Positions 1 through 63,186 of a stretch of 63,186 nucleotides of DNA are shown here, one piece after another. Every line of letters begins with the position of its first letter. Positions within the stretch are counted from its first letter, which is position 1. This DNA comes from a virus. The notes under the pieces were generated by a model. That model saw only the letters and a program-made list of their open reading frames with translations, did not search any database and was not told where the DNA came from. Where the stretch lies: positions 1 to 63,186 of the IMG/VR virus record IMGVR_UViG_3300032157_000008; one strand, 5' to 3'. The position numbers and the translations under genes were made by a program.

Positions 1-182
1 TTCGCGTGCTGATTTACTTCGCTCGCCTGTTCATCATGTGGGTGGGCGTCAAGCTGATGGGACTCGACAGCCTGACGTGGTGGCAAGCCACTGGCTGCAT
101 GCTGATGTTCATCGCCGGTACGTTCGACCGCGAACAATGGATGCGTGGGTACCGGTATGGCCTTAAAAACAACCCCCGCTGA
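1..182 (+). CDS. Small two-helix membrane protein, 3' part (starts at 63056)
   Basis: Continuation of the gene that starts at 63056. The frame enters at base 3 (CGC codon) and stops with TGA at 180-182. The unique part after the terminal repeat encodes the polar tail (REQWMRGYRYGLKNNPR). It overlaps the next gene by 26 bases, typical of the packed small-gene operon on either side of the join. Confidence 0.7.
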   Translation, partial: RVLIYFARLFIMWVGVKLMGLDSLTWWQATGCMLMFIAGTFDREQWMRGYRYGLKNNPR

Positions 183-606
183 AGTGCTGAGCGCGCCGCA
201 GCTGTACTCGCTGAAGCGCGCCGTCTCCGAGCGCGTAGCCAAGCTGGTGCCGCCTGCTGACAGCACGATCCAGCAACGCATCCTCGTATCGCAGCGCGCC
301 GTTGCCATCGGCGACCTCGTTGCCAAGAGCGTCACGCACGCCACCGTGTGCGAAGAACGCGACTCCGTGCGCCTGTTGACGAACATGGAACTGCACGTCT
401 TCTGGGACGGCGAGCTTGAGCCGACCACTGTGCGGTACTCGTTCTCGGATGTAGTACAGAGCCGGCCGGAGCGTCGCGCGCTCCGCAAGAACGATGACTG
501 GTGGCGTCACGCCATGAGCGTGCTGATCGCTGGCATTCCCGAGGGCACGCTGCTCGCAGCGGTCCTGAAATACACCCCCACGAACGGAGCAACCGACAAT
601 GTTTAG
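157..606 (+). CDS. Hypothetical protein, 149 aa
   Basis: I do not recognise this protein. Start ATG 157 is preferred (MALKTTPAEVL); a GTG at 145 in frame would add four residues. It is a soluble mixed alpha/beta sequence with a helical N-terminal half and an ELHVFWDGE strand region near residue 80. It overlaps the preceding membrane-protein gene by 26 bases and the next gene by 8 bases (ATG 599 before the TAG at 604-606), so it is probably translated as part of the same operon. Confidence 0.7.
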   Translation: MALKTTPAEVLSAPQLYSLKRAVSERVAKLVPPADSTIQQRILVSQRAVAIGDLVAKSVTHATVCEERDSVRLLTNMELHVFWDGELEPTTVRYSFSDVVQSRPERRALRKNDDWWRHAMSVLIAGIPEGTLLAAVLKYTPTNGATDNV

Positions 607-1168
607 CCCACAGGGCGGACTGGCCGCCCAATGCCGCACGCACAACAAGGCCCTGCACGGTCTGCAAGGCACGTCGGAGATCACGCTGGACCTCTCACGC
701 TACCCGCAGGCGGTGCGCACCCGAGCGTCCAACCAGATCGACTGCCGCGTGCGTACCACGGATGCGTACTCGTCCCTGAGCGGCGGACTCATCCGCCTGA
801 TGGAGTATCTCTACGCGTTCAACCTGCCGCTCAACCTCGCGCGCGGCAACCGGCAGGTACTCGTCCCGCGCGAACACCTGCAAGAGGCGAAGGACCTCGT
901 GCACCTGATGAACATGGAGTGCGCCGCCGTTGCCACCGTGGGCGAGGCGAAGAACTGCAACGGCGTGTGGTTCTACATGACGGGCAGCCAGTTGGGCGTT
1001 CATGATCGCCCGAGTCGCTACAACGAGAAGCTGTTCTTCTCCCGGCTTGGCCCGCTGATGCGCAAGTGCTGCGCGGACCATGTGAACGAACGGGCGGACC
1101 AAGCCGTGGTGGCTCTTACGAAGGCCATCACGGTACAGACGACGGCCAATCTGGAATTCACGAAGTGA
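599..1168 (+). CDS. Hypothetical protein, 189 aa
   Basis: Not recognised. Starts MFSPQGGLAAQ at ATG 599, overlapping the previous stop. The central part contains a strongly hydrophobic helix-like stretch (LIRLMEYLYAFNLPLNLA), but with Arg and Glu inside, so it is more likely a buried helix than a membrane span. It ends EFTK; the final AAGTGA is shared with a GTGA that could begin the next gene. Operon position between unknown genes gives no functional clue. Confidence 0.75.
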   Translation: MFSPQGGLAAQCRTHNKALHGLQGTSEITLDLSRYPQAVRTRASNQIDCRVRTTDAYSSLSGGLIRLMEYLYAFNLPLNLARGNRQVLVPREHLQEAKDLVHLMNMECAAVATVGEAKNCNGVWFYMTGSQLGVHDRPSRYNEKLFFSRLGPLMRKCCADHVNERADQAVVALTKAITVQTTANLEFTK

Positions 1169-1200
1169 GCAAGTGGCTCAGGTACAAAGAGGAGGAGAAA

Positions 1201-1929
1201 GTGAGCGGCGAAACCAACAGACTGAACGACTACCTGCGCGAGCAGATCAACCAGACGGTGAAGAACTACCTGTCGTGGCTGCGCGCCAAGATCGAGCCCA
1301 TCATCGTCACGGAGGAAGACCGCGAGGACCTCATCCGCGCGGCCTACGGCGACGACGTCCGCGACTTGCAGCTTCGGCTGTACGCACTCGCGCCTGACGC
1401 CGTGGAGACCTCCTACGGCACTTCCCTGCGCTTCAGAATGGAGCGCGAGAACGAGACTGACGCCCCCATCGCCCGCACCGTCACGCTGAGCCACGGCGAC
1501 CGTAGGCCGTCCTACGACCTCCCACGCAACAACCTGCTCAATCCGGCCATCTATCCGGGCATGCTGGAGTGGTTGCAGGCGTGCCACGCCATGGACGTGA
1601 TGATCGCCAAGGACTGCAACTTCGTGCATACCCTGTGCGAACAGCTGGGCACCTACGGTCAGCTGCTGCGCCTGTGGCCGGACTTCATCCAGTACCTGCC
1701 CGGCAAGGAACGACTGGAAGTAGCGCGCAACCAGAAGAAGCGCAGCGCCGTGCAGGCCGAGTACGAGTTCGCCATGGGCAAGAAGCTCACCCGCTGGGAT
1801 GTTCAGGACAGGCTCCATAGGATCAACACGAGACTCGCCGAAGGCGCCTTGCTCAAGTCGGTCATCAACGAGCAGCGCGAGAAGAACCAGCAGACCGAAG
1901 AGTATCGGGCTGAGCTTTGGCCGGCATGA
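1201..1929 (+). CDS. Hypothetical protein, 242 aa
   Basis: Unknown function. Two starts compete: GTG 1165, in a GTGA overlap with the previous gene, and GTG 1201, preceded at 5 bases by a near-perfect ribosome site (AGGAGG within 1188-1197). I chose 1201 because of that site. The protein is helical and charged, with a Lys/Arg-rich stretch NQKKR near residue 178 and a long polar C-terminal helix (KSVINEQREKNQQTEEYR). It ends in an ATGA overlap with the next gene. Confidence 0.8.
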   Translation: MSGETNRLNDYLREQINQTVKNYLSWLRAKIEPIIVTEEDREDLIRAAYGDDVRDLQLRLYALAPDAVETSYGTSLRFRMERENETDAPIARTVTLSHGDRRPSYDLPRNNLLNPAIYPGMLEWLQACHAMDVMIAKDCNFVHTLCEQLGTYGQLLRLWPDFIQYLPGKERLEVARNQKKRSAVQAEYEFAMGKKLTRWDVQDRLHRINTRLAEGALLKSVINEQREKNQQTEEYRAELWPA

Positions 1930-2315
1930 ACACCGAGGAAGCCGACCTGACGGTGCTGCTTCAGGCAGCATGGACGCGGCACATGATCGACAAGTACCAC
2001 GTCCCGCTGGCAAAAGCCCGGCTCGCTGCCGGGCACCTGACCAAGGGCATCGTGCTGCGCCGTGGCGCGAAAGTCGTTCAAGTGGACTTCGTGTTCCGTC
2101 GCCTCGACCGAGCGTACACGTTCCAGAGAGAGGTTGGTGGATGGATACACGACGACGTCATCGTGGGGCTTAACGCTGCGGTGTCATCCATCGCCGACGA
2201 CATCCTGACTGGAGCCATATTGGCCGTTGACCAAGCGCCGCCGCCCGGCGAGGACGAGGAAACGCACAGCGTCAAGTGGTATCTGGAACAAACCGAGAAG
2301 CTGGCAGCCCTGTGA
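1926..2315 (+). CDS. Hypothetical protein, 129 aa
   Basis: Unknown function. ATG 1926 overlaps the upstream TGA as ATGA, which decides the start over a TTG at 1917. Helical N-terminus (residues 7-35), then a beta-rich middle (IVLRRGAKVVQVDFVFRRL). It contains one copy of the GCGGTGTCAT motif at 2178. It ends in a GTGA overlap with the first member of the LVW family. Confidence 0.75.
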   Translation: MNTEEADLTVLLQAAWTRHMIDKYHVPLAKARLAAGHLTKGIVLRRGAKVVQVDFVFRRLDRAYTFQREVGGWIHDDVIVGLNAAVSSIADDILTGAILAVDQAPPPGEDEETHSVKWYLEQTEKLAAL

Positions 2316-2671
2316 CCGACTTCACCACGATGATGCGCTCGACGGCCACGGTCGTCATCAGCAAGACCCTGTCCTGTTCGCTGGACCAAGCGCACGCGCT
2401 CGCGGGCCGCATCCATCGACTGGAGTACACGCACCCGGTATTCCACGGGCCGCGCAACTTCAAATGCGCGCTGTACATCAACGACAGCAACGACAGCAAC
2501 GACAGCAACGGCAGCAGAAGCCTGTCCCTGTATGAATTCGTGCACGAACTGAAACCGGGCGAGTTCTCGGAGTATTCCGCATGTCAGATGCCAGCGATGC
2601 GCAAGCTCGTCGTCGCGCGCTCACTCTTTCACAGTTTGGACCAAGTACGTTGGCTCAGTCTGTTTCTATGA
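2312..2671 (+). CDS. LVW-tail family protein, member 1, 119 aa
   Basis: Start GTG 2312 in a GTGA overlap. This is the first of a tandem set of small proteins whose last 15-20 residues share the pattern Ser/Ile-hydrophobic-Asp-x-hydrophobic-x-Trp-hydrophobic; here the tail is HSLDQVRWLSLFL. It has an internal triplication DSNDSNDSN (near 2482-2508) caused by a 9-bp direct repeat, probably a strand-slippage expansion. N-terminal part (CSLDQAHALAGRIHRLEYTH) is helical. Function unknown. Confidence 0.7.
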   Translation: MTDFTTMMRSTATVVISKTLSCSLDQAHALAGRIHRLEYTHPVFHGPRNFKCALYINDSNDSNDSNGSRSLSLYEFVHELKPGEFSEYSACQMPAMRKLVVARSLFHSLDQVRWLSLFL

Positions 2672-2994
2672 CCAACAAACTCTCGCAGGAACACATCACG
2701 CACATAGCTCGCGCGCAGCTGAATCAACTGTTGCTGCGCGAAGGCTACACGCTGGTGCAGCGCCAGAAGATCGGCGAAAGCATGGTCAGCGTAGTGATGG
2801 ATGACAACCCGTTCGACTACTCGGCGATGGTGAAGATGGTATTCACGATTGGCGGCAAGACGCAGCGGTTCAACTACGAAGTGGGTCGTCAGTCTCCTAC
2901 CGCGCTGAGTCAGCGCGAAGGCCGGGCTACTTCGCTGATTACTGAGGCACTCGAAAGCATGGACAAGCTGGTATGGCTGACAATCGCAAGCTAG
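2668..2994 (+). CDS. LVW-tail family protein, member 2, 108 aa
   Basis: Two starts are open: ATG 2581, which would overlap member 1 by 91 bases, and ATG 2668 in an ATGA overlap. I chose 2668 because member 1's own tail motif is encoded across the longer overlap and must be real. Fold pattern: two N-terminal helices (HITHIARAQLNQLLLREG), beta strands (MVSVVMDD, MVKMVFTIGG), a helix, and the tail SMDKLVWLTIAS. Function unknown. Confidence 0.75.
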   Translation: MTNKLSQEHITHIARAQLNQLLLREGYTLVQRQKIGESMVSVVMDDNPFDYSAMVKMVFTIGGKTQRFNYEVGRQSPTALSQREGRATSLITEALESMDKLVWLTIAS

Positions 2995-3290
2995 TCGAGT
3001 GTGCGCAGCGCCGCTTCGTGCGCAGGCTGGTGCGCGAGTTCGGCATGACGTACCCGGAGACGCACATCGTCAAGAACCTGACGAACGTGATCCTTGAGCG
3101 GCACCACAACAACGGTGGGCGCGGGGCGGTTCATTTCTACGGGCGAGATGTTACGCCTTCCGTGAGCGTGCGCATGCAGCTGCAAGGCTCGGACGTGTAC
3201 AGCATCCAGACGCGTGTCGTATCCAACCTCGTGAAGCGCGCCGTGGACTCGCTGGATGTTCTCCAGATCGGAATTCTGCTCAGTGAATGA
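2973..3290 (+). CDS. LVW-tail family protein, member 3, 105 aa
   Basis: ATG 2973 lies inside the tail motif codons of member 2, giving a 22-base overlap; member 6 (4470) overlaps member 5 by exactly the same length at the same motif, supporting origin by tandem duplication. Here the tail has drifted to SLDVLQIGILLSE, without the Trp. The N-terminus is basic and helical (RRFVRRLVREFG). Function unknown. Confidence 0.75.
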   Translation: MADNRKLVECAQRRFVRRLVREFGMTYPETHIVKNLTNVILERHHNNGGRGAVHFYGRDVTPSVSVRMQLQGSDVYSIQTRVVSNLVKRAVDSLDVLQIGILLSE

Positions 3291-3525
3291 ATTCAAAGCC
3301 GAGCCCGGCGACATCGTGGAGAGCTTCGGTATCTATGCCGTATTCGAGGGCTACCACGAACGCGACATCGCGCACATCTACGCACGCGACAACTTCAGAG
3401 GCGTAGTCCTGTGCGCATTGGAGACTGGCTCGCTTACTATTCCTATCTGGCGGAAGGTCCACCCCGACGAAGAAGGCAACGTGCCGCCAATCCTAGTGAT
3501 GCTGTCCAAGGCGATGAAGTCATGA
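3283..3525 (+). CDS. PP-tail family protein, member 1, 80 aa
   Basis: Start GTG 3283 (VNEFKAEPGD), overlapping the previous stop by 8 bases; ATG 3256 is an in-frame alternative with a larger overlap. The C-terminus VPPILVMLSKAMKS resembles those of the genes at 3522, 4834 and 5150 (Pro-rich turn followed by an amphipathic hydrophobic helix). The middle is beta-rich (FGIYAVFEGY, RGVVLCALE). Function unknown. Confidence 0.65.
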   Translation: MNEFKAEPGDIVESFGIYAVFEGYHERDIAHIYARDNFRGVVLCALETGSLTIPIWRKVHPDEEGNVPPILVMLSKAMKS

Positions 3526-3800
3526 GCGTGTACACCGACGAGTTCGGCGACAGCATTCGCCCCGGCATGTTGCTGCACCACATGGGCATCTGGCTGGTCA
3601 CGATCAATCGCGACCACAGCAAGGAATACGCCGACGAGAAGCGCTGGTACTGCTGCATCCACAATCACGGCAAGGGACCGGACACCTACGTGCTGCCCGT
3701 ACCGCAGGACGTGCTGCTCGACCTGATGGTGCGCTCGCGCCCGGAGGACGACAAAGCACCGCCCGCGCTGCAAATGCTGGCGACGGTGCTTCGCCGATGA
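3522..3800 (+). CDS. PP-tail family protein, member 2, 92 aa
   Basis: ATG 3522 in an ATGA overlap. Beta-rich body (MGIWLVTINRD, KRWYCCIHNHG) followed by APPALQMLATVLRR, the same Pro-Pro plus hydrophobic helix seen in its neighbour upstream; the two are alternate-family companions of the LVW genes. Function unknown. Confidence 0.7.
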   Translation: MSVYTDEFGDSIRPGMLLHHMGIWLVTINRDHSKEYADEKRWYCCIHNHGKGPDTYVLPVPQDVLLDLMVRSRPEDDKAPPALQMLATVLRR

Positions 3801-4168
3801 CCAAGCGCACGAAGAAGCTCGCGCGCCAAGCGCGGAAGAAAGCCGTAACCGGCAAGGGCAGCCACGCGCGGGCAACCAAGACCGTCGCGCCGAACCTCAC
3901 CACGGCGCGCGCACTGATCGTGGAGAAGATGCGCAACTGGTACGATCTGGAAAAGACGCTGTGCATCCGTGTCTCCAACATGCTCACCGACGTGTCGATT
4001 GGACGCGACTGGCAGACCGGAGAGACGCAGGCCGAGTTCATGTTCGTTGGCTTCGGTGTCATCTGCGTCGTGCTGGACGGCATGCACAACCTGTCCACGG
4101 CGCTGAGCAGCATCGACGAACTGGTGTGGGCGTTGTTGATCGCTGAAGCGAAGGCTGCGGTGTCATGA
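3797..4168 (+). CDS. LVW-tail family protein, member 4, 123 aa
   Basis: ATG 3797 in an ATGA overlap. It differs from the other members by a very basic N-terminal extension (MTKRTKKLARQARKKA, about residues 1-27), which could bind nucleic acid. The tail SIDELVWALLIAEAKAAVS matches the family and then runs on about ten residues. The last codons contain a GCGGTGTCAT motif (4157-4166) that also contributes the ATG of the next gene. Function unknown. Confidence 0.75.
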   Translation: MTKRTKKLARQARKKAVTGKGSHARATKTVAPNLTTARALIVEKMRNWYDLEKTLCIRVSNMLTDVSIGRDWQTGETQAEFMFVGFGVICVVLDGMHNLSTALSSIDELVWALLIAEAKAAVS

Positions 4169-4491
4169 GCGAGGAAGTGAGCCAGCTGGAATACGCGCGC
4201 AGCGCGATCTTCTTCATGCTGTACTCCGAGAGACAGCTGGAGCGCAAGCAGGCGCGTCGCGCGGCTGAACGGCTATTGGGCATCGAGGCTTCGTACAACA
4301 GGCGCAGGCAGCAGTACATGGTCCGGCTGACGTTCGCGGGGCTGCCTCGTTCCATCGAGTCGTTCCACGATATGTCGAGCATGTACACCGGCTTGGACGC
4401 CAAGACCAAGGGGCTCAACGCCGAGCAGGGGATGATCTACCGTGCCATTCACCTTGTGGACCCGATGCTATGGATCGCGATAGCCGCATAG
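4165..4491 (+). CDS. LVW-tail family protein, member 5, 108 aa
   Basis: ATG 4165, ATGA overlap. Helical N-terminal third rich in Arg (RQLERKQARRAAERLLG), a beta-like centre, and the tail HLVDPMLWIAIAA. Size and tail position match members 2, 3 and 6. Function unknown. Confidence 0.75.
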   Translation: MSEEVSQLEYARSAIFFMLYSERQLERKQARRAAERLLGIEASYNRRRQQYMVRLTFAGLPRSIESFHDMSSMYTGLDAKTKGLNAEQGMIYRAIHLVDPMLWIAIAA

Positions 4492-4814
4492 TTTTCAGCG
4501 CAAACGAAGACACAGTTCGCTCGCTGATGCGCGGCATGGACCTCCCGGACAACATCCCGAGCATGATGCGCAAGAACGCTTCGCGCTCGCTGAACAGCGT
4601 GGAGATCACGGTGCCCAACGACGGGCACTCGTTGCGCCGCGCGACGATAACGCTCATATTCAAGAACCCGGACTTCAGCGTGATCGCCCACCACGGCGTG
4701 GCGATGAAACACGAGAACGGGCGCTGGGCCATCGTCCGTGAAGACCACGACCTCTGCCTGCGCGCCGCTGTGCGCGCCATCGACCCGCTGGTGTGGGGAA
4801 TCCTCAGTGCCTGA
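4470..4814 (+). CDS. LVW-tail family protein, member 6, 114 aa
   Basis: ATG 4470 overlaps member 5 by 22 bases within the codons for its tail. Beta-rich middle (NSVEITVPND, RRATITLIFKNPDF, FSVIAHHG) and tail RAIDPLVWGILSA, the best match to the family consensus A-x-x-I-D-P-L-V-W-x-I-x-A. Function unknown; a shared binding surface at the C-terminal helix is the obvious inference. Confidence 0.75.
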   Translation: MDRDSRIVFSANEDTVRSLMRGMDLPDNIPSMMRKNASRSLNSVEITVPNDGHSLRRATITLIFKNPDFSVIAHHGVAMKHENGRWAIVREDHDLCLRAAVRAIDPLVWGILSA

Positions 4815-4833
4815 CCTGAAAGGAACGCGCGGA

Positions 4834-5157
4834 GTGAATCGCAGGGTGCTGATGCTGCTGCACGAAACCAAGAGTGTCCTCGAACTGCGCTGCTCGCTGA
4901 TCCGCCCGCAGTGTTCGCGCCACACGCTGGTGGACCGGCTCGATGGCATCGAAGTCGCTGGCGACACGGGCGACTGGCTGGTGGTGCCGAAGGTCACGCT
5001 GCTGTTCGTCGATCTCGATGGGAACATCTTCCACGCGCCTGTTGTGCCGGAATACTCGCAGTGGTACTTGAAGGCGCTGCTCGGCGGGCACGCATCCACG
5101 CCACCATGCCCGCTCGCTGAAGACCAAATACTAGGGCTGCTGCTGCACTATGGCTAA
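4834..5157 (+). CDS. PP-tail family protein, member 3, 107 aa
   Basis: GTG 4834 (VNRRVLMLLHE) is preferred because AAGGA lies 9 bases upstream; GTG 4807 is an in-frame alternative that overlaps the previous stop. Beta-rich centre (WLVVPKVTLLFVDLDGNIFHA), then a Pro-rich turn and the hydrophobic end DQILGLLLHYG, like the genes at 3283, 3522 and 5150. Function unknown. Confidence 0.7.
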   Translation: MNRRVLMLLHETKSVLELRCSLIRPQCSRHTLVDRLDGIEVAGDTGDWLVVPKVTLLFVDLDGNIFHAPVVPEYSQWYLKALLGGHASTPPCPLAEDQILGLLLHYG

Positions 5158-5470
5158 CGATGAGCGCGACGACACGCTGAAGCAACAGCACATTCGCGCA
5201 GCGTTCGAGTCGCAGCTGTTTCGCCATCGCCGCGACACGCTGGCGACAAGCAACGTGTGGGAACCGACCTACCGCGTGGCGATGGTCTACAAGTACCCGG
5301 TGACGGGGCCGGAGGGCAACGGCGTCTGGCTGCTGTTCGACCACGGCTACAAAGCTCCTACCACGGAGAAGTTCGCAAGATGGTTCAACGAGCGCGGCGA
5401 CGTCCTGCCGCCCCCGCCGCTCGATGACCCGACGATCAGTGCGCTACTACTCAAATTTGGTGTACGCTAA
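5150..5470 (+). CDS. PP-tail family protein, member 4, 106 aa
   Basis: ATG 5150 overlaps the previous gene by 8 bases. Helical, charged N-terminus, a beta hairpin (YRVAMVYKYPV, GVWLLFDHGY), then LPPPPLDDPTISALLLKFGVR. The end resembles member 3 most closely (D-x-hydrophobic-x-x-LLL), making 4834 and 5150 the most recent pair. Function unknown. Confidence 0.75.
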   Translation: MANDERDDTLKQQHIRAAFESQLFRHRRDTLATSNVWEPTYRVAMVYKYPVTGPEGNGVWLLFDHGYKAPTTEKFARWFNERGDVLPPPPLDDPTISALLLKFGVR

Positions 5471-5474
5471 GAGC

Positions 5475-5678
5475 ATGTTCACCTACGAAGCCTCTCCGAA
5501 CAGCGCCGTGACCCGAGATGCTATGGCTAGCTTCTGGCTCCAGCGCTACTGCGCGCGCGTGGACGTGGCCCGTTCGATCATGCACAATTCTGGCGTACCG
5601 TTCCCGGCCGCCATGGAAGCCGCCGAGGGCGTGATGAACCAGCAGTTCAACCAGTGGCTGTCGCAGGGCAAGCTGTGA
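5475..5678 (+). CDS. Hypothetical protein, 67 aa
   Basis: ATG 5475 follows the previous stop by four bases. A short helical protein (WLQRYCARVDVARSIMHN, MEAAEGVMNQQFNQWL), not clearly in either tandem family. It overlaps the DNA polymerase start as GTGA, so it may mainly couple translation into that gene. Function unknown. Confidence 0.65.
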   Translation: MFTYEASPNSAVTRDAMASFWLQRYCARVDVARSIMHNSGVPFPAAMEAAEGVMNQQFNQWLSQGKL

Positions 5679-7525
5679 AGACGATCACCGTCGATTTCGA
5701 GAGCTTCTGGTCGCAGGACTACACGCTGTCCAAGATGACGACGCAGGAGTACGTGCGCGACCCGCGCTTCCAGCTGATCGGCATGGGCTTCGCTGTTGGC
5801 AACGACCGCCCGCGCTACGTGAGCGGCCCCACCGACGTGATGCTGGCTGCGGCCGCGCTGCCATGGAGCGAGTCCGTCGTGATCGCGCACAACGCGCAGT
5901 TCGATGGCGCGATACTCGAATGGCTGATCGGCTTCCACGCGCGCACCTACTTCTGCACGATGCAGGCAGCGAACGCGTGCGTAAAGCCATGGACAGGTTC
6001 AGCATCGTTGGCCTCGTGCGCAACGTACTTCAACCTGCCAGAGAAGATGACCGGCATCCTGCAAGCCACGCGCGGGCTGCGCCACGAGCAGCTGACGCTG
6101 GAGCAACGGCGCGCGATGGCGGAATACTGCAAGCACGACGTGATGATTACGCGCGAATTGTTCCAGCGCATGCGCGACAAATTCAACGAAGACGAGACAG
6201 ACCTGATCGACCTCACGATCAAGAAATACGTCCGGCCTAAAATCGTCCTGTCGCGCAAGCGCATCAAGGAAGCGCAATACGAACTGGAACAGCGGCGCAC
6301 CGCCCTGCTGACACAGCTGGGCGACGAGAAGTGGGCCAGCGCGACGATCTCCAGCAACGAGAAATTCGCCGAAGCGCTGCGTGCGCTCGGCGTCGAGCCG
6401 CCGATGAAAGTCAGCGGACGCACAGGCCAACAAACGTATGCGTTCGCCAAGACCGATCCTGATTTTCTTGAGCTACAGGAACACGATGATCCCGACGTGC
6501 AGACGCTGGTGAACGTGCGCATCGGCGCGAAGTCCACGCTGGAGGAATCGCGACTGGAGAAGTTCCTGCGCATCGCCGACATCGACCCGGACCAGAAGCT
6601 CGCCGTGCCGCTCACCTACTACGGCGCGGGCACCGGGCGCATGAGCGCGCGCGACGGAATCAACCTACAGAACCTCACGAAGAAGTCGCCGATACGCGAC
6701 TGCCTCACCGCGCCGCCCGGCTACAAGGTCGTGACGGCTGACCTCTCGCAGATCGAAGCACGCGTGCTGGCATGCATTGCGGGGCAGGACGACCTTCTCG
6801 AAGAATTCGCTACTGGGGCCGACCCCTACTCGTCCTTTGCTACGGACCTGTACGGTGTGCCCGTCTCCAAGGAGGAGAACACGGACCTGCGTGACGTGGG
6901 CAAAGCAGCGATTCTCCAGCTTGGCTTCTACGCAGGCGTGAGCGGCTTCGACCGCTACTTGAAGACCAAAGCCAACAACCCGCAGCCGCTCGATGAAGTG
7001 GAGCGCATCGTCAACGCCTACCGTCGCCGGTACGGCCACATAGCCAAGCTGTGGAAGTGGATGGAGAAAACCGCCACGCCGGTCATCCTCGGCACGAACG
7101 GCGGCGCTACATGCGCGATTGCCAACTGCGTCTATTCCACCCATCAGCTGACGCTGCCTAACGGCATGCCGATCTACTATCCGCACGCGCGCCGGCAGCT
7201 GAACGGCGACGTGATCTACGACTCGTTCCGTGGCAAGAGCGGAGCCGTCAAGGAGGTAAAGCTATGGCCGGGCCTGCTGACCGAGAACATCGTGCAAGCG
7301 CTGGCGAGGATCATCCTCTCGACCGCCGAAGTGAGTCTGGCACGCGCCGGGCTGCTCGCGGCCTTGCAGGTACACGACGAACTGGTATTCATCGTGAAGG
7401 AAGCGGCGGTGCGTGCGGTGTCATTGGCGCTGCGCCGGGCGATGACCCAGCGTGTTTCATGGATGCCGAATCTTCCCTTGGCATGCGACATCAAGGTAGG
7501 GAACACCTACAAGGAGGCAAAGTGA
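5675..7525 (+). CDS. DNA polymerase, family A with 3'-5' exonuclease
   Basis: Replicative DNA polymerase, 616 residues, starting at GTG 5675 in a GTGA overlap. The N-terminal third is a DEDD exonuclease: exo I VDFES (residues 6-10), exo II HNAQFDG (about 72-78), exo III YCKHDV (about 150-155). The polymerase core has motif A TADLSQIEARV (about 355-365), motif B RDVGKAAILQLGFYAG (about 405-420) and motif C VHDELV (about 566-571), so the metal-binding Asp residues are all present. At the position where T7 polymerase has Tyr after the motif B Lys this enzyme has Phe, which in the family usually means discrimination against dideoxynucleotides. It is the anchor of the replication segment. Confidence 0.95.
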   Translation: MKTITVDFESFWSQDYTLSKMTTQEYVRDPRFQLIGMGFAVGNDRPRYVSGPTDVMLAAAALPWSESVVIAHNAQFDGAILEWLIGFHARTYFCTMQAANACVKPWTGSASLASCATYFNLPEKMTGILQATRGLRHEQLTLEQRRAMAEYCKHDVMITRELFQRMRDKFNEDETDLIDLTIKKYVRPKIVLSRKRIKEAQYELEQRRTALLTQLGDEKWASATISSNEKFAEALRALGVEPPMKVSGRTGQQTYAFAKTDPDFLELQEHDDPDVQTLVNVRIGAKSTLEESRLEKFLRIADIDPDQKLAVPLTYYGAGTGRMSARDGINLQNLTKKSPIRDCLTAPPGYKVVTADLSQIEARVLACIAGQDDLLEEFATGADPYSSFATDLYGVPVSKEENTDLRDVGKAAILQLGFYAGVSGFDRYLKTKANNPQPLDEVERIVNAYRRRYGHIAKLWKWMEKTATPVILGTNGGATCAIANCVYSTHQLTLPNGMPIYYPHARRQLNGDVIYDSFRGKSGAVKEVKLWPGLLTENIVQALARIILSTAEVSLARAGLLAALQVHDELVFIVKEAAVRAVSLALRRAMTQRVSWMPNLPLACDIKVGNTYKEAK

Positions 7526-7665
7526 AACTGGAGAGCGTTGATCCCGGCGGACGGCAAGTGCCGCTGTTCCGTGGGATGGATTGGTTCCTGCTCGGGTTTG
7601 CCACGGGCATGCTGGTGACGGGGACGGTAGTCGGCATCTGGCTGACGCTCGGCGCGCCTGCATGA
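7522..7665 (+). CDS. Small single-span membrane protein, 47 aa
   Basis: GTG 7522 overlaps the polymerase stop and has a strong ribosome site, AAGGAGG, four bases upstream, inside the polymerase 3' end. One hydrophobic span (FLLGFATGMLVTGTVVGIWL, about residues 21-42) with a glycine-rich face. Function unknown; a holin-type role is possible but unsupported by neighbours. Confidence 0.7.
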   Translation: MKLESVDPGGRQVPLFRGMDWFLLGFATGMLVTGTVVGIWLTLGAPA

Positions 7666-7841
7666 GCCTGTCAGACGCCTGCGATGCCGTCATGAAGGCC
7701 CGGCGCGAGTACCACGCCGCTGCGCAGGAATACGAGCGCGTGCAGTACAAGCTGGACGTTGCCCGCAACCAGCTGGAGAGCGCGCAGCGTGACTTCGACA
7801 ACGCCGTGCGCACCTTCGCTGAAAAAGCCAATGTCGCATGA
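7662..7841 (+). CDS. Small coiled-coil protein, 59 aa
   Basis: ATG 7662, ATGA overlap with the membrane protein. Nearly all of it (about residues 10-55) is a charged heptad-like helix (YERVQYKLDVARNQLESAQR). Could pair with the preceding membrane protein; function unknown. Confidence 0.7.
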   Translation: MSLSDACDAVMKARREYHAAAQEYERVQYKLDVARNQLESAQRDFDNAVRTFAEKANVA

Positions 7842-8022
7842 CGACCTCGCGCGCGAACTCAAGGAAGCGCAGCGGCTGCTCCAGCGGGCGAACCTGCTGT
7901 GGGCGGCGGGTTTGTTGCGCGGGCCGATCCGTGACCCGGACGATGCCAACGAGTGGATCGAGAACGTGCGCAAGTACGTCAAACGAACCGTGCGGACGAA
8001 GCGTACCGCAGAGGGAGAGTGA
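7831..8022 (+). CDS. Small helical protein whose 3' end forms the start of the repeat array, 63 aa
   Basis: ATG 7831, 11-base overlap. A helical protein (LARELKEAQRLLQRANLLWAAG) with a basic C-terminus, KRTVRTKRTAEGE. The last codons coincide with the first repeats of the array downstream (7981 and 7999), so the six-residue periodicity KRT-VRT-KRT is imposed by the DNA repeats. The array may have started here by duplication from coding sequence, or have grown into the gene. Function unknown. Confidence 0.65.
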   Translation: MSHDDLARELKEAQRLLQRANLLWAAGLLRGPIRDPDDANEWIENVRKYVKRTVRTKRTAEGE

Positions 8023-8527
8023 GCCCAAGTTCAGAGTGAACCAATGCGTGGAGCGAGTCATTCAAGACGACAGTACCAGATGTAGCGAACGAGCCAGTGG
8101 TGACGATAGCGCCTAATGAGGAAAGCGAGTCTGTACAGGTGGAGTGAACCATGGACCTCGAACGAGCCACTAGGTCATAGCGGACCGGACAACAGGAGCG
8201 AGCCCATCAACCTGTGAGTACCAAGAACTGTAAGCGAGCCATTCAAGAGAAGCGCACCGTTGAGGATGAGCGAGACAACTTTTGGAGCGAGCCTTATAGG
8301 TGATCGAGTCAACCCCTTAGAGGGCACCATATAGAGTGAACGAGCCCTTTTTCGTGGAGAGTACCAATCGACGAGAGCGAGTCGTGTTAAGGAAGCGCAC
8401 CGTGGGTGCTGAACGAGTCTGGAGCGACGAGCGGACCACCTTATGCGAACGAGTCAACATCCATGAGAGAACCCCGTTTCACGAACGAGCCATTGTCCCA
8501 ATGAGAACCACCCAACCGGAGCGACCT
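7981..8527 (+). repeat. TIGR-like tandem interspaced guide RNA array (31 repeats, 36-bp period)
   Basis: Nine-base repeats begin at 7981, 7999, 8017, 8034, 8051, 8069, 8087, 8105, 8123, 8142, 8160, 8178, 8196, 8214, 8232, 8250, 8268, 8285, 8302, 8320, 8338, 8357, 8375, 8393, 8411, 8429, 8447, 8465, 8483, 8501 and 8519. Spacing is 17-19, mostly 18. Repeats alternate between type A (GARCGAGYC) and type B (GAGNGNACC, less conserved); only 8285 breaks the order by looking like A. Between them lie 8-10 (mostly 9) unrelated bases, such as AGTGGTGAC, CATCAACCT, AAGAACTGT, GTGTTAAGG. End repeats are degenerate. A 36-nt unit with two 9-nt spacers and two different repeats is the layout known for TIGR arrays, processed into 36-nt tigRNAs. 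No promoter is visible; transcription probably comes from the operon upstream. The transcribed strand is inferred from the gene direction. Confidence 0.85.
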
Positions 8528-8530
8528 GCA

Positions 8531-9352
8531 ATGAACGAAGACCTGCAACCTGTCATTCGTCTGAGCCGCGACATCGCGGAAGCGGCGAAGACGCTGTCCG
8601 ATCAAGAAGCGCGTTATCTCGTGGACGCGTATTACATGATGCAAGAGGATCGCAAGCGCGCGCACAACCAAGTGCGTGCTATGACCACCCCGAATCCCGA
8701 AAGCGAGCAGCAGCCGGAGCCGCACACCGTCATCCACTGGCTGGCGGAGCAGTCGTCCACGCTGGAGAAGCAGATTCAGCGCGCGCTCGACAAGTACACC
8801 GACGGCCACCCGATGGGATCGTGGATGCGCAGCGTGAAAGGCATCGGTCCCGTACTGAGCGCGGGTTTGCTGGCGCACATCGACATCAGCAAGGCACCCA
8901 CCGTGGGCCACATCTGGCGCTTCGCCGGGCTCGACCCCACCACGAAGTGGAACAAGGGCCAGAAACGGCCGTGGAACGCCACGCTGAAGACGCTGTGCTG
9001 GAAGATCGGCCAGTCGTTCATGAAGCTCTCCAATGACCCGGAGTGCTACTACGGGCGCATCTACCGTGAGCGGAAAGCCTACGAGCAGGCCCGTAATGGG
9101 ACAGCAGCGGTAGCCGAAGCTGTCGCCGCCGGGCTCGCGAAAGTCGGCAAGGACACGGAGGCGTACAAGCACCTGTCCGCTGGCAACTTGCCGCCGGGCC
9201 AGATCGACGCCCGCGCGCGCCGCTACGCGGTGAAGCTGTTCCTGTCGCACATGCACGACCAGTGGTATCGCCAGCACTTCGGCACCGCGCCGCCGCTGCC
9301 GTATCCCATCGCGCACCTTGGTCATGTCCACTTCATCGAGCCGCCGAAGTAA
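8531..9352 (+). CDS. tasA: Tas-like protein: Nop/IS110-C-terminal-like domain, no nuclease (TasA type)
   Basis: 273 residues. ATG 8531 is chosen although the frame is open back to 8336, because the upstream part is only the translated array (six-residue ER repeats); the last repeat supplies GGAG as ribosome site. Residues 1-95 are mostly helical. From about 100 to 165 comes a helix-hairpin-helix and a block like the C-terminal domain of IS110/IS116/IS902 transposases: SVKGIGPVLSAGLLAHI, then HIWRFAGLDP and a Lys/Trp-rich stretch ending GQSFMK. Helix plus this domain is also the plan of Nop5/Nop56 proteins of box C/D RNPs. No RuvC-like DEDD domain and no HNH is present, so it should bind guide RNA and DNA but not cut. 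It sits three bases after the array. An orphan transposase fragment is the alternative; the adjacent array argues against it. Confidence 0.8.
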   Translation: MNEDLQPVIRLSRDIAEAAKTLSDQEARYLVDAYYMMQEDRKRAHNQVRAMTTPNPESEQQPEPHTVIHWLAEQSSTLEKQIQRALDKYTDGHPMGSWMRSVKGIGPVLSAGLLAHIDISKAPTVGHIWRFAGLDPTTKWNKGQKRPWNATLKTLCWKIGQSFMKLSNDPECYYGRIYRERKAYEQARNGTAAVAEAVAAGLAKVGKDTEAYKHLSAGNLPPGQIDARARRYAVKLFLSHMHDQWYRQHFGTAPPLPYPIAHLGHVHFIEPPK

Positions 9353-9384
9353 AACCACTACCTCCCCTGCATGGAGTAACGAAC

Positions 9385-10173
9385 ATGTCTGTCACTGCTT
9401 TCGTAGTAGATATAACCCCTGCTCTTGCTGAGCAGTGGTTGAAGATGAACACCAACAACCGCCTCGTGCGTGAAGCGCACGTCGTTGCTTTGTCGAAGGC
9501 CATGCTGGCTGGAGAGTGGAAGCTGAACGGCGACACCATACGCATGAACAGCAGCTTGCTGTTGGACGGCCAGCATCGGTTGATGGCTGTGGTGCGCTCC
9601 GGCGTAACAATCCAGTCCCTCGTGGTTACAGGCGTCAGCAGCGACGTTTTCGACACCATCGACAAGGGGCGCAAGCGCACCACCGGGGACACTCTGCACT
9701 TGCGCGGAGAGAAGCACGCGTCGCTTCTTGCCGGGACGGCTCGCGCGCTGATCGAACTGGAATCGTGTTCCATGGTGATTCTGGCACGCAGCGACAAGGA
9801 GATCGTTGACTGCATCAATCGGCATCCGAGCGCGCGCGACGTCATATCACACAACTGCGGCACACGCGCGTTGCGCAAGTTGAAGATATACCCGCCGTCG
9901 CTGTACATGGCGATCAGGGTATTGGCTTCTGAGAAGGACAAGACGTTGGCGGACCTGTTCTTCGCGCACATCGACGACGGCGACGTGTTCCAGCCCGACG
10001 AACCGGTAAGTATCCTGCGCGAGCGCCTGATCGAAACGCGCTCTACCTCTCGTGCACACACGCGGGAAGCAGTAGCTATCCTTACCATCAAGGCGTGGAA
10101 CGCCACGCGAGCGGGCAAGAAAGTTGGCGTTCTTCGCGCCCTTCGCGACGAATCCATTCCTGTTATCGCGTAA
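9385..10173 (+). CDS. ParB-like nuclease-fold protein, 262 aa
   Basis: ATG 9385 with GGAG eight bases upstream. Residues about 1-95 match the ParB/Sulfiredoxin-like fold: an N-terminal strand-helix, then GDTIRMNSSLLLDGQHRLMAVVRSG, where DGQHRL is the characteristic nucleotide-binding motif. The C-terminal two thirds are helical. Phages carry many such proteins, with roles in DNA binding, nicking or host shut-off that differ by case. It follows the Tas-like gene by 32 bases and may share its transcript. The precise function is not clear. Confidence 0.8.
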   Translation: MSVTAFVVDITPALAEQWLKMNTNNRLVREAHVVALSKAMLAGEWKLNGDTIRMNSSLLLDGQHRLMAVVRSGVTIQSLVVTGVSSDVFDTIDKGRKRTTGDTLHLRGEKHASLLAGTARALIELESCSMVILARSDKEIVDCINRHPSARDVISHNCGTRALRKLKIYPPSLYMAIRVLASEKDKTLADLFFAHIDDGDVFQPDEPVSILRERLIETRSTSRAHTREAVAILTIKAWNATRAGKKVGVLRALRDESIPVIA

Positions 10174-10191
10174 CTACCGGAGTAAAAAGCA

Positions 10192-10428
10192 ATGGAAGGT
10201 TGGCAGGAACGGTTGGTCCAAGAGGGCATCGAACTGAGCGCACGGCTGGAGAAGCTGTGCCTGTTCATCGGCTCCAAAGAGTGGTTCAACATCAGCGACG
10301 AGGAACAGAAGCTGCTGTGGGCGCAACACGACGCCATGCAGAAGTATCGCACTGTCCTCTTGGCCCGCACGCGGAGGCTTCCCAATGGGCGCGCACATGA
10401 AGCTGAAGCACCCGGAGTACGCCGATGA
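10192..10428 (+). CDS. Small helical phage protein, crAss001_48-like, 78 aa
   Basis: ATG 10192 after a good ribosome site (CCGGAG, spacing 8). The central pattern FIGSKEWFNISDEEQKLLWAQ followed by MQKYRTVLLARTRRL fits a widespread family of small phage proteins (L-x-x-FI-x-S-x-x-F-x-x-L-x-x-x-EQ-x-LL-x-x-Q-x-x-M-x-x-Y-x-x-VL-x-x-R), which I recall as crAss001_48-related. Function is unknown in the family. Confidence 0.7.
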   Translation: MEGWQERLVQEGIELSARLEKLCLFIGSKEWFNISDEEQKLLWAQHDAMQKYRTVLLARTRRLPNGRAHEAEAPGVRR

Positions 10429-10655
10429 CAAAGCGTGAACGGGAGCTACGCAAGAAACTACTGGACAACGGACTGGTCATCGACCGATTCAGCAGGACCG
10501 GTAACGTGCACTACCAAGCGCGTGTCACGGCTCCTGACGGTACCAAGTCCGTGATCCACTTCGGCTGCACGCCAAGCGACGTGCGCGCGGCCAAGAACGA
10601 ACTGGCGACGATACGACAGCACGCGGAGGGACGACCCCATGGGCGACGTCGTTGA
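10425..10655 (+). CDS. Hypothetical basic protein, 76 aa
   Basis: ATG 10425 in an ATGA overlap. Basic N-terminal helix (MTKRERELRKKLL), then a short beta region (NVHYQARVTAPDGTKSVIHFG) and a C-terminal helix. The architecture resembles small nucleic-acid-binding proteins but no family is recognised. Confidence 0.65.
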   Translation: MTKRERELRKKLLDNGLVIDRFSRTGNVHYQARVTAPDGTKSVIHFGCTPSDVRAAKNELATIRQHAEGRPHGRRR

Positions 10656-10923
10656 CCTCGACTCGCAGCGCCCACACCTGCAAGGTCAGGCGCGCTGCGG
10701 CGGCTGCCAGCACAAATGGCAGGCAGTGGTTCCAGTCGGCACGGTGACGCACCTTGAGTGCCCCGCATGTCACCGGACGCTGGGCGTTATGACGCAGCAC
10801 GTCCTGCGTGGCGACGACGACAGCTGGCATTGGGTCTGCAAGTGCGGCTGCGACATGTTCCACATCCACGAGCAAGGCACCTACTGCGCCTCGTGCGGCA
10901 GCTACAAATGGGAGAAGACATGA
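10639..10923 (+). CDS. Zinc-ribbon protein, 94 aa
   Basis: ATG 10639, preceded by GGAGGGA; overlaps the previous gene by 17 bases. Four metal-ligand pairs are visible: CGGC (about residue 19), CPAC (about 42), CKCGC (about 70) and CASC (about 85), enough for two zinc ribbons. Such proteins in replication clusters usually contact nucleic acid or a polymerase. Target unknown. Confidence 0.75.
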   Translation: MGDVVDLDSQRPHLQGQARCGGCQHKWQAVVPVGTVTHLECPACHRTLGVMTQHVLRGDDDSWHWVCKCGCDMFHIHEQGTYCASCGSYKWEKT

Positions 10924-11174
10924 CTCAGGTTCTCGACATCGACGACGGCGAACTGCCGCCGGAAGACCTCACGCCGGTAGACCCGCGCGTGCTGAAGCAA
11001 CGCGAACGCGAGGAGATCGAAGCGCAGACCAAGGCGTTCCTCGAACGCGGCGGGCAGGTCAAGAACCTCGACCCCGGCATGCAGGGGTACGAGTTCATCA
11101 CCAAGTACGCGCAGCCAAAGAAGGGCTCGCCGCGCAAATTCAACGCATCCGTGGTGCCTGCATGCACACCCTGA
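10920..11174 (+). CDS. Hypothetical acidic protein, 84 aa
   Basis: ATG 10920, ATGA overlap. Acidic, Pro-containing N-terminus (VLDIDDGELPPEDLTPVDPR), a charged helix, and a polar basic end. Not recognised. It overlaps the next gene by 13 bases. Confidence 0.65.
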   Translation: MTQVLDIDDGELPPEDLTPVDPRVLKQREREEIEAQTKAFLERGGQVKNLDPGMQGYEFITKYAQPKKGSPRKFNASVVPACTP

Positions 11175-11410
11175 CGATCTTCTACTGCACAGTGCAGATC
11201 ACGGTGTACCACACGCGCTCGCCGGCCAATGCCGGAAGCAGTCTCGTTGACACGGCGAAGATGCCCGGCAGCGAAGCCGCGACGATCACGGAGCAGCACG
11301 GCTACTTCATCACCGCCTACGACGAGCAGTTGGCGCGCAACGCTATGTACGAGATGTTCGGCAACGGTGCACGAGTCAACGTCACGCCATGCGGGAGCGC
11401 GTTGCTATGA
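11162..11410 (+). CDS. Hypothetical protein, 82 aa
   Basis: ATG 11162 within the end of the previous gene. Begins with a hydrophobic beta strand (LTIFYCTVQITVYHT), then polar sequence and a helix near residues 57-70. Not recognised; ends in an ATGA overlap with the VRR-NUC gene. Confidence 0.6.
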   Translation: MHTLTIFYCTVQITVYHTRSPANAGSSLVDTAKMPGSEAATITEQHGYFITAYDEQLARNAMYEMFGNGARVNVTPCGSALL

Positions 11411-11703
11411 CTCAGACACCCGAAGGCAAAGTCAAAGACGCAGTGAAAGCCGTGCTGGGAAAATACGGCGTTTTCTACTCGATGCCCGTGCAAACCGGCT
11501 ATGGCAGCTGTATGCTGGATTTCCATCCGTGCTTCCTGCGCGGCGTTGGATTCTGCATCGAAACCAAGGCTCCCGGCGGCCGGCTGACGCCCCGGCAAGC
11601 GAACGTGATCGAGTTGCTCCACGCGCAGCAGATTCGCACGTTCGTCATCCGGGACGCGGTGACGCTGAACGACCTTCGGTTGTTCTTGGAGGCTATTCCG
11701 TGA
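11407..11703 (+). CDS. VRR-NUC domain nuclease, 98 aa
   Basis: ATG 11407 in an ATGA overlap; ATG 11389 is an in-frame alternative. A stand-alone VRR-NUC module of the PD-(D/E)XK superfamily: helix KVKDAVKAVLGKYG, then the Gly-rich turn and catalytic Asp in CMLDF (about residue 37), then the paired acidic/Lys in IETKAPGG (about 55-60), and a C-terminal helix. Phage versions are predicted structure-specific or Holliday-junction endonucleases. Placement between DNA-processing genes fits a role in resolving replication intermediates. Confidence 0.85.
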   Translation: MTQTPEGKVKDAVKAVLGKYGVFYSMPVQTGYGSCMLDFHPCFLRGVGFCIETKAPGGRLTPRQANVIELLHAQQIRTFVIRDAVTLNDLRLFLEAIP

Positions 11704-12353
11704 CGGCATGGGCGATCTCCGGGCTCAAAGACTACGAACTCTGCCCGCGCAAGTATCATGAGGAACGTGTCCTCAAGAGAGTAGAGCGGGTCTACAACGC
11801 CAAGGGCGACGACGGCAAGGACAAGCACAAGGCCATCGAGAACTACTTCGTCGAGGAGCGGCCGCTGCCGCCGACGCTGAACGCTCACGCGCGCGTGCTG
11901 TCGCTGATCCGCGACAAGCTGGAAGGCATGGAGTTGTTCCCCGAAGTAAAGCTCGGCGTGACGCAGCTACTCACGCCCTGCGACTTCTGGGACGACCTGT
12001 GCTGGGCGCGCGGGGTCGCAGACCTCGTCGCCGTGGCGAAGAACGCGCTCATCGTGCTGGACTGGAAGACCGGTCGGCCGAACGACGACTTCGACCAGCT
12101 GGCGCTCATGGCGCTGATGCTGTTCGCCAAGTACCCGCACATCAACGAAGTACGCGCTGGGTACTACTGGATGAAGGAAATGCGCCTTGCCCCGCGTATC
12201 TTCTACCGCCGCGAGTGGACTGGCCTGTGGGGCGACTTCGTGCAGCGCGCCGAGCGCATGCTGTCGGATACGCGCTTCCACCCGCGCACGAACTTCCTGT
12301 GCAAGAAGTGGTGTCCTGTGAAAACCTGCCCCTACAACGGAGCCAACGCATGA
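11700..12353 (+). CDS. Cas4/RecB-like PD-(D/E)XK exonuclease with Fe-S cluster cysteines, 217 aa
   Basis: GTG 11700, GTGA overlap. N-terminal motif SGLKDYELCPRKYHEE is the Cas4/AddB-type entry with the first cluster Cys at about residue 15. The nuclease core has an acidic residue in ARGVADLVAV and the catalytic LDWKTGR (about 118-124). Three closing cysteines follow at the C-terminus in CKKWCPVKTC, completing a likely 4Fe-4S site. Expected activity is DNA end resection, in support of recombination with the helicase encoded next. Confidence 0.85.
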   Translation: MTAWAISGLKDYELCPRKYHEERVLKRVERVYNAKGDDGKDKHKAIENYFVEERPLPPTLNAHARVLSLIRDKLEGMELFPEVKLGVTQLLTPCDFWDDLCWARGVADLVAVAKNALIVLDWKTGRPNDDFDQLALMALMLFAKYPHINEVRAGYYWMKEMRLAPRIFYRREWTGLWGDFVQRAERMLSDTRFHPRTNFLCKKWCPVKTCPYNGANA

Positions 12354-13912
12354 CGCTGTCGTTCAAGCTGTTCCCCGAACACCGGAAGGTCGTCCTTCCG
12401 TACCACGCGAAACTCGCGGCGGTCGTTGGAGGCGAACGCCGCACGCTAGCTGGCATCGACTGCATCGTTGCCGATCACACGGCCGACTTGGTGCGGTTTA
12501 TGGAGAACCTCGGCACGCAGATTCCGCCGCCGATCATGCACCACTACAACTGGCCGGGCGCGCGCGTGCCGTTCGAGTCGCAGACCGTCACGGCCGCGAT
12601 GATGACGATGAACAAGCGCGCCTACGTGCTGAACGAACTCGGCACTGGCAAGACGTTCGCCGCGCTGGGCGCGATGGACTACCTCATGGACGAGTTGGAG
12701 ATTCACAAGGCGCTGATCGTGGCCCCTGTATCCACGCTGACGTGCGTGTGGGAGCGCGAAATCTTCGCGACGATGCCGCACCGCACCTGTGCCTTGCTGT
12801 ACGGGGACGCGCAGCAGCGCCTGAAAGCTCTCTCGCAGGACGTGGACTTCTACATCGTCAACCACGACGGCCTGCGCGTGAAGTCGCTCTACGCAGCGCT
12901 GCTGAAGCGCAGGGACATCGACTGCATCCTGATCGACGAATTGGCGGCATATCGCAACGGCCAGTCCACGCGCTGGAAGCTGATGAGCGCGCTCACCAGC
13001 ACGCGCAAGTACGTGTGGGGCATGACCGGCGCGCCCACGCCCAACGATCCGACGGATGCGTTCGCGCAGGCGAAGCTCATCAATCCGAAGCGGCTGCCGG
13101 TGGCGTTCTTCAAGGCGTTCCGCGACATGACGATGCGCCAGATCAGCCAGTTCAAGTGGGTGCCGAAGACCGACGCCAACCAGATCGTGCACGACGCGAT
13201 GCAACCAGCGGTGCGCTTCACGCGCGCCGAGTGCGTGGACTTGCCGCCGCTGCTCATCACCGAGCGTGACCCGCCGCTCTCGAAGGAGCAGGAAGCCGCG
13301 TACCGCGACATGCACTCGAACATGCGCGTGAAGTTCCAGAAGGACCCCCGCGCGATCTACGCGCCCAACGCCGGAGTGCAGCTGGGCAAGCTGCTCCAGA
13401 TCGGCGCGGGTTTCGTCTATGGCCCGGACGGGTCCGCCATACTCATAGATTACTCAGAGCGCTTCGACGCGCTGGAGGAGATCATCTACGAGGCCGAGAA
13501 GAAGGTCATCGTCTTCTTGCCTTTCACTCGTGGGGTTGATAGGCTTTACTCAGATTTGATGCAGGCCGGGCATTCGGTTGCCAAGGTCTACGGGGACACG
13601 CCGAAAGCTGAGCGGGATCGCATCTTCAATGCGTTCCAGTCGCAGGCCGATCCACATGTCCTCGTGGCGCACCCGAAGTGCATGAGCCACGGACTCACGC
13701 TCACGGCCGCGAACACCATCGTGTGGTTCTCGCCGTCGTTGTCGCGCGAGACCTACGAGCAGGCCAACGGCCGCGTGTCGCGGCCGGGGCAGGACACCCA
13801 CCAGCTGGTCGTTCGGTTGGTGTCCACGATGGCTGAGCGCAAGGCGTACCGGGTCCTCGACCGGCGCGGCGCTGTGCAGGACGTGTTACTGGAGTTGTTT
13901 GCTGCCGATTAA
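12350..13912 (+). CDS. SNF2-type superfamily 2 DNA helicase, 520 aa
   Basis: ATG 12350, ATGA overlap. ATP-dependent DNA translocase. Motif I (Walker A) ELGTGKT at about residues 96-102; motif II IDELAA, about 193-198 (DELA instead of DEAH); motif III GMTGAPTPN near 224; and the C-terminal RecA-like domain with motif VI QANGRVSRPGQ near 470, whose Arg fingers and Gln mark the SWI2/SNF2 group. Phage members work in replication restart or recombination, here next to a Cas4-like nuclease and before the SSB-like protein. Confidence 0.92.
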   Translation: MTLSFKLFPEHRKVVLPYHAKLAAVVGGERRTLAGIDCIVADHTADLVRFMENLGTQIPPPIMHHYNWPGARVPFESQTVTAAMMTMNKRAYVLNELGTGKTFAALGAMDYLMDELEIHKALIVAPVSTLTCVWEREIFATMPHRTCALLYGDAQQRLKALSQDVDFYIVNHDGLRVKSLYAALLKRRDIDCILIDELAAYRNGQSTRWKLMSALTSTRKYVWGMTGAPTPNDPTDAFAQAKLINPKRLPVAFFKAFRDMTMRQISQFKWVPKTDANQIVHDAMQPAVRFTRAECVDLPPLLITERDPPLSKEQEAAYRDMHSNMRVKFQKDPRAIYAPNAGVQLGKLLQIGAGFVYGPDGSAILIDYSERFDALEEIIYEAEKKVIVFLPFTRGVDRLYSDLMQAGHSVAKVYGDTPKAERDRIFNAFQSQADPHVLVAHPKCMSHGLTLTAANTIVWFSPSLSRETYEQANGRVSRPGQDTHQLVVRLVSTMAERKAYRVLDRRGAVQDVLLELFAAD

Positions 13913-13936
13913 TTGCACGTATCTTTGGAGGTACGA

Positions 13937-14317
13937 ATGGACGTAGCCCGCGCCGTTGGCGCATACATCAAGTTGCGGGACTTGAAGACCGAAGTGAAGG
14001 CGAGGCACACTGCCGAACTCGCTCCGATCAACGAGAAGATGACCAAGCTGGAAGCCATGCTGTTGAACCATCTCACCACCCAGAACACCGAGAGCGTTCG
14101 CACCAGCGCCGGCACCGCTTACAAGTCCACCCGTACCTCCGCAAAGGTCATCGACTGGGACGCTTGCCTCGCGTTCATTCGCGAACACAACTTCTGGCAC
14201 CTGCTGGAACGTCGTGTCGCGAAGACGGCCATCGAGGAGATCGTCGCAGGTAGCGGTGAGTTGCCACCCGGCGTGGACCTGTCGTCTGAAGTCACCATCA
14301 ACATCCGCATTTCGTGA
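13937..14317 (+). CDS. Helical-N-terminal hypothetical protein, 126 aa
   Basis: ATG 13937, six bases after GGAGGT, an excellent site; the longer GTG-frame start at 13913 has none. The first half is a coiled-coil helix (ELAPINEKMTKLEAMLLNHL), the second half a compact domain (VIDWDACLAFIREHNFWHLLERR) ending in a strand. The shape resembles the Gp157/recombination-associated small proteins next to phage SSB genes, but I cannot assign it firmly. Confidence 0.7.
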   Translation: MDVARAVGAYIKLRDLKTEVKARHTAELAPINEKMTKLEAMLLNHLTTQNTESVRTSAGTAYKSTRTSAKVIDWDACLAFIREHNFWHLLERRVAKTAIEEIVAGSGELPPGVDLSSEVTINIRIS

Positions 14318-14325
14318 GGTAGAAC

Positions 14326-15354
14326 ATGAGCAAGGAGCTTGCAACCAAAGCCGAGGCGATCATCGCGCGCTTCGGCGACGTCTTCGACGTCGATCCCGAT
14401 GACCTGCGCGCTGGCGCGACCGGCGGCACCTTCGGGGTGATGTCGTTCCGCGCCAGCAAGTGGCGTGTGAAATTCGGCGGTGAAGAAGAACTCGTCACCG
14501 ACGATCAGGGCGAGCCGGTGGCGTCCATCCGCGTCGTCATGCTGCGCGCGTCGAAGTCGGTCTCCAAGACCTACTACGAGGACGCGTACACCGACGGCTC
14601 CGACGCGCAGCCGACGTGTCTGTCCGTGAATGGCATCGAGCCCGACCCCGGCTCGCTGAAGAAGCAGTCCGGCACCTGCGCCACCTGCCCGAAGGGCATG
14701 TGGGGATCGAAGATCACGCCGAACGGCAAGAAGGCGAAAGCGTGCAGCGATGCCCGCCGCATCGCCATCGTGCCGGAACTGGACCTGAACAACGCTCGCT
14801 ATGGCGGCCCGATGCTGCTGCGGGTACCGGCGGCGTCCCTGCGCGACCTCGCCGAGTTCGGCGAGCAGATGAAGCGCAAGGGCTTCCCGTACAACGCCAT
14901 CATCACCCGGATCGGCTTCGACCCCGACGCGAGCTTCCCCAAGCTCACGTTCAAGGCGGTGCGCGCGCTGACGCTGGATGAACTGGAGATCGTCGCGGGC
15001 GTCCTGCACGACGACGAGGTTCTGGACAACATCCTGAACAAGCCGTCCGAGCCCCGCGCCGACGACGCGCCGGCCGCGCAGGCACCGAAGCCGGCGGCGG
15101 CTCCCGCCCGCCCGGCACCGGCCCCCGCGCCGACCGTGGACACGGAGTTCGAGGAGGACACCCCGGCACCGGCCCCCGCGCCGCGCGCAGCGGCCTCCCG
15201 GAAGCCGCCGGCCGCGCGCAGGGCTCCGGCCGCTGCTCCGGCCCCGGCAGCGGCTCCCGCCGCTCCTGCGCCCGCACAGGCGGCTCAGAAGTCGGACAAG
15301 GAGACATCGCTGGAGCAGGACTTGGACGAACTGCTGGCTGGCGTCGAACTGTAA
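14326..15354 (+). CDS. Single-stranded DNA-binding-like protein with Ala/Pro linker, 342 aa
   Basis: ATG 14326 with GAGGTAG upstream. Residues 1-245 form a beta-rich domain (FGVMSFRASKWRVKFGGEE, SIRVVMLRASKSVSKTYY, CATCPKGMWGSK). Residues about 248-322 are a low-complexity Ala/Pro linker, followed by the acidic tip EQDLDELLAGVEL. A globular domain, flexible linker and acidic tail is the SSB plan, where the tail recruits polymerase and helicase. Four cysteines around 98-125 could hold zinc. Assignment is by layout and by position between helicase and primase, not by a motif. Confidence 0.65.
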   Translation: MSKELATKAEAIIARFGDVFDVDPDDLRAGATGGTFGVMSFRASKWRVKFGGEEELVTDDQGEPVASIRVVMLRASKSVSKTYYEDAYTDGSDAQPTCLSVNGIEPDPGSLKKQSGTCATCPKGMWGSKITPNGKKAKACSDARRIAIVPELDLNNARYGGPMLLRVPAASLRDLAEFGEQMKRKGFPYNAIITRIGFDPDASFPKLTFKAVRALTLDELEIVAGVLHDDEVLDNILNKPSEPRADDAPAAQAPKPAAAPARPAPAPAPTVDTEFEEDTPAPAPAPRAAASRKPPAARRAPAAAPAPAAAPAAPAPAQAAQKSDKETSLEQDLDELLAGVEL

Positions 15355-15383
15355 TCGGGGGGTGAGGAACCCCCGGTAGCAGT

Positions 15384-15413
15384 GGGGGGGACCGACGGGT
15401 CCCCCCGTTTTTT
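15384..15413 (+). terminator. Intrinsic terminator after the SSB-like gene
   Basis: Nine-base stem GGGGGGACC (15385-15393) pairs with GGTCCCCCC (15398-15406) across a four-base loop, followed by GTTTTTT. A weaker G-run/C-run hairpin (about 15357-15375) precedes it. It separates the upstream replication operon from the primase gene. Confidence 0.9.
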
Positions 15414-15440
15414 CTCCACTCGACCTCGCGAGTGCCTGCA

Positions 15441-18236
15441 ATGAACACACTAGAATTCCTGAGCAGGGTCCTGCCGCCGGACGGCAGCCACTACTTCTCC
15501 GCGTCCACGACGGGCGTGAAGGAAAACCAAGACTACCGTCAGACCCACCACACCAGCGTTGCCGAGCTTGCCGCGCGCATCGACGCGATGGCGGCGAACC
15601 AACCGCATGTGCGGCGCAATATCTACTTCGGCGTCGGGTCGTTCACCCGTAACTCCCGCACCAAGGACGCCTGCGCGCTGAAAGCGTGCCACCACATCGA
15701 CATCGACTCGGGCGACGACAAGCCCTATGCGAGCCCGCAGGAGACGCTGGACGCCATCAAGGCAGTAATCGGCAGCCGGGCGCTGCCGATGCCCACGCTG
15801 ATCCTCTGCTCGGGCTACGGCATCCATGCCTACTGGTGTCTGAGCGAGCCGGTCGCGCCGGTCCTCTGGCAACCCGTCGCCGAAGCCTTGAAGAACGCCT
15901 GCAAGGGCGCAGGGCTGGAGACCGACGAGGACATCACCACGGACGCGGCGCGCATCCTGCGCCCGCCCAACACGCTCAACTTCAAGAGCAGCATCAAGGA
16001 GAACTGGGTCCGGGACGACGCGATGTGCCGCCTGCTGGGCGGCGTCGGGCCGACCTACACCAACGAGCAGCTGGCATCGTTGCTGGGCACGGCGGCCGCG
16101 CTCCCGGCGGTAGACAACAGCGACCTCTCCGATGGACTGTCCCAGCCCGAGTACAAGCCGCTGCCCGCCGGGCCGATGCTGAAGAACTGCGGCGTGTTCA
16201 ACTGGCACATGGACATGGGCGGCGCGAACGCCCCGCCGGGATCGTGGTACAACATCATCTCGACGCTGTCGTTCACGGCCGATGGTGAGGATTACATCCA
16301 CCCCATCAGCGAGAAGCACGCGACCTACGTCGCCCGCGACGTGGATAAGCGGTTCAGCTACGCCAAGTCCCAGCACGGGAAAGTCGGCCCGACGACGTGC
16401 GCCAAGTTCGAGGAGTGCCACTCCGACATCTGCGCGCTGTGCCCGCACAAGGGTACGATCAAGTCGCCAATCCAGCTGACGACTTTCTTCGACGAAGTGC
16501 CGATGCCGTTTGGCTACTATCAGGACGAGTTCGGCTTGCGGCTCAAGAAGGCGAGCAGCAGCGACGAGGGCAAGCCGGCGGCGGTCGTGATGCCGTACCG
16601 CATCGTCGAAGTCAGCATCTCGCAAGACCCGACAGGGGCCGGGCTGCGCATACAGTACAAGGCGCACCACATTCACCAGCCCAACGCTGTGAACGAGGTC
16701 AACCACGAAATTCGGCACGTACAAGGCGATAGTCGCGTCGTTTCGGAAGACCTCGCCAGAGGCGCGATTGCGCTCACCGGCCCGCAGCTGAAGGGGTACA
16801 AGGACTTCATCATGTCGTGGATGCAACGCCTGCAAGGCACAGCGAAAGGGCCGCTTACAACGGCGGTCTCGAAGTTCGGCTGGACCAGCAACGGTTCGTT
16901 CGCCGCTGGCGACGTCCTTATCCATCCAAACGGCAAACAAGAACGCGCAACAGTGCGCGCTGATGGCGAGGTCGCAAAGATTTACACCACGGCTGGCAGC
17001 TTGGAGCCGTGGCGCGAATGCTGCGATTACGTGGTCGGGCAGAAGCGGCAGGAACTGAATGCGCTGATCGCTTCTGCTTTTGCCGCTCCGTTGCTTAAAT
17101 TCACTCCCGCAAACGGCGTACTGCTGTCGCTCTACAGCAAGGAATCTGGCACGGGTAAGACAACAGCAATGCAGATTGCGCAAGGAGTGTGGGGCGACCC
17201 GCGCGAGGGTGTACACGCTGTCGTAGATACAGAGAACGCTATCGCAAACAAGATGGGCATACTGAACAATCTCCCGGCTTACTGGGATGAGTTGCGGACG
17301 ATGAACATGCGTTCGTTCGTAGGGCTCATATTTCAGGTTGTGCAAGGGCGCGAGAAAGCGCGTCTCGGGTCCAACGCGAAAGCGAGGCCGCAGCATACGT
17401 GGCAGACAATGCTTTCATTCGCCACGAACGAATCCATCCTCGATTACGTCGGTGAGGTAATCCACAGTTCGGACGCAGGCATTGTTCGTGTCTTCGAGCT
17501 TCCTTGTTCCCCGTTGATTATCGGCACCGACGAATTGCACGCAGCGCAGAAACTGTTCAACCAGCTGCCACGTAATTACGGTCACGCAGGCCGTATATAC
17601 GCTGGGTATCTGGCATGCAATCACGACGCGGTAGTCGCGAAGTTGGAGAGGAACATCGAGACCTTGTGGAAGCTTATTGACACGAAAATGCCGGAACGCT
17701 TCCGTTTCTACACCATGGTCACATTGATTACTGGTGCGCAGCTGTCGAACGAAGCAGGGCTAACCAAGTTCGACGTGCCTGCGCTGATGCGTTACCTCGT
17801 CGGCCAGTTCTTGCGCATGCGAGGGCGTGTGGCAGAAGCTGTAGTTAAAGATGCAGCCGCTGCGCACATGCGTGAATTCTTGCGCACCTTCGCAGACAGT
17901 CGCGTTATCGTCGATGCGCGCACTGGACGCATGACTATTCGCGATACTCCAAAGAAAGCGCCTCTCGCATATCAGATCACCGTGGGGCCGAGCGATGTCA
18001 CCTTGACCGTGGCGAGCGATCCGTTCTTGCAGTGGGCAAAGACGCGCTACGGCATACACCGTTCAAACGTGCGTCAGGACATGCTCGCGAAAGGATTCAC
18101 GGAGCAATCTGTGAACATAGGTAGCGGAACGGGGCACGCCGCTGGGGCCAGCGACTGCTTCGTGATGGTCCAACAGCAAGCGGCGACGGACGACCCTTAC
18201 GCACTGCTTGAACACACGAACTTCGTAGCGGTCTAG
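15441..18236 (+). CDS. Primase-helicase (AEP-like primase plus DUF927-like ATPase), 931 aa
   Basis: ATG 15441; GTG 15432 is an alternative and neither has a strong ribosome site. Residues about 80-190 carry archaeo-eukaryotic primase-like motifs: HHIDIDSGDD (metal Asp pair, near 84), SGYGIHAYW (near 124) and the later DAARILRPPNTLNFK. Cys-rich CALCPHKG near 335 may bind zinc. The C-terminal half is a superfamily 3-like ATPase with Walker A SGTGKTT (about 570) and Walker B YWDEL (about 613). It would unwind the fork and lay primers for the family A polymerase. The preceding terminator suggests separate expression or leaky readthrough. It ends convergently, overlapping the HNH gene by four bases. 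Confidence 0.85.
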   Translation: MNTLEFLSRVLPPDGSHYFSASTTGVKENQDYRQTHHTSVAELAARIDAMAANQPHVRRNIYFGVGSFTRNSRTKDACALKACHHIDIDSGDDKPYASPQETLDAIKAVIGSRALPMPTLILCSGYGIHAYWCLSEPVAPVLWQPVAEALKNACKGAGLETDEDITTDAARILRPPNTLNFKSSIKENWVRDDAMCRLLGGVGPTYTNEQLASLLGTAAALPAVDNSDLSDGLSQPEYKPLPAGPMLKNCGVFNWHMDMGGANAPPGSWYNIISTLSFTADGEDYIHPISEKHATYVARDVDKRFSYAKSQHGKVGPTTCAKFEECHSDICALCPHKGTIKSPIQLTTFFDEVPMPFGYYQDEFGLRLKKASSSDEGKPAAVVMPYRIVEVSISQDPTGAGLRIQYKAHHIHQPNAVNEVNHEIRHVQGDSRVVSEDLARGAIALTGPQLKGYKDFIMSWMQRLQGTAKGPLTTAVSKFGWTSNGSFAAGDVLIHPNGKQERATVRADGEVAKIYTTAGSLEPWRECCDYVVGQKRQELNALIASAFAAPLLKFTPANGVLLSLYSKESGTGKTTAMQIAQGVWGDPREGVHAVVDTENAIANKMGILNNLPAYWDELRTMNMRSFVGLIFQVVQGREKARLGSNAKARPQHTWQTMLSFATNESILDYVGEVIHSSDAGIVRVFELPCSPLIIGTDELHAAQKLFNQLPRNYGHAGRIYAGYLACNHDAVVAKLERNIETLWKLIDTKMPERFRFYTMVTLITGAQLSNEAGLTKFDVPALMRYLVGQFLRMRGRVAEAVVKDAAAAHMREFLRTFADSRVIVDARTGRMTIRDTPKKAPLAYQITVGPSDVTLTVASDPFLQWAKTRYGIHRSNVRQDMLAKGFTEQSVNIGSGTGHAAGASDCFVMVQQQAATDDPYALLEHTNFVAV

Positions 18237-18526
18237 CGACGGTTGGGCATGTCCTTGCCTTTGGTCAGGCCGTGCCCACGGTTCTTCTTCTGCGAGGCCA
18301 TGCGCAGGTTCGAGTCCGCGTTGCCGCCGCCCTTCACGATGGGACGCTTGTGATCTACGTCCTTGCCGTCGCCCTTCTTTGCCAAGCCGCGCTCGATCAT
18401 CTCGCGGCGGGCGGCGTTCCGCTTCGCGCGGTTCTTCCGCTGCTCGGGCGTGGCTTCGTAGCCTGAGATACGCGCCTTGATCTGGCTCGGCGTGCGGTGC
18501 TGGCTGGGGTCGCGCTTCTCTTTCAC
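18233..18526 (-). CDS. HNH endonuclease-like protein, 97 aa
   Basis: Last gene of the leftward block. Very basic N-terminal part (RKNRAKRNAARREMIERG) followed by the HNH signature DVDHKRPIVKGGGNADSNLRMASQKKNRG (about residues 54-83), with Asp-His, the central Asn and the closing Asn in place. Proteins of this exact type are common in phages of many groups; some HNH proteins assist terminase cleavage, but this one lies far from TerL here. A stand-alone homing-type nuclease is also possible. It is the convergent partner of the primase gene. Confidence 0.85.
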   Translation of the reverse strand: MKEKRDPSQHRTPSQIKARISGYEATPEQRKNRAKRNAARREMIERGLAKKGDGKDVDHKRPIVKGGGNADSNLRMASQKKNRGHGLTKGKDMPNRR

Positions 18527-21500
18527 TGCGTAATCCTCTGTGCTTCGCGGAGGTCCACGTACTTGCCTTGCTTGTACTCGCGGGCCTTCTTGCGCTGGTA
18601 GATGCGGCGCTGCTGGAGCTTACCATTCGTGATGCGCGTTTCCACGCCGGGATGCGCGCGGTTGAAGTCTGCGATCTCGCCGCGCTTCAGGTCGTCGGCC
18701 GCGTCGTAGTCCTCGTCCTCGATCAGTCGCGCCCAGCGGTCCATCAGATTGTCACGCTTACCTTCAATGACCTGCTTGGCCGTCAGCTGCTCGCCGCGCG
18801 GGTCGTACATTTCCTGCGCGCGGCGCGGCGTGAAGCCGATCATCTGGCGGGCTACGTCCCCCGCAGTGGCGTCGTCGGCACTGAGCAGCGTGACGCCGGA
18901 CGTGTCTTCGATGCCCCGTCCGCCTTCCATCAAGCGCGCACCCTTGGAGATGTCGCTGACGCCTTTCGGCATCAGCAGTTCGCCCGCGCGCTGGTAGTTG
19001 CCGTCAGTGATGGCCGTCATGGCGTTTGCGCCCTTCACGAGCAGGCCCATCACCGGGCCAGCCAACGCCATTGCCATGTTGCCCAGCCACTCCTCGGCGT
19101 CACGCGACGGCCGCAGCGGCTGCCACAGCAGGTGGCCGAAGCCGACGCGCTGGCCCCACTCGACACCCGTCGCCGCGCTCAGCGCTCCGTCGGACATCAA
19201 GAAGCCCATCTCGTCGCCTGCCCAGTCGCCGAACATCCGGCGTAGCGCCACGTCGGGGTTGCGCAGGGAGAGCGAGAGCTTGCGCACGTCCTCGTCCTCG
19301 GAATCGTCCCCGCCCATTCCGCGCAGCGCCATTCCAGCGCCGAACGCGATAGCCCGCAGCGGCTCGGCAAAAAGCCCGCCTACCGCGCCCAGCAATGCCC
19401 CGTTGATGCCAGCGAAGTAGAGCGCCGCCTTGCGCGCCGCCTTCTTCTCTGTGGCGGTTGCCGTGCGGCTGAAGAACGCCCTGTTGAACGTGTGCAACGT
19501 GAGGCCGTACATCAGCATGCCGAAGGTCTTGTACAGAGCCACCAGCTTGAACCCGGTGAACTTGCGCAAGTGACGAGGCAGGTTCTCGACCGAGTAGTTG
19601 CCCTGCGTCTGGCGCGTCATCTTCTCGGCGTAGTTGGTGGCATCGGCCAGCGTTGCCCCCCGCTCGCGCGCGAGTTCGTAGGCAGCCGTCGCCGTCACGA
19701 GCCGGTTCATGATCTCCGTCAGCTGCGGCATGACCTTGGCGATGGACTCGATGTACTGCGCCGTGTGCCCGACGGCCCGAGCCACCATTGACTTGCTGGG
19801 GCCAGCATGCGCCGCGCGCGCAAGCTCCGTCACCATCGTGGTGTCGATGACGCCACGAGCCACCAGTTCGCGCAGCATGCTCTTGACCTGCGGCGTGGCG
19901 CTGCTGGCGGTGAGGATCGCGTCGAGGGCGTCGTCGAGCCGCACGATCTGTCCGCTTGCTGCATCGCCGAGGGCGACGAACATGCGCTTGATGGCGGGCT
20001 TGGTGAAGCGGCCGGACACCCTCGCCATCTTGCGCCCGGTGCGCACCAGCCCATGTTCGCCCGCGATGATCGGCAGGCTGACCAGCCACGGCTGCGTGGC
20101 GTTGCTGAGCGCGTGCGAGAGCGAGCCGAGGTACCACACGAACGCGAAGCGCGTCAGGCCGGACTCGAAGCGAGCCCAGCTGCCGTTGTTCTGGTGCATG
20201 GTCAGGTCCTGAAGACGCCGAGCCTTCAGTTCCTCGACGAACCGTCCGACAGAGGGCGGGTTGTCGGAGTTCTTATGGAGCGCGTTCAGACCCGCGATGG
20301 CTTCCTGTTCGTCCACGACGTGTTTCAGGTTCGCGAGCGACCACGCGCCGGAGTAGCTGCGCTCGGCGAACGTCTTCAGCAAATTGTGGAAGTCGTTCTC
20401 GCTGCCACGAACGCGCTTGCGTTCAAGCTCGGACTTGCGCAGGTTCGAGTCTGCCAACAGGCGGATATGCGCGGCGCGCACGGCGTCCATCGCGTCTGCT
20501 TTCGCTTCCCGTTCCTCCGTGCTATCCGAAGCCTTCCTGCGCCGCCCGCTCATGTAGGCGAGCAGTTCCCGGAGAGCGCCAGTCTCCACAGACGTCGAGG
20601 TCTGCTTCACCGTCGGGAACTTGCCGACGTAGTAGCCCTCTCCCTTCAGCTGCTTGAGCATCGCAGCGGCTTCTTTCTCGTCGCCCGTGAACAAGGCGTG
20701 GTCTTCGTAGTCCACGACCGCTTCGTCGCCCATCATGTGGACGCGCCCATACTTGCGGCCGGGGTTCTTCACCCGCTCGCCCTTCAGTACCTCCTGCACC
20801 AGCAACTTGCGAAATTCAGCCGAGTCCTTGGGGTCGAACGCGATCTTGAACTCGCCGTCGCGCTTGCCCTCGGCTACATACTCTCCGTGGCGCGTCAGCG
20901 GGAAATAGTCGCCCTTGACGCTGGTCTCCTCCAGAATTTCGTCTACGTGCTGCATCGTCCACTTGTTGGCGGCACCCGCGTTCTGCACGTTGGCAAATGC
21001 CTTGTCCACGATCTCCTGCCGCGCGCTCTTGTCCTTGGCGTTCATGAGCGCACCGACCAGCTGGATACGCGTGATCTCGGCCTTGTGCAGATGGTCGGAC
21101 AGACCTCCGCGCTCCAGCACGGCATGCAGCTGTGCCCGCGTCGAGGTTTCGTGCAGCGCCTTGTAGTGGTTGCGCATGGCGATGTAGACCTTCCTCGCCT
21201 GCGGCGAGAGAGCATCGAACGCCTTCTTCACGCGGTTGTAGACCTGCTGCGCTTCGGCTTCGACCCCCTTGAAGTGGTCGTGATCTGCAAAGGACTTGTC
21301 CGGGGAGATGTCATGCAGCGTGGCGTCGTTCGCCACCTTGGCAAGTGCTTCACCCTCGGCCATGGAGAGCTTGCGCGCTTCGCGCATCACGGCGTCGGCG
21401 CGCTGCTGGATCATGCGAGCATCGTGCTGCTTGGCGCGGTACACCTTGATCCAGTCGCGCACTACCTGCGTCCCGTTGCCCGTGCTGGCGACAAGGCGCG

Positions 21501-24500
21501 CTCCGTAGTCGAGCAGATAGTCGTACAGCATGTACCCCAGCGTTTTCTCGTTCACCGCTTCGCGGATACTGTCGAAGAAGCTGTTCATGCGCGCACGCGC
21601 TTCGCGCGGCGTGCTGGGCGGGCCGCGATAGCCGTAGTTCTCACGGTCGTGCGGAGTAAGCGTAGGCTTGATGGCGTCCACGCGGTCGTCGAACGCGCGC
21701 ATCTCGGCGTTGTACGCGTCGTGCCGCGCCTCGACCGTAAGCCGGTGCGCACCCGGCATCGCCATGGCATGCTCGATTGGCGAGAAGCTGGACTCCAGCT
21801 TCATCACTTCTTCAAGGACGGAGTTCTTGACGCCCTCCAGACCGAACGCTTTGCGAATCGCCTTGAGCAGCGACTTCCATACCGTTGAAGTTTCCGGCGT
21901 GCGCAGATGCTCAGGCGTTGCGATGCCGTCGAGGAAATACTGGAAGTTGATGTTCGTGAAGGCTTCCGACAGGAACTCCTCTGGCGTGCGCATGCCGTAG
22001 AACTGGTGCCAGTCAGCTTCCGGTACGCTGTTCTTTACGTGGTTGAACAGCGCGTCCACATGGCGCGCGAAGTTCTTGTCCACGGCGTAGCGCGTAACGG
22101 TGGCTGCGTGCACGATCTCGTGCGCGACCACGACGATGCTACCAAGCGTATTGGTTCCGAACTTGATGTAGTCCCGGTCTTTGAACAACGGGATGCTATT
22201 GCGCAGGTTGTGGCTGTAAGCCGCCACGTTCGGCGTCACATGCGTGATGTCGAAGCGCGTCTGGAGACCGAGCTTTGCCAGCCGCGCGAGTAGCGGACGA
22301 AGGTTGGATGGAATCCCCTTACTGGCAAGCAACGCTTCCAGCAAGTGCTGGATCGTCGGCGCGCCGCCCGTACCTTCGCGCCGCCCACGCGAGTTCGCTT
22401 CACGAACCGCTTCCCATATGAGGCGCTGTTCGCTCGTCTGCGTTACCGGCGCGCTGCGCACGCCCCAGTCTTCCTCGAAGCCACTGACGTCTTCGTCGCC
22501 CCGGCGCTCAACGCCTTCGGCGTCAGCGGCCATCTCCGCTTCCTGCTCGGCGATCAGCTTGTCGAGTTCGCTCATCTCCGCCACGGACTCAGCTGCTGCG
22601 GCGGCTTCTTCGTCGGCCATCAGCCCGGCTTCGGCCATCTCCGTTTCGTCGGCCACGGTGCCCGTGCCAGCCAGTTCCGCAGCAGCACGCTCGTTGCTCT
22701 CCTCGGCTTCTTCCGCAGCGCGTGCTTCCTCGCGCGTGGCAGCCAAGCGCTCGGCGCGCGCGGCTTCGCGCTGCGCCTGCACGGCGGGCGTGATGCGCGC
22801 GTAGAAGTTCAGCCACTCGCGCTGCGCTGCCTCCGGCCATGCACCGCCGGGGAACTCGTTCATCGCCTTCGCAAGGCGCTCCTCGGCCCCTTCACGCAGC
22901 GGCGCGTAGTTGCTCATCAGCAGGTTCGAGTCCGACACGATGTCCTCGAACGCCTTTACCTGCTCGGGCGTGCGCCGCGACTCCACGTCCTTCGCCTGCG
23001 CTTCGTCCATGTCCGCGCGGTTGGCGCGGCGGAAGCGCGTGAACAGCGCGCCGATCAGCCCCATGTCGGGGAGGTCCCCTAGCAGTTCGCCTACGCGCTT
23101 CTTGGCGGCGGCTTCTTCCTCGACAGTCGTCATGTCGCGGACGTACTTGCCAGTCTCCTCGTCCCGGACAGCCGTATCGAGTACGCCGGGCTCAACCATG
23201 TCCAGCACGAAGCGGAACGTGTTCTGGATCGGGTTCGACACCAGTTCAAGCTCGCCTTTTGCGGTGTCACCAACGGTCGTGCCCTTGACCGCTTCGCCGC
23301 CCTTCTCCTTGACCTCGGCGGCGCGGGCCTCCTTCTTGGCGTCTTCCTTGCGCTGCTCGCGCCGGACCTCGCCAATCTCGCCCTTGGTGGAAAGGCGGTG
23401 TGACCCGCGCTTGCCGACCCTCTTGCCGTTCAGCAGTACGTCGCCGGGGCGCACTTCGCCGACGCCGGGCAGCCGGTCGATCTCACCGACTACCGTCAGC
23501 TGCTCGCCACGCGACGTGCGGAACTCCAGCCATCCGTTCTTCTGCGCGATCAGCTTCAGCGCCTTGCGGATGCGCGGCACCCGGCGGTCGCCTTCCTCGT
23601 AGCTCAGCGTGTAGGCCGGCTCCTGCGGCGCAGCGGGCGCGCTGCGCTCCTTGGAGACCGCCTTAGCCCGTTCTTTCTTCGTCGGGGCTACCGCTGGAGC
23701 AGGAGCAGGTTGAGCGACAACGACAGCAGCAGGAGCAGCGCTCCCAGCAGCGCCACCAGCATCAGCAACCACCGGAGCAGCGGCCACAACCACTGGAGCA
23801 GGAGCCGCAGCCGGAGCCACAACAGGTGCCGGAGCAGGGGCAGCCTTGCGGACAGGCGCAGCCGCGCGCCCTTCGAGAACGTCGAGGACGCGTGCACGGA
23901 GTTCCTCCGCTGTCTTCTGCATGTCACCAACGCGGGCGTGCCGGCCGCGCGCGCCGGCCGCGCCGCGCCCGCCCGTGGTCTTGGCTTCCCGGTTGGCGTG
24001 CGAGATGCCTACCCGCCGGGCAATGCTGCCCAGCCGAGCCACGTCCGTGCCCCACGCCTCGTTGCCAGCGCCCCAGCCGGCAGCTGCCAGTTCCTTCAGC
24101 GCGGCGCTGGCTTCCACGATCCAGTCAGCGAGCGGCTTGGCCGCCGGCTTCTTGCGCCACTTGCTAGGCTTCTTCGACTTGGCCGTCTTGACGTTGGTGG
24201 CAGCGGCATAGCCCTCGTCCACCAGCCCGCGCAGCGCGCGCTCCAGCTGGGCTTCCTCCGGGGTCTTCGCCACGACAGCCTCACCGGGCGAGGCTGCGGC
24301 CTCTTGCTGAGCGACTGCTGTGGGGACGTTCTGGGGACTGACGACTTGCCCATGCACGACAGCCCCGTCCGGGGTGTGGCGCTCGACGGCCACCGCCTGA
24401 TCGAGCGGGACCTGTGGCTTCGGCTCGACGTAGCCCAGAATCTTCGCGCGGGCCTCCTCACCACGGCCCAGCCGGTCGTACTCGTTCGCCACGTCGCGGC

Positions 24501-26568
24501 TGAGCGTGAACAGGACGCCCATCTGCTGGCCGGTCGGGTCGGGATGGTCGTTGACGGCAATGACCCGGCCCCGAAAGCGGTTCTGGATGTCCTGCATCTG
24601 CTGCGGGGTCGGGTTGGCGATCCAGATGGCCTTGCGCGGGTTGCCGGGGTTGGCAAGCTCCTCGACCTGCGCCTCGATGTCCTGCGGGGCTTCCGTGGTC
24701 GTCGGCGGAGCCGGGGTGCCGGGCGGCGGCTCGTCCCCGGTCGATTGCGCTACCGGGCCACCGAACTCGCCGCCTTGGGCTCCAGCCGCCAGCAGGGCAT
24801 CCAGTTCAGCGCCAGTGGGGTCCGCAGCCGCTCCCTGCGGGCCTACAGCCGCCGCAGGGGCACCGGGGGCACTCGGAGCCGCACCGGGCGCTGCCGGGGC
24901 TCCAGCGCCGCCTACGGGCGGCACAGTGACGTTTTTGAGGCGCTCGTTGAGCCCAGCGAGGGCGTTGTCAACGACGTGCAGGCGCATCGTCGCGACCTTG
25001 ACCGCGTTCTCGTCCCCGGCAGCGGTAGCTGCCTCCAACTCCTTCGTTGCCCGCGCGCGAGTACGGTTGGCCGCGTCGATCTCCCCGACGAGTCGCTTGT
25101 ACTGCTCGACCGGTGGCGTCTGGATAGCCGGTGCCGGGGCGGGCGCAGCGCCGGGGGTCGCCGCCGCGCCCCCCACCGCCGTTGGTGCTGCGCCGCCTCC
25201 GGCTCCCGGTGCAGCAGTGGCAGCCTGAGCCGCCGCCTGCTGCTGTTGTGCGTCGAGGACCTGTTGAGCGCGCTCACGCGCCGTCGCATTGGCCTGCGTG
25301 ACGATCTCGGGTACGGACGGTGTCGCCCCCGGCGGAGCGTTGGCCTTGACCGCATCGACGACGGCCGGGTCCACTTCCGGCGTTGTCGGGGATGGCTCCC
25401 CCGGCTTAACCGTCGGTTTTTCGCCCTTCGCGAACGGTGCAGTCGCGATCTCGGCCGGGGCCATCGCGACCTCGCCGAAAAGCTCTCCAGCCATCGCCCC
25501 ACCGCTGGTGATCTTGCCGGACTCGGCCAGCTGTCCAGCCCCTTCCCCAGCAGCACCCATCGCGCCCTGCCCGAGGACTTCCGCAATGTGCGCGAGCGCC
25601 TTCTTCGCCAGCCCGGACTTCTCCGCCATCTTGACCAGCCGCCCGGCCATGCCGAGCGAGAGGGTGTCGATGACCGCTACCGGGACGGCGTGCAGCGCCT
25701 TGCTCGACCGAAGCTTTTCGTACAGGTTCGGGTCCGCGTAGAACTTGGCGATGTCCTCCGGGTTGGTAACGTCCAGCCCCGACGACGCCATGGCCTCCTG
25801 CATGCCCGCCTGATAGTCCATGGCGAACGAGCCGGTGAAGCCGCCTGCGCCTGCGCCAATGACAGTGCCTATCGGACCTCCAATCGCGGAGCCGCCTGCG
25901 CCGCCTGCCAGTGCGCCGACCAGCGGCGCGGCGGACATGGGGAGGGACTCAGCAGCCGTGGCGACGGCGAGGCGGGGGTTCTTCGCGTACAGCTTCACGG
26001 CGTCCCAGAAGTCGGCCTTGTCGATCTCCTGCATGACCGCCTTGTCTTCGTCGGTCAACTGCGTCGTGGCGCGGATGTCCCGCTGGGCCTGTGCGTACTC
26101 CTCGTAGTCGCCCGTCATCTGGTCCGGCATCGCCATGACGGACTCGTAGCCGCGCTTCGCAGGCGCGCCGACGTAGCGTGTCAGCCAGCCAGCGTCTTCG
26201 TCGCCGGCTCCTTCGACAGGAATCGTCTTGTCGAGCCACGCGCGCAACTCGTCGTTGCTCATGCTCGACGTATCGACGTCTTCTTCGTCGCCGGCTTCCT
26301 CCTGCTCCTGCGCGCCGACAGCTGCTTCGTGCATGCCTGCCAGCTGCTCGGGAGGCGGCGGAGGAGCCATGAGGCGCGGCATCTGTGGCTGGTTGGCAGC
26401 GGCAATGGCTTCGATGTCCGCCACATGCTGCTGCATGATCTGGTCGGCGCGAGCGCGCGCACGATCCATGAGCGCCTGCGCAGGCATGGCGGATGCGCCG
26501 ACGCGCGGCTGCTGGCCGGGCGGCGGGGGAATGGCCGAGCGAACGTCGTCTTCGACGAGAGGGTACAT
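18523..26568 (-). CDS. Giant virion protein with HExxH metallopeptidase motif, 2681 aa
   Basis: The largest gene. N-terminus Pro-rich; residues about 205-400 carry Gly/Ala-rich hydrophobic stretches that could insert in membrane; about 400-1000 is low-complexity Ala/Pro/Glu linker; about 1455-1600 contains a zinc metallopeptidase signature, VVAHEIVHAATV (near 1480), with a downstream Glu in EEFLSEAF. The last 900 residues are helical with further hydrophobic stretches (ALYFAGINGALLGAVGG near 2390). The layout fits the large internal proteins ejected with DNA by podoviruses, possibly with a peptidase acting during entry. I see no lytic transglycosylase motif and no RNA polymerase motif. Encoded last in the virion operon, next to two other internal virion candidates. 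Confidence 0.8.
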   Translation of the reverse strand: MYPLVEDDVRSAIPPPPGQQPRVGASAMPAQALMDRARARADQIMQQHVADIEAIAAANQPQMPRLMAPPPPPEQLAGMHEAAVGAQEQEEAGDEEDVDTSSMSNDELRAWLDKTIPVEGAGDEDAGWLTRYVGAPAKRGYESVMAMPDQMTGDYEEYAQAQRDIRATTQLTDEDKAVMQEIDKADFWDAVKLYAKNPRLAVATAAESLPMSAAPLVGALAGGAGGSAIGGPIGTVIGAGAGGFTGSFAMDYQAGMQEAMASSGLDVTNPEDIAKFYADPNLYEKLRSSKALHAVPVAVIDTLSLGMAGRLVKMAEKSGLAKKALAHIAEVLGQGAMGAAGEGAGQLAESGKITSGGAMAGELFGEVAMAPAEIATAPFAKGEKPTVKPGEPSPTTPEVDPAVVDAVKANAPPGATPSVPEIVTQANATARERAQQVLDAQQQQAAAQAATAAPGAGGGAAPTAVGGAAATPGAAPAPAPAIQTPPVEQYKRLVGEIDAANRTRARATKELEAATAAGDENAVKVATMRLHVVDNALAGLNERLKNVTVPPVGGAGAPAAPGAAPSAPGAPAAAVGPQGAAADPTGAELDALLAAGAQGGEFGGPVAQSTGDEPPPGTPAPPTTTEAPQDIEAQVEELANPGNPRKAIWIANPTPQQMQDIQNRFRGRVIAVNDHPDPTGQQMGVLFTLSRDVANEYDRLGRGEEARAKILGYVEPKPQVPLDQAVAVERHTPDGAVVHGQVVSPQNVPTAVAQQEAAASPGEAVVAKTPEEAQLERALRGLVDEGYAAATNVKTAKSKKPSKWRKKPAAKPLADWIVEASAALKELAAAGWGAGNEAWGTDVARLGSIARRVGISHANREAKTTGGRGAAGARGRHARVGDMQKTAEELRARVLDVLEGRAAAPVRKAAPAPAPVVAPAAAPAPVVVAAAPVVADAGGAAGSAAPAAVVVAQPAPAPAVAPTKKERAKAVSKERSAPAAPQEPAYTLSYEEGDRRVPRIRKALKLIAQKNGWLEFRTSRGEQLTVVGEIDRLPGVGEVRPGDVLLNGKRVGKRGSHRLSTKGEIGEVRREQRKEDAKKEARAAEVKEKGGEAVKGTTVGDTAKGELELVSNPIQNTFRFVLDMVEPGVLDTAVRDEETGKYVRDMTTVEEEAAAKKRVGELLGDLPDMGLIGALFTRFRRANRADMDEAQAKDVESRRTPEQVKAFEDIVSDSNLLMSNYAPLREGAEERLAKAMNEFPGGAWPEAAQREWLNFYARITPAVQAQREAARAERLAATREEARAAEEAEESNERAAAELAGTGTVADETEMAEAGLMADEEAAAAAESVAEMSELDKLIAEQEAEMAADAEGVERRGDEDVSGFEEDWGVRSAPVTQTSEQRLIWEAVREANSRGRREGTGGAPTIQHLLEALLASKGIPSNLRPLLARLAKLGLQTRFDITHVTPNVAAYSHNLRNSIPLFKDRDYIKFGTNTLGSIVVVAHEIVHAATVTRYAVDKNFARHVDALFNHVKNSVPEADWHQFYGMRTPEEFLSEAFTNINFQYFLDGIATPEHLRTPETSTVWKSLLKAIRKAFGLEGVKNSVLEEVMKLESSFSPIEHAMAMPGAHRLTVEARHDAYNAEMRAFDDRVDAIKPTLTPHDRENYGYRGPPSTPREARARMNSFFDSIREAVNEKTLGYMLYDYLLDYGARLVASTGNGTQVVRDWIKVYRAKQHDARMIQQRADAVMREARKLSMAEGEALAKVANDATLHDISPDKSFADHDHFKGVEAEAQQVYNRVKKAFDALSPQARKVYIAMRNHYKALHETSTRAQLHAVLERGGLSDHLHKAEITRIQLVGALMNAKDKSARQEIVDKAFANVQNAGAANKWTMQHVDEILEETSVKGDYFPLTRHGEYVAEGKRDGEFKIAFDPKDSAEFRKLLVQEVLKGERVKNPGRKYGRVHMMGDEAVVDYEDHALFTGDEKEAAAMLKQLKGEGYYVGKFPTVKQTSTSVETGALRELLAYMSGRRRKASDSTEEREAKADAMDAVRAAHIRLLADSNLRKSELERKRVRGSENDFHNLLKTFAERSYSGAWSLANLKHVVDEQEAIAGLNALHKNSDNPPSVGRFVEELKARRLQDLTMHQNNGSWARFESGLTRFAFVWYLGSLSHALSNATQPWLVSLPIIAGEHGLVRTGRKMARVSGRFTKPAIKRMFVALGDAASGQIVRLDDALDAILTASSATPQVKSMLRELVARGVIDTTMVTELARAAHAGPSKSMVARAVGHTAQYIESIAKVMPQLTEIMNRLVTATAAYELARERGATLADATNYAEKMTRQTQGNYSVENLPRHLRKFTGFKLVALYKTFGMLMYGLTLHTFNRAFFSRTATATEKKAARKAALYFAGINGALLGAVGGLFAEPLRAIAFGAGMALRGMGGDDSEDEDVRKLSLSLRNPDVALRRMFGDWAGDEMGFLMSDGALSAATGVEWGQRVGFGHLLWQPLRPSRDAEEWLGNMAMALAGPVMGLLVKGANAMTAITDGNYQRAGELLMPKGVSDISKGARLMEGGRGIEDTSGVTLLSADDATAGDVARQMIGFTPRRAQEMYDPRGEQLTAKQVIEGKRDNLMDRWARLIEDEDYDAADDLKRGEIADFNRAHPGVETRITNGKLQQRRIYQRKKAREYKQGKYVDLREAQRITQ

Positions 26569-26577
26569 AGCCTGTCC

Positions 26578-28005
26578 TCAGTCGGGCGGGGGCAGGGCGG
26601 TCGGCTCTTGCGGCTGCTCCTGCGGCAAATCGTCGTATCCCAGCGGACCGCCAGAGTCGTACTGCTGCGCCCACGCGTCGTAGCGCGCCTTCTCGACGCG
26701 CTTGCCGAACGCGTCCCGCAGCGCCACGATGCGCCGCTTGCGCGCTTCGGTCTCCGCCTCGTTGCCTTCTTTCTCGGCCTTGTGCAGCGCGTCGAACTCC
26801 GGCCCGGCAAGGGTCGCGTATTCCTGAAGGAACTTGTACGAATCGACCGCGCCGGTCAGCGCCCCTTGGTTGATCGTGTGGACGAGTGGGCCAAGAACTT
26901 CCGCACCGAACTCGCTGTTCAGCGCGTCGGTCTGCCCGCCGGGCGTCAGGTCCTCGTTCACCAGCTTGGTGATCGAATCAGACGTGTTCTTGTAGACGCG
27001 CATGATGTCGGCATTCGTCGGCGGCTTGCCGCCACCTGCGGCGCGAGCGCGCGTCAGCGCCGCTGCGGCGTTCGTCTTGGCTGCCGCGCCGAGCGCGCCG
27101 TAGTAGCTGCCCTGCTGCGCCACGGACTGCCCGTACATCTGCGTGCGGTTCGTGGCGTCCTTTTCGCCCTCGACGTTGTGGCGGTGCACTTCCGCTGTGT
27201 CGGCTTCCGTGTCCTCCATCGTGCGCTCGTCGATGTCGAGCTTCTGGCGCTCGGCCAAGCCCATCATCGACTTCTCGTAGCGGTCGAGGAACGCGCCGTC
27301 GACCACTTGTGGGTCGCCAACAGGTGCGCCGCTACGCTCGTCGTGGCGCATGCCGTAGAGCTTGCCATCGGAGCCAACCTTGAACTGCGGGACGTAGCCG
27401 TCCGGGAAGTACGTCGAGGCACGCGTCAGATAGTTCGCTGCCGCCCGGTTGTCACCAGCGTCGATGGCTGCGCGGGCGTTCTTCAGCGCCCGCGCGGCGC
27501 GGCGCTCCTGCGATGCCATGAACTCGTCATCGACCTTGATGGCTTCTTCGAGCGTGCCGTAGCGCATGTTGTAGGCGAACAGTTCGTGGCGGTAGTCGGC
27601 CGCGTCACGCGCGGTCGTCCACCGGCCGGCTTGCGGCTGCTGTTGCGCCGCTGCTGCGGCCGGGGCCGGCAGTGCGGTCGGCAAGGCAGCAGCTGGAGCC
27701 GCTGCCTGCGCCGGGGCAGCGGGAGCCGGCGTGGGAGGAGCAGGAGCCGCAGCAGGAGCAGGAAGCGCCCCCGTGCTGGGCGTAACCTCCGCAGGCAAGG
27801 CGGTGGCTTGCTCTGCCTGCGGCGGGGCGTAGTCGGTGTCGGCCTCGTCATCGCGCGGCCAGAGCGAGTCGTGCTTCGAGATGATCCGCTCTTTGTCCGC
27901 GTCCTGCGCCTTGCGGAGCTTGCGTTTGCGGTGCGTCTCGTAAATCTTGTCGCCAAGCTCTACGCCCGTGGCGAAGTTCTGGCCGATGCGGCTGTAGACG
28001 GACAT
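26578..28005 (-). CDS. Internal virion protein candidate, 475 aa
   Basis: ATG 28005. After a polar N-terminus there is an Ala/Pro linker (about residues 65-125), then a long helical domain rich in charged residues and short repeats (RTQMYGQSVAQQGSYYGALG). It lacks a recognisable enzyme motif. Its place between two other large helical virion proteins, in the order expected for the internal core/ejection proteins of podoviruses, is the reason for the call. Confidence 0.7.
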   Translation of the reverse strand: MSVYSRIGQNFATGVELGDKIYETHRKRKLRKAQDADKERIISKHDSLWPRDDEADTDYAPPQAEQATALPAEVTPSTGALPAPAAAPAPPTPAPAAPAQAAAPAAALPTALPAPAAAAAQQQPQAGRWTTARDAADYRHELFAYNMRYGTLEEAIKVDDEFMASQERRAARALKNARAAIDAGDNRAAANYLTRASTYFPDGYVPQFKVGSDGKLYGMRHDERSGAPVGDPQVVDGAFLDRYEKSMMGLAERQKLDIDERTMEDTEADTAEVHRHNVEGEKDATNRTQMYGQSVAQQGSYYGALGAAAKTNAAAALTRARAAGGGKPPTNADIMRVYKNTSDSITKLVNEDLTPGGQTDALNSEFGAEVLGPLVHTINQGALTGAVDSYKFLQEYATLAGPEFDALHKAEKEGNEAETEARKRRIVALRDAFGKRVEKARYDAWAQQYDSGGPLGYDDLPQEQPQEPTALPPPD

Positions 28006-28016
28006 GGCTCAGGCCC

Positions 28017-29930
28017 TCACGCGAGGTTCTTGAAGAAGTCGCCGACGGCCCGCCCGGCATCGGTCGTGGCATTCCACGCGCCTTTCGGGTTGCCCATGCG
28101 ACCGACGTAGCGCACCGCCTTGCCCCCCGCGCTGGGGTTGTGCGAGTCCCCGGCATAGCGGCGCATGTCCCGTTCCAGCGCCTTGCCAGTGAACGCGTCC
28201 CCGACCTGCTCCTTGAAGTCGTTCGGCCTGTTGCCGGACTTGTTCTGGTAGGTCTCGTTGGCGATGACCGCCGCCGCGAGCGCCGCCCACGGACCCGCCG
28301 CGCCGAGCGCCGAGCCGCCGCCTGCTGCCCCGCTGGCCGCGCCGCTGCCGGCCCCGCCCGCTGCGGAAGCCGCAGGAGCCGCTGTCGTCGCCGCAGGCAG
28401 GGCGGTCGCGCCAGTCGATGCCGCCGGGGCTGCGCCGGCTACAGGAGCCGCCCCGGCCGTCGCAGGAGCCCCCACAGCGGGGGTGGCCGCCGTCGATACC
28501 GGGGCGGCCGCCGGAGCAGCAGGAGCCGGCGCTGGGGCCGCAGGAGCCGTCGTGATCGGCGGGCCAGCTTCCGGCGCGGGCGTTACCGTCGCGCCGGACG
28601 GCTGCAAGCCGGGACCGGTCTCGGAGCCAGCAGGCTGCACTGGCTGGTTCGGACGCATGCCGCTACGCTCGCGGTTGGCCGATTCCATGCGCTCCTTGTC
28701 CTTGGCTTCCTGAGCTTCCTTAATCCGGTCCTTGACCTTCTGCCCGACGTTCACGCCAGCCTGAAAACCCTCTTTCATCTGGGATTCTTCTTTCTCGCGC
28801 TTCGCCGCCATGTCGGCGCGGAACGTGGATGCATCCTGTGCCATGGCCTGATTGCGGGCGTACATCTCCGCCATTTCCTGATCGACGTCGCCGCCGTAGT
28901 TCAGGCGCATGCGAGTCTGTGGCTGTTGCATGGGCAGCGCGCCCTGCTGCGGGCGCGGCGTGTCGGGGATGCCCTGCGCCTTGCGCGCCTTCGCCACCAT
29001 GGCGTCGATCTTCTGCGTGCCGTAGAAGTTGACCGCCTCCTTGGGCAGGACGTACTCGCCGGGCGTCAGGGACGCGTCCACGGAGTCCTGCCCGCGCAAC
29101 GAGTCGTCTTCGAGATGCGGCGCAACCTCGCCGCCCTCGTTCATCATGGCAGCCGCGCCGATACCCATCGACAGCAGTTCCATCGGGCTACCCTGCGCCT
29201 CGAACCCAGCCAGCTTGTTCTGGTAGCCCTGACTGACGATGTTGGCCTGCTGCCCGGTGGCGTTCAGGCCCTGCGCGCCCCACTGGAGTCCGGTGCCCAT
29301 CGAGGACGCGCCGGACTGCACCGCGCCGAACTGGTTCTGCATGGCGCTGTTGCCGGCATTCAGCGACGTGCCGTAGGACTGCGCCACCTGCGAGGGCATG
29401 CCCTTGCCGATGTTGATGGCCTCCGCGCGCAGCGCGCGGCCAGTATCCTGCACGTTCTTGCGCGCCTTGTTGCCGGCGGCAGCTTCGGACGCGGCCTGAT
29501 ACGCCTGCAAGTTGCGGTCGAGCGCTGCGCCGCGCACGGCGGTCGGCTGCACGCCGTAGCTCTCCAGCTGCTGGGCCGAGCGGTTGCGCGCGGCCTCGTT
29601 GGCAGTGCGCACCTGCGCCATCGCCTCGCCAGCTTCCTTGGCGCGGCGCTCCGGCGTGTCGTACTGCTGGAATTCCTGAATCAGGTTGTCTTCGAGACCT
29701 TGGAACTTGGTCTCGTAGCGCTGCCGGTCCGCGAGCGCGTTCGCGTAGTTGTTCTCCATGATCTTGCGCTGGACATCGAGGGTCGGACCAAGGAGGTCCT
29801 TGGTCTCGCCCCACATGTCGCGCGCCCACTGGAGTTGCTCCTGCGAGGTCTTGTAGCCGAGTTCAGCGGCCTTCTCGCTGGCTGCCGCCATCGAGGACAT
29901 GTCGGGAGCTTTGGGTGCCTTTTTGCCCAC
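28017..29930 (-). CDS. Internal virion/DNA-ejection protein candidate, 637 aa
   Basis: GTG 29930 start. N-terminal 250 residues are helical and Gln/Ala-rich. A motif common in podovirus virion proteins follows: SVDASLTPGEYVLPKEAVNFYGTQKID (about 275-302), often seen in phage structural proteins with a DxSLTPGEFV signature. Residues about 420-550 are Ala/Pro/Gly low complexity; the C-terminus is compact. No enzyme motif. Probably ejected with the two neighbouring large proteins. Confidence 0.75.
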   Translation of the reverse strand: MGKKAPKAPDMSSMAAASEKAAELGYKTSQEQLQWARDMWGETKDLLGPTLDVQRKIMENNYANALADRQRYETKFQGLEDNLIQEFQQYDTPERRAKEAGEAMAQVRTANEAARNRSAQQLESYGVQPTAVRGAALDRNLQAYQAASEAAAGNKARKNVQDTGRALRAEAINIGKGMPSQVAQSYGTSLNAGNSAMQNQFGAVQSGASSMGTGLQWGAQGLNATGQQANIVSQGYQNKLAGFEAQGSPMELLSMGIGAAAMMNEGGEVAPHLEDDSLRGQDSVDASLTPGEYVLPKEAVNFYGTQKIDAMVAKARKAQGIPDTPRPQQGALPMQQPQTRMRLNYGGDVDQEMAEMYARNQAMAQDASTFRADMAAKREKEESQMKEGFQAGVNVGQKVKDRIKEAQEAKDKERMESANRERSGMRPNQPVQPAGSETGPGLQPSGATVTPAPEAGPPITTAPAAPAPAPAAPAAAPVSTAATPAVGAPATAGAAPVAGAAPAASTGATALPAATTAAPAASAAGGAGSGAASGAAGGGSALGAAGPWAALAAAVIANETYQNKSGNRPNDFKEQVGDAFTGKALERDMRRYAGDSHNPSAGGKAVRYVGRMGNPKGAWNATTDAGRAVGDFFKNLA

Positions 29931-29940
29931 GGTCGTTACC

Positions 29941-30399
29941 TCATGCGTTGTGCCGCAGCTGTGGCGGCAACCAGCGGCAGGTCTCGCGCCGCATCTCCTG
30001 CACGACGAGGTCTACGCCGAACGCGTAGCCGTCGCGTACCCGGTACAGTTCCTGCCACCCCACCTTGCGGTTGAAGCGCAGGGCCTTCTCGTTGTCGCTC
30101 GGCGTGATGCCGATGACGACGTGCCGCCCGCCGTGAATGAATACAGCCATCGCGGCGGTCTGCAAGAACCCGTGGCGAATCACCAGCGGGTTCTCCACGA
30201 CGATGTGGCAGCAGCACGATGTCTCCGTGAACGAGTCGAACACCACGGCCGCGCAGTATTCCCCGTTGTGGTCCCGCGCGATGATCCCGCCCGAGTCCTC
30301 GACCATGTGACACCGCAGCTTCTGGCTGATCCACGCCCAGTCGTGATCGAGGTCGATCACGCCGAACGTGAACGCCGCGCGGCGCACCGCGAGGTTCAT
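29941..30399 (-). CDS. GNAT-like acetyltransferase, 152 aa
   Basis: ATG 30399 in an ATGA overlap with the upstream gene; a longer open frame back to 30750 is the shadow of that gene. The sequence has the GNAT pattern of a central strand (HVVIGITPSDNEKALRFNRKVGW), where NxKALRFNRKVGW corresponds to the C-terminal helix that contacts acetyl-CoA. GNAT-like genes of this kind sit among virion genes in many podoviruses; the substrate is unknown. Confidence 0.75.
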   Translation of the reverse strand: MNLAVRRAAFTFGVIDLDHDWAWISQKLRCHMVEDSGGIIARDHNGEYCAAVVFDSFTETSCCCHIVVENPLVIRHGFLQTAAMAVFIHGGRHVVIGITPSDNEKALRFNRKVGWQELYRVRDGYAFGVDLVVQEMRRETCRWLPPQLRHNA

Positions 30400-30863
30400 G
30401 CGAAGGCCATCACCAGCGACCCGGCCGGGAAGCTCGGCGCGGGATTGCCGTTCAGCACGTTCTTCGGCGCAGCCAGCGCACCCTGCAACAGCATGTTGCC
30501 CCCGGTCAGGGCGTCCATGATGGCCGCGTGCGTGATGTTGCCCCAGTCCGCCGTCGGCGCGCCGTAGGTCACGGCTGCGTTGTTGGACGTCTGCCCGCTG
30601 GTGCCGGTCGAGGCCGTGGTCGTGCCAGCCCCCTGCGTCCCCGCCCACGAGGCCATGTTGCAGGGCACGGCAATGCGGGCGTACCCCGCCCCGGTCACTT
30701 CGGTGCCGCCGCCGGCCTCGCCGGGAGCCCCCGTGAACAGCGCCACCCACACCTGCGTCGGGCCGCTGCCCGCCCCCGCAGAGGCCCCGGCGATGCCGAG
30801 CGCCTGCCCGCGCAGGAGGAAGTCGATCCAGTGGTTTTCGAGGAAGTCAGTCAGAGCGGACAT
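30396..30863 (-). CDS. Conserved small virion/tail-fibre-associated protein, 155 aa
   Basis: ATG 30863 with GAGGAA upstream. Opening LTDFLENHWIDFLLRG, then VWVALFTGAPGEAGGGTEVTGAGYARIAV and WGNITHAAIMDALTGGNMLLQGAL are hallmarks of a widespread beta-rich phage protein family found near tail fibre genes. The role is probably a virion decoration or fibre accessory; exact function is not established. Confidence 0.75.
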   Translation of the reverse strand: MSALTDFLENHWIDFLLRGQALGIAGASAGAGSGPTQVWVALFTGAPGEAGGGTEVTGAGYARIAVPCNMASWAGTQGAGTTTASTGTSGQTSNNAAVTYGAPTADWGNITHAAIMDALTGGNMLLQGALAAPKNVLNGNPAPSFPAGSLVMAFA

Positions 30864-30873
30864 GGTTGGTTCC

Positions 30874-31116
30874 TCAGTTCAGGGACGGGGGAGCCGGGTC
30901 TTCCGGCGTTTCGGGGGCAGGCGGCGGAGTACCCTGCACCGGGTTGCGGCGCTTCTCGGCCTCTTGGTTCTGGCGGCCGATCTCGGCGCTTATCTGCATC
31001 ATCAGCGGCGCGACCTCTGCGTAAGGGCGGCCCGCGAGGGCGTTCAGGACCGTGCCGAGTGCTTCGGCGGTCATGGGCAGGACGTAGACGGCACCCGGTT
31101 GCAGGGCTACATTCAT
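30874..31116 (-). CDS. Hypothetical protein, 80 aa
   Basis: ATG 31116, ATGA overlap with the lipoprotein gene upstream. N-terminal half has a beta-turn and a helix (EALGTVLNALAG); the C-terminal third is Pro-rich and disordered (PPPAPETPEDPAPP). Not recognised. Confidence 0.65.
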   Translation of the reverse strand: MNVALQPGAVYVLPMTAEALGTVLNALAGRPYAEVAPLMMQISAEIGRQNQEAEKRRNPVQGTPPPAPETPEDPAPPSLN

Positions 31117-31283
31117 GGGATCATTCCTTCGGGCAGGGTTGATTTCCGCTCGATCTTAGTCTCCCCGTCCCGCTCCGTCACCACGCAAATGAGCAGGCAG
31201 AACACCCGGAGGCTCTCCCCGTCCCTCGTGAACGTGGTCGAACAGCCGCTGAGCAGCAGGGTGAGCGCGAGGGCGTATTTCAC
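31113..31283 (-). CDS. Small lipoprotein, 56 aa (possible outer-membrane spanin)
   Basis: GTG 31283 in a GTGA overlap with the fibre gene, AAGGTG upstream. A short signal peptide KYALALTLLLSGC ends in a lipobox LLSGC with Cys at about residue 14, so the mature chain would be a lipid-anchored 43-residue peptide. Small phage lipoproteins of this size are often o-spanins (Rz1-like) in Gram-negative hosts, but no i-spanin gene overlaps it and the chain is not Pro-rich, so that role is a guess. Confidence 0.75.
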   Translation of the reverse strand: MKYALALTLLLSGCSTTFTRDGESLRVFCLLICVVTERDGETKIERKSTLPEGMIP

Positions 31284-34200
31284 TGTTTCACCTTGAAGCA
31301 CCGCAGCTTCGAGCCGGTCTCCAGTGAGCGTGCGATGGACGCGTTGAAGTTGAGCGAGGTCATGTTCGCGGCGCTCGTCCAATAGAACATGAAGTGGACG
31401 ACGCACAGCCCGCCTGTCCCGCCGCGCGAGTATTGCGCCATGACGCGGGTCAGCCCGTTCACGTCCTTGCGAATCCAGATCGTGCCACTCGCTTGCTCGT
31501 TGGCGTTCAGCACGCCGATGACCGAGTCGTTGCCGTTGCCTGCGGTCACGGTCGTGCCGCCGCCGACTGTCCACTCGTACCAGTAGTTGGTGTCGGTCGT
31601 GTCCCCGTTGAAGCGCAGCCGCAGGTAGGTCTGCGTGGCCGTCGCGTTCAGGAACTCGAACTGGATGAAGTAGGACTCGTCCACTCCAAGGTCGAGTCCC
31701 GACAGACCGAGGTTCGTCGCGGCCGCGCCCAGCGTCGTGCCGCCAACGTAGGTCATCGCCCCCGGCACCGCGCCGCCTGCGAGGCGATAGAGCGTGTAGG
31801 TGGCGGCGGCCGTGCGCCGCGCGCGGAACGCCGCGCTGGTGCCCGCCGTCACGCTCATGTTGCCCTTCGCGGTCCAGCCCGCCGACATGGTCATCACCGC
31901 CGTGCCGGTGCCCGTGTTGACCACGTTGAACTCCCACGACTGGTCTACGCCCAGCGTGGAGAAGTTCGTGTCCATGTTGGTGCCGTTGGTCAGCGTCAGC
32001 GTACCCCCGGTGCCGGAATACTCGACGATGCCGTTACGCAGTTCCGATGCCGTGATGCTAGCGCTCGCGGCGCTTTTCAAAATCTCCGTCGTCTGCGCTT
32101 GCAGCAGCATCGTGGCGAACAAGTTGCCGGTAACATCCAGCGGGTGGACCGGCGGCGTCAGCCCGCCGACGCGAACAGCAGCACCAAAGGCACTCAACCC
32201 CGAGTTCACGCGCAGCGACCACGGGTTCGTGATGGTGACGTTCGTGCCCGCGATGGGCGGGCCAGTGATACCGAGCGTTGCGAGTTCGGTGTACACGACG
32301 CCCGTGTTCGCAGCGGCGATGGTGTGGCCCGCGAGCAAATGCGAGTAACCAACGGCATTCACCGCACTCACCGCGCTCGTAAGGTCGGTGTACGTCTTGG
32401 TGCTGGAACGAAGCCCGACAACGGAGTTGACCCCCAACGCATCGCCGGAGAAGTTGGAGTTGGTCAAGTTGACCGAACCGTTCTCCAAGATGTTCAGCGC
32501 GTTGGCGCGAAACCCCGCGTTGTCCATCAGGTTGAACGTGATGCGGCACCCGATAACACCCGACCCCGGCACGACTGCTGCTGCGCCGACGGAGAACGTC
32601 ATGGCCCCCGCCAGAATCAGCGTCGCACTGCCGTCCGAAGCGTAGGCCCGGTAGGTAGCCAGCACGTCGCTGGAGACCACACTGTCAGCAGCACCTGCAC
32701 CGATGACGCCGATAACCGCAGAGCGTGTCTTCACTGCCGAGAAGACAACACCACTGGCATCCGCGCTGTAGCGCACCGACGAGATCATCGTCTGTGCATC
32801 GGACGTGCCGTGAATCTGGAGCGGGCCAACGGACCCCGCGAGACCGAGGCTCGCGTTGTGCCCGATGATGAGCTTGGAACCGAGCGGAAGCGAGACACCG
32901 TCGCTGACCGTTACGGCCCTCTGTGCCCCGGCGTAAGCCAGCGCAACACCGCCAGCGTGCGCGATAGTAATAGCGTCCTGCCCGCCACCGCCTGCTGCGT
33001 TCCTGACCTCGAAGCGCCACGTCTGCGCTGTCGTGTCCCAGATGATGTTAGCGCGCGCGTTCGTGATCTCGCGGAAGCGCAGGATGGCGTTGTTGGTGCC
33101 AATCACGGGGGCCGAAAGGTGCACCACTGCGCTCGCAGCGGCGGGCGAGATGAACAGGTCGCCCGTCATCGTGTCGCCGGTATCGTTGACCTTGCCATCC
33201 AGCGCCGTCTGGAGGCCGGTCACTTCGCCGATGATGATGCCCGCCCACGCGGTCGCGTAATCGGTCGCGCTCGTCTTGCGCAGGTACTGGCCTGTCGTGC
33301 CGCCAGTCGGCAACTCGTTCAGCGGGTTGTACACGATGCCGACGTTCAGCGCGTTGTTGTTGCCGAAGTCGCCGCCTGCCGTGAGGAACGCGGACACCGG
33401 GATCGTGCGGAAGCCGCCCGGCGTGCCGGGGTTGCTGTCCACGACAGCGCCCGTGACGAGGAAGACCTTGGTCGAGGACGCCCCGGTGCCGTCGAAAATC
33501 TGCAAGTAGTCGCCCGGCCCGAGCGTGTCCCAGATAAGCGACAGGTTGTTGCCGGGGTCGCTGGTCTCGTGGACGCGGATCGTCCCCGTGCTGTTCTGCA
33601 CGACGTTGTCGAACTTGAGGCGGCCGCTCGCCGGGTCCGTCACGCTGACGTCGCTGGTGAAGCGGTAGTTCATCACCACGCCGCCAGACGCGCCGGTCGC
33701 GCGGCTCACCCAGTTGCCAGAGTCGTCCAGCACGCGGCCGCTCACGGTCGTCGGCGGCGGCACGAAACCCGCGACCGTCGGAGTGAACAGCGGATGCTCC
33801 GCGATGCCGCCTGCGCCTTTGTGCGCGATGGGAACGTACTTGGCGCTGAGCAGGACGCCCGCTTCCGACAGCGCCGTGGTGGCGTTCCATGTGCCCGTCA
33901 GCGTGCCGCCTGCGGCGCTGGTCGCGAGCTTGATCGCATTGTCGAAGAACAACTCCACGCGGTCGTTGTAGAACCCGCGCAGGAAGGTCTCGGCGTTGCT
34001 GCCCGCCGAGTCGCGCCCTTGGATCAGCGTGGCACCCGAAGCCGACTGCCACACGAACGACGCGCGAGCGAGTCCGGTTTCGCCGAGGTTGAACGCCGCG
34101 TTCTGCCCCGTGTCGCCATAGCTGTTGATGTTGGCAGCGGAACCAGAACCCAAGCGGTTCACGACGAGGTTGCCCGTCATCGTATCGCCCGTGATGTTCA

Positions 34201-34930
34201 CGTAGCGCGCGTCGGCGTCCACCCACGCGCCGTTGGTACGAACGTAGTGGTTCGAGTCCGGTGCGTCAGAGATGCCGCCACCCCCGCCGCCCGGCTGGTC
34301 GTACCAGCCCTTCACGCCGACCGCGTTAGTACCGTAGAGCTTAGAGTTGCCGGGGGTCGCGACGTCGCCGTCCAGCGCGAGCGACATGCCACTGGAGAGC
34401 GCACCGCCGCCGATCACCGACATTGGCGTGGAGATAGTCGTTGCTTCCAACGAGTCCACGTCGCCCTGCGCGAGGATCGCGGCCAACTGCGCGGCGTCCG
34501 CCGTAGTCTGTGCCGCGCTTGCGGCGAGCATTGCGTCGTAAGCATCGAGCAGCGCTTGGTCGGCCTTGCCGTCGATGATCCCCAGCGCAGCGGCAAGGCC
34601 GGTCACGTCCGCGATAGCGTGCGTGTGATCTTCGGGCGGGAACTCGGACGGCACCCCGATGATGTCGCCCCAATTCACCGAACCAGAAGCCCCACCATTC
34701 GACGAACCGCTCCCGTCGTGCTTGGTCGTTTCGAGATGGTAGTCGATGGTCGCTTGCAGGATGCCTTCGAGGTCGGCTACCCGCACCGCGCTTTCGTTGA
34801 TGTCGCCGCGCCAGCGCAGCAGCGTCTCGACGGTGCCGATGACGTCTTCGAGCGTGCGGTGCCCGCCGTAGCGCTTGTTCGGGCGCGCGAGCGCACCGAT
34901 GATGCGCGAACGGAGCGACAGCGTACTCAC
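31280..34930 (-). CDS. Tail fibre protein, 1216 aa
   Basis: GTG 34930 in a GTGA overlap decides the start; the frame stays open to 35674 only as a shadow of the upstream gene. N-terminal 100 residues are helical (attachment part); then come repetitive beta-rich segments with the phage fibre hallmark NITGDTMTGNLVVNRL (about 245) and NDTGDTMTGDLFISP (about 585), DHTHAIADVTGLAAAL (about 105), and GxTGQYLRKTSATDYATAW. The C-terminal third is beta-rich and probably the receptor-binding part. No endosialidase or pectate-lyase motif is evident. Confidence 0.88.
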   Translation of the reverse strand: MSTLSLRSRIIGALARPNKRYGGHRTLEDVIGTVETLLRWRGDINESAVRVADLEGILQATIDYHLETTKHDGSGSSNGGASGSVNWGDIIGVPSEFPPEDHTHAIADVTGLAAALGIIDGKADQALLDAYDAMLAASAAQTTADAAQLAAILAQGDVDSLEATTISTPMSVIGGGALSSGMSLALDGDVATPGNSKLYGTNAVGVKGWYDQPGGGGGGISDAPDSNHYVRTNGAWVDADARYVNITGDTMTGNLVVNRLGSGSAANINSYGDTGQNAAFNLGETGLARASFVWQSASGATLIQGRDSAGSNAETFLRGFYNDRVELFFDNAIKLATSAAGGTLTGTWNATTALSEAGVLLSAKYVPIAHKGAGGIAEHPLFTPTVAGFVPPPTTVSGRVLDDSGNWVSRATGASGGVVMNYRFTSDVSVTDPASGRLKFDNVVQNSTGTIRVHETSDPGNNLSLIWDTLGPGDYLQIFDGTGASSTKVFLVTGAVVDSNPGTPGGFRTIPVSAFLTAGGDFGNNNALNVGIVYNPLNELPTGGTTGQYLRKTSATDYATAWAGIIIGEVTGLQTALDGKVNDTGDTMTGDLFISPAAASAVVHLSAPVIGTNNAILRFREITNARANIIWDTTAQTWRFEVRNAAGGGGQDAITIAHAGGVALAYAGAQRAVTVSDGVSLPLGSKLIIGHNASLGLAGSVGPLQIHGTSDAQTMISSVRYSADASGVVFSAVKTRSAVIGVIGAGAADSVVSSDVLATYRAYASDGSATLILAGAMTFSVGAAAVVPGSGVIGCRITFNLMDNAGFRANALNILENGSVNLTNSNFSGDALGVNSVVGLRSSTKTYTDLTSAVSAVNAVGYSHLLAGHTIAAANTGVVYTELATLGITGPPIAGTNVTITNPWSLRVNSGLSAFGAAVRVGGLTPPVHPLDVTGNLFATMLLQAQTTEILKSAASASITASELRNGIVEYSGTGGTLTLTNGTNMDTNFSTLGVDQSWEFNVVNTGTGTAVMTMSAGWTAKGNMSVTAGTSAAFRARRTAAATYTLYRLAGGAVPGAMTYVGGTTLGAAATNLGLSGLDLGVDESYFIQFEFLNATATQTYLRLRFNGDTTDTNYWYEWTVGGGTTVTAGNGNDSVIGVLNANEQASGTIWIRKDVNGLTRVMAQYSRGGTGGLCVVHFMFYWTSAANMTSLNFNASIARSLETGSKLRCFKVKQ

Positions 34931-36981
34931 AGGGACGACAACTCCAGCGGCGTCGAAGCCACCTTGATGTTCTGCACGTCGGCCGTGCCTTCCAACTCGA
35001 ACATCCACAGAATCGCCTTGAAGGCGGTCTGCGGGCGGTACTGCTCCATGTCTTCGATCAGCTGCTCGTGGTACGGAACCTCCTCGCGGTTCGCGTAAAT
35101 CTTGAAGATCAAGTCCGGCGGCGTATCCGGCACCGTGAGCAGGTACAGCGGCGACTCGTGCCATGGCTGCTTGTGCTGCCCCGCGATCATCAGCGTCGGG
35201 TTCGGCGTCGTCGCAGGCATCGTGATCGGCACTACATGCACGCCGTTGAACGGAGCCCAGTTGAACGGGTTGAGCGGGAAGCCGATGCGCTGCTGGTTGA
35301 ACACGCGCATCTGGTCGCGCACGACAGGATCGTAGATGCCAGTCGCCGTGATGTCCTTGAAGGTGATCTTGTACGCGCCGAAGTTGGTCGGGTCGGGGAC
35401 CACGAACTCCTTCGAGCGCCAGATGTACTTCACGGGCGCGCCGCTCTCCGGGTTCCACACTTTCAGCTGGTTGTCCTGCAACAGCCAGACGCGACCGGAC
35501 GCCGGGTCCTCCTGAATGGACGTGTGCCGCCACAGGTCGTCGATCATCCACACGAACGCTTGGTTCTGCTCCTCGAAGTCGATAGCAAAGCCATGCGTGT
35601 CGTCGTAGAACGCCACGTACTGCGAGTCGTACTTCACAGCTTGCAGCGCGTAGGGCTTGCACTGCAAGTTCCATTCGCGCCGCGTGAGAACCTTCTTGGT
35701 CAGGTTCACGACGTCACCGGTCGGCCCCGCAAGCATCAGCCCGTCGATGCCGGGATAGAACACGCCGTCGTGCGTGGACACGATGCCACGACGGCACTGG
35801 CACGGATCGGGCGTGTCCGACTTCACCAGCGTCATCGCCTCGGGGCGCACACCGCCTGCGACATAGGGGGCGCCTTCGGTGAGGATCACCACCGACTGCC
35901 CGACGATGCCGAGCCCGACGATGTTCCAGCGCGTCGAGATGATGAACTCCGTCGGCCACGCGTGCGGACGGTAAGGCACGGACATGTACACGTCGCGACC
36001 GACGAACCCAAGCAGAAAGCCGTTCGGGTGCGTGATGAGGCCGATCATTTCTTCCGGCGGCTCGTTCCAGTTCATCGTTTCGAGAATCGGATTGAGCGCA
36101 ATTTCCTCCGCCGACTTGGTGTCCACGTACTCGGTCTCGCCGAATTCGATGGTATCGACGAGGTAGTACGAGAGGTTGCCGAACGCCCCGGTGATCGTGC
36201 GATAGATGTTGACCTTCTCGATGTCGCGCTCGGTCTCGTGCGACACCGTGGTGGCGATGTCCGAGAGGTACCAGCTATCCAGCGAGGAGCCCGTCATGAT
36301 CTTCGGCGGCGACGGCGCGCCTTCTTCGCCGTAGGCCGACACGAACGTGTAGACGTACACGCGCGTCTCATCGAGCGTGTCTTCGGGCACCGGCTCCGGG
36401 GCTTCCAGCGCTGCCTCGAAGGTGGCCTCCGAACGCATGACCGTTTCGAGGCTCATGTTCGCAGGGGCGGTGCCGAACGCCGACAGGTCGCCACGCATCG
36501 TGGCAGTCACGGCGAGACGCACTTCAAACGACGCACCAGTCGTAGGCGCGTCCGGGTCCTTCACCACGATGTTCAGTTCGGTCTCGGGTGCGGGAATGCC
36601 AAGACGCAGGCCGGTCGGAACATCGTTGGCGAGGAAAGCCGCCGACAGCATAGCCTCCGTCGCGTAGCGCGGGACGTCGTCTTCGCTCGTCCAGTAGTGC
36701 CGGTTGAATCCATCGTTGTCGATGGGGGCCTTCACGAAGTCGATGGACTCCTCGTCGAACGCGGCATAGAAGCCACCGGTCTGCGTCTGCACGCGGTACG
36801 CACGCTGGATGACCTCGCTCCACGCCGTGAACGACGCAACCGGCGCAGGGGCCTTCAGCGACTGCAACTCGCCCGAGAGCAAGCGACAGTTCTGCGCGAA
36901 GCTCGCCGCGTTGGGCGGGATCAGTTCCTGCCCGTAGCGCGGCAGCATGCCGCCGAATTTCTCGATGACGAGGCCGGTCAT
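34927..36981 (-). CDS. Tail protein (tail tubular B-like), 684 aa
   Basis: ATG 36981. Opens with VIEKFGGMLPRYGQELIPPNAASFAQNCRLLSGEL, a start shared by a group of podovirus tail proteins, then beta-rich repeats with many aromatic residues (YVYTFVSAYGEEGAPSPP, about 205-225; typical of beta-propeller or FN3-like tail modules). Position between head-tail adaptors and the fibre and the size match gp12-type tail tube proteins. Assignment is by context and composition. Confidence 0.72.
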   Translation of the reverse strand: MTGLVIEKFGGMLPRYGQELIPPNAASFAQNCRLLSGELQSLKAPAPVASFTAWSEVIQRAYRVQTQTGGFYAAFDEESIDFVKAPIDNDGFNRHYWTSEDDVPRYATEAMLSAAFLANDVPTGLRLGIPAPETELNIVVKDPDAPTTGASFEVRLAVTATMRGDLSAFGTAPANMSLETVMRSEATFEAALEAPEPVPEDTLDETRVYVYTFVSAYGEEGAPSPPKIMTGSSLDSWYLSDIATTVSHETERDIEKVNIYRTITGAFGNLSYYLVDTIEFGETEYVDTKSAEEIALNPILETMNWNEPPEEMIGLITHPNGFLLGFVGRDVYMSVPYRPHAWPTEFIISTRWNIVGLGIVGQSVVILTEGAPYVAGGVRPEAMTLVKSDTPDPCQCRRGIVSTHDGVFYPGIDGLMLAGPTGDVVNLTKKVLTRREWNLQCKPYALQAVKYDSQYVAFYDDTHGFAIDFEEQNQAFVWMIDDLWRHTSIQEDPASGRVWLLQDNQLKVWNPESGAPVKYIWRSKEFVVPDPTNFGAYKITFKDITATGIYDPVVRDQMRVFNQQRIGFPLNPFNWAPFNGVHVVPITMPATTPNPTLMIAGQHKQPWHESPLYLLTVPDTPPDLIFKIYANREEVPYHEQLIEDMEQYRPQTAFKAILWMFELEGTADVQNIKVASTPLELSSL

Positions 36982-36985
36982 GGCG

Positions 36986-38476
36986 TCACCCCGTTTCTAC
37001 GACGTGGAACGAGAAGGCCCGCGCAACCGGATCGGTCTGCGACCCAGCCGTGAACGTGCGCACGGTGATGGTCTTCGGCCCGGCAAAGCTCCAGCAGAAG
37101 TCCGCAACCTGCGTGTTACCAGTACCAACAGCCGTTGCCGTCAGTACCGGATTCGTCGCGTTGTTCGCGAGCGTGATCGTGTAAACGCCGGCACCGCCGG
37201 ACACCGTGCAACCGAACAGCGGCCCGCTCGCGGCACCGCCCGCCGACACGTTCCCGGCAGCGACGATGCCGCCCGTAGGCGTAAGCCCCGCGAGCGCATC
37301 TTCCAGAAACGCCAGCGGCACGAGGTCGCCCGGCGCAGCCGGCACGAGGTTGCTGACACGCACCAAGCCCGTAGACAGGACGTAGGTGTCGTGCACCGTG
37401 CCGTCGCTCTCGAAGGTGCGGAACTGCATGTCCGCCGCGACGAGTCCGGGCAGCGTGGGCTGGATGATGAGGCGCGGCGAGCCTGCGGGCGCGGACGCGC
37501 TCAGCGTCCACCAGCTGGTCGCGGCTGCGTTCTGCTTGACGCGGAACGGCGATTCGACCTGAACCGCAGCGCCGAGCAGGCGCGTGAGCGCTGCGCCAGA
37601 TGCGCCGAGCAGCACTTCGTTGACCGTGTTGACCTTGGCGAGGTTGTAGATCGTCGTGCCGTTGCTGTGCCGCCCTTGCAGCGCCTTGTCGTTGTCGAGG
37701 ATGAGGTCGCTCGTCAGGTGCGCGAAGCTGATGACGGGCACCCACGCGGTGCCGTTCCACAGCTTCAGCGTATTGCGCGTGAAGGTCTCCGCGCCGACTT
37801 CTTCAGTCGTCTGGTACCAGAGGGTCCTGACGGTCTTCTGGTATTCCTCCGGCTCCGCGCTGCCGTAGTAGATGCCGGGAACAAGTTCCCAGCGCTCCAG
37901 CGCATCAGCCGCGTCCACTGCGCCGACGATCAGCTTCTTGGTCTTGGCGTTGAAGTAGAACTCGCCGATCAGCATGTTCGGCGCGAGCGGTCCAGCCGTG
38001 TTCGGGTCGAACGTGTGGCGCGTGATGATGCGCACGGACTCCGCCGGTTCCGGCGTCAGCCCCGGCGCGCCGAAGATGCCCCCGTGGATCGTGTCGCCGT
38101 CGCGTTGCAAGAAGCTGTTGAACAGCCCCGCCGTCGGACGGCACTCGAAGCGGCTGCCCGCCGGGAACGCCTTCATTCCCCCGACAGCAGCCGGAGCATC
38201 CAGATGTCCCGCTGGAAACGCGCCGTTGCCGCGTGCGACCGTCACCGTGCCGCTGACTACGTTGACGGAGTTCAGCTTGCAAATCTCGACCTCGCCGTCC
38301 ACGTTCTCCAGCGTGCAGTAGGCGTAGTCCGCAGCGATGGTATCCACGTCGGGGAATAGCGCCAGCTGCCCCTGCGAATTGTCCACCGCGAACGTGAGCG
38401 TGACGGGACCTGCACCTGCTTCCGCGTCAATGTCGTTGAGCGTGAGCGTGGAGGCGTTGTTGGAAATCTTGCGCAT
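36986..38476 (-). CDS. Tail fibre/virion structural protein, 496 aa
   Basis: ATG 38476 (MRKISNNAS); the longer open frame to 38554 runs into the preceding gene. A beta-rich protein: N-terminal segment LTLNDIDAEAGAGPVTLTFAV, a middle with repeats of W/Y-x-K-LWNGTAWVPV type (common in fibre proteins), and a C-terminal small beta domain (GGAGVYTITLANNATNPVLTATAVG). It belongs to the set of adsorption-apparatus proteins. Confidence 0.7.
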   Translation of the reverse strand: MRKISNNASTLTLNDIDAEAGAGPVTLTFAVDNSQGQLALFPDVDTIAADYAYCTLENVDGEVEICKLNSVNVVSGTVTVARGNGAFPAGHLDAPAAVGGMKAFPAGSRFECRPTAGLFNSFLQRDGDTIHGGIFGAPGLTPEPAESVRIITRHTFDPNTAGPLAPNMLIGEFYFNAKTKKLIVGAVDAADALERWELVPGIYYGSAEPEEYQKTVRTLWYQTTEEVGAETFTRNTLKLWNGTAWVPVISFAHLTSDLILDNDKALQGRHSNGTTIYNLAKVNTVNEVLLGASGAALTRLLGAAVQVESPFRVKQNAAATSWWTLSASAPAGSPRLIIQPTLPGLVAADMQFRTFESDGTVHDTYVLSTGLVRVSNLVPAAPGDLVPLAFLEDALAGLTPTGGIVAAGNVSAGGAASGPLFGCTVSGGAGVYTITLANNATNPVLTATAVGTGNTQVADFCWSFAGPKTITVRTFTAGSQTDPVARAFSFHVVETG

Positions 38477-38477
38477 G

Positions 38478-38792
38478 TCAGCAGCCTCCGTTGTCGATGT
38501 CGAACACGATGCAGTCGTCCGACTCCTGCTCCAGCGAGCTTTTCGCGTGAGCATGCACCGTGTAGCTCGTGCCGTCGATACCGCCGCCGCCGAGGAAGCG
38601 GGCCTTGCGGTTGGCTGTGTCGATCTGCGTGTCCGTGATGGTGTAAGTCGGGGAGACTTCGTCCGCAGCGCCTTGCTCCGCCGTCACCGTGCAGACGAAC
38701 GAAATCGGAATCTCGCCGTCCTGCATCCACGGGAAGTTGATCGCGTACCAGCGGCGCGCGCCTGCGGGAACTGTCAGTCGGCCGATGACCAT
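38478..38792 (-). CDS. Small beta-rich virion protein, 104 aa
   Basis: ATG 38792; it ends TGACATG, one base before the next start. An immunoglobulin-like beta pattern (PISFVCTVTAEQG, PTYTITDTQIDTANRKARFLGGG, TSYTVHAHAKSS) and a Cys at each end. Probably a fibre accessory; not recognised beyond that. Confidence 0.65.
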   Translation of the reverse strand: MVIGRLTVPAGARRWYAINFPWMQDGEIPISFVCTVTAEQGAADEVSPTYTITDTQIDTANRKARFLGGGGIDGTSYTVHAHAKSSLEQESDDCIVFDIDNGGC

Positions 38793-38807
38793 GTCTGCAT
38801 GCCCCCG

Positions 38808-41800
38808 TTATGCGTACTGCCCCGGTGCTGCGACCGGGGGCGTGAAGTTGGACGTCCACAATGCCTTACGAATGAAGCGCACGCCATCCAGCTGCTTGAC
38901 CCCATTGCTGAAGCCGACCGCTTGGCTCGGGGCGTAGCCACCCATGACCAGTATCTTGTTGGGCGGGTTCTGGAAGACCTTGCCAGTCAGGTCGTACATC
39001 CCCGTCGGCGTGACTGGGCCACCAAGCGTGCCGTTCTTGAACAGGTACAAGGTATTCAGCCTGCGCACCACGGCGTAGTGGTCGAACACGTTGACCGTGC
39101 CGCCACTGGGGTGCGACCAGCCAGCCAAGAACGCGACGCCGCCCCCGGTGAAGAACGGCACTACCAGAATCTGCCCTCCGTTCCCGGTGTTGTGCGACAC
39201 CGACAGCATGACGTTGGAGCCGTCGTCTGCACCGACGAAGTTACGGCCGAGGTAGAAGATGTGCCCGCCGTTCAGTATCTGCGCGCCCCACCAGTCAAGC
39301 GTGAAGTCGCCGCCGTCCGCGAGATTGAAGCGCGCATCGATTGCCGGGAAGTACGAAGCCCCGTTGATCCGCGCGCCGGGGCCGAACTTGAACTGCGGCG
39401 ACGTGGTCGTGATGAACGGCCCGCTGCACCCCGGCGTGAGCGTGCCCGCCTGCGCGTATATCGAATCGTCGATGAGATGGTCAACGTTGGCGTTTTGCAG
39501 GAAAGCCACGGGCGTCTGTTCGTCAATCAGCGTTGGCGGCGGCATCGAGCCGACGATGTTCAATGTCATGGCAAGGGGCGTGTACGAATCCTTCAGCAAA
39601 GGAGGCGTCCACGTCACGGTGCTGTTCAGCGCCACAGCGAGGGGCACCGTCGTGTCTACCAGAGCGAGGGGCAACTTGCTATACCACGGTGCCGTCGGCA
39701 TCGGGAGCGTCGGAAGGTTCGGATAGCGCGCCACGCCCGTCACGCGCCAGTCATCCATGTAGGAAGACCCAGCGCCGTTGACGGCCCCCCAGAGGAGGCG
39801 AAGCTCTTGGGGCGTGATGACGTTCCAGTTGTTCACTGCATTGTAGACGCGCGTGCCGTTGCACCACAGCGACATCACGCCGTTTTGGCGCTGCCACACC
39901 CACCACATCCACATTCCGTCCGCTGTCGGGAATTCACTCGATACATCGAACGCGAACGGCGTCGAGTTGAAGAACCTGAAATAAGCCGACGTCGGCGACG
40001 CCCCCTCAAACCAGAGCCGCAGACCCATGTGCGCGCCGTCAGAGGTCTGCGCGCCGCGAAACACTTCGCCGGAGGACGCCATGAACGACACGCTGCTCCA
40101 GCGGTTCCAGCCTTCGTAGCAGAAGTCCCCCACGCCATGCCCGAAATCGCTGGGATTCCCAGTAAGGGCTACCATGCCATTCAGCAGGTTGGCGCGTTCC
40201 CACGCCTGATCCCACTGCGCTATCGCCGACTGTATCTTCTGCCCAGCGGCAGGGAACGCCGCCGTGTGCCGCCCGGTCAGGTCGATCAGTGCCGTCGAAT
40301 TCTCTGGGCCGTCGAACTTGACCAACGACAGCACGCGCGGCCACAACGGATCGCCAAGCGGAGGGAGCGTCACCGCCGCGTCCATTGTCACAGCAATGGG
40401 CGTAACTATCTCAGGCAAGTCGAACTGCACACTTGCTTCGACTTCCATGTACACGCCCAGCACCGTGAAGCCGCCAGTTGCGATGCGCAGGCTGACCGGC
40501 GCAGCGCACGGCATCTTGCTGACGAACTCCGGCTGCTCCCACGAATCGAAGTTCGTCGGCCACGCGGGCGACTCCAGCGGCGGGCAGCCGATCAGCGGCG
40601 ATGCGAACTCCGTGCACCAGCAGGTCGAGTCCAGCGTGGCGCAGGAGGCTTCCGGTTCCACCGCCTGCACGAGCGCGACGCCGAAGAAGTCATCGTCGAT
40701 GGGATCGACCTTGATCTCGTAGTTGCCTGCGTAGCTGTTGTAGAGGTCGAGCAAGTCCGCGTCGGTCAGCGAATTGCCCGCCTTCCAGAACATCACTTCA
40801 TCGACGCGCGTGCGCCTGCTGTAGATCGCGGCGGGCGAGGGCCACCCTCCGAGCAGCGACAGGTTGACGTTGAGACTCCCCGCGTAGGTGTGGACGACTC
40901 CGTCGCGCTGCCCGTTCAGTACGCCCTGAAAGTGGTGCACGCCACCAGTCTTCCAGTGGAACCAGCCTGCCATCGTCGGAGTATCCACTTCGACGTCGAG
41001 GGTGTAGTCGAAGGGCGGGCTGTTCGCCGGATCGTCGGGGCAGTCCACATACAGCGGCCCTTGAACGTGGCGCACGAGCGTGACGCGGTTGCCGCTCTCC
41101 GATGAAAGCATCGGGAAGTCTTCGTTGATGTCGTTGTACGTCATCCACATGCAGATGAACGCGGCACCATCAGGCTGCGTCGCACCGGCCATGTTGCAAC
41201 CGTTCTTCGTCGCGTGGTTCACCCCCACAGTGGAGACAACCGCCGGGATAGGAAGATCGACGACGTGCAGATGCGTCCGTCCGTTCTGACCGAAGCCAGA
41301 GCTTCCCGTCTTTCCCCACACGAAGAAGCCGATGGCCCGCAGGTTGCCATCGGCATCGTGTTCCGCAATCGCGGACACAAGCATCATTATCGTAACGGTC
41401 GCACCGGGAAACATGGCCGCCTTCGTCGGGAACGTACTGATCTCCACGGTGTTGCCGCTCTCGTCGAGGCGCAGCACTTTCAACGTCATGAAGTCCGGCT
41501 GGGTCTCGAAACCCTCCTGCACGACGAGGTACACGTAACCGTCATCAGTCTGCGGAGTGACGTAGTGGATGAACGAGTTCGGATTGGTGTACGGAATCGC
41601 GAGGCTGGTCCACGCCCCAGCTGCCGAGTCCTTGTAGGCAACGTGCATGCGGTCCTGCACCGGAGCCGTAGATGCCATGCCCCACGCGTAGAGCCGCCCG
41701 CCGTCGCGCGTGCGCCGCACTGCAACTGGCCCCACTGGCGTCTTGGCAACCGGCGGTGCGCCGTTCCACACGCCGTCGATGGCCGGATCGTCGCCTTCCC

Positions 41801-42650
41801 ATTGCGCGCCAGCGACAGATACGCCACCCGTGCTGGGCACGCGCCACAGCGGGATGTGTTCCGTATCCACGTTGTATCCGCCGAAGAACGTGCTGCCGCC
41901 GAATTCCTGCATGGAGATGCCGACACCCGTGTAGGTGATGCCTGCGGGGATGCCGTCCTCCTTCCACAAAGTCAGCCGATGCGTGGTGAAGTCCGCCTGC
42001 GTCAACGTCACCCACTCGTTGTTCGCGTTGCCCATGGAGCGTCGCACGTACAAGACGCCTTCGCCACGCCCAGTCTCGTGCAGCCCATAGTTGCCGTACC
42101 ACGGCATGTGCGAGCCCGCAGGTTGCGCGACAACCGATTCAACCAACGCACTCGAATACTTCTTGATCGTTGGTGCAGTGACCGCTGCCCCGATACGCGC
42201 TACGCCCCGGTGCGCGACATAGAGGAACCCGTCCCCCGGCGCACACACACCCTCCACATCGTCGTTGGTGCCGATCTCAGTCAGCGCAAGCGTGCCGGGC
42301 GCGACGAAGAAGGCACCTACGATGCCGTTGTTGCCTGACGGGCGAATCCACGACATGACCAGCTGGCCGTTGAAGACGGCTCCAAACACGGCGGGTGACT
42401 GCGACAGATTGAACGTCGCCCCCGCGTACTGCGACAGCACGCTGGTCTTCGCGCCGACATTCTCCAGCTGCACCGCACGCAGCGACTTCAGCGGGACTTC
42501 TTCCGCAGGCGTGACGTTCTGCCGGTAGTTCCACGGGCGGCCGTCGTAGCCGCCGAAGCCGCTGTTCAGTGCCTGTGCACCGTTTGCGGTATTGACGTCA
42601 TCGAGTTTCAGCCACAGGTTGGGCTTCAATTTCTCGACTACGGATGTCAC
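38808..42650 (-). CDS. Large adsorption protein with LamG/concanavalin-like domains, 1280 aa
   Basis: GTG 42650, GTGA overlap. The N-terminal 600 residues look like a beta-propeller (regularly spaced Trp/Gly strands; DGFLYVAHRGVARIG, DDGYVYLVVQEGF). Two LamG-like jelly-roll domains follow, one about residues 775-970 (VKFDGPENSTALIDLTGRH, then MDDWRVTGVARY near its end) and one near the C-terminus (about 1070-1270, with LNTLYLFKNGTLGG and LDGVRFIRKALW). Short linkers repeat the pattern P-hydrophobic-A-V-x-hydrophobic three times (PIAVTMDAAVTLPPLG, PLAVALNSTVTWTPPLL, PLAMTLNIVGSMPPPTL). LamG domains bind sugars, so a polysaccharide receptor is likely. Confidence 0.8.
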   Translation of the reverse strand: MTSVVEKLKPNLWLKLDDVNTANGAQALNSGFGGYDGRPWNYRQNVTPAEEVPLKSLRAVQLENVGAKTSVLSQYAGATFNLSQSPAVFGAVFNGQLVMSWIRPSGNNGIVGAFFVAPGTLALTEIGTNDDVEGVCAPGDGFLYVAHRGVARIGAAVTAPTIKKYSSALVESVVAQPAGSHMPWYGNYGLHETGRGEGVLYVRRSMGNANNEWVTLTQADFTTHRLTLWKEDGIPAGITYTGVGISMQEFGGSTFFGGYNVDTEHIPLWRVPSTGGVSVAGAQWEGDDPAIDGVWNGAPPVAKTPVGPVAVRRTRDGGRLYAWGMASTAPVQDRMHVAYKDSAAGAWTSLAIPYTNPNSFIHYVTPQTDDGYVYLVVQEGFETQPDFMTLKVLRLDESGNTVEISTFPTKAAMFPGATVTIMMLVSAIAEHDADGNLRAIGFFVWGKTGSSGFGQNGRTHLHVVDLPIPAVVSTVGVNHATKNGCNMAGATQPDGAAFICMWMTYNDINEDFPMLSSESGNRVTLVRHVQGPLYVDCPDDPANSPPFDYTLDVEVDTPTMAGWFHWKTGGVHHFQGVLNGQRDGVVHTYAGSLNVNLSLLGGWPSPAAIYSRRTRVDEVMFWKAGNSLTDADLLDLYNSYAGNYEIKVDPIDDDFFGVALVQAVEPEASCATLDSTCWCTEFASPLIGCPPLESPAWPTNFDSWEQPEFVSKMPCAAPVSLRIATGGFTVLGVYMEVEASVQFDLPEIVTPIAVTMDAAVTLPPLGDPLWPRVLSLVKFDGPENSTALIDLTGRHTAAFPAAGQKIQSAIAQWDQAWERANLLNGMVALTGNPSDFGHGVGDFCYEGWNRWSSVSFMASSGEVFRGAQTSDGAHMGLRLWFEGASPTSAYFRFFNSTPFAFDVSSEFPTADGMWMWWVWQRQNGVMSLWCNGTRVYNAVNNWNVITPQELRLLWGAVNGAGSSYMDDWRVTGVARYPNLPTLPMPTAPWYSKLPLALVDTTVPLAVALNSTVTWTPPLLKDSYTPLAMTLNIVGSMPPPTLIDEQTPVAFLQNANVDHLIDDSIYAQAGTLTPGCSGPFITTTSPQFKFGPGARINGASYFPAIDARFNLADGGDFTLDWWGAQILNGGHIFYLGRNFVGADDGSNVMLSVSHNTGNGGQILVVPFFTGGGVAFLAGWSHPSGGTVNVFDHYAVVRRLNTLYLFKNGTLGGPVTPTGMYDLTGKVFQNPPNKILVMGGYAPSQAVGFSNGVKQLDGVRFIRKALWTSNFTPPVAAPGQYA

Positions 42651-43030
42651 AGCCTGAAGTATCCAAGTCCCGTGTGAATGAAGTTGTACGAACCAGCCTC
42701 CGTCGCCGGAAGGCCGAATCCAATGTCGTAGTATGCGATCAGCGCCGACTGCGCCGCGTTACCCGTGTCCTTGTAGATCAGCACACCGTTCGCCAGCGTG
42801 AGGTCAGCAGCGGCGAGCAGACACGACCCGTTGGCCCAGCCCGCAGTAGCCGTGCGTGCGGTGATCGGCGACGTCGCGATGCGGGCAACCGACGGTACTT
42901 CGACGAGGGTGACGTGGCTAGGGTCGAAGACGTACTCCGGCGTGACAAGAGCCGCCATGATGACGTCGTTCACCCAGTGGATGTGCTTCGTCAGGAACCG
43001 TTCACGGGCCGACGGGTAGAGCGTGTTCAT
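42647..43030 (-). CDS. Hypothetical virion-cluster protein, 127 aa
   Basis: ATG 43030. A short helical start then a beta-rich body (HVTLVEVPSVARIATSPI, LIYKDTGNAAQSALIAYYDIGFGLP). Similar small proteins precede large fibre genes in several phages and may cap or join the fibre. Not recognised by family. Confidence 0.65.
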   Translation of the reverse strand: MNTLYPSARERFLTKHIHWVNDVIMAALVTPEYVFDPSHVTLVEVPSVARIATSPITARTATAGWANGSCLLAAADLTLANGVLIYKDTGNAAQSALIAYYDIGFGLPATEAGSYNFIHTGLGYFRL

Positions 43031-43033
43031 CGG

Positions 43034-43672
43034 TCACGCCCACTTCGGAAAACGGAACGGTACCTCGTCGCGGACGAACAACTTGCGCGCCTGATCGCGC
43101 GCGGTGGCGATGCCGGTGCGGAACAACTTCGCATGCAGCGTGGCGACCGTGGCGTCGGTGTAGGGCTTGCCCGGCATGGCGCACAGGCGGTAGATCGCGC
43201 CGCTCAGAATCGTGTCGTACCACTGCGACTCGAACTGCTCCGGGAAATTCTCGGTGCAGCCCGGCGAGTATCCGAACGCGACGTGCGGCACGATCAGCGA
43301 CGTCGTTGCCGTCATCGGCGTCGGCGACAACGTGAAGCGGTTCGGCTCGTTCAGGTAGCGCCGATAGTGGAACGGCATGTCGCCCTGAGACGTCGGGTAC
43401 GTCAGCCACTGCTCGACGGTGAGCGCCTTCAGCGGACGGCCCTCGAAGTACATCCCGTAGATGAACAGGATCGGCCCCTGCGGCTGCTTCGGGATCGTGT
43501 AGTCCGCGTGCCCCGGCCGGAGCCGGATGCCGGGAATCTCCATCGCGTAGGCCCCGCTCTTGCGCAGGAACTCCGCGATGGCCTTGTCGAGCGCGAGCTT
43601 GATCGCGCCCATCGGCGCGCCAGCCACGTTGACCATCAATTCGTCGTGCCATGTCGAGAGCTTGATCGTCAT
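43034..43672 (-). CDS. Head-tail/tail tubular A-like protein, 212 aa
   Basis: ATG 43672. Helical N-terminus (IKLALDKAIAEFLRKSG), then a beta-rich part with RLRPGHADYTIPKQPQGPILFIYGMYFEGRPL and a helical C-terminus that ends RFPKWA. The helix-strand-helix plan, length near 200 and position behind the coat gene match gp11-type adaptor proteins of short-tailed phages. Confidence 0.7.
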   Translation of the reverse strand: MTIKLSTWHDELMVNVAGAPMGAIKLALDKAIAEFLRKSGAYAMEIPGIRLRPGHADYTIPKQPQGPILFIYGMYFEGRPLKALTVEQWLTYPTSQGDMPFHYRRYLNEPNRFTLSPTPMTATTSLIVPHVAFGYSPGCTENFPEQFESQWYDTILSGAIYRLCAMPGKPYTDATVATLHAKLFRTGIATARDQARKLFVRDEVPFRFPKWA

Positions 43673-43674
43673 GG

Positions 43675-44034
43675 CTACATGTTCCGCGTCATGAGCTTCG
43701 CGCCGAAGCGCATCAGCAGCGCGGCCGCGCGCCCCTCCTCCACGTACTCGTCTTCTTCCACGGACACCATGCCGACCATGTACTCGATGAACGGCGACTG
43801 GTACATGTATTCGAGCGGGAACGGCACCGCGAAGTCCGTCTTGGCGAAGGCGAACTCTTTGGTGGAGATGTCGGGAAGGAACAGGTCCGGGCGCAGACGC
43901 TTCGCGTCCATGAGCGCCATGTTAAGGTAGCGGCAGAGCTTCTCGTCGATGTGGCGATAGGGAGCCTTCGCAGGATCACGATTGTCCTGCAACAGGTCAC
44001 GCGCTGTGGTGACAAGCTCCCCGATAGTCGCCAT
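43675..44034 (-). CDS. Head-tail adaptor-like protein, 119 aa
   Basis: ATG 44034. Starts with the helix TIGELVTTARDLLQD, continuing HIDEKLCRYLNMALMDAKRLRPDLF and ending in a helix (EGRAAALLMRFG). This is the pattern of small phage connector proteins whose N-terminus reads L-I-x-x-A-x-x-L-L-x-D. Probably attaches tail to portal. Confidence 0.72.
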   Translation of the reverse strand: MATIGELVTTARDLLQDNRDPAKAPYRHIDEKLCRYLNMALMDAKRLRPDLFLPDISTKEFAFAKTDFAVPFPLEYMYQSPFIEYMVGMVSVEEDEYVEEGRAAALLMRFGAKLMTRNM

Positions 44035-44043
44035 GCCGCGCCA

Positions 44044-44394
44044 TTACCGCTTCTTGCCCGTCGGAGCAGGGGACGGAGCCGGCGGCGGAACTTCGCCACC
44101 ATCCTCGCCTTCCTCGAACTCCGTATCGACATGCCGCACGGGTTCCGGCAGCTGGCCGGTCTCGCCGACGGTCTCGCCGCCGACGCCTTCGCCGCCTGTG
44201 GCCTCGCCACCGACCCCACCAGCTGACGTGTCCTCGCCCTTCGGCGCGGCCGGGGGCTCCCCCAGCGGCGGGCCGTAGAACTCGTACTGGCTGGACGCCA
44301 TCAGGTGTTCGTTGGCGTAGAGGATCATCCCGTTCTCGCGGTGCTTGCACAGCTGACCCTTCGGGATTTCCACAGGCTTCGGCGCTTCGATCAT
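44044..44394 (-). CDS. Hypothetical Gly/Glu/Pro-rich protein, 116 aa
   Basis: ATG 44394 in an ATGA overlap is chosen over in-frame ATGs at 44406 and 44412. A 45-residue folded start with a HRENGMILYANEHL segment, then low-complexity acidic and glycine-rich sequence (GGVGGEATGGEGVGGETVGE) and a Pro/Lys end. Function unknown; perhaps a minor capsid or chaperone-like protein. Confidence 0.65.
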   Translation of the reverse strand: MIEAPKPVEIPKGQLCKHRENGMILYANEHLMASSQYEFYGPPLGEPPAAPKGEDTSAGGVGGEATGGEGVGGETVGETGQLPEPVRHVDTEFEEGEDGGEVPPPAPSPAPTGKKR

Positions 44395-44711
44395 TGGACT
44401 ATCCATCTCCACGGGGCGACGACCGTGCTGCCGTTCGGCAGCGTGACCGTCACGTTGGGGGTTCCCGACCCGAGAGCCGTCGGCGTGCCGCTCACGACGC
44501 CAGAAGCGGCGTTGATCGCCATGCCGGTCGGCAACGTGGTCGAGGCGAAGTTCGTCCCGGTCGGGAAGTACGGCCGGAACGAGAATGTCTGGCCCGCGAG
44601 GTTCTGCGTGAACACTCCGGCCGGGAGGCGAAGTTCGCCGATCCCGTAAGGGCTGCTGCCGCTGGAATCGCGCTTCTGGACCTCGCGCAGATGGCGCTGG
44701 CTACGGGGCAT
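44391..44711 (-). CDS. Ig-like (He_PIG-type) capsid decoration candidate, 106 aa
   Basis: ATG 44711 with AGGAGG nine bases upstream, one of the strongest ribosome sites in the virion block, suggesting high expression. After a basic N-terminus, residues about 30-105 carry the putative Ig motif LPTGMAINAASGVVSGTPTALG, typical of He_PIG/cadherin-like beta sandwiches. Directly downstream of the major coat gene and its terminator, which suggests a head decoration or fibre protein. Confidence 0.7.
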   Translation of the reverse strand: MPRSQRHLREVQKRDSSGSSPYGIGELRLPAGVFTQNLAGQTFSFRPYFPTGTNFASTTLPTGMAINAASGVVSGTPTALGSGTPNVTVTLPNGSTVVAPWRWIVQ

Positions 44712-44730
44712 GGCGCGCGTCCTCCTGAGA

Positions 44731-44770
44731 GAGAAACCCGGCGGCGGACGCCTGCATCGCCGCCGCCGGG
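44731..44770 (-). terminator. Terminator-like hairpin after the coat gene
   Basis: On the minus strand an 11-bp GC-only stem (44737-44747 with 44760-44770; loop of 12) is followed by TTTCTCTC. It lies in the 78-bp gap after the major coat gene. The uridine run is short, so partial termination that lowers expression downstream of the coat gene is likely. Confidence 0.65.
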
Positions 44771-44789
44771 TGGTTGCCGCGAACGAGGC

Positions 44790-45782
44790 TCACGCCCCGC
44801 GAACAGCGCCCAGCGTGATAGCCGTGAAGTCCACCAGCTTGCGACCGTAGACCTGCAAGCCGCGCAGCAGCGTGCCGAACGTGGACTCGGCGCGCAGGGT
44901 CTCGACCTTGCTCAGCTGGCTGGCGAAGGTGAGGCCGTGCTGGTGGCCTGCGAAGATGTACGTCGCAGCGCCGCCCGCCCCGGAGGCCGTGGTCGGCAGC
45001 AGGTTGCTGGAGTAGATCGTGAAGCGATCCACCATGCCCAGCCGCCCGTTGCGCAGGATGCTGGTGCCGTCGCCGGTCAGCGAGGCATCACGCAGTTCCG
45101 ACTTCTTGATCCGCGATGCGAACCACGCCGGCACGACGATCCAGCGTCCCGTCTCCGGGATGTTCTGCTCGTCGAGGGCCTGCCCCATGTCCACGATCAT
45201 GTCGATGGGGGTCTTCTGGCCCGCCGTCGGCGCGGTCGCGACGATGTCGATGGGAACAGCAGCGCCTGCGGCCGGGTTGCCGAGGTTGATGTTGCCGCTG
45301 ATCTTGCCGGCAGTCGTCCCGGAGTTGTCGGTGTTGGTGTCGGCAGCGATCATCGCCGACGCGAGGTACGCGAGGACCTCGGTGTCGATCTTGATCTTCA
45401 TCTGCTCGGAGGCGTCGTCCGCCCACATCGACAGCTGGTCGAGGTCGGCCTGCACTTCCATGACATCGTCGAGGACGGTGTTCCAGTAGAAGCCTTGGTC
45501 GATCAGCAGGTCGATCACGTTGCTCGCCGGACGGGTCACGGTGAGCGACTGGTCGGCCTGATACGAGGCGATGGCGATGGTCGGCTTGGTGCGAATCTTC
45601 ACCTTGTCGCCGTGGCCCTTGATCTCGCCTTCCCAGCTGGTGTTGGCGATCTGCGCGAGCACCGTGGCTGCGTAGAACTTCTCCAGCACCTGCCCGGACC
45701 AGATTTCCGGGATGAATGTTCCGCTGTACGCGGGGTTTGCTGCTGCACCGGCCCACGGTGCGCCTGCGACGGGATAGGCCAT
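44790..45782 (-). CDS. Major capsid (coat) protein, 330 aa
   Basis: ATG 45782 with AGGAGA eight bases upstream. HK97-fold coat features: N-terminal FIPEIWSGQVLEKFYAATVLAQIAN (N-arm and spine start), HGDKVKIRTKPTIAI (E-loop-like strand), the VIDLLIDQGFYWNTVLDDVMEVQAD helix region, GRWIVVPAWFASRIKKSELR (A-domain), and C-terminal RAESTFGTLLRGLQVYGRKLVD. The order scaffold-coat-adaptors is standard. Confidence 0.92.
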   Translation of the reverse strand: MAYPVAGAPWAGAAANPAYSGTFIPEIWSGQVLEKFYAATVLAQIANTSWEGEIKGHGDKVKIRTKPTIAIASYQADQSLTVTRPASNVIDLLIDQGFYWNTVLDDVMEVQADLDQLSMWADDASEQMKIKIDTEVLAYLASAMIAADTNTDNSGTTAGKISGNINLGNPAAGAAVPIDIVATAPTAGQKTPIDMIVDMGQALDEQNIPETGRWIVVPAWFASRIKKSELRDASLTGDGTSILRNGRLGMVDRFTIYSSNLLPTTASGAGGAATYIFAGHQHGLTFASQLSKVETLRAESTFGTLLRGLQVYGRKLVDFTAITLGAVRGA

Positions 45783-45804
45783 GGCCTAGCTCTCCTGTTT
45801 GGGT

Positions 45805-46866
45805 TTACCGGATACGGCCCTCGCGAGCCGCAGCGATGAGGTCCTGTTCGAGGCGCACGCGTTCGTCGTGACGATTCGCGTAGACACCCCGGCGAATGTC
45901 GTCGTAGAACATCGCCACTTCAGGGCGTGTCCACACGCGACCGTTCGACTGAGGCACGCTCTGGCCGGTCGGAGACTGGGGCCTGCCCGGAGCCACCAGC
46001 GTCTGGATCGGTACTTGGGGCTGGCGCGGCTGTGGCGGCGTCGGCCCGTTACCTCCCGGAGCTTGGGGAGTCACGGCAGCGGTCTGGTCGAGATACCCCC
46101 GGAAGAACGCGATGACTCGCGTTGCATCCAGATTGGTTGCGGCGGTATTTAGCATTTCCTGCCGGGTCTGTCCAGCATACGGATCAACTTGGGCCAGCCA
46201 CTGGAGGAAATTGGGGTCGGTGTTCAGCTGGGCGTAGTTCGGGACCGCGCGCTCCAGCGCCGCGTACATCCGGTCCACGGCCGTCACCTGCACCTGCTCG
46301 CGCACCTGCGCGATCTCGGGCTCCATGACCTCGCGCGCGGCCCGGTGGATGACGTCGATCATGTCCTCGCCGTAGTCCGCGATCTCCTCGGGCTTGAGAT
46401 AGCGGCCGTTGCGGGGGACGGGTGCGGGAGCGGCCCCGTTCGCCCCGTTTGGGGCGGCCGCCGGGTGCTGCCGATTGGTCCGAAGCTCCTGAATCAGGGT
46501 GTTCTGGTTCTGGAGCAGCGTGCGAAGCTCGCCCATTTCCTTCTGGTGGCGCTGCTGCTGGGCCGACATCATGCCCTGCACGGTGCGATACCGGTGTTCC
46601 CAGTCGATGGGCTGCCCGTCAGGCGTCTGCTGGGCACCCTGCGGCGGCACAGGAGGCGTTTCCGGCGTCTGGGGGGCATCGGGAGTCACCGGAGGAGTCT
46701 GCGGGGCCTCTGGCGGCGTCTCCGGGCCGCCCGACGGGACCTCGGGCGGCGTTTCCGGGGGCGTCGGAGCCGCCCCGTTGGGCTGCTGGACAGCCTTGCC
46801 GTAGATCGAGGCATGCAGTTCAGCCGATGCGCGGCTCTGTTGGCGGACGGCGGCAGGTATGTTCAC
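45805..46866 (-). CDS. Capsid scaffolding protein, 353 aa
   Basis: GTG 46866 with AGAGGA upstream. Highly polar: residues about 28-80 are Pro/Thr/Glu repeats (PPETPPEAPQTPPVTPD), a Gln-rich coiled coil follows (about 95-135), then a helical region and a basic C-terminus (RVRLEQDLIAAAREGRIR), the usual coat-binding end of scaffolds. Immediately before the coat gene, as expected. Confidence 0.82.
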   Translation of the reverse strand: MNIPAAVRQQSRASAELHASIYGKAVQQPNGAAPTPPETPPEVPSGGPETPPEAPQTPPVTPDAPQTPETPPVPPQGAQQTPDGQPIDWEHRYRTVQGMMSAQQQRHQKEMGELRTLLQNQNTLIQELRTNRQHPAAAPNGANGAAPAPVPRNGRYLKPEEIADYGEDMIDVIHRAAREVMEPEIAQVREQVQVTAVDRMYAALERAVPNYAQLNTDPNFLQWLAQVDPYAGQTRQEMLNTAATNLDATRVIAFFRGYLDQTAAVTPQAPGGNGPTPPQPRQPQVPIQTLVAPGRPQSPTGQSVPQSNGRVWTRPEVAMFYDDIRRGVYANRHDERVRLEQDLIAAAREGRIR

Positions 46867-46868
46867 GG

Positions 46869-47120
46869 TCAGGTCCTCTGTCGCAGGTTTTCGAGGCGTT
46901 TGGGCGCTTCTTGGAACGCCTCCAGAAACTGGCTGAGCCCACGAACGATGCCTTGCAGGTTCATGATCTCGTTTTGGCCGTTGGAAAACACGAGCTTCTT
47001 GGTCGCTTCGCCCGTGTAGTCGGCAACGTCCCGGATAACGATGGCAAACCGTGGGTCCGAACGCAGGGAAACGAGGGCTTCGAGCGCTTCAGGCGATTGC
47101 AGGAGTTGCCGCGCGCTCAA
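46869..47120 (-). CDS. Hypothetical protein, 83 aa
   Basis: Start TTG 47120, overlapping the previous TGA as TTGA, with GGGAGG eight bases upstream; the alternative upstream start would overlap the neighbour by over 80 bases. A helical protein (LSARQLLQSPEALEALVSLR, then LQGIVRGLSQFLEAFQEAPKRL). Lies between the portal-side small genes and the scaffold; perhaps an assembly factor. Not recognised. Confidence 0.6.
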   Translation of the reverse strand: MSARQLLQSPEALEALVSLRSDPRFAIVIRDVADYTGEATKKLVFSNGQNEIMNLQGIVRGLSQFLEAFQEAPKRLENLRQRT

Positions 47121-47368
47121 TCGGACGGCCTCCCGGAGTCGAACGCCGGCACGCCGTTCTCCTCCAGCGACTGCTCGGGGCGCGCCTTGTCGCCATACCA
47201 CGACCGACGCGTACCGCCGGAGAAGAACCCGTCCCCGGCACCTTCGGTGCGGAAGGCCGGCTTCGAGCGATAGGGGTTGCCCCCCTCGTGTTCGCCGTCG
47301 CCCTTGCCCTTCTTGAAGTTCCGGCGGCGGTTCTTGCCATCGTGGCTGTACTTGCGCTGCGTGCCCAT
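47117..47368 (-). CDS. Small basic protein, 83 aa
   Basis: ATG 47368. Lys/Arg-rich start (RKYSHDGKNRRRNFKKGKG) and a polar, Gly-rich remainder; probably unstructured and nucleic-acid binding. One of four adjacent small basic genes between portal and scaffold (47117-48363). Function unknown. Confidence 0.65.
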   Translation of the reverse strand: MGTQRKYSHDGKNRRRNFKKGKGDGEHEGGNPYRSKPAFRTEGAGDGFFSGGTRRSWYGDKARPEQSLEENGVPAFDSGRPSD

Positions 47369-47378
47369 GGTCAGGCCC

Positions 47379-47516
47379 TCACTTCTTGCCCTTCAGGAAG
47401 GCGGGAAACTTGCCCTTTTTCCCGCCTTTTTTGCCCTTCGTGGGCTTCTTCGCGTCGGTCTCGCCCTTTGCGCCGAACGGCGGGGCCTTGTTCCCGGCAA
47501 ACGGGTTCTTGCTCAT
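47379..47516 (-). CDS. Very small Lys-rich protein, 45 aa
   Basis: ATG 47516 to TGA 47379-47381. Begins MSKNPFAGNKAPPFG and ends FPAFLKGKK; 14 of 45 residues are Lys and none Arg. The spacing on both sides (10 bases to the next gene, 26 to the previous) leaves exactly room for it. Probably DNA- or capsid-binding. Confidence 0.7.
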   Translation of the reverse strand: MSKNPFAGNKAPPFGAKGETDAKKPTKGKKGGKKGKFPAFLKGKK

Positions 47517-47542
47517 GTCGAGGCCCTCGCTGGTTCAGAGAT

Positions 47543-48145
47543 TCAGGTCTTGGCGTACCGGTTGCGCCGGCTCTCGCGCTCTTTCTCGACGACCGCGCTG
47601 CGGCGCTTCGCCATCTCGGCGGCGGAGCGCTTGACCGCGCCGCCAACGTCGATGGAGCGCCCCACCAGCGGCGCGGCGCGCGCGTCGGCGCGGGCCATGG
47701 TCGCACGGTTCTGTGCCCGGTTGCGCCGGTCCGTGTCCCGGATGCGCTCCAGCAGGCCCATCTCGCTGCGTGGCTTCTGCACGCGCGCCGCCGACGCGCC
47801 GCGCGACTGCGCACCCCGCGCGCGGGCCGCATCGACCTCGGTCTTGCTGGCTGCCTTGGCCCGGTTGCGGATCGCCACGACCTCGCTCGGGTCGAGCGAG
47901 TCGCCGAGCTTGCGCCGCGCAGCAGCGGGGGACATGTTGTTGCTCTGCGCAGCGGGCTTCGGCGCAGGAGCCGGCGCGGCCGCGCGCGGCGCTGGGGCCG
48001 TCGGTTTGGCTTTCGCAGCATCGCGCTTGCCGACCAACGAATCGACGTAGTCGGCAGCGGACATGCCCTTCGGGCGCGAACTGGGCGTCGGCGTGTACGC
48101 CTTGCCCATGATCTTCTCGACGCCTTTCTCGCTGTACTTCGGCAT
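47543..48145 (-). CDS. Basic Ala/Arg-rich protein, 200 aa
   Basis: ATG 48145. Starts MPKYSEKGVEKIMGKAY, then an Ala/Pro linker (about residues 45-68) and a long Arg-rich helical half (RIRDTDRRNRAQNRATMARADARAA). Net charge is strongly positive. Could be a packaged DNA-binding or head-completion protein; no family recognised. Confidence 0.65.
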   Translation of the reverse strand: MPKYSEKGVEKIMGKAYTPTPSSRPKGMSAADYVDSLVGKRDAAKAKPTAPAPRAAAPAPAPKPAAQSNNMSPAAARRKLGDSLDPSEVVAIRNRAKAASKTEVDAARARGAQSRGASAARVQKPRSEMGLLERIRDTDRRNRAQNRATMARADARAAPLVGRSIDVGGAVKRSAAEMAKRRSAVVEKERESRRNRYAKT

Positions 48146-48171
48146 AGCGGCAACCCTCCGATGCAGCGCGC

Positions 48172-48363
48172 TCAGCGCGCCTTGCAGGTCTTATTGCTGC
48201 CAAAGGACCACGCCTTGCCCTTCTTGCCCTTCTGCATCGAGTCCTGCGACTTCGGTGCCTCGGCGTGGTGGACCGGCTCGGCATGCGTCTGGAGCGTCTT
48301 GGTGTGGCCGTCGCCCTGCGACTGACGCGTGCGGCCCTTCTTCGGCTGGCGGAACGTACCCAT
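48172..48363 (-). CDS. Small basic protein, 63 aa
   Basis: ATG 48363, one base after the portal stop (TGACATG). Basic start (FRQPKKGRTRQSQGDGH) and Lys/Trp end (KGKKGKAWSFGSNKTCKAR). Disordered-looking, possibly nucleic-acid binding. The frame stays open upstream to 48630 as a shadow of the portal gene. Confidence 0.65.
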   Translation of the reverse strand: MGTFRQPKKGRTRQSQGDGHTKTLQTHAEPVHHAEAPKSQDSMQKGKKGKAWSFGSNKTCKAR

Positions 48364-48364
48364 G

Positions 48365-50488
48365 TCAGCGACCTCCGGGTGGTGCAGCGGCCGCAGGCCC
48401 CTGCGAGCGGTGCATGTTGTCGGTCTCGGCCCCGAGCCGGTTCTGCTCGTCGCCGGGTTTCGGTGGCTGGTTGCCCTGCGCCTGCGCGCCGGCCTGCTGC
48501 AACAGCGCTGCTTGCTGTGCCGCTTGCTGCATCTGCTGCATCTGCTCGGGGTTCGGCACGATCTCCTCGCCGGGCAGCGCAAGGTCTTCGCTGAGCGCCC
48601 GCAGTATAGCCGCGCGGCCGGGGAGACCAACGATCTGCATGTCGATGGGGTTGGCCGTGGCCTGAAGGAACTCGATCCGGCGCATCCGGTCGGTCTCCTT
48701 CTGGAGCGCGCGGGTGACGCCCTTCACGACGATGGACTCGTCGCCTTTCAGCGTCGAGCCGCCGTCGGTCAGCATGACCATGATGTACAGGTCCTCCAGC
48801 AGCGGCTGGAGGATGTTGCGGTCGATGGTCGCGGCTACGTTCTGGAGAACCTTCGACGCGTTGTTCATCAGCATCGACAGGCCGGAAGCCGTGCTGGCCG
48901 CGCCGCCCTGCGCCTGCCCGGAGCCGGTGATGTACCGGGGGATGGCAGAGACCTCGTCGGCCATGTTCACCATCTGGCCGTACACGCCCAGCAGTTCCTG
49001 CGCGTTGCTGGCCGGCTGGAAGAAGTCCACCGGCTTCTCGGCGTTCGTGTTCCCGAGAGGATCGCTCAGCACGAACCAGCGCTTCCACGGATACAGCGTG
49101 TTGCCGTCCGTGGTCGGAGAGAGGCGGTCTTCGTTCACCACGACCTGCGGGCCGGACGAGATGGACAGGTTGTTCACCAGCGAGCGGAACGCGGCGTTGG
49201 CGACGTCTTGGATGTCGCCGATCAGTTCCGAGAGCGCATTGCCGACGATGGAACCCGGCACGCTGTCGAAGCTAGCCGAGTAATACGGGGTCCGCTTCTT
49301 CGGGTTGGGGTTCAGCTGCACCTTGATCGCATACCGCCCGACAAACCAGCAGGTGACGTAGTAGTCGAGGATGGGGTCGGGGATTTCCTTCTCGGTGAAT
49401 CCGCAGTTCAAGTCGAGCAGCAGCTGCCCGCGCACGGGACCGTTGAATTCCAAGCCGTCGAGCATCTCGGCGTCGTTGACACTGGGATTTTCCTTGCTCT
49501 CGGCGTATGCCCGAACGGTCTCGTAGTCGTCCAGCCACTCGAAGTACCCCGTGGAGTAGTCCGTCAGAACGCGCCGTATCTGCTCCTCGATGAAGCCGGC
49601 AATGCCGATCAGCGACGACAGGTCGGCGCGGGAATACTTGATGCGTTCTACGGTCCATCCGTCGTCGATCTTGTTCACACCGGGGGAGAAGTACAGGTCG
49701 AACGGGCTCACGCGCCGCCACTGCATCTTGGGCTTCGTGACGCTTGTCGCGAGCCCCTCCACCCAGTCGATCTCCGTCACGTTGGTGACGACCGGCCCCT
49801 TCAGGTAGGCCACCGGGAAGATCGGCAGGTCGCACAGGAACTCCGCCAGCGCGTCGTAGAACCCGCCCTCGGTCAGGATGTCGTTCAGGTACCGCTCCGC
49901 GCGCTTGGCGGCTTCCTGCGCCTGCTTCTGCGCGGCTTGAAACGCGGCGTCCACCAGCCCTTGCGTGCGCGCCGTCAGCTGCTCCTCGGAGGGCGGCATG
50001 CCCGCCTCGGTCATGTTCGCGACTTCCTGCGCGATCAACTCCGTGATGGACGTCGAGATGTCCTGCGGCAACGATGGCACGGGCGTCGGTGAGATGCCCC
50101 ACGCCGGGTCCGCGCCGAGAAACACGTCGCGCAGCATGCTGGTCGCGCCACGGCACTTCACGGCGGTGAGACGCGAGTAGACCTCGGAGCCGCCGAACTT
50201 GCGGATTTCCGCGAGCTTCTCGGGCTCGTACTCGCCCGAGTAGGCCCGCAGGCACTTCATCAGGCGCAGGTTGATCCGGTTCTGAGTGCGGTTGCGCTTG
50301 GCGATCTCGAAGCAGCGCTTTACGTGCGCGAGGAAGTTGTCGTAGGCGTTCGGCTGGCTGGCAAGGTACGCCTCGTTGTCGGCGGCCTGCTTGGCGCGCT
50401 CGGAGGCGATCAGGGCGGCCGGCGGTACCGCGCGCAGGAGGGGCACGGAGCCGGGGACAACTGCCGGAGATGCGGGCGGGGGGGCCAT
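48365..50488 (-). CDS. Portal protein, 707 aa
   Basis: ATG 50488. The head-tail connector through which DNA is packaged. Size and order (TerL then portal then scaffold and coat) fit. Recognisable parts: N-terminal helix with AHVKRCFEIAKRNRTQNRINLRLMKCLRAYSGEYEPEK, a wing region with LGADPAWGISPTPVP, a stem/crown region with IPRYITGSGQAQGGAASTASGLSMLMNNASKVLQNV (about 510-545) and a Gln-rich C-terminus (QMQQMQQAAQQAALLQQ), typical of portals of T7-like and Bcep22-like podoviruses. Confidence 0.9.
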   Translation of the reverse strand: MAPPPASPAVVPGSVPLLRAVPPAALIASERAKQAADNEAYLASQPNAYDNFLAHVKRCFEIAKRNRTQNRINLRLMKCLRAYSGEYEPEKLAEIRKFGGSEVYSRLTAVKCRGATSMLRDVFLGADPAWGISPTPVPSLPQDISTSITELIAQEVANMTEAGMPPSEEQLTARTQGLVDAAFQAAQKQAQEAAKRAERYLNDILTEGGFYDALAEFLCDLPIFPVAYLKGPVVTNVTEIDWVEGLATSVTKPKMQWRRVSPFDLYFSPGVNKIDDGWTVERIKYSRADLSSLIGIAGFIEEQIRRVLTDYSTGYFEWLDDYETVRAYAESKENPSVNDAEMLDGLEFNGPVRGQLLLDLNCGFTEKEIPDPILDYYVTCWFVGRYAIKVQLNPNPKKRTPYYSASFDSVPGSIVGNALSELIGDIQDVANAAFRSLVNNLSISSGPQVVVNEDRLSPTTDGNTLYPWKRWFVLSDPLGNTNAEKPVDFFQPASNAQELLGVYGQMVNMADEVSAIPRYITGSGQAQGGAASTASGLSMLMNNASKVLQNVAATIDRNILQPLLEDLYIMVMLTDGGSTLKGDESIVVKGVTRALQKETDRMRRIEFLQATANPIDMQIVGLPGRAAILRALSEDLALPGEEIVPNPEQMQQMQQAAQQAALLQQAGAQAQGNQPPKPGDEQNRLGAETDNMHRSQGPAAAAPPGGR

Positions 50489-50522
50489 GCCGGGCGAGTC
50501 TCCCCGGCATGGCTACACGCTG

Positions 50523-50810
50523 TCAAGGGTTTTCGATGTGGGGCGGCTTGACCACGACCTGCTTCCAGTCGTGGGACAGCAGGTCGGTCTGGCCGGGGGT
50601 CCACACGGCGATGGACCCGTCCGGCAGGTGGATGTCGATGTGCGGGTGGTACGCGATGGGCGTCCCCTCGGGGAATATCCCGAGCAGCGGGGGACGGTTT
50701 ACCTCGAAGCGCGACCCCGTAACGAGAAACACGAAGATGCCATCGAGCCATGCTTCGCGGGTGACGCGGCCGCCGTTCTTGACGACGTGAAGTGCAGCGC
50801 AAAAATCCAT
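50523..50810 (-). CDS. tad2: DUF2829 protein, Tad2-like anti-Thoeris candidate, 95 aa
   Basis: ATG 50810. Closely follows the DUF2829 consensus: MDFCAALHVVKNGGRVTREAW at the start, a strand IFVFLVTGSRF, then HIDIHLPDGSIAVWTPGQTDLLSHDW. Tad2 proteins of this family bind the cyclic-ADPR-type signal of the Thoeris system and so block host abortive infection. The gene sits in the packaging cluster between portal and TerL rather than with early genes, so delivery or timing may differ from known cases. The family call is firm; the ligand is inferred. Confidence 0.85.
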   Translation of the reverse strand: MDFCAALHVVKNGGRVTREAWLDGIFVFLVTGSRFEVNRPPLLGIFPEGTPIAYHPHIDIHLPDGSIAVWTPGQTDLLSHDWKQVVVKPPHIENP

Positions 50811-50822
50811 GTCGGTCTCCTG

Positions 50823-52298
50823 TCAGGTCCAACCGGCGGCGGAGGGAGCGCGCGCATCGCGGTCGGAGGACATGCGCGCACGCTTGGTTATCTGGTTCAT
50901 GACCCGGCCGCGCAGCGCGCCGTCGGTACCGAGCGCGGCGTACTGGAGCGCGTCCGCGTAGTCGGCCCACGGGTGGTTCTTCTCCGGCATGTTGTCGTCC
51001 AGCGTCTTGCCGTCTTTCTTGAATTTGTAGCGGTAGCGCGCCTGCATCGCGAGGATGAGCCCGGAGCAGTGCACCGGGTCGAACAGGATGGCCGCCTGCC
51101 CGCCGCGCTGCGCAAGCAGGAACTTCTCCACGGCACGCAAGCGCGGCTCGATGGCATTGGTCATCGCCGGCTGCGCGACGAAGTTCAGTCGTTTGCAGCA
51201 CTCGATGACGGACTCCTCGCCGATCTGTGAGCGCTGCCGGCACGCCGGGTCCATCACGAGGTACACCGGCAGGCCCGCGAAGCGCGTCTGCATCAGCAGC
51301 GGGAGGAGAATCGTCGTGATGAACAGTTCCATCCCCATGTTCTCGCCGTAGGCGTCCGCGAGACAGAGCAAGCGGCCCATCGGCGCCAGCTGCGTCAGCA
51401 CGGCGGCGGGGTGCCGGCCGGTGTCGAGGCCGATGGCAATCGGCGCGCCGGGCACCACGGGGATTTCGTGTTCGGCGATGTGGAACGTCGAGTAGAAACT
51501 GCTGCGGAACACGGCCTGCCCGGAGAGAGATGGGCCAACGATGTTGTCGATGTACTGCGTGATCCAGTCGTCGCTGTTGGCTTCGATGAGATCGACGTAG
51601 TAGTTGCTCGGGAGGTTGTCGAGATTCTCGGCATGCTGGTCTCGCGCGCCGGGCTGAACGAAGTACGCCCAGTTGTTCGGGAGCAGGCTTGCTTCGAGCT
51701 TGTCGAACCACGGAGAGTCCTCGTTGAACGAGTTGGTCTCCGCGATCAAGCCGTACCAGTAGTTGCGGTCGAGCGGGTCGATCATCGCCTTGCTCGGGTA
51801 ACGTCCGCAGCGCGAGTAGGTGTCGTTCACGAGTTGCGGGTCGATCTCGCGGAATTCGCTGACCCACGCGAACGTGAGTTCCAGCGAGAGGAGACGCTGC
51901 ACGTTCTCTGGCGTGTCGAGAGGCAGGAGCAGCCAATCCGACTCGACGGCAGGGACCGGAGGGATAGCCGTCGGGTCGCCGGGGATGCGCAGCTGGATCG
52001 TATGGTCAGAGGCACGGAAGTACACCAGCGGTCCCAGCAGTTGCAGCACGGAAACGAGGCAAGTGGTCTTCAGCTGCGGCAGCGTGTTGCGGACGATTGC
52101 GCCTTTGGAGCGGCGCACGAGCCGCTGGCCCTGCGGAGTCGCGACGATCTGCGCCGGAGCCTCGCATGCGCGGCGGACCAGTTCCATGATGCACGCGCTG
52201 GTCTTGCCGGAGCCGATGGGACCGCGCACGAAGCGCAATCTGCTGTCGCTCAGCATGAACCTGTTCAGCGTCGGCGCAGGCGTGTAGTTCAGGCTCAT
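50823..52298 (-). CDS. terL: Terminase large subunit, 491 aa
   Basis: ATG 52298. Packaging motor: Walker A GPIGSGKTS (residues 26-34), Walker B with the catalytic acidic LTFAWVSEFREID (about 145-157), and a C-terminal RNase H-like nuclease domain with AIGLDTGRHPAAV (first Asp, about 290) and VYLVMDPACRQRS (about 342). Short spacing between domains and 491 residues is within range. Overlaps the small subunit as ATGA. Confidence 0.93.
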   Translation of the reverse strand: MSLNYTPAPTLNRFMLSDSRLRFVRGPIGSGKTSACIMELVRRACEAPAQIVATPQGQRLVRRSKGAIVRNTLPQLKTTCLVSVLQLLGPLVYFRASDHTIQLRIPGDPTAIPPVPAVESDWLLLPLDTPENVQRLLSLELTFAWVSEFREIDPQLVNDTYSRCGRYPSKAMIDPLDRNYWYGLIAETNSFNEDSPWFDKLEASLLPNNWAYFVQPGARDQHAENLDNLPSNYYVDLIEANSDDWITQYIDNIVGPSLSGQAVFRSSFYSTFHIAEHEIPVVPGAPIAIGLDTGRHPAAVLTQLAPMGRLLCLADAYGENMGMELFITTILLPLLMQTRFAGLPVYLVMDPACRQRSQIGEESVIECCKRLNFVAQPAMTNAIEPRLRAVEKFLLAQRGGQAAILFDPVHCSGLILAMQARYRYKFKKDGKTLDDNMPEKNHPWADYADALQYAALGTDGALRGRVMNQITKRARMSSDRDARAPSAAGWT

Positions 52299-52825
52299 GC
52301 GTCGAGCGGCTCTGACTCGGACGCGGCAGCATCAGGCACGGACTCGAACGCTCTTGGCGGGAGCGCCGTGGGCGCGCTGACCGTCAAGGTGCGGTCGGGG
52401 CTCAGGTTTATCGTCACCGTGAACTGCGGGCTTCCTGCGCCGGGCGCGTCTTGTTCTTTCTTCGGGATCACGTCTGCCAAGACGGTGATTTGTTTGTACG
52501 CGTCGAGGCGCGATTGGAGCCCGTTCTGCGGCGTGCGGAAGATGTTGTACAACTCCTCCAGCCCGTCTTCAGCTGCCATTGCGGCTTTCAGACGGAGCCG
52601 CTGTGTCGTGTTCAGCGGGCTGGTCCAGACGCGCTGGGCTTCTTTGACCATGTGGCGAAACTGCGTGTTTTTCAGCATCGCCTTGAGGTCTTGGGGGGTG
52701 AGCCCGTGGCGCACGAGTATGTCCGGGACGGGCAGCAGCTGAGACGCCAAGTCCCACGCGAGGCGCGCAGGCTCCTGCGGGATGGTTTGAATCTGCGGCG
52801 GTGGATTCAGCGCAGCCGTGGACAC
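52295..52825 (-). CDS. terS: Terminase small subunit candidate, 176 aa
   Basis: ATG 52825, coupled to TerL. Residues about 33-60 look like a helix-turn-helix (ILVRHGLTPQDLKAMLKNTQF) followed by a helical oligomerisation part and a beta-like C-terminal segment (FTVTINLSPDRTLTVSAP). Called from gene order and this DNA-binding-plus-helix plan. Confidence 0.8.
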   Translation of the reverse strand: MSTAALNPPPQIQTIPQEPARLAWDLASQLLPVPDILVRHGLTPQDLKAMLKNTQFRHMVKEAQRVWTSPLNTTQRLRLKAAMAAEDGLEELYNIFRTPQNGLQSRLDAYKQITVLADVIPKKEQDAPGAGSPQFTVTINLSPDRTLTVSAPTALPPRAFESVPDAAASESEPLDA

Positions 52826-52830
52826 AGCGA

Positions 52831-53046
52831 TCAGGCCGCTTTTTCCGCTTGCTGCGGCTGGGAGAGCAGCAGTTCGGTTTCTTCGCGCTCGCGCTTGAGT
52901 TCCGCCACGACGTACTGGCGCAGCGCGGTGCGGAACAGGTCGCTCATGGTGCTGCCACGGCGGTCGGCAAGGATGCGCGTCGCATTCAGGAGCTTTGGTT
53001 CGAGGTAGACGTTCACACGAACGGACGGGGCTGCGGGCGTGGACAT
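52831..53046 (-). CDS. Ribbon-helix-helix DNA-binding protein, 71 aa
   Basis: ATG 53046. RHH fold: strand RVNVYLEPKLL (about 10-20), helix NATRILADRRG, and second helix TMSDLFRTALRQYVVAELKRE, typical of CopG/Arc-type regulators that bind as dimers. First gene of the leftward operon, adjacent to the divergent control region, so it is a good candidate to repress its own or the opposite promoter. The Gln-rich tail (LLLSQPQQAEKAA) is disordered. Confidence 0.8.
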   Translation of the reverse strand: MSTPAAPSVRVNVYLEPKLLNATRILADRRGSTMSDLFRTALRQYVVAELKREREETELLLSQPQQAEKAA

Positions 53047-53408
53047 GTGTGAAGCCAGTGTGGGGGATTACGCGGCGGAGAATAACACATGTCGTTGTGG
53101 GTGATGCCCCAAAACCTCCCGAAAATTATTCGTGGAAGGGATAGAGAGGGGGTGGCGGGGTCGCGCGCGAGACGCATATCCCCCCGGTGTCCGGCCCCGC
53201 CGGGCCGCGACCCATCCCGACCTCGGTGGAGGCCGATGGCGCCTTTCGTGAACGGCGACGACAGACCCCCGGTTGGTGTGTGGAGCGCGGAAGCCTGCAA
53301 GGTGGAGCGCAAAGCACCCGTGATTCCAGAGCGTATGTGAATCCGTACATTGCCATGCTGGCTCGCTGAGCAGGCATCGCAATGTACCCATTCCCGAGAG
53401 AGCATGAC
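53047..53408. promoter_or_regulatory. Divergent control region between leftward and rightward operons
   Basis: 362 bases without a convincing gene; open frames here are shadows. It contains an AT-rich patch (53112-53133 region, AAAATTATT), a GGCCC/GGGCC hairpin (53193-53206) and a long stem at 53345-53387. No textbook sigma70 promoter stands out, although the divergent arrangement requires at least one promoter in each direction. Confidence 0.6.
53345..53387. promoter_or_regulatory. Inverted repeat upstream of the first rightward gene
   Basis: GTACATTGC (53345-53353) is perfectly repeated inverted as GCAATGTAC (53379-53387); inside, one mismatch is followed by four more matched bases (ATGC/GCAT). 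It lies 22 bases before the start at 53409. Could be an operator (for example for the RHH protein) or a leader hairpin in the transcript. Confidence 0.7.
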
Positions 53409-53906
53409 ATGGACCTGAGCATGGCCGCACTAACCCACGTCGAAGCGCGAGAGCGTGAAGGCGAGCGCAACGCTGAGCGTATGCGTATCGCCCTCGCTGC
53501 CTGCCGCGACACAAGCGACGATGCGTCACGTAGCGTCCGGCGTGATGCGGACGGCGAGCGCCTTGCGAATGAGCGGGGCCATGCGAATGCACAAGCCCGC
53601 TCGCTGGCTGAGCGCGAATGGCGCAAGAGCGAGCGCTTCACGGCGCGGCAAGCGGACGGGAACAGGCGTCCCGACAAGCGGGAGCGCGAGGCAGCGCGAG
53701 AGGCGAGGCGTGAGCGCAACGCGCTGACAGGCCGGGCGCTGGTCTACGTGAAGGGGCGAGCGCCTAGCAGCGTGCCCGTGCACATCCCGAGCATGCAAAG
53801 CGTGCAGCGTGTGAACGCATCCGCGAAGAATCCGGGCAACGGGAATATCCGTGCCCTCACGAACAAGCGGGCCGAAGCGTTCGGCCTGCTCCCGAAGCGC
53901 ACCTAG
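53409..53906 (+). CDS. Highly charged Arg/Glu-rich protein, 165 aa
   Basis: ATG 53409 is preferred over 53382. Extremely rich in Arg, Glu, Ala and Asp (REREGERNAERMRIALAACR, REREAAREARRERNALTG), with no hydrophobic core to speak of, so probably a coiled coil or disordered. First rightward gene after the control region. Function unknown; early proteins of such composition often bind host factors, but that is only a possibility. Confidence 0.65.
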   Translation: MDLSMAALTHVEAREREGERNAERMRIALAACRDTSDDASRSVRRDADGERLANERGHANAQARSLAEREWRKSERFTARQADGNRRPDKREREAAREARRERNALTGRALVYVKGRAPSSVPVHIPSMQSVQRVNASAKNPGNGNIRALTNKRAEAFGLLPKRT

Positions 53907-53935
53907 CGCAAACACGTCCACAGGAGGACATGAGC

Positions 53936-54613
53936 ATGAGCAAGCACAATCCCGTTGCCGCGAACGAGGCGGCCGTCGCAACGCTGCTGAGCCGCAGCGT
54001 TGCGGACGTATCCATCACGACGCTCGACCAGCGCATCGCCGGATCGCACCAGCGTTTCGCCGCCGAGTGGGACGACCTGCACGACATCGCGGTCATCGCA
54101 CTGGCGCACGCCGCCACGCACGGGGACTACACCCGGATGCAGGCGCTGTGGTCCGGGCACCGAGCGCCCGTCCGTAAGGCGCTGGCTGGCTGGCTGGGCG
54201 AGTGCAGCCCGCTGATCGTGTCGCAGGGCAAGCTCGCGAAGAGCCGCCTGCCGGATGCGCCCGACTACAGCGTGGAAGTGGCGCAGGCGCTGAACCCGGC
54301 GGACTGGAAGCAATCGCCCGCTGCGGCGGAACGCTTCCAGCTGGAACAGCTGGCGAAGTACCTCGCGAAGAAGGCGGACGGGCAAACCACGGAAGAGCGC
54401 ACCGCGAAGGTGTGCGGGAAGCTGGCCCGCGAAGTGCGCCGCCTGATCGACGACACGGAAGAGGCGCAGGCGCTCGAAGAGGCGCAGGCGCTCGAAGAGG
54501 CGCAGGCGCTCGAAGAGGCGGGCGCGGTCAACGCCAAGCGCATCGCGGCGGACATGGCCGCGAACCCGGAGCGCACCAGCCACGACGTGAAGGCGGGCGC
54601 GGCGCTGGCCTGA
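53936..54613 (+). CDS. Helical early protein with six-residue tandem repeat, 225 aa
   Basis: ATG 53936 is chosen because AGGAGG lies eight bases upstream; ATG 53930 in frame is too close to that site. Mostly helical, Ala/Leu/Arg-rich. Near the C-terminus an 18-bp unit is repeated three times plus part (54458-54522), encoding EEAQAL three times, a probable recent slippage expansion. Function unknown. Confidence 0.75.
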   Translation: MSKHNPVAANEAAVATLLSRSVADVSITTLDQRIAGSHQRFAAEWDDLHDIAVIALAHAATHGDYTRMQALWSGHRAPVRKALAGWLGECSPLIVSQGKLAKSRLPDAPDYSVEVAQALNPADWKQSPAAAERFQLEQLAKYLAKKADGQTTEERTAKVCGKLAREVRRLIDDTEEAQALEEAQALEEAQALEEAGAVNAKRIAADMAANPERTSHDVKAGAALA

Positions 54614-54626
54614 GCGAGAGCGGAGA

Positions 54627-54644
54627 GGGGGACGCAAGTCCCCC
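54627..54644 (+). terminator. Hairpin at the end of the first early operon
   Basis: Seven-base stem GGGGGAC (54627-54633) with GTCCCCC (54638-54644) and a GCAA tetraloop, 14 bases after the stop of the preceding gene. No T-run follows, so it may be a transcript-protecting hairpin rather than a strong terminator. Confidence 0.5.
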
Positions 54645-54820
54645 GCATCCCCAAGCTCGGATGCGTCCGGGTTTCGGCATGCGGGTACACGTACAGGCGT
54701 AAGGCGGACCCGGCCCCCACCGGGCTAGCCCGGCAGGCACGCGAGAACCGCTGTTGCGGTGTCATCGTGCCCCATATTGGGTGTTGTATAACGAATAGAT
54801 CGCGCAAAACAAGCGGTCAT

Positions 54821-54880
54821 CTGGTGTAATAACGTATGTTATTTGAATAAGAGCTAGACTCTTATTGTCTTACACACCAG
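54821..54880. other. Three-way-junction-like structured element
   Basis: CTGGTGT (54821-54827) pairs with ACACCAG (54874-54880) and encloses two adjoining hairpins: AATAAC/GTTATT with GTAT loop (54828-54843) and AATAAGAG/CTCTTATT with a five-base loop (54846-54866). All arms are perfect. Either a structured RNA or a cruciform/operator-like DNA element. Confidence 0.6.
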
Positions 54881-55098
54881 TAACCCATTGATTCCAAAGG
54901 TGGTGGGGGTAGAGAGAGAGAGAGAGATAATAATTAATTACTACTACTACTACTAGACCCTACTATGAGAGCCGGGCTTTTGAGGCAGTTGATTCAACTA
55001 CCCGCTCCCTCGCTCCCGGTGCTTCTCTCCGCAAAACGCATTATTAATTATTACTCGGACGTAAGATCCCTTGCGGCTCTAGGCAAGAAGGCGTAATA

Positions 55099-55614
55099 AT
55101 GAGTTTCGCCAACAATCAGGCCAACACCATGATTAATTCTTATTCGGCCCTTTCGCGGGCCTTTTTCGATGAATTTCCTGCCTGCAAGCCGAACAGCATG
55201 CGCTCTTTCGTGCAGCAACAGATGGGTGGATACCCAGCTTTCGCCGAATGGCTGGAAGCTCATGGCGTGCCCCGCGAAGATGTGCTTGGCACCAAGTTCA
55301 TGCACACAGCCATGTTGCGGATGGGCACGGATGAGTACAATAGGCGCAGGCGTTTGAACAGCGCCGACGTAGCAACGCTGCACGACATCGTGCACAAGCT
55401 GCGCACCTTGGTGCCTATGGAGCGCGAGGAACCGTTGAACAGGTCCGAACAAAGGGACGCCGCCCGCATCAGCGCGCTGCTCGCGCGCATGATCGTCAAG
55501 CGCGCGAAGCGGGACCGGCGCACGGCCAACACGAAAGCCGTGCGCGCACAGCGCGCTTGGGTGCGCGAGCAACAACAGCACGCCGAGGACATGGCGCATG
55601 TCGATCCCGACTAG
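55099..55614 (+). CDS. Hypothetical protein, 171 aa
   Basis: ATG 55099 with AAGAAGG seven bases upstream. Helical, basic C-terminal half (RMIVKRAKRDRRTANTKAVRAQR), otherwise unremarkable. A terminator-like stem lies inside its first 20 codons (55146-55166), so expression may be attenuated or the true start could be later (ATG 55199). Unknown function. Confidence 0.65.
   Translation: MSFANNQANTMINSYSALSRAFFDEFPACKPNSMRSFVQQQMGGYPAFAEWLEAHGVPREDVLGTKFMHTAMLRMGTDEYNRRRRLNSADVATLHDIVHKLRTLVPMEREEPLNRSEQRDAARISALLARMIVKRAKRDRRTANTKAVRAQRAWVREQQQHAEDMAHVDPD
55146..55166 (+). terminator. Terminator-like stem inside the 5' coding region
   Basis: GGCCC (55146-55150) pairs with GGGCC (55157-55161), loop of six, followed by TTTTT (55162-55166). 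In form a short intrinsic terminator, 47 bases into the open frame of the gene at 55099. It may act as an attenuator for the leader transcribed from the AT-rich region. Confidence 0.45.
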
Positions 55615-55987
55615 CACCCTTGGCAGGCACCTGTCCATCGGCAAGCTCGATGGCGCTTATCGCGCTGCCCCATTCGTCCTCGCGCAGGGCACGCAGGAAA
55701 TCCTCGCGGTGCTGTGCGGCCCATTCAACCAAGACGACCCCAAGCACATCCGCACCGTTGCCTATGAGCCCACCGAGGTCATGATCCCGGCGTTGTATTC
55801 CAGCACCCGCACCAAGACCATCGCGCAGACGCGCACGCTGCTGCACTCACTGATACCCGCAACGATGCTGCTCTGGTCTGGTAACATGAGCCCCGCACCA
55901 CAAGCACCGTTCCACATCTGGTTGTCGATGAATCCCGCTTGGCACAAGGTGGTGCCGTCCATGTACAAACGACTGGTGCAAAGGTGA
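55598..55987 (+). CDS. MLLW-pair protein 1, 129 aa
   Basis: ATG 55598, 17-base overlap. Shares with the next gene a region of the form T-R-x-x-x-x-x-x-x-hydrophobic-x-P-hydrophobic-A/T-MLLW (here TRTLLHSLIPATMLLWSG), in the same relative place, so the two look like an old tandem duplication. Function unknown. Confidence 0.65.
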   Translation: MSIPTSTLGRHLSIGKLDGAYRAAPFVLAQGTQEILAVLCGPFNQDDPKHIRTVAYEPTEVMIPALYSSTRTKTIAQTRTLLHSLIPATMLLWSGNMSPAPQAPFHIWLSMNPAWHKVVPSMYKRLVQR

Positions 55988-56391
55988 TCCCGATAGCCCG
56001 AGCGGAATCCCCGGTATTCCGCCTGATGCATGGCGGCAATCCCATGCTGACCGTCTACACGGCCAGACGTTACCCGCTGGACTTCCCGCAGCGCATGGTG
56101 CTGACGCTCTACGAGCCGCTCGCTGTGCGCAATGGCGACGTCGTAACATCCAGACCCATCGAGCGTACTGTCCACACGCGCTCGACGCAGGAGCTTCGCG
56201 GTGTCATCGACCAGACGGCCCCGATAGCCATGCTGCTGTGGGCGGACACGGCCACCACGTACATGCGCGCCAGCGGCTACAAAGCCAGAATCCAAGTGAT
56301 GACACGGTCCATGGACTGGTGCGTATCTCTCTGCCCGCGCAGCCTGAGACGGCTGTTCGACGCGGAATCCGTACACTCGGCATTCAGGTAG
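55984..56391 (+). CDS. MLLW-pair protein 2, 135 aa
   Basis: GTG 55984 in a GTGA overlap; the longer frame from 55939 is not needed. Contains TRSTQELRGVIDQTAPIAMLLWAD, matching the previous protein. Basic and beta-rich elsewhere (MLTVYTARRYPL, MVLTLYEPLAV). Holds one GCGGTGTCAT copy (56198). Function unknown. Confidence 0.65.
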   Translation: MIPIARAESPVFRLMHGGNPMLTVYTARRYPLDFPQRMVLTLYEPLAVRNGDVVTSRPIERTVHTRSTQELRGVIDQTAPIAMLLWADTATTYMRASGYKARIQVMTRSMDWCVSLCPRSLRRLFDAESVHSAFR

Positions 56392-56404
56392 GGAGACTAC
56401 CCGC

Positions 56405-56593
56405 ATGAACAGCTTCTTCCCGTGTGGACGACGCCAGCGCGTGCGCTATCCAGACGCGAACTGGCGCTTTCCCACAGGACAGTGGCAGCAACGCTGGCCC
56501 GCCACGCGGTTCCGCACGCGCGGGCTGCATGCCGACACGCCCCGGCGAGCAAACCGCTTCGCCATCGCCTCTTACAACCAATCGAGGTACTGA
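56405..56593 (+). CDS. Small Arg-rich protein, 62 aa
   Basis: ATG 56405 after GGGAG. Arg/Trp-rich sequence (RRQRVRYPDANWRFPTGQWQQRW) without clear secondary structure. The stop is directly followed by the next ATG (56594). Function unknown; it may be a small host-interacting peptide. Confidence 0.55.
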   Translation: MNSFFPCGRRQRVRYPDANWRFPTGQWQQRWPATRFRTRGLHADTPRRANRFAIASYNQSRY

Positions 56594-58021
56594 ATGAACA
56601 CGAACCAGACCATCGCCGACATCATCTCTGGCAACTACATCCTCGTTGACCTGCGCATCTCGGCATGGGACGCAGCGCGCACGGACAAGGACGCGTCCGA
56701 CGAGATCACGGCAACCAAGAGCGCGAAGAAAGGCAGCGCACGCGTCATCAAGAACCTTATGGCTGGCGCGGACGACCGCTTGCGCGCTGTGCGCATGCAG
56801 GGCCGCGCGCTGCGCTCTCTGGTAGACGCCACCACGGCGACGTGGGCCGACGCGCAGCGCATCTTCCCCGCGAACAAGTACATGACGCTGGTGCCGCAGT
56901 ACGAGCAGATGGTCCAGACCTTCGACAACCTCAAGGCCGAATTCTTCGCGCACTACCAGTCGGACATGCAGTTGGCGATGATGAACCTCGGCGGGCTGGC
57001 AACGCAGGACGACTACCCGGACATCAATGACCTGTGGAACAAGTTCGGCATCCAGCTGCGCTATCTCCCGGTGCCGTCTCTCGATGACTACTCGCGTATC
57101 GCTCTCCCCCCTGCCATCGCCCAAGAACTCGCAAACAGGATGGCCGACGACCTGCAACAGAAAGCCGACGCGGCCAGTGCGCAAGCCAAGGAGACGCTCA
57201 TCAAAGAGCTTGACCGCATGGCAACGCAACTCGGCAAGCTGGTAGCAGGAGAGCCGACGCGGCTCTACGACACGCTGGTGACGAACATGCGCGCTGCCGC
57301 GAGCGCCATCGAGGATACGAACTTCGCATCGGACCCGCATCTCGCGCAGCTGGCTGCGCAGATCAAGACGTCGTTGGTGCCGGACTACCGTACCAAGGAC
57401 GACTTTCGCGACAGCGTACCGCTGGCCCGAGCAGCGCTCACCGAACTGGGAGCGATCAAGCAACAGCTGGTGCCGCCGCCCATCATCGCCACGGTGCCCG
57501 TTGCGGTGTCATCGCTGCCGCCTGCGGACGTGCAGGGCATAGCCATCCCGAGCGGGCAGGACCTCCGTGAGCAGATCGCGGGCACCTTTGGCGTCACGCC
57601 GGAGATTGTGCAGGAAGTGTTCGACAACACGGCGCAAGAAGAACTTGTCGTCCCTGTTCTCGACTCGCGTGGACGCACGCCCGAGCAGCGCCAAGAGGAA
57701 GCGAACTGGGCCGCCGAGCAGTCCGAGCAGGAAGCCATGGACGCCAAGGCTGCGCGCGAGGCTGCGGCTGCACTCGACGACGACTTCCTCGACGAGATCG
57801 ACAAGTGGCTGGGAACGTCTCCCAGCGCGCCACCCGAGCCGCTGGTGACTGCACAAGTCGCGGCTCCCGTACCGGTAGCCCCGGTGAAGGCCACCCCGCC
57901 GCCGGTCCCGCGCCCGGAGCCTGTGCCGGTCCAGAAAAGCGACCTGCTGGCTCAACTGGCAGCGATGGCGGACACGGATGCCCTCTCCGAGGGAACCGAC
58001 CTGCTCGACGACAGCTGGTGA
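56594..58021 (+). CDS. DUF3150-like helical protein of the MoxR/VWA module, 475 aa
   Basis: ATG 56594. Helical body with many conserved-looking charged stretches; residues about 45-150 and 155-240 resemble the DUF3150 proteins that sit beside MoxR-type ATPases and VWA proteins in phages and related elements. The C-terminal third is linker (PPPVPRPEPVPVQ) with an acidic tip, LSEGTDLLDDSW. One GCGGTGTCAT copy lies at 57503. Call rests mainly on gene order. Confidence 0.6.
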   Translation: MNTNQTIADIISGNYILVDLRISAWDAARTDKDASDEITATKSAKKGSARVIKNLMAGADDRLRAVRMQGRALRSLVDATTATWADAQRIFPANKYMTLVPQYEQMVQTFDNLKAEFFAHYQSDMQLAMMNLGGLATQDDYPDINDLWNKFGIQLRYLPVPSLDDYSRIALPPAIAQELANRMADDLQQKADAASAQAKETLIKELDRMATQLGKLVAGEPTRLYDTLVTNMRAAASAIEDTNFASDPHLAQLAAQIKTSLVPDYRTKDDFRDSVPLARAALTELGAIKQQLVPPPIIATVPVAVSSLPPADVQGIAIPSGQDLREQIAGTFGVTPEIVQEVFDNTAQEELVVPVLDSRGRTPEQRQEEANWAAEQSEQEAMDAKAAREAAAALDDDFLDEIDKWLGTSPSAPPEPLVTAQVAAPVPVAPVKATPPPVPRPEPVPVQKSDLLAQLAAMADTDALSEGTDLLDDSW

Positions 58022-58653
58022 TGAAAGCCTGCCGCTTGTGCCTGCGCCTGTTGCCAATCAGCGAATACTACGCTGATTACCACAGGCACGATGGGCGCAT
58101 GACCGCGTGCAAGCTATGCACCAAGCTGGCGCGGCGTGAGTATGCCGCCCGTAACAAGGCGGTAATCCAGCGGCGAAACAAGCGTTACTACGAGCGCAAC
58201 AAGGACAAGCTGGCCGTGTACCAGCACACTTGGCGAACACGCAACGCCGACAAGCTGAAAAAGCAACGCGAAGCCAAGCGCGCAACAGCCGAGTACAAGG
58301 CCCGGTTCAGCAGCTACGTCGCTGCGAGAAAAGCAAAACAGAAAACAGAGTGTACGCCGGAAGAGCGTGCCGCCATGCTTCGTTTGTACCGATACGCCCG
58401 CGCATTGAGTCGCGTAACAGGAACGCGCTATGTGGTAGATCACATAGTGCCTATTGCCAAGGGAGGAGTACATCACCCAAGCAACTTGAGAGTGTGCACA
58501 GCGGAAGAAAACTCAGCCAAGTACGCATCGACTGTGTGGAACGTGCGCCCATGGCTGCAACGCGAACTACGCTTGGTGTTGTCGAACACGGACCACAAGC
58601 TGGTAGCTTTCCGCGTCGAAGAAATACATCGCCTTCTATCAACCTGCATTTGA
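58021..58653 (+). CDS. HNH endonuclease with N-terminal zinc finger, 210 aa
   Basis: ATG 58021 shares one base with the previous stop. N-terminal CxxC pairs (CRLC, CKLC) suit a zinc-binding fold; a long basic helix follows (about residues 45-105); the HNH core is VVDHIVPIAKGGVHHPSNLRVCTAEENSAK (about 139-168), with the Asp-His metal residues and closing Asn present. It interrupts the MoxR/VWA module and its base use is more AT-rich than its neighbours (58251-58500), suggesting insertion as a homing endonuclease-like element. Confidence 0.88.
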   Translation: MKACRLCLRLLPISEYYADYHRHDGRMTACKLCTKLARREYAARNKAVIQRRNKRYYERNKDKLAVYQHTWRTRNADKLKKQREAKRATAEYKARFSSYVAARKAKQKTECTPEERAAMLRLYRYARALSRVTGTRYVVDHIVPIAKGGVHHPSNLRVCTAEENSAKYASTVWNVRPWLQRELRLVLSNTDHKLVAFRVEEIHRLLSTCI

Positions 58654-58663
58654 GGAACCCAAA

Positions 58664-59770
58664 ATGAAGCTCTCGGATTTTCTTGTTTCCTCCAACGTGC
58701 GCCGCATGTACGAGTCCAAGATGGCGGTGCACATCGAAAGCGTGCCCGGCAGCGGCAAGACGAGCGTCATGCGAAAGCTGCCGGAAGTGCTGTCCAACAT
58801 CTACGGCGAGCAGTTCGGCTACGTCGAAGTGTGCCTGAGCCACATGGACACGCCCGACGTGCACGGTATCCCCATCCCGGCCAAGGACACGGACGGCGTG
58901 GTGCGCGTGAAGCTGGCGCGTGCGTACATCGCCAACCTCATCGAAGCCACCGGCTGCAAGTTCGGCGTGCTGAACCTCGACGAGTTCGCGCAGTGCGACC
59001 CGGCGATGCAGAAGGTCAGCACCAAGATCACGCTCGACCGCATGATCGGCGACTACGCGATCCCCGAGGGCTGGATGGTGGTGATGACCAGCAACTCTAC
59101 CAAGCACAGGTCCGGGGCAAACGCGTTGCTGGCGCATGCTAGAAACAGGATCATGATGTTCTCGTTCCCCGTTGACCTCGACGGGTGGCGTACCAACTTC
59201 GCGGAGCCGCGTGGCCTGCACTTCCTCTGGCCCGCGTTCACGGAGTTCTCCGCGTCCAGCTTCGCGCACGAAGTGCCGCCCCCGGACGGCGCGTTCTGCA
59301 CGCTGCGCTCCTTCACGGGCCTGCACGACATCATCGTGGGGCCGGGCCAGCTGGCGGACCGCACCTGCGCGCTGAACCTCGACGACTTCGCGCTGGATGC
59401 CAGCATCGCCACCATCGGCGAGGCCGAGGCCACGAAGGCGTTCGCGTTCTTCAAGACGCACTCGGAATTGCCGAGCTTCGCCGAGATCGAAGCGAACCCG
59501 GCTGGCGCGAAGTGCCCCGGACCTGACCGTATGGACGTGGTGTATCAGGTCATGGGCCTGCTCGACCAGAAGGTCAACGGACGCAACGTGGACAAGGTGT
59601 TCCCCTACGTGCAGCGCATGCCGCGCGAGTTCCACGTCGCCATGGTGCGCAAGTTCCTGAACCGCAGCGGCGGTGGCGTCATGCTGAACGCCCCGTCGAT
59701 CCGCGCCTTCCTGACCGACCCGAAGAACAAGGCGCTGGTCATGTCCGGCGTTGCAGGAGACCAGCGCTGA
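58664..59770 (+). CDS. MoxR-type AAA+ ATPase, 368 aa
   Basis: ATG 58664. Walker A SVPGSGKTS (about residues 26-34), Walker B LNLDEFAQC (about 103-111), sensor 1 in MVVMTSNST (about 139-147) and a downstream Arg-containing segment (LAHARNRIMMF). MoxR ATPases remodel partner proteins together with VWA-domain proteins, here encoded at 60033. In phages this pair is found beside DUF3150 proteins; the substrate is not known. Confidence 0.85.
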   Translation: MKLSDFLVSSNVRRMYESKMAVHIESVPGSGKTSVMRKLPEVLSNIYGEQFGYVEVCLSHMDTPDVHGIPIPAKDTDGVVRVKLARAYIANLIEATGCKFGVLNLDEFAQCDPAMQKVSTKITLDRMIGDYAIPEGWMVVMTSNSTKHRSGANALLAHARNRIMMFSFPVDLDGWRTNFAEPRGLHFLWPAFTEFSASSFAHEVPPPDGAFCTLRSFTGLHDIIVGPGQLADRTCALNLDDFALDASIATIGEAEATKAFAFFKTHSELPSFAEIEANPAGAKCPGPDRMDVVYQVMGLLDQKVNGRNVDKVFPYVQRMPREFHVAMVRKFLNRSGGGVMLNAPSIRAFLTDPKNKALVMSGVAGDQR

Positions 59771-60036
59771 TGGACGCGGGGAGTAAGGCCGCTGCGGTGT
59801 CATCGCCGCCCGTGGAGGCGTACAAGAGCGTGGAGCGCATGGTGAAGACCGTGCGCATCGTGGTGCGCAACGTCTACGGCCAGCTGGTGTGCTACCCGGC
59901 CTGCGAGCGCGCGGACCTGTTCGCCGAGATCGCAGGCACGCGCACGCTCTCGCACCGTACCCTCGCTCTGGCCGAGCGGCTGGGCTACACGATCCACAAC
60001 GACACACCTGTCATCGACTGGAGAAAAGCACGATGA
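59770..60036 (+). CDS. Hypothetical protein, 88 aa
   Basis: ATG 59770 shares one base with the MoxR stop. Strand-rich start (MVKTVRIVVRNVYGQLVCYPAC) and a helix (SHRTLALAERLG). The same pattern, NVYGxxxxYP, is frequent in small phage proteins of unknown function. It holds a GCGGTGTCAT motif at 59794. Translationally coupled to the VWA gene (ATGA). Confidence 0.65.
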   Translation: MDAGSKAAAVSSPPVEAYKSVERMVKTVRIVVRNVYGQLVCYPACERADLFAEIAGTRTLSHRTLALAERLGYTIHNDTPVIDWRKAR

Positions 60037-61280
60037 ACAAGACCCTGATGGCAATGAGCGTTGCCGGTTCCACCGTGGACCCCAACGCTCCCCCGGACAG
60101 TTACAGCCTGACGCGCAGCCCCGGCATGGTGGAGGCCCTGAGCCGCCTCATGCTCACGCAGCCGTTCTTCGCGAGCCTGCTGCACTGGCTGAAGCTGTAC
60201 CAGACCGACAGCCCGGCGATCCCGACGGCGGCCACCGACGGCTACAGCATGTGGTACAACGCGCCGTGGTACGACGCGCTCCCGCTCGACGAACGTGTTG
60301 GCGTGCTGGCGCACGAACTGCTCCACGTCATGTTCGACCACATGGGACGCAGCGCTGCCTATCAGGATCAGGGCATCGGCCCCGACTTCAAGCCGTGGGA
60401 ACACGACCGCTACAACGTGGCGGCGGACTACGTCATCAACTCCATTTTGCAGGCCGGAAGTATCCGGCTCCCGAAGTCAGCGTTGCTGGACCCGAAAATA
60501 GCAACGCCCGACGATCAGGCGGACGACGTGTACTGCAAGGTCCCCAGCCCGCCCAAGCGCGGCGGAGGCGGTCACGGTGGCTTCGACAGGCACCTGCGCC
60601 CGCCGCCGACCCAGCGCCCGCGCAACCCGGCTGCCGTGAAGGCAGACGTGGCTGGCGCACGGCAAGCTGCGAGAGAAGCTGGCAACATGCCCGCCGCACT
60701 CGACCGTATCATCGGCGACCTGCTCGAACCGGTGATCCCGTGGCCCGAGAAGCTGCGCGAGTTTTGGGTGCGGGAGACCATCGGCAGGGACACGCAGACC
60801 TACAAGCGGCTGAACCGCCGCTGGCTCACGCGGTTCCCGTCGCTGCCGCTCATCTACCCCGGTCGCATGGGCTTCGCTCCTGTGGACGTGGTCGTGCAGA
60901 TCGACACCAGCGGCTCCATCGGCGAGAAAGAAGTCACGAACTTCCTGACCGAAGTGGCTGGCATCATGCGCGATGCGATGCCCGAGAACCTGCACATCCT
61001 GTGGGTGGACGCTGAAGTCGCAGGGACCGACCATCTCACGCACAACGACAGCCCGGAGATTCTCCGCACGCTGAAGGCGAAGGGCGGCGGTGGCACGGAC
61101 ATGCGCGAGGGGTTCCTGTGGATCGACGAGAACCTCCAGCAGCGCGACATCGTGCACATCATCATGACCGACTGCTACACGCCATGGCCTGACGAAGCGC
61201 CCGAGTGGCCGGTATTCGTGCTGTCCACGACCGACGCCGAGTCGCCCGAGTGGGCACGCAGGGAGAACTACAACCAGTGA
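60033..61280 (+). CDS. VWA-domain metallopeptidase-like protein (DUF2201 type), 415 aa
   Basis: ATG 60033, ATGA overlap. N-terminal putative metallopeptidase-like domain with HELLHVMFDH (about residues 93-102) and a second conserved region (AADYVINSILQ). The C-terminal von Willebrand A domain has the MIDAS residues DTSGSIG (about 290-296), the threonine loop GGGGTDM (about 350-356) and MTDC (near 378). Pairs with the MoxR ATPase. Gly/Pro-rich linker at about 168-195. Expected to act as a substrate adaptor or protease in a host-directed protein-remodelling step. Confidence 0.85.
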   Translation: MNKTLMAMSVAGSTVDPNAPPDSYSLTRSPGMVEALSRLMLTQPFFASLLHWLKLYQTDSPAIPTAATDGYSMWYNAPWYDALPLDERVGVLAHELLHVMFDHMGRSAAYQDQGIGPDFKPWEHDRYNVAADYVINSILQAGSIRLPKSALLDPKIATPDDQADDVYCKVPSPPKRGGGGHGGFDRHLRPPPTQRPRNPAAVKADVAGARQAAREAGNMPAALDRIIGDLLEPVIPWPEKLREFWVRETIGRDTQTYKRLNRRWLTRFPSLPLIYPGRMGFAPVDVVVQIDTSGSIGEKEVTNFLTEVAGIMRDAMPENLHILWVDAEVAGTDHLTHNDSPEILRTLKAKGGGGTDMREGFLWIDENLQQRDIVHIIMTDCYTPWPDEAPEWPVFVLSTTDAESPEWARRENYNQ

Positions 61281-61618
61281 ACAGGGGCAACGTGACCGGA
61301 CTGTACGTCCCCACGCCGGAGGAACTCCGTGCGTGGGCCGACAACCCTGCGGCCAACGGCATCGTGCCTGTCTTCCCGGCGACGTTGCGAAACCTAGCCG
61401 AGGAGATCGAGCGGCTTCGCGCTATCTGTATGCGCGACGAACCCGCCATGTTCAAGGCGGCACAGGAAGACGACGAGCGCATGGCTCAGCTGGAAACCGA
61501 CGCGCGCGAACTCTACGAGTATGCGGAAGACGCGCTCGCCGAGGAAACCAACAACCCGCGCGCGGACGAACTGCGCGAGCGGTACGCCACGCGCGCCGTC
61601 ACGAGGAAGAAGCCATGA
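61277..61618 (+). CDS. Hypothetical protein, 113 aa
   Basis: GTG 61277 in a GTGA overlap. Start VNRGNVTGLYVPTPEELRAWAD, a helix NLAEEIERLRAICM and an acidic helical C-terminal half. Not recognised. Begins the run of small genes leading through the join. Confidence 0.65.
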   Translation: MNRGNVTGLYVPTPEELRAWADNPAANGIVPVFPATLRNLAEEIERLRAICMRDEPAMFKAAQEDDERMAQLETDARELYEYAEDALAEETNNPRADELRERYATRAVTRKKP

Positions 61619-61845
61619 GCCACCCCGACGCACTGACCAAGAGCGAGCAGGCGAACTACAACACGTTCCTGCGCGCAGCCGGCAACGGCGACCTCGCGCT
61701 CATGTCATGCCACGACAAACGCAGCGGGCTGCGCGTGCCGATCATCTGTGCGGTGTCACAGGACGCGGACGGCACCGTGACCTTCACGCCCTTGGCGCAG
61801 CTACTGGATGGCACGCAGTACGAGTGGCTGGACCCGCCGACATGA
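61615..61845 (+). CDS. Hypothetical protein, 76 aa
   Basis: ATG 61615, ATGA overlap. N-terminal helix (KSEQANYNTFLRAAGNG), followed by a beta hairpin GDLALMSCHDKRSGLRVPIIC, a pattern seen in several small phage proteins. Function unknown. Confidence 0.65.
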   Translation: MSHPDALTKSEQANYNTFLRAAGNGDLALMSCHDKRSGLRVPIICAVSQDADGTVTFTPLAQLLDGTQYEWLDPPT

Positions 61846-62150
61846 ACGCCAACAAGCACCAGCGCCTGTACGTCACGCAGCTGGTTAAACGAGATCGCAC
61901 GGGTCACTCTGGTGGGAACGTAGTCACCAAGCTGGTGCGCGATCACATCGTGGTGCACGGCATGTGGGGCAGGTCACCGTGGAAACAGGAGAACTACCGG
62001 GAACACCACCGGGAGTTCACCAACTTCGCCGATGCCATCCACTACCACGATGAGCTTTCGCTGAAGATCGCGCTCATGCTGGGCACCAATCAAATGACAA
62101 CGTGGAGTCACCCGAAATGTCCGCTGCCTTTTCCGTTGGCGACCAAGTGA
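61842..62150 (+). CDS. Hypothetical protein, 102 aa
   Basis: ATG 61842, ATGA overlap. Basic and His-rich (GHSGGNVVTKLVRDHIVVHGMWGRSPWK), several aromatic residues, one helix (DELSLKIALMLG). Not recognised. Overlaps the next gene by 34 bases. Confidence 0.6.
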   Translation: MNANKHQRLYVTQLVKRDRTGHSGGNVVTKLVRDHIVVHGMWGRSPWKQENYREHHREFTNFADAIHYHDELSLKIALMLGTNQMTTWSHPKCPLPFPLATK

Positions 62151-62323
62151 TCGACCGCTGGTGGACCGAGATGGGCGTGGGCACCGTGACCATGGTGACG
62201 CGCGAGTACACCACCGTGCAGTGGAACACGAAGAGCAAGACCAGCAAGTACACACCCGCTGGCCTCAACTGGCTGCAACACGCGCCCGAGGAACAAGCCG
62301 ATGGTAAAGACGAACAACCGTGA
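62117..62323 (+). CDS. Hypothetical small SH3/KOW-like protein, 68 aa
   Basis: ATG 62117 with GGAG nine bases upstream; GTG 62102 is in frame. VGDQVIDRWWTEMGVGTVTMV is the start of a small beta-barrel pattern (a KOW/tudor-like strand with Gly turn), then VTREYTTVQWNTKSKT. Such domains bind nucleic acid or peptides. Weak call. Confidence 0.6.
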   Translation: MSAAFSVGDQVIDRWWTEMGVGTVTMVTREYTTVQWNTKSKTSKYTPAGLNWLQHAPEEQADGKDEQP

Positions 62324-62648
62324 AGCACGCCAGTGCGTGTGCTTCCATCTGGAATTCAAGGCCAACAATATTTTCGGCGAGAACGCCCCGAGCGGCGTCT
62401 ATGTCGTGTACTCGTATGGCAGGCATTGGCCGATGTTCGCGTACATCGGAGATGTCTGGTACGAGAACAGCGACCGCTTCAGCCCGACGACCAGCAAGCA
62501 TCGCAGCCAAGTATGCCCGCCCGTGGACACGGTAAAGCTCCCATGCGTGGAGATGCAGATGCTCATCAAGGAAGGCCGCAACTACAAACCCAGCGCAGCG
62601 GTCATCATTGCCGCTGAATTCAACACGCCAGAAGGTGCAGTGTCATGA
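62301..62648 (+). CDS. Hypothetical protein, 115 aa
   Basis: ATG 62301, overlapping by 23 bases. Beta-rich and aromatic (GVYVVYSYGRHWPMFAYIGDVWYENSDRF), with a Cys-poor body. Function unknown; ends in an ATGA overlap with the next gene. Confidence 0.65.
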   Translation: MVKTNNREARQCVCFHLEFKANNIFGENAPSGVYVVYSYGRHWPMFAYIGDVWYENSDRFSPTTSKHRSQVCPPVDTVKLPCVEMQMLIKEGRNYKPSAAVIIAAEFNTPEGAVS

Positions 62649-63046
62649 GCGACAAGTCCCATGTGACCATGGAGCAGCAAGTGTGCGCCGTGTGCGGCAA
62701 GAAATTCTCGACCGGGAACATACTGCTGGACAGGAAGCTGCGCAATGCCTTCGATCAGTACACCGTCACCGGCTACGGCATGTGCGACGAACATGCGAAG
62801 CTGCGCGACGACGGCTACGTGGCGCTGATCGCCATGGACCCGGAGAAGTCCAGCACGCAGGGCGACAGTGTTCGCCTCGACGACGTGTTCCGCACGGGCA
62901 CCGTCGCGCATGTGCGCAAGTCCCTGTGGGCGAAGATCATTCGTCAGCCCGAAATGACGCAGGAACAGCTGCTGGAGAAACCGTTCGTGTTCGTCACTGA
63001 CGACTTCATCACGGCGCTTGCCAAGATCACCAACAGCGCCAACTAG
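62645..63046 (+). CDS. Small zinc-knuckle protein, 133 aa
   Basis: ATG 62645, preceded by a GCAGTGTCAT variant of the repeated motif. CAVCGKKF (residues 14-21) and the later CDEH (about 47-50) could form a treble-clef zinc site (CxxC...CxxH). The rest is helical, with EKPFVFVTDDFITALAKI at the end. Followed by the join-spanning gene after 9 bases. Function unknown. Confidence 0.65.
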   Translation: MSDKSHVTMEQQVCAVCGKKFSTGNILLDRKLRNAFDQYTVTGYGMCDEHAKLRDDGYVALIAMDPEKSSTQGDSVRLDDVFRTGTVAHVRKSLWAKIIRQPEMTQEQLLEKPFVFVTDDFITALAKITNSAN

Positions 63047-63055
63047 GAGACCGCC

Positions 63056-63186
63056 GTGCTTCGCGTGCTGATTTACTTCGCTCGCCTGTTCATCATGTGG
63101 GTGGGCGTCAAGCTGATGGGACTCGACAGCCTGACGTGGTGGCAAGCCACTGGCTGCATGCTGATGTTCATCGCCGGTACGTTCGA
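63056..63186 (+). CDS. Small two-helix membrane protein, 5' part (continues at 1-182)
   Basis: This gene is cut by the linear ends; joined through the 127-bp terminal repeat it reads GTG at 63056 to TGA at 180-182 of the window start, 61 residues. An AGGAG at 63045-63049 sits 6 bases before the GTG. The product has two hydrophobic stretches (about residues 4-23 and 29-44) and a charged C-terminal tail, so it is probably an inner-membrane protein. Size and topology would suit a holin, but nothing beyond hydrophobicity supports that, and no lysis gene lies next to it. The reading frame is continuous across the join, which supports circularity. Confidence 0.7.
   Translation, partial: MLRVLIYFARLFIMWVGVKLMGLDSLTWWQATGCMLMFIAGTF
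63060..63186. repeat. 127-bp exact copy of the window start
   Basis: Bases 63060-63186 are identical to 1-127. The length equals a common assembler k-mer overlap, so it most likely marks a closed circular contig, not a biological terminal repeat. The open frame that crosses it is intact. Confidence 0.9.

What the first reader, a model, noticed from the sequence alone, without database searches (positions are those of the whole stretch)
7981..8530. A TIGR-like guide RNA array: 31 alternating repeats with 9-nt variable segments, 36-bp period
Seen: 31 degenerate 9-base repeats every 17-19 bp, in near-strict A/B alternation (GARCGAGYC / GAGNGNACC), separated by unrelated 8-10 (mostly 9) base segments; end repeats are worn. 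Known (from memory): TIGR arrays are made of two repeat types and two short spacers per 36-nt unit and are cut into 36-nt tigRNAs that guide Tas proteins to DNA by tandem spacers. Inference: about 15 guides, each with two 9-nt spacers. Neither CRISPR, iterons nor minisatellites explain conserved repeats with unrelated interspersed 9-mers.
Basis: partly seen in the sequence, partly recalled or inferred. Interest (0 to 1): 0.97.

Follow-up and report, generated by a model that had tools for sequence, protein, structure and literature searches.

The report
Phage TIGR-TasA guide RNA array
A bacterial virus carries a row of 15 small paired-guide RNAs next to the gene of the protein that should use them to find DNA, a recently described CRISPR-like kind of system (TIGR-Tas) whose natural targets and purpose are still unknown.

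Summary
Positions 7981-8528 hold 31 strictly alternating repeats (16 edge, 15 loop; 36-bp period; unconserved ~9-nt segments between them) ending 2 bp before a 273-aa Nop-domain gene (8531-9352, +). That protein matches TIGR TasR and TasH by sequence and fold (Z 17.5-19.5) and has no nuclease domain: it is TasA. Nearly all of ~230 fetched IMG/VR loci (redundant) with relatives of this protein carry the same kind of array, on tasA's strand; spacers differ while repeats stay.

New evidence: edge-repeat bases pair across adjacent edge repeats, not within one. All 15 window units are Watson-Crick, with C-G, U-A and A-U swaps. In 1246 36-nt units the three strongest covarying column pairs of 630 form the edge helix and the loop pair. 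Only an RNA unit cut edge-to-edge predicts this. A weaker, replicated signal: bases meeting where spacer A would abut the reverse complement of spacer B follow natural dinucleotide bias, as if each guide pair reads one contiguous DNA site.

No natural targets were found in this phage, in TIGR phages, or (for a relative) in its host genome. It is a new member of a known kind; its purpose remains open.

The parts
7981..8528 (+). dual-repeat TIGR array: 16 edge repeats (GARCGAGYC) alternating with 15 loop repeats (GAGNGNACC), ~9-nt spacers
   Evidence: chain score 241 against at most 11 in shuffles; same-strand arrays beside tasA in relatives
8531..9352 (+). tasA, 273 aa, solo Nop domain with coiled coil, no nuclease domain
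   Evidence: Transposase_20; phrog_4285; TasR 9mty 1.1e-14, TasH 21kl 1.3e-11; fold
7986..8021 (+). predicted tigRNA unit 1 (36 nt): edge 3' half, spacer A, loop, spacer B, next edge 5' half
   Evidence: register inferred from cross-edge covariation
8022..8055 (+). predicted tigRNA unit 2 (34 nt)
8056..8091 (+). predicted tigRNA unit 3 (36 nt)
8092..8127 (+). predicted tigRNA unit 4 (36 nt)
8128..8164 (+). predicted tigRNA unit 5 (37 nt)
8165..8200 (+). predicted tigRNA unit 6 (36 nt)
8201..8236 (+). predicted tigRNA unit 7 (36 nt)
8237..8272 (+). predicted tigRNA unit 8 (36 nt)
8273..8306 (+). predicted tigRNA unit 9 (34 nt); carries the rare A-U edge pair
8307..8342 (+). predicted tigRNA unit 10 (36 nt)
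8343..8379 (+). predicted tigRNA unit 11 (37 nt)
8380..8415 (+). predicted tigRNA unit 12 (36 nt)
8416..8451 (+). predicted tigRNA unit 13 (36 nt)
8452..8487 (+). predicted tigRNA unit 14 (36 nt)
8488..8523 (+). predicted tigRNA unit 15 (36 nt)
8519..8528 (+). last edge repeat, 3'-truncated (GAGCG kept, AGYCA lost); its GGAG may also serve as Shine-Dalgarno for tasA (inference)
   Evidence: truncated terminal edges in relatives

Best explanation
This is a TIGR-TasA locus of a tailed phage. The array is most likely transcribed on the + strand together with tasA and cut inside each edge repeat (GARCG|AGYCN) into about 15 tigRNAs of 34-37 nt. A TasA dimer holds each RNA through its edge and loop repeats (box C/D-like pairs), so that spacer A pairs with one strand and spacer B with the other strand of a contiguous ~18-bp DNA site. 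TasA has no nuclease domain, so it probably acts by binding, unwinding and bending the target (blocking transcription, replication or another element) rather than cutting it. Shown here: anatomy, family of the protein, conservation of repeats against turnover of spacers, RNA pairing across adjacent edge repeats. Inferred from Faure et al. 2025 (PMC12045711): processing, dimer, tandem-spacer targeting. Inferred only: the biological purpose (most likely interference with competing phages or other elements).
For: Array. Protein: Pfam Transposase_20, phrog_4285, TasR 9mty E 1.1e-14 and TasH 21kl E 1.3e-11; AlphaFold2 model pLDDT 78.9 aligns to TasH Z 19.5, TasR Z 17.5, IS621 Z 13.6, Prp31/Nop5 about Z 7, and the matches start after the nuclease domains (TasH from residue 65, TasR from 112). 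Relatives: 79 of 80 IMG/VR loci, 151 of 153 loci of a second set that overlaps the first, and a locus in Ca. Propionivibrio aalborgensis have alternating arrays beside tasA; edge repeats lie on tasA's strand in 2310 of 2338 matches. RNA pairing: 15 of 15 window units pair edge_i position 8 with edge_i+1 position 3 (shuffle mean 6.7, p 5e-5) against 5 of 15 within one repeat; in relatives 1369 of 1504 against 1175 +/- 11; an unbiased scan of 630 column pairs in 1246 units puts E8-e3 (z 20.7), E7-e4 (z 19.3), L3-L8 (z 8.8) first; formal count. Spacer A to rc(B) contiguity: (held-out p 0.0065, pooled p 0.0002).
Against: No RNA data. No target found: none in the own genome within 2 mismatches, no excess in 1.3 Mb of TIGR phages, one AT-rich phage (two near-identical contigs) for one 19-mer and none for another in IMG/VR, consistent with chance. 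No terminator after the array and no sigma-70-like promoter before it, though the array sits inside an operon-like run of genes. Repeats are unusually worn, so part of this array could be decaying, although the edge pairing is intact in all 15 units.
Confidence: 0.93

Rival explanations
1. Iteron-like or other protein-binding DNA repeat array (replication origin, partition or regulatory sites) that happens to lie upstream of a transposase-like gene.
For: Regular 18-bp spacing; short repeats; phage genome; some TasA loci are operonised with parB-like genes (PMC12045711).
Against: Watson-Crick covariation between adjacent edge repeats but not within one repeat, directional on one strand; strict alternation of two repeat types; fixed strand relative to tasA; arrays found with nearly every relative of the gene.
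Confidence: 0.03
2. A former TIGR array that is now decaying and no longer used (relic next to a working or dead tasA).
For: Repeat identity to consensus 78%, 9th lowest of 221 arrays; first two repeats overlap the end of a small upstream reading frame.
Against: All 15 edge helices are intact Watson-Crick pairs, including compensatory U-A and A-U forms; tasA is intact and keeps the invariant residues of the family.
Confidence: 0.08
3. IS110-type element: the gene is an RNA-guided recombinase and the repeats are bridge-RNA or end sequences.
For: Pfam and PHROGs call the family transposase; IS621 fold Z 13.6.
Against: No N-terminal DEDD nuclease domain (alignment to IS621 begins at its residue 125); TasR and TasH match better; IS110 has a single bridge RNA, not an array of units.
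Confidence: 0.01
4. A working TIGR-TasA system that regulates the phage's own genes rather than other DNA.
For: Phage-encoded, nuclease-less effector.
Against: No own-genome match to any window unit within 2 mismatches in the A+rc(B) geometry (0 found, shuffle mean 0.2) and no excess in six relatives' own genomes.
Confidence: 0.1

Closest known systems
TIGR-TasA, dual-repeat type (e.g. Flavonifractor plautii FpTIGR; Faure et al. 2025, PMC12045711)
   Same: Solo-Nop Tas protein, two alternating repeats of 9-10 nt, spacers of 8-9 nt, 36-nt unit, truncated terminal edge repeat, box C/D-type pairs
   Different: This locus: array upstream only, unusually worn repeats (GARCGAGYC / GAGNGNACC), no terminator seen after the array, no transcript data. 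Repeat sequences were not compared with those of FpTIGR
TIGR-TasH of Salicola phage CGphi29 and TIGR-TasR (solved structures 9vzx, 21kl, 9mty)
   Same: Nop fold over 191-230 residues, Z 17.5-19.5; same tandem-spacer RNA anatomy
   Different: No HNH or RuvC domain here; 20-27% identity
IS110 / IS621 bridge-RNA recombinases
   Same: Homologous RNA-binding Nop-like domain (Z 13.6)
   Different: No DEDD nuclease domain, array instead of a single bridge RNA
CRISPR arrays
   Same: Alternation of conserved repeats and variable spacers, turnover of units between relatives
   Different: Two repeat types of 9-10 nt, split 9+9-nt guide, no Cas or adaptation genes recognised among the neighbours tested
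Archaeal/eukaryotic box C/D snoRNP (Nop5, Prp31)
   Same: Nop domain (Z about 7), guides flanked by C/D-type pairs
   Different: Array in a phage, DNA as the probable target, no methyltransferase partner

Membership tests
TIGR-Tas, dual-repeat type | two distinct alternating 8-12-nt repeats separated by ~9-nt spacers | tested here: met
   31 repeats in strict alternation; spacer columns carry no information
TIGR-Tas, dual-repeat type | 36-nt unit period, most often 5-15 units | tested here: met
   period 36 in 19 of 29 cases (34-37 overall), 15 units
TIGR-Tas, dual-repeat type | adjacent gene for a Nop-domain Tas protein | tested here: met
   8531-9352
TIGR-Tas, dual-repeat type | edge and loop repeats form box C/D-type base pairs; the edge pairs join two neighbouring edge repeats | tested here: met
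TIGR-Tas, dual-repeat type | array begins and ends with truncated edge repeats | tested here: met
   last edge is GAGCG plus unrelated bases; in relatives 66 of 86 arrays with a recognisable terminal half-edge lack the other half. The 5' end in the window is too degenerate to judge
TIGR-Tas, dual-repeat type | rho-independent terminator after the array | tested here: inconclusive
   none found between array and tasA, but here the array lies directly upstream of tasA and is probably read through
TIGR-Tas, dual-repeat type | processing into 36-nt tigRNAs bound by the Tas protein | not testable with these tools
   needs RNA sequencing; the covariation register agrees with it
TIGR-Tas, dual-repeat type | spacers A and B address opposite strands of one contiguous DNA site | tested here: inconclusive
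   no target found; the junction statistic favours exactly this geometry
TasA subtype | no RuvC or HNH nuclease domain | tested here: met
   273 aa; alignments begin after the nuclease domains of TasH and TasR; only Transposase_20 in Pfam
TasA with tasParB operon (a described subset, not defining for TIGR) | parB-like gene in operon with tasA | tested here: inconclusive
   next gene 9385-10173 is phrog_5931 of unknown function, no Pfam hit, and it is not kept next to tasA in relatives
CRISPR | single repeat of 25-36 nt with spacers of similar size | tested here: not met
   9-10-nt alternating repeats
IS110 transposase | N-terminal DEDD nuclease domain | tested here: not met
   no such domain in Pfam scan; model aligns only from residue 125 of IS621

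The most novel reading that the evidence does not exclude
Natural TIGR guide pairs are read from real contiguous DNA: in native arrays spacer A directly abuts the reverse complement of spacer B in the source or target sequence, and whole units turn over between close relatives. TasA arrays of phages would then be records of, or weapons against, actual double-stranded DNA sites, addressed without cleavage, and the same statistics could be used to find those targets.
Probability: 0.55. Interest if true: 0.72.

Novelty: new member of a known kind. Interest (0 to 1): 0.55.

Why it matters
TIGR-Tas was described in 2025; natural targets, spacer origin and the role of nuclease-less TasA are stated open questions (PMC12045711). 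This locus belongs to a TasA group with about 400 relatives in IMG/VR (412 for alignment A1), and one in a named bacterium. The collection gives two target-free results: the functional RNA unit and its strand can be read from cross-edge covariation alone, and native guide pairs carry a replicated, if modest, signature of contiguous DNA in the same order and strand that Faure et al. found in vitro. Both make the natural role testable.

Tried and rejected
Targets: own genome and seven relatives, 2 mismatches, against shuffled pairings; 1195 units against 1.3 Mb of TIGR phages in four geometries, 3 exact hits against 2.8 expected; two window units as exact 19-mers in all of IMG/VR, one AT-rich phage (two near-identical contigs) and none, unrelated to the window; four patterns covering five of the six units of the Ca. 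Propionivibrio array in its own host genome, none (the sixth unit was not tried). The downstream gene as tasParB: no profile or solved-structure match and no conserved linkage. RNA families in Rfam: none. Other TIGR-like arrays elsewhere in the window: none, either strand. DNA relatives in the phage collection: none; only distant protein matches, among them the TasH phage CGphi29. TasA in 399 genomes of the order of Ca. Propionivibrio: only that one. Mutual information among spacer positions other than the junction gave no coherent pattern; one unrelated position pair (B2, A4) reached nearly the junction's z in the pooled scan, so the junction result is graded as moderate.

Full report
What is there. 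A chain model with two alternating 10-column repeat profiles and free spacers finds 31 repeats at 7981-8528: 16 of type GARCGAGYC and 15 of type GAGNGNACC, in strict alternation, with a 36-bp two-repeat period; its score is 241 against at most 11 in shuffles, and nothing comparable lies elsewhere in the window or on the other strand. Information per column is high in repeats and zero within error in the spacers.

The gene beside it. The next reading frame starts 2 bp after the array (8531-9352, +, 273 aa). It matches Pfam Transposase_20 and phrog_4285 and, among solved structures, TasR (9mty, 1.1e-14), TasH (21kl, 1.3e-11) and then IS621 (0.001). An AlphaFold2 model from an alignment of eight homologues (pLDDT 78.9) aligns with TasH (Z 19.5, 222 residues), TasR (Z 17.5, 191 residues), IS621 (Z 13.6) and, weakly, Nop5 and Prp31 (Z about 7); the alignments start behind the nuclease domains of TasH and TasR. 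It is therefore a solo-Nop TasA in the terms of Faure et al. 2025 (PMC12045711).

Relatives. One protein query found 8 loci in IMG/VR, an alignment 412 candidates of which 80 were fetched, and two further alignments led by distant members 160 more, overlapping with these. Arrays of the same kind lie beside tasA in 79 of 80 loci of the first set, in 151 of 153 of the later ones, and in Ca. Propionivibrio aalborgensis (L010, 67% identity). Edge repeats lie on the strand of tasA in 2310 of 2338 matches in 140 non-redundant loci. The repeats are shared across the group (edge GAGCGAGCCA or GAACGAGTCA, loop GAGAGNACCA; in some loci both repeats end in CCG or CCC instead of CCA, i.e. edge and loop change together), while 2432 of 3619 spacers are distinct. 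Between close relatives, blocks of units are shared, and whole units are gained or lost, with occasional change of a single spacer. Genes around tasA in the window are not kept beside tasA in relatives, so tasA and array look like a cassette that moves between phages (inference).

RNA pairing. If the functional RNA runs from the 3' half of one edge repeat to the 5' half of the next, edge_i position 8 should pair with edge_i+1 position 3, and 7 with 4. In the window all 15 units are Watson-Crick at both pairs, with C-G, U-A and A-U forms at 8-3 and one compensatory A-U at 7-4; positions 8 and 3 of the same repeat pair in only 5 of 15. Permutation gives 6.7 expected and p 5e-5 for 8-3. In the relatives 1369 of 1504 units pair at 8-3 against 1175 +/- 11 under within-locus shuffling; within single repeats there is no excess. 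In an unbiased scan of all 630 column pairs of 1246 units of exactly 36 nt, the first three are E8-e3 (z 20.7), E7-e4 (z 19.3) and L3-L8 (z 8.8), then a drop to 4.5. The count of structure pairs on 11 ungapped window units gives 100% pairing of the edge helix with changes on both sides at both pairs, and the structure exceeds all slid versions in cells paired. These correspond to the pairs seen in the TasR-tigRNA structure. A DNA-binding array gives no reason for complementarity between neighbouring repeats. This also explains the 'degenerate' R and Y positions of the edge repeat.

Do guide pairs address contiguous DNA? In vitro, spacer A pairs with one strand and spacer B with the other of one 18-bp site, and the reported 8-nt 3' overhangs imply the order 5'-A-rc(B)-3' (my derivation). 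If native spacers follow this, the last base of A and the complement of the last base of B are neighbours in DNA and should show natural dinucleotide bias. In 970 non-redundant units this junction scores z 2.5 (p 0.0044) and ranks first of 256 position and orientation combinations. In 687 held-out units with the scoring matrix fixed beforehand it scores z 2.46 (p 0.0065); pooled z 3.3 (p 0.0002), against 3.5-5.5 for true neighbours inside spacers and 1.8 or less for the other three geometries. With models trained on phage DNA (mostly outside the arrays) it holds for 1- and 3-base contexts (z 3.2, 3.1) and is weaker for 2-base contexts (z 1.9). Observed and inside-spacer dinucleotide ratios correlate at r 0.77, and at 0.91 without the homodinucleotides. 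One unrelated position pair comes close in the pooled scan, so I call this moderate evidence. A structural preference at the two positions next to the repeats cannot be excluded.

Targets and role. None found: see Tried and rejected. With a nuclease-less effector, binding and bending of the target DNA is the most likely action, as proposed for TasA in PMC12045711; the object is probably DNA of other elements, since own-genome matches are absent. This last step is inference.

Window context. The record is a 63-kb virus contig with family-A DNA polymerase, SNF2-type helicase, PD-(D/E)XK exonuclease, primase-like protein, terminase, portal-like protein and a 2681-aa protein with a DarB-like part; its terminase is nearest, at 39% identity, to 61-kb Rhizobium phages.

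Verdict. Observation confirmed, interpretation supported. New member of a known kind, in a large TasA group. The cross-edge pairing is known from the TasR structure; its reading from native arrays and the contiguity result were not found in the searched library, which does not hold all papers.

Noticed in passing
window 8519-8531: The truncated last edge repeat (GGAGCG) stands where the Shine-Dalgarno of tasA should be; cutting in it would remove the ribosome site from the mRNA, a possible negative feedback. L009 shows the same arrangement (GGAGTGAAAATG).
   Followed up: no
window 7834-8022: The first two, degenerate repeats overlap the 3' end of a small reading frame (62 aa, no family match).
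   Followed up: partly
window 9385-10173: Next gene is a widespread phage protein of unknown function (phrog_5931; 84 phage records at up to 36% identity) with a ParB/Srx-like LLDGQHRL motif by eye; not linked to tasA in relatives.
   Followed up: partly
window 18523-26568 (-): 2681-aa protein with a DarB-like antirestriction stretch.
   Followed up: no
window 54458-54520: Perfect 18-bp tandem repeat GAAGAGGCGCAGGCGCTC, 3.5 copies, probably coding.
   Followed up: no
L005 arrays 2671-2987 and 3820-4608; L010 4750-4957; window units 3 and 8: Unit blocks copied between the two arrays of one phage; near-identical units differing by one base; and pairs sharing spacer A but not B (window ATTCAAGAC / ATTCAAGAG), which hint at growth by duplication and half-unit exchange.
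   Followed up: partly
L100, L216, L219, L230, L237, L254, L255, L258, L309 and L002: Edge and loop repeats both end in CCG (or CCC in L002) instead of CCA: the box C end changes in both repeat types together, as expected for a symmetric dimer.
   Followed up: partly
L090, L214, L217: TasA relatives without a detectable dual-repeat array in the fetched flanks; candidates for another array type.
   Followed up: no
L074 and L096 (IMG records 2522125054, 2900685891): By their record numbers these seem to come from isolate genomes, so a cultured host with this TasA group may exist (from memory of IMG numbering, not checked).
   Followed up: no
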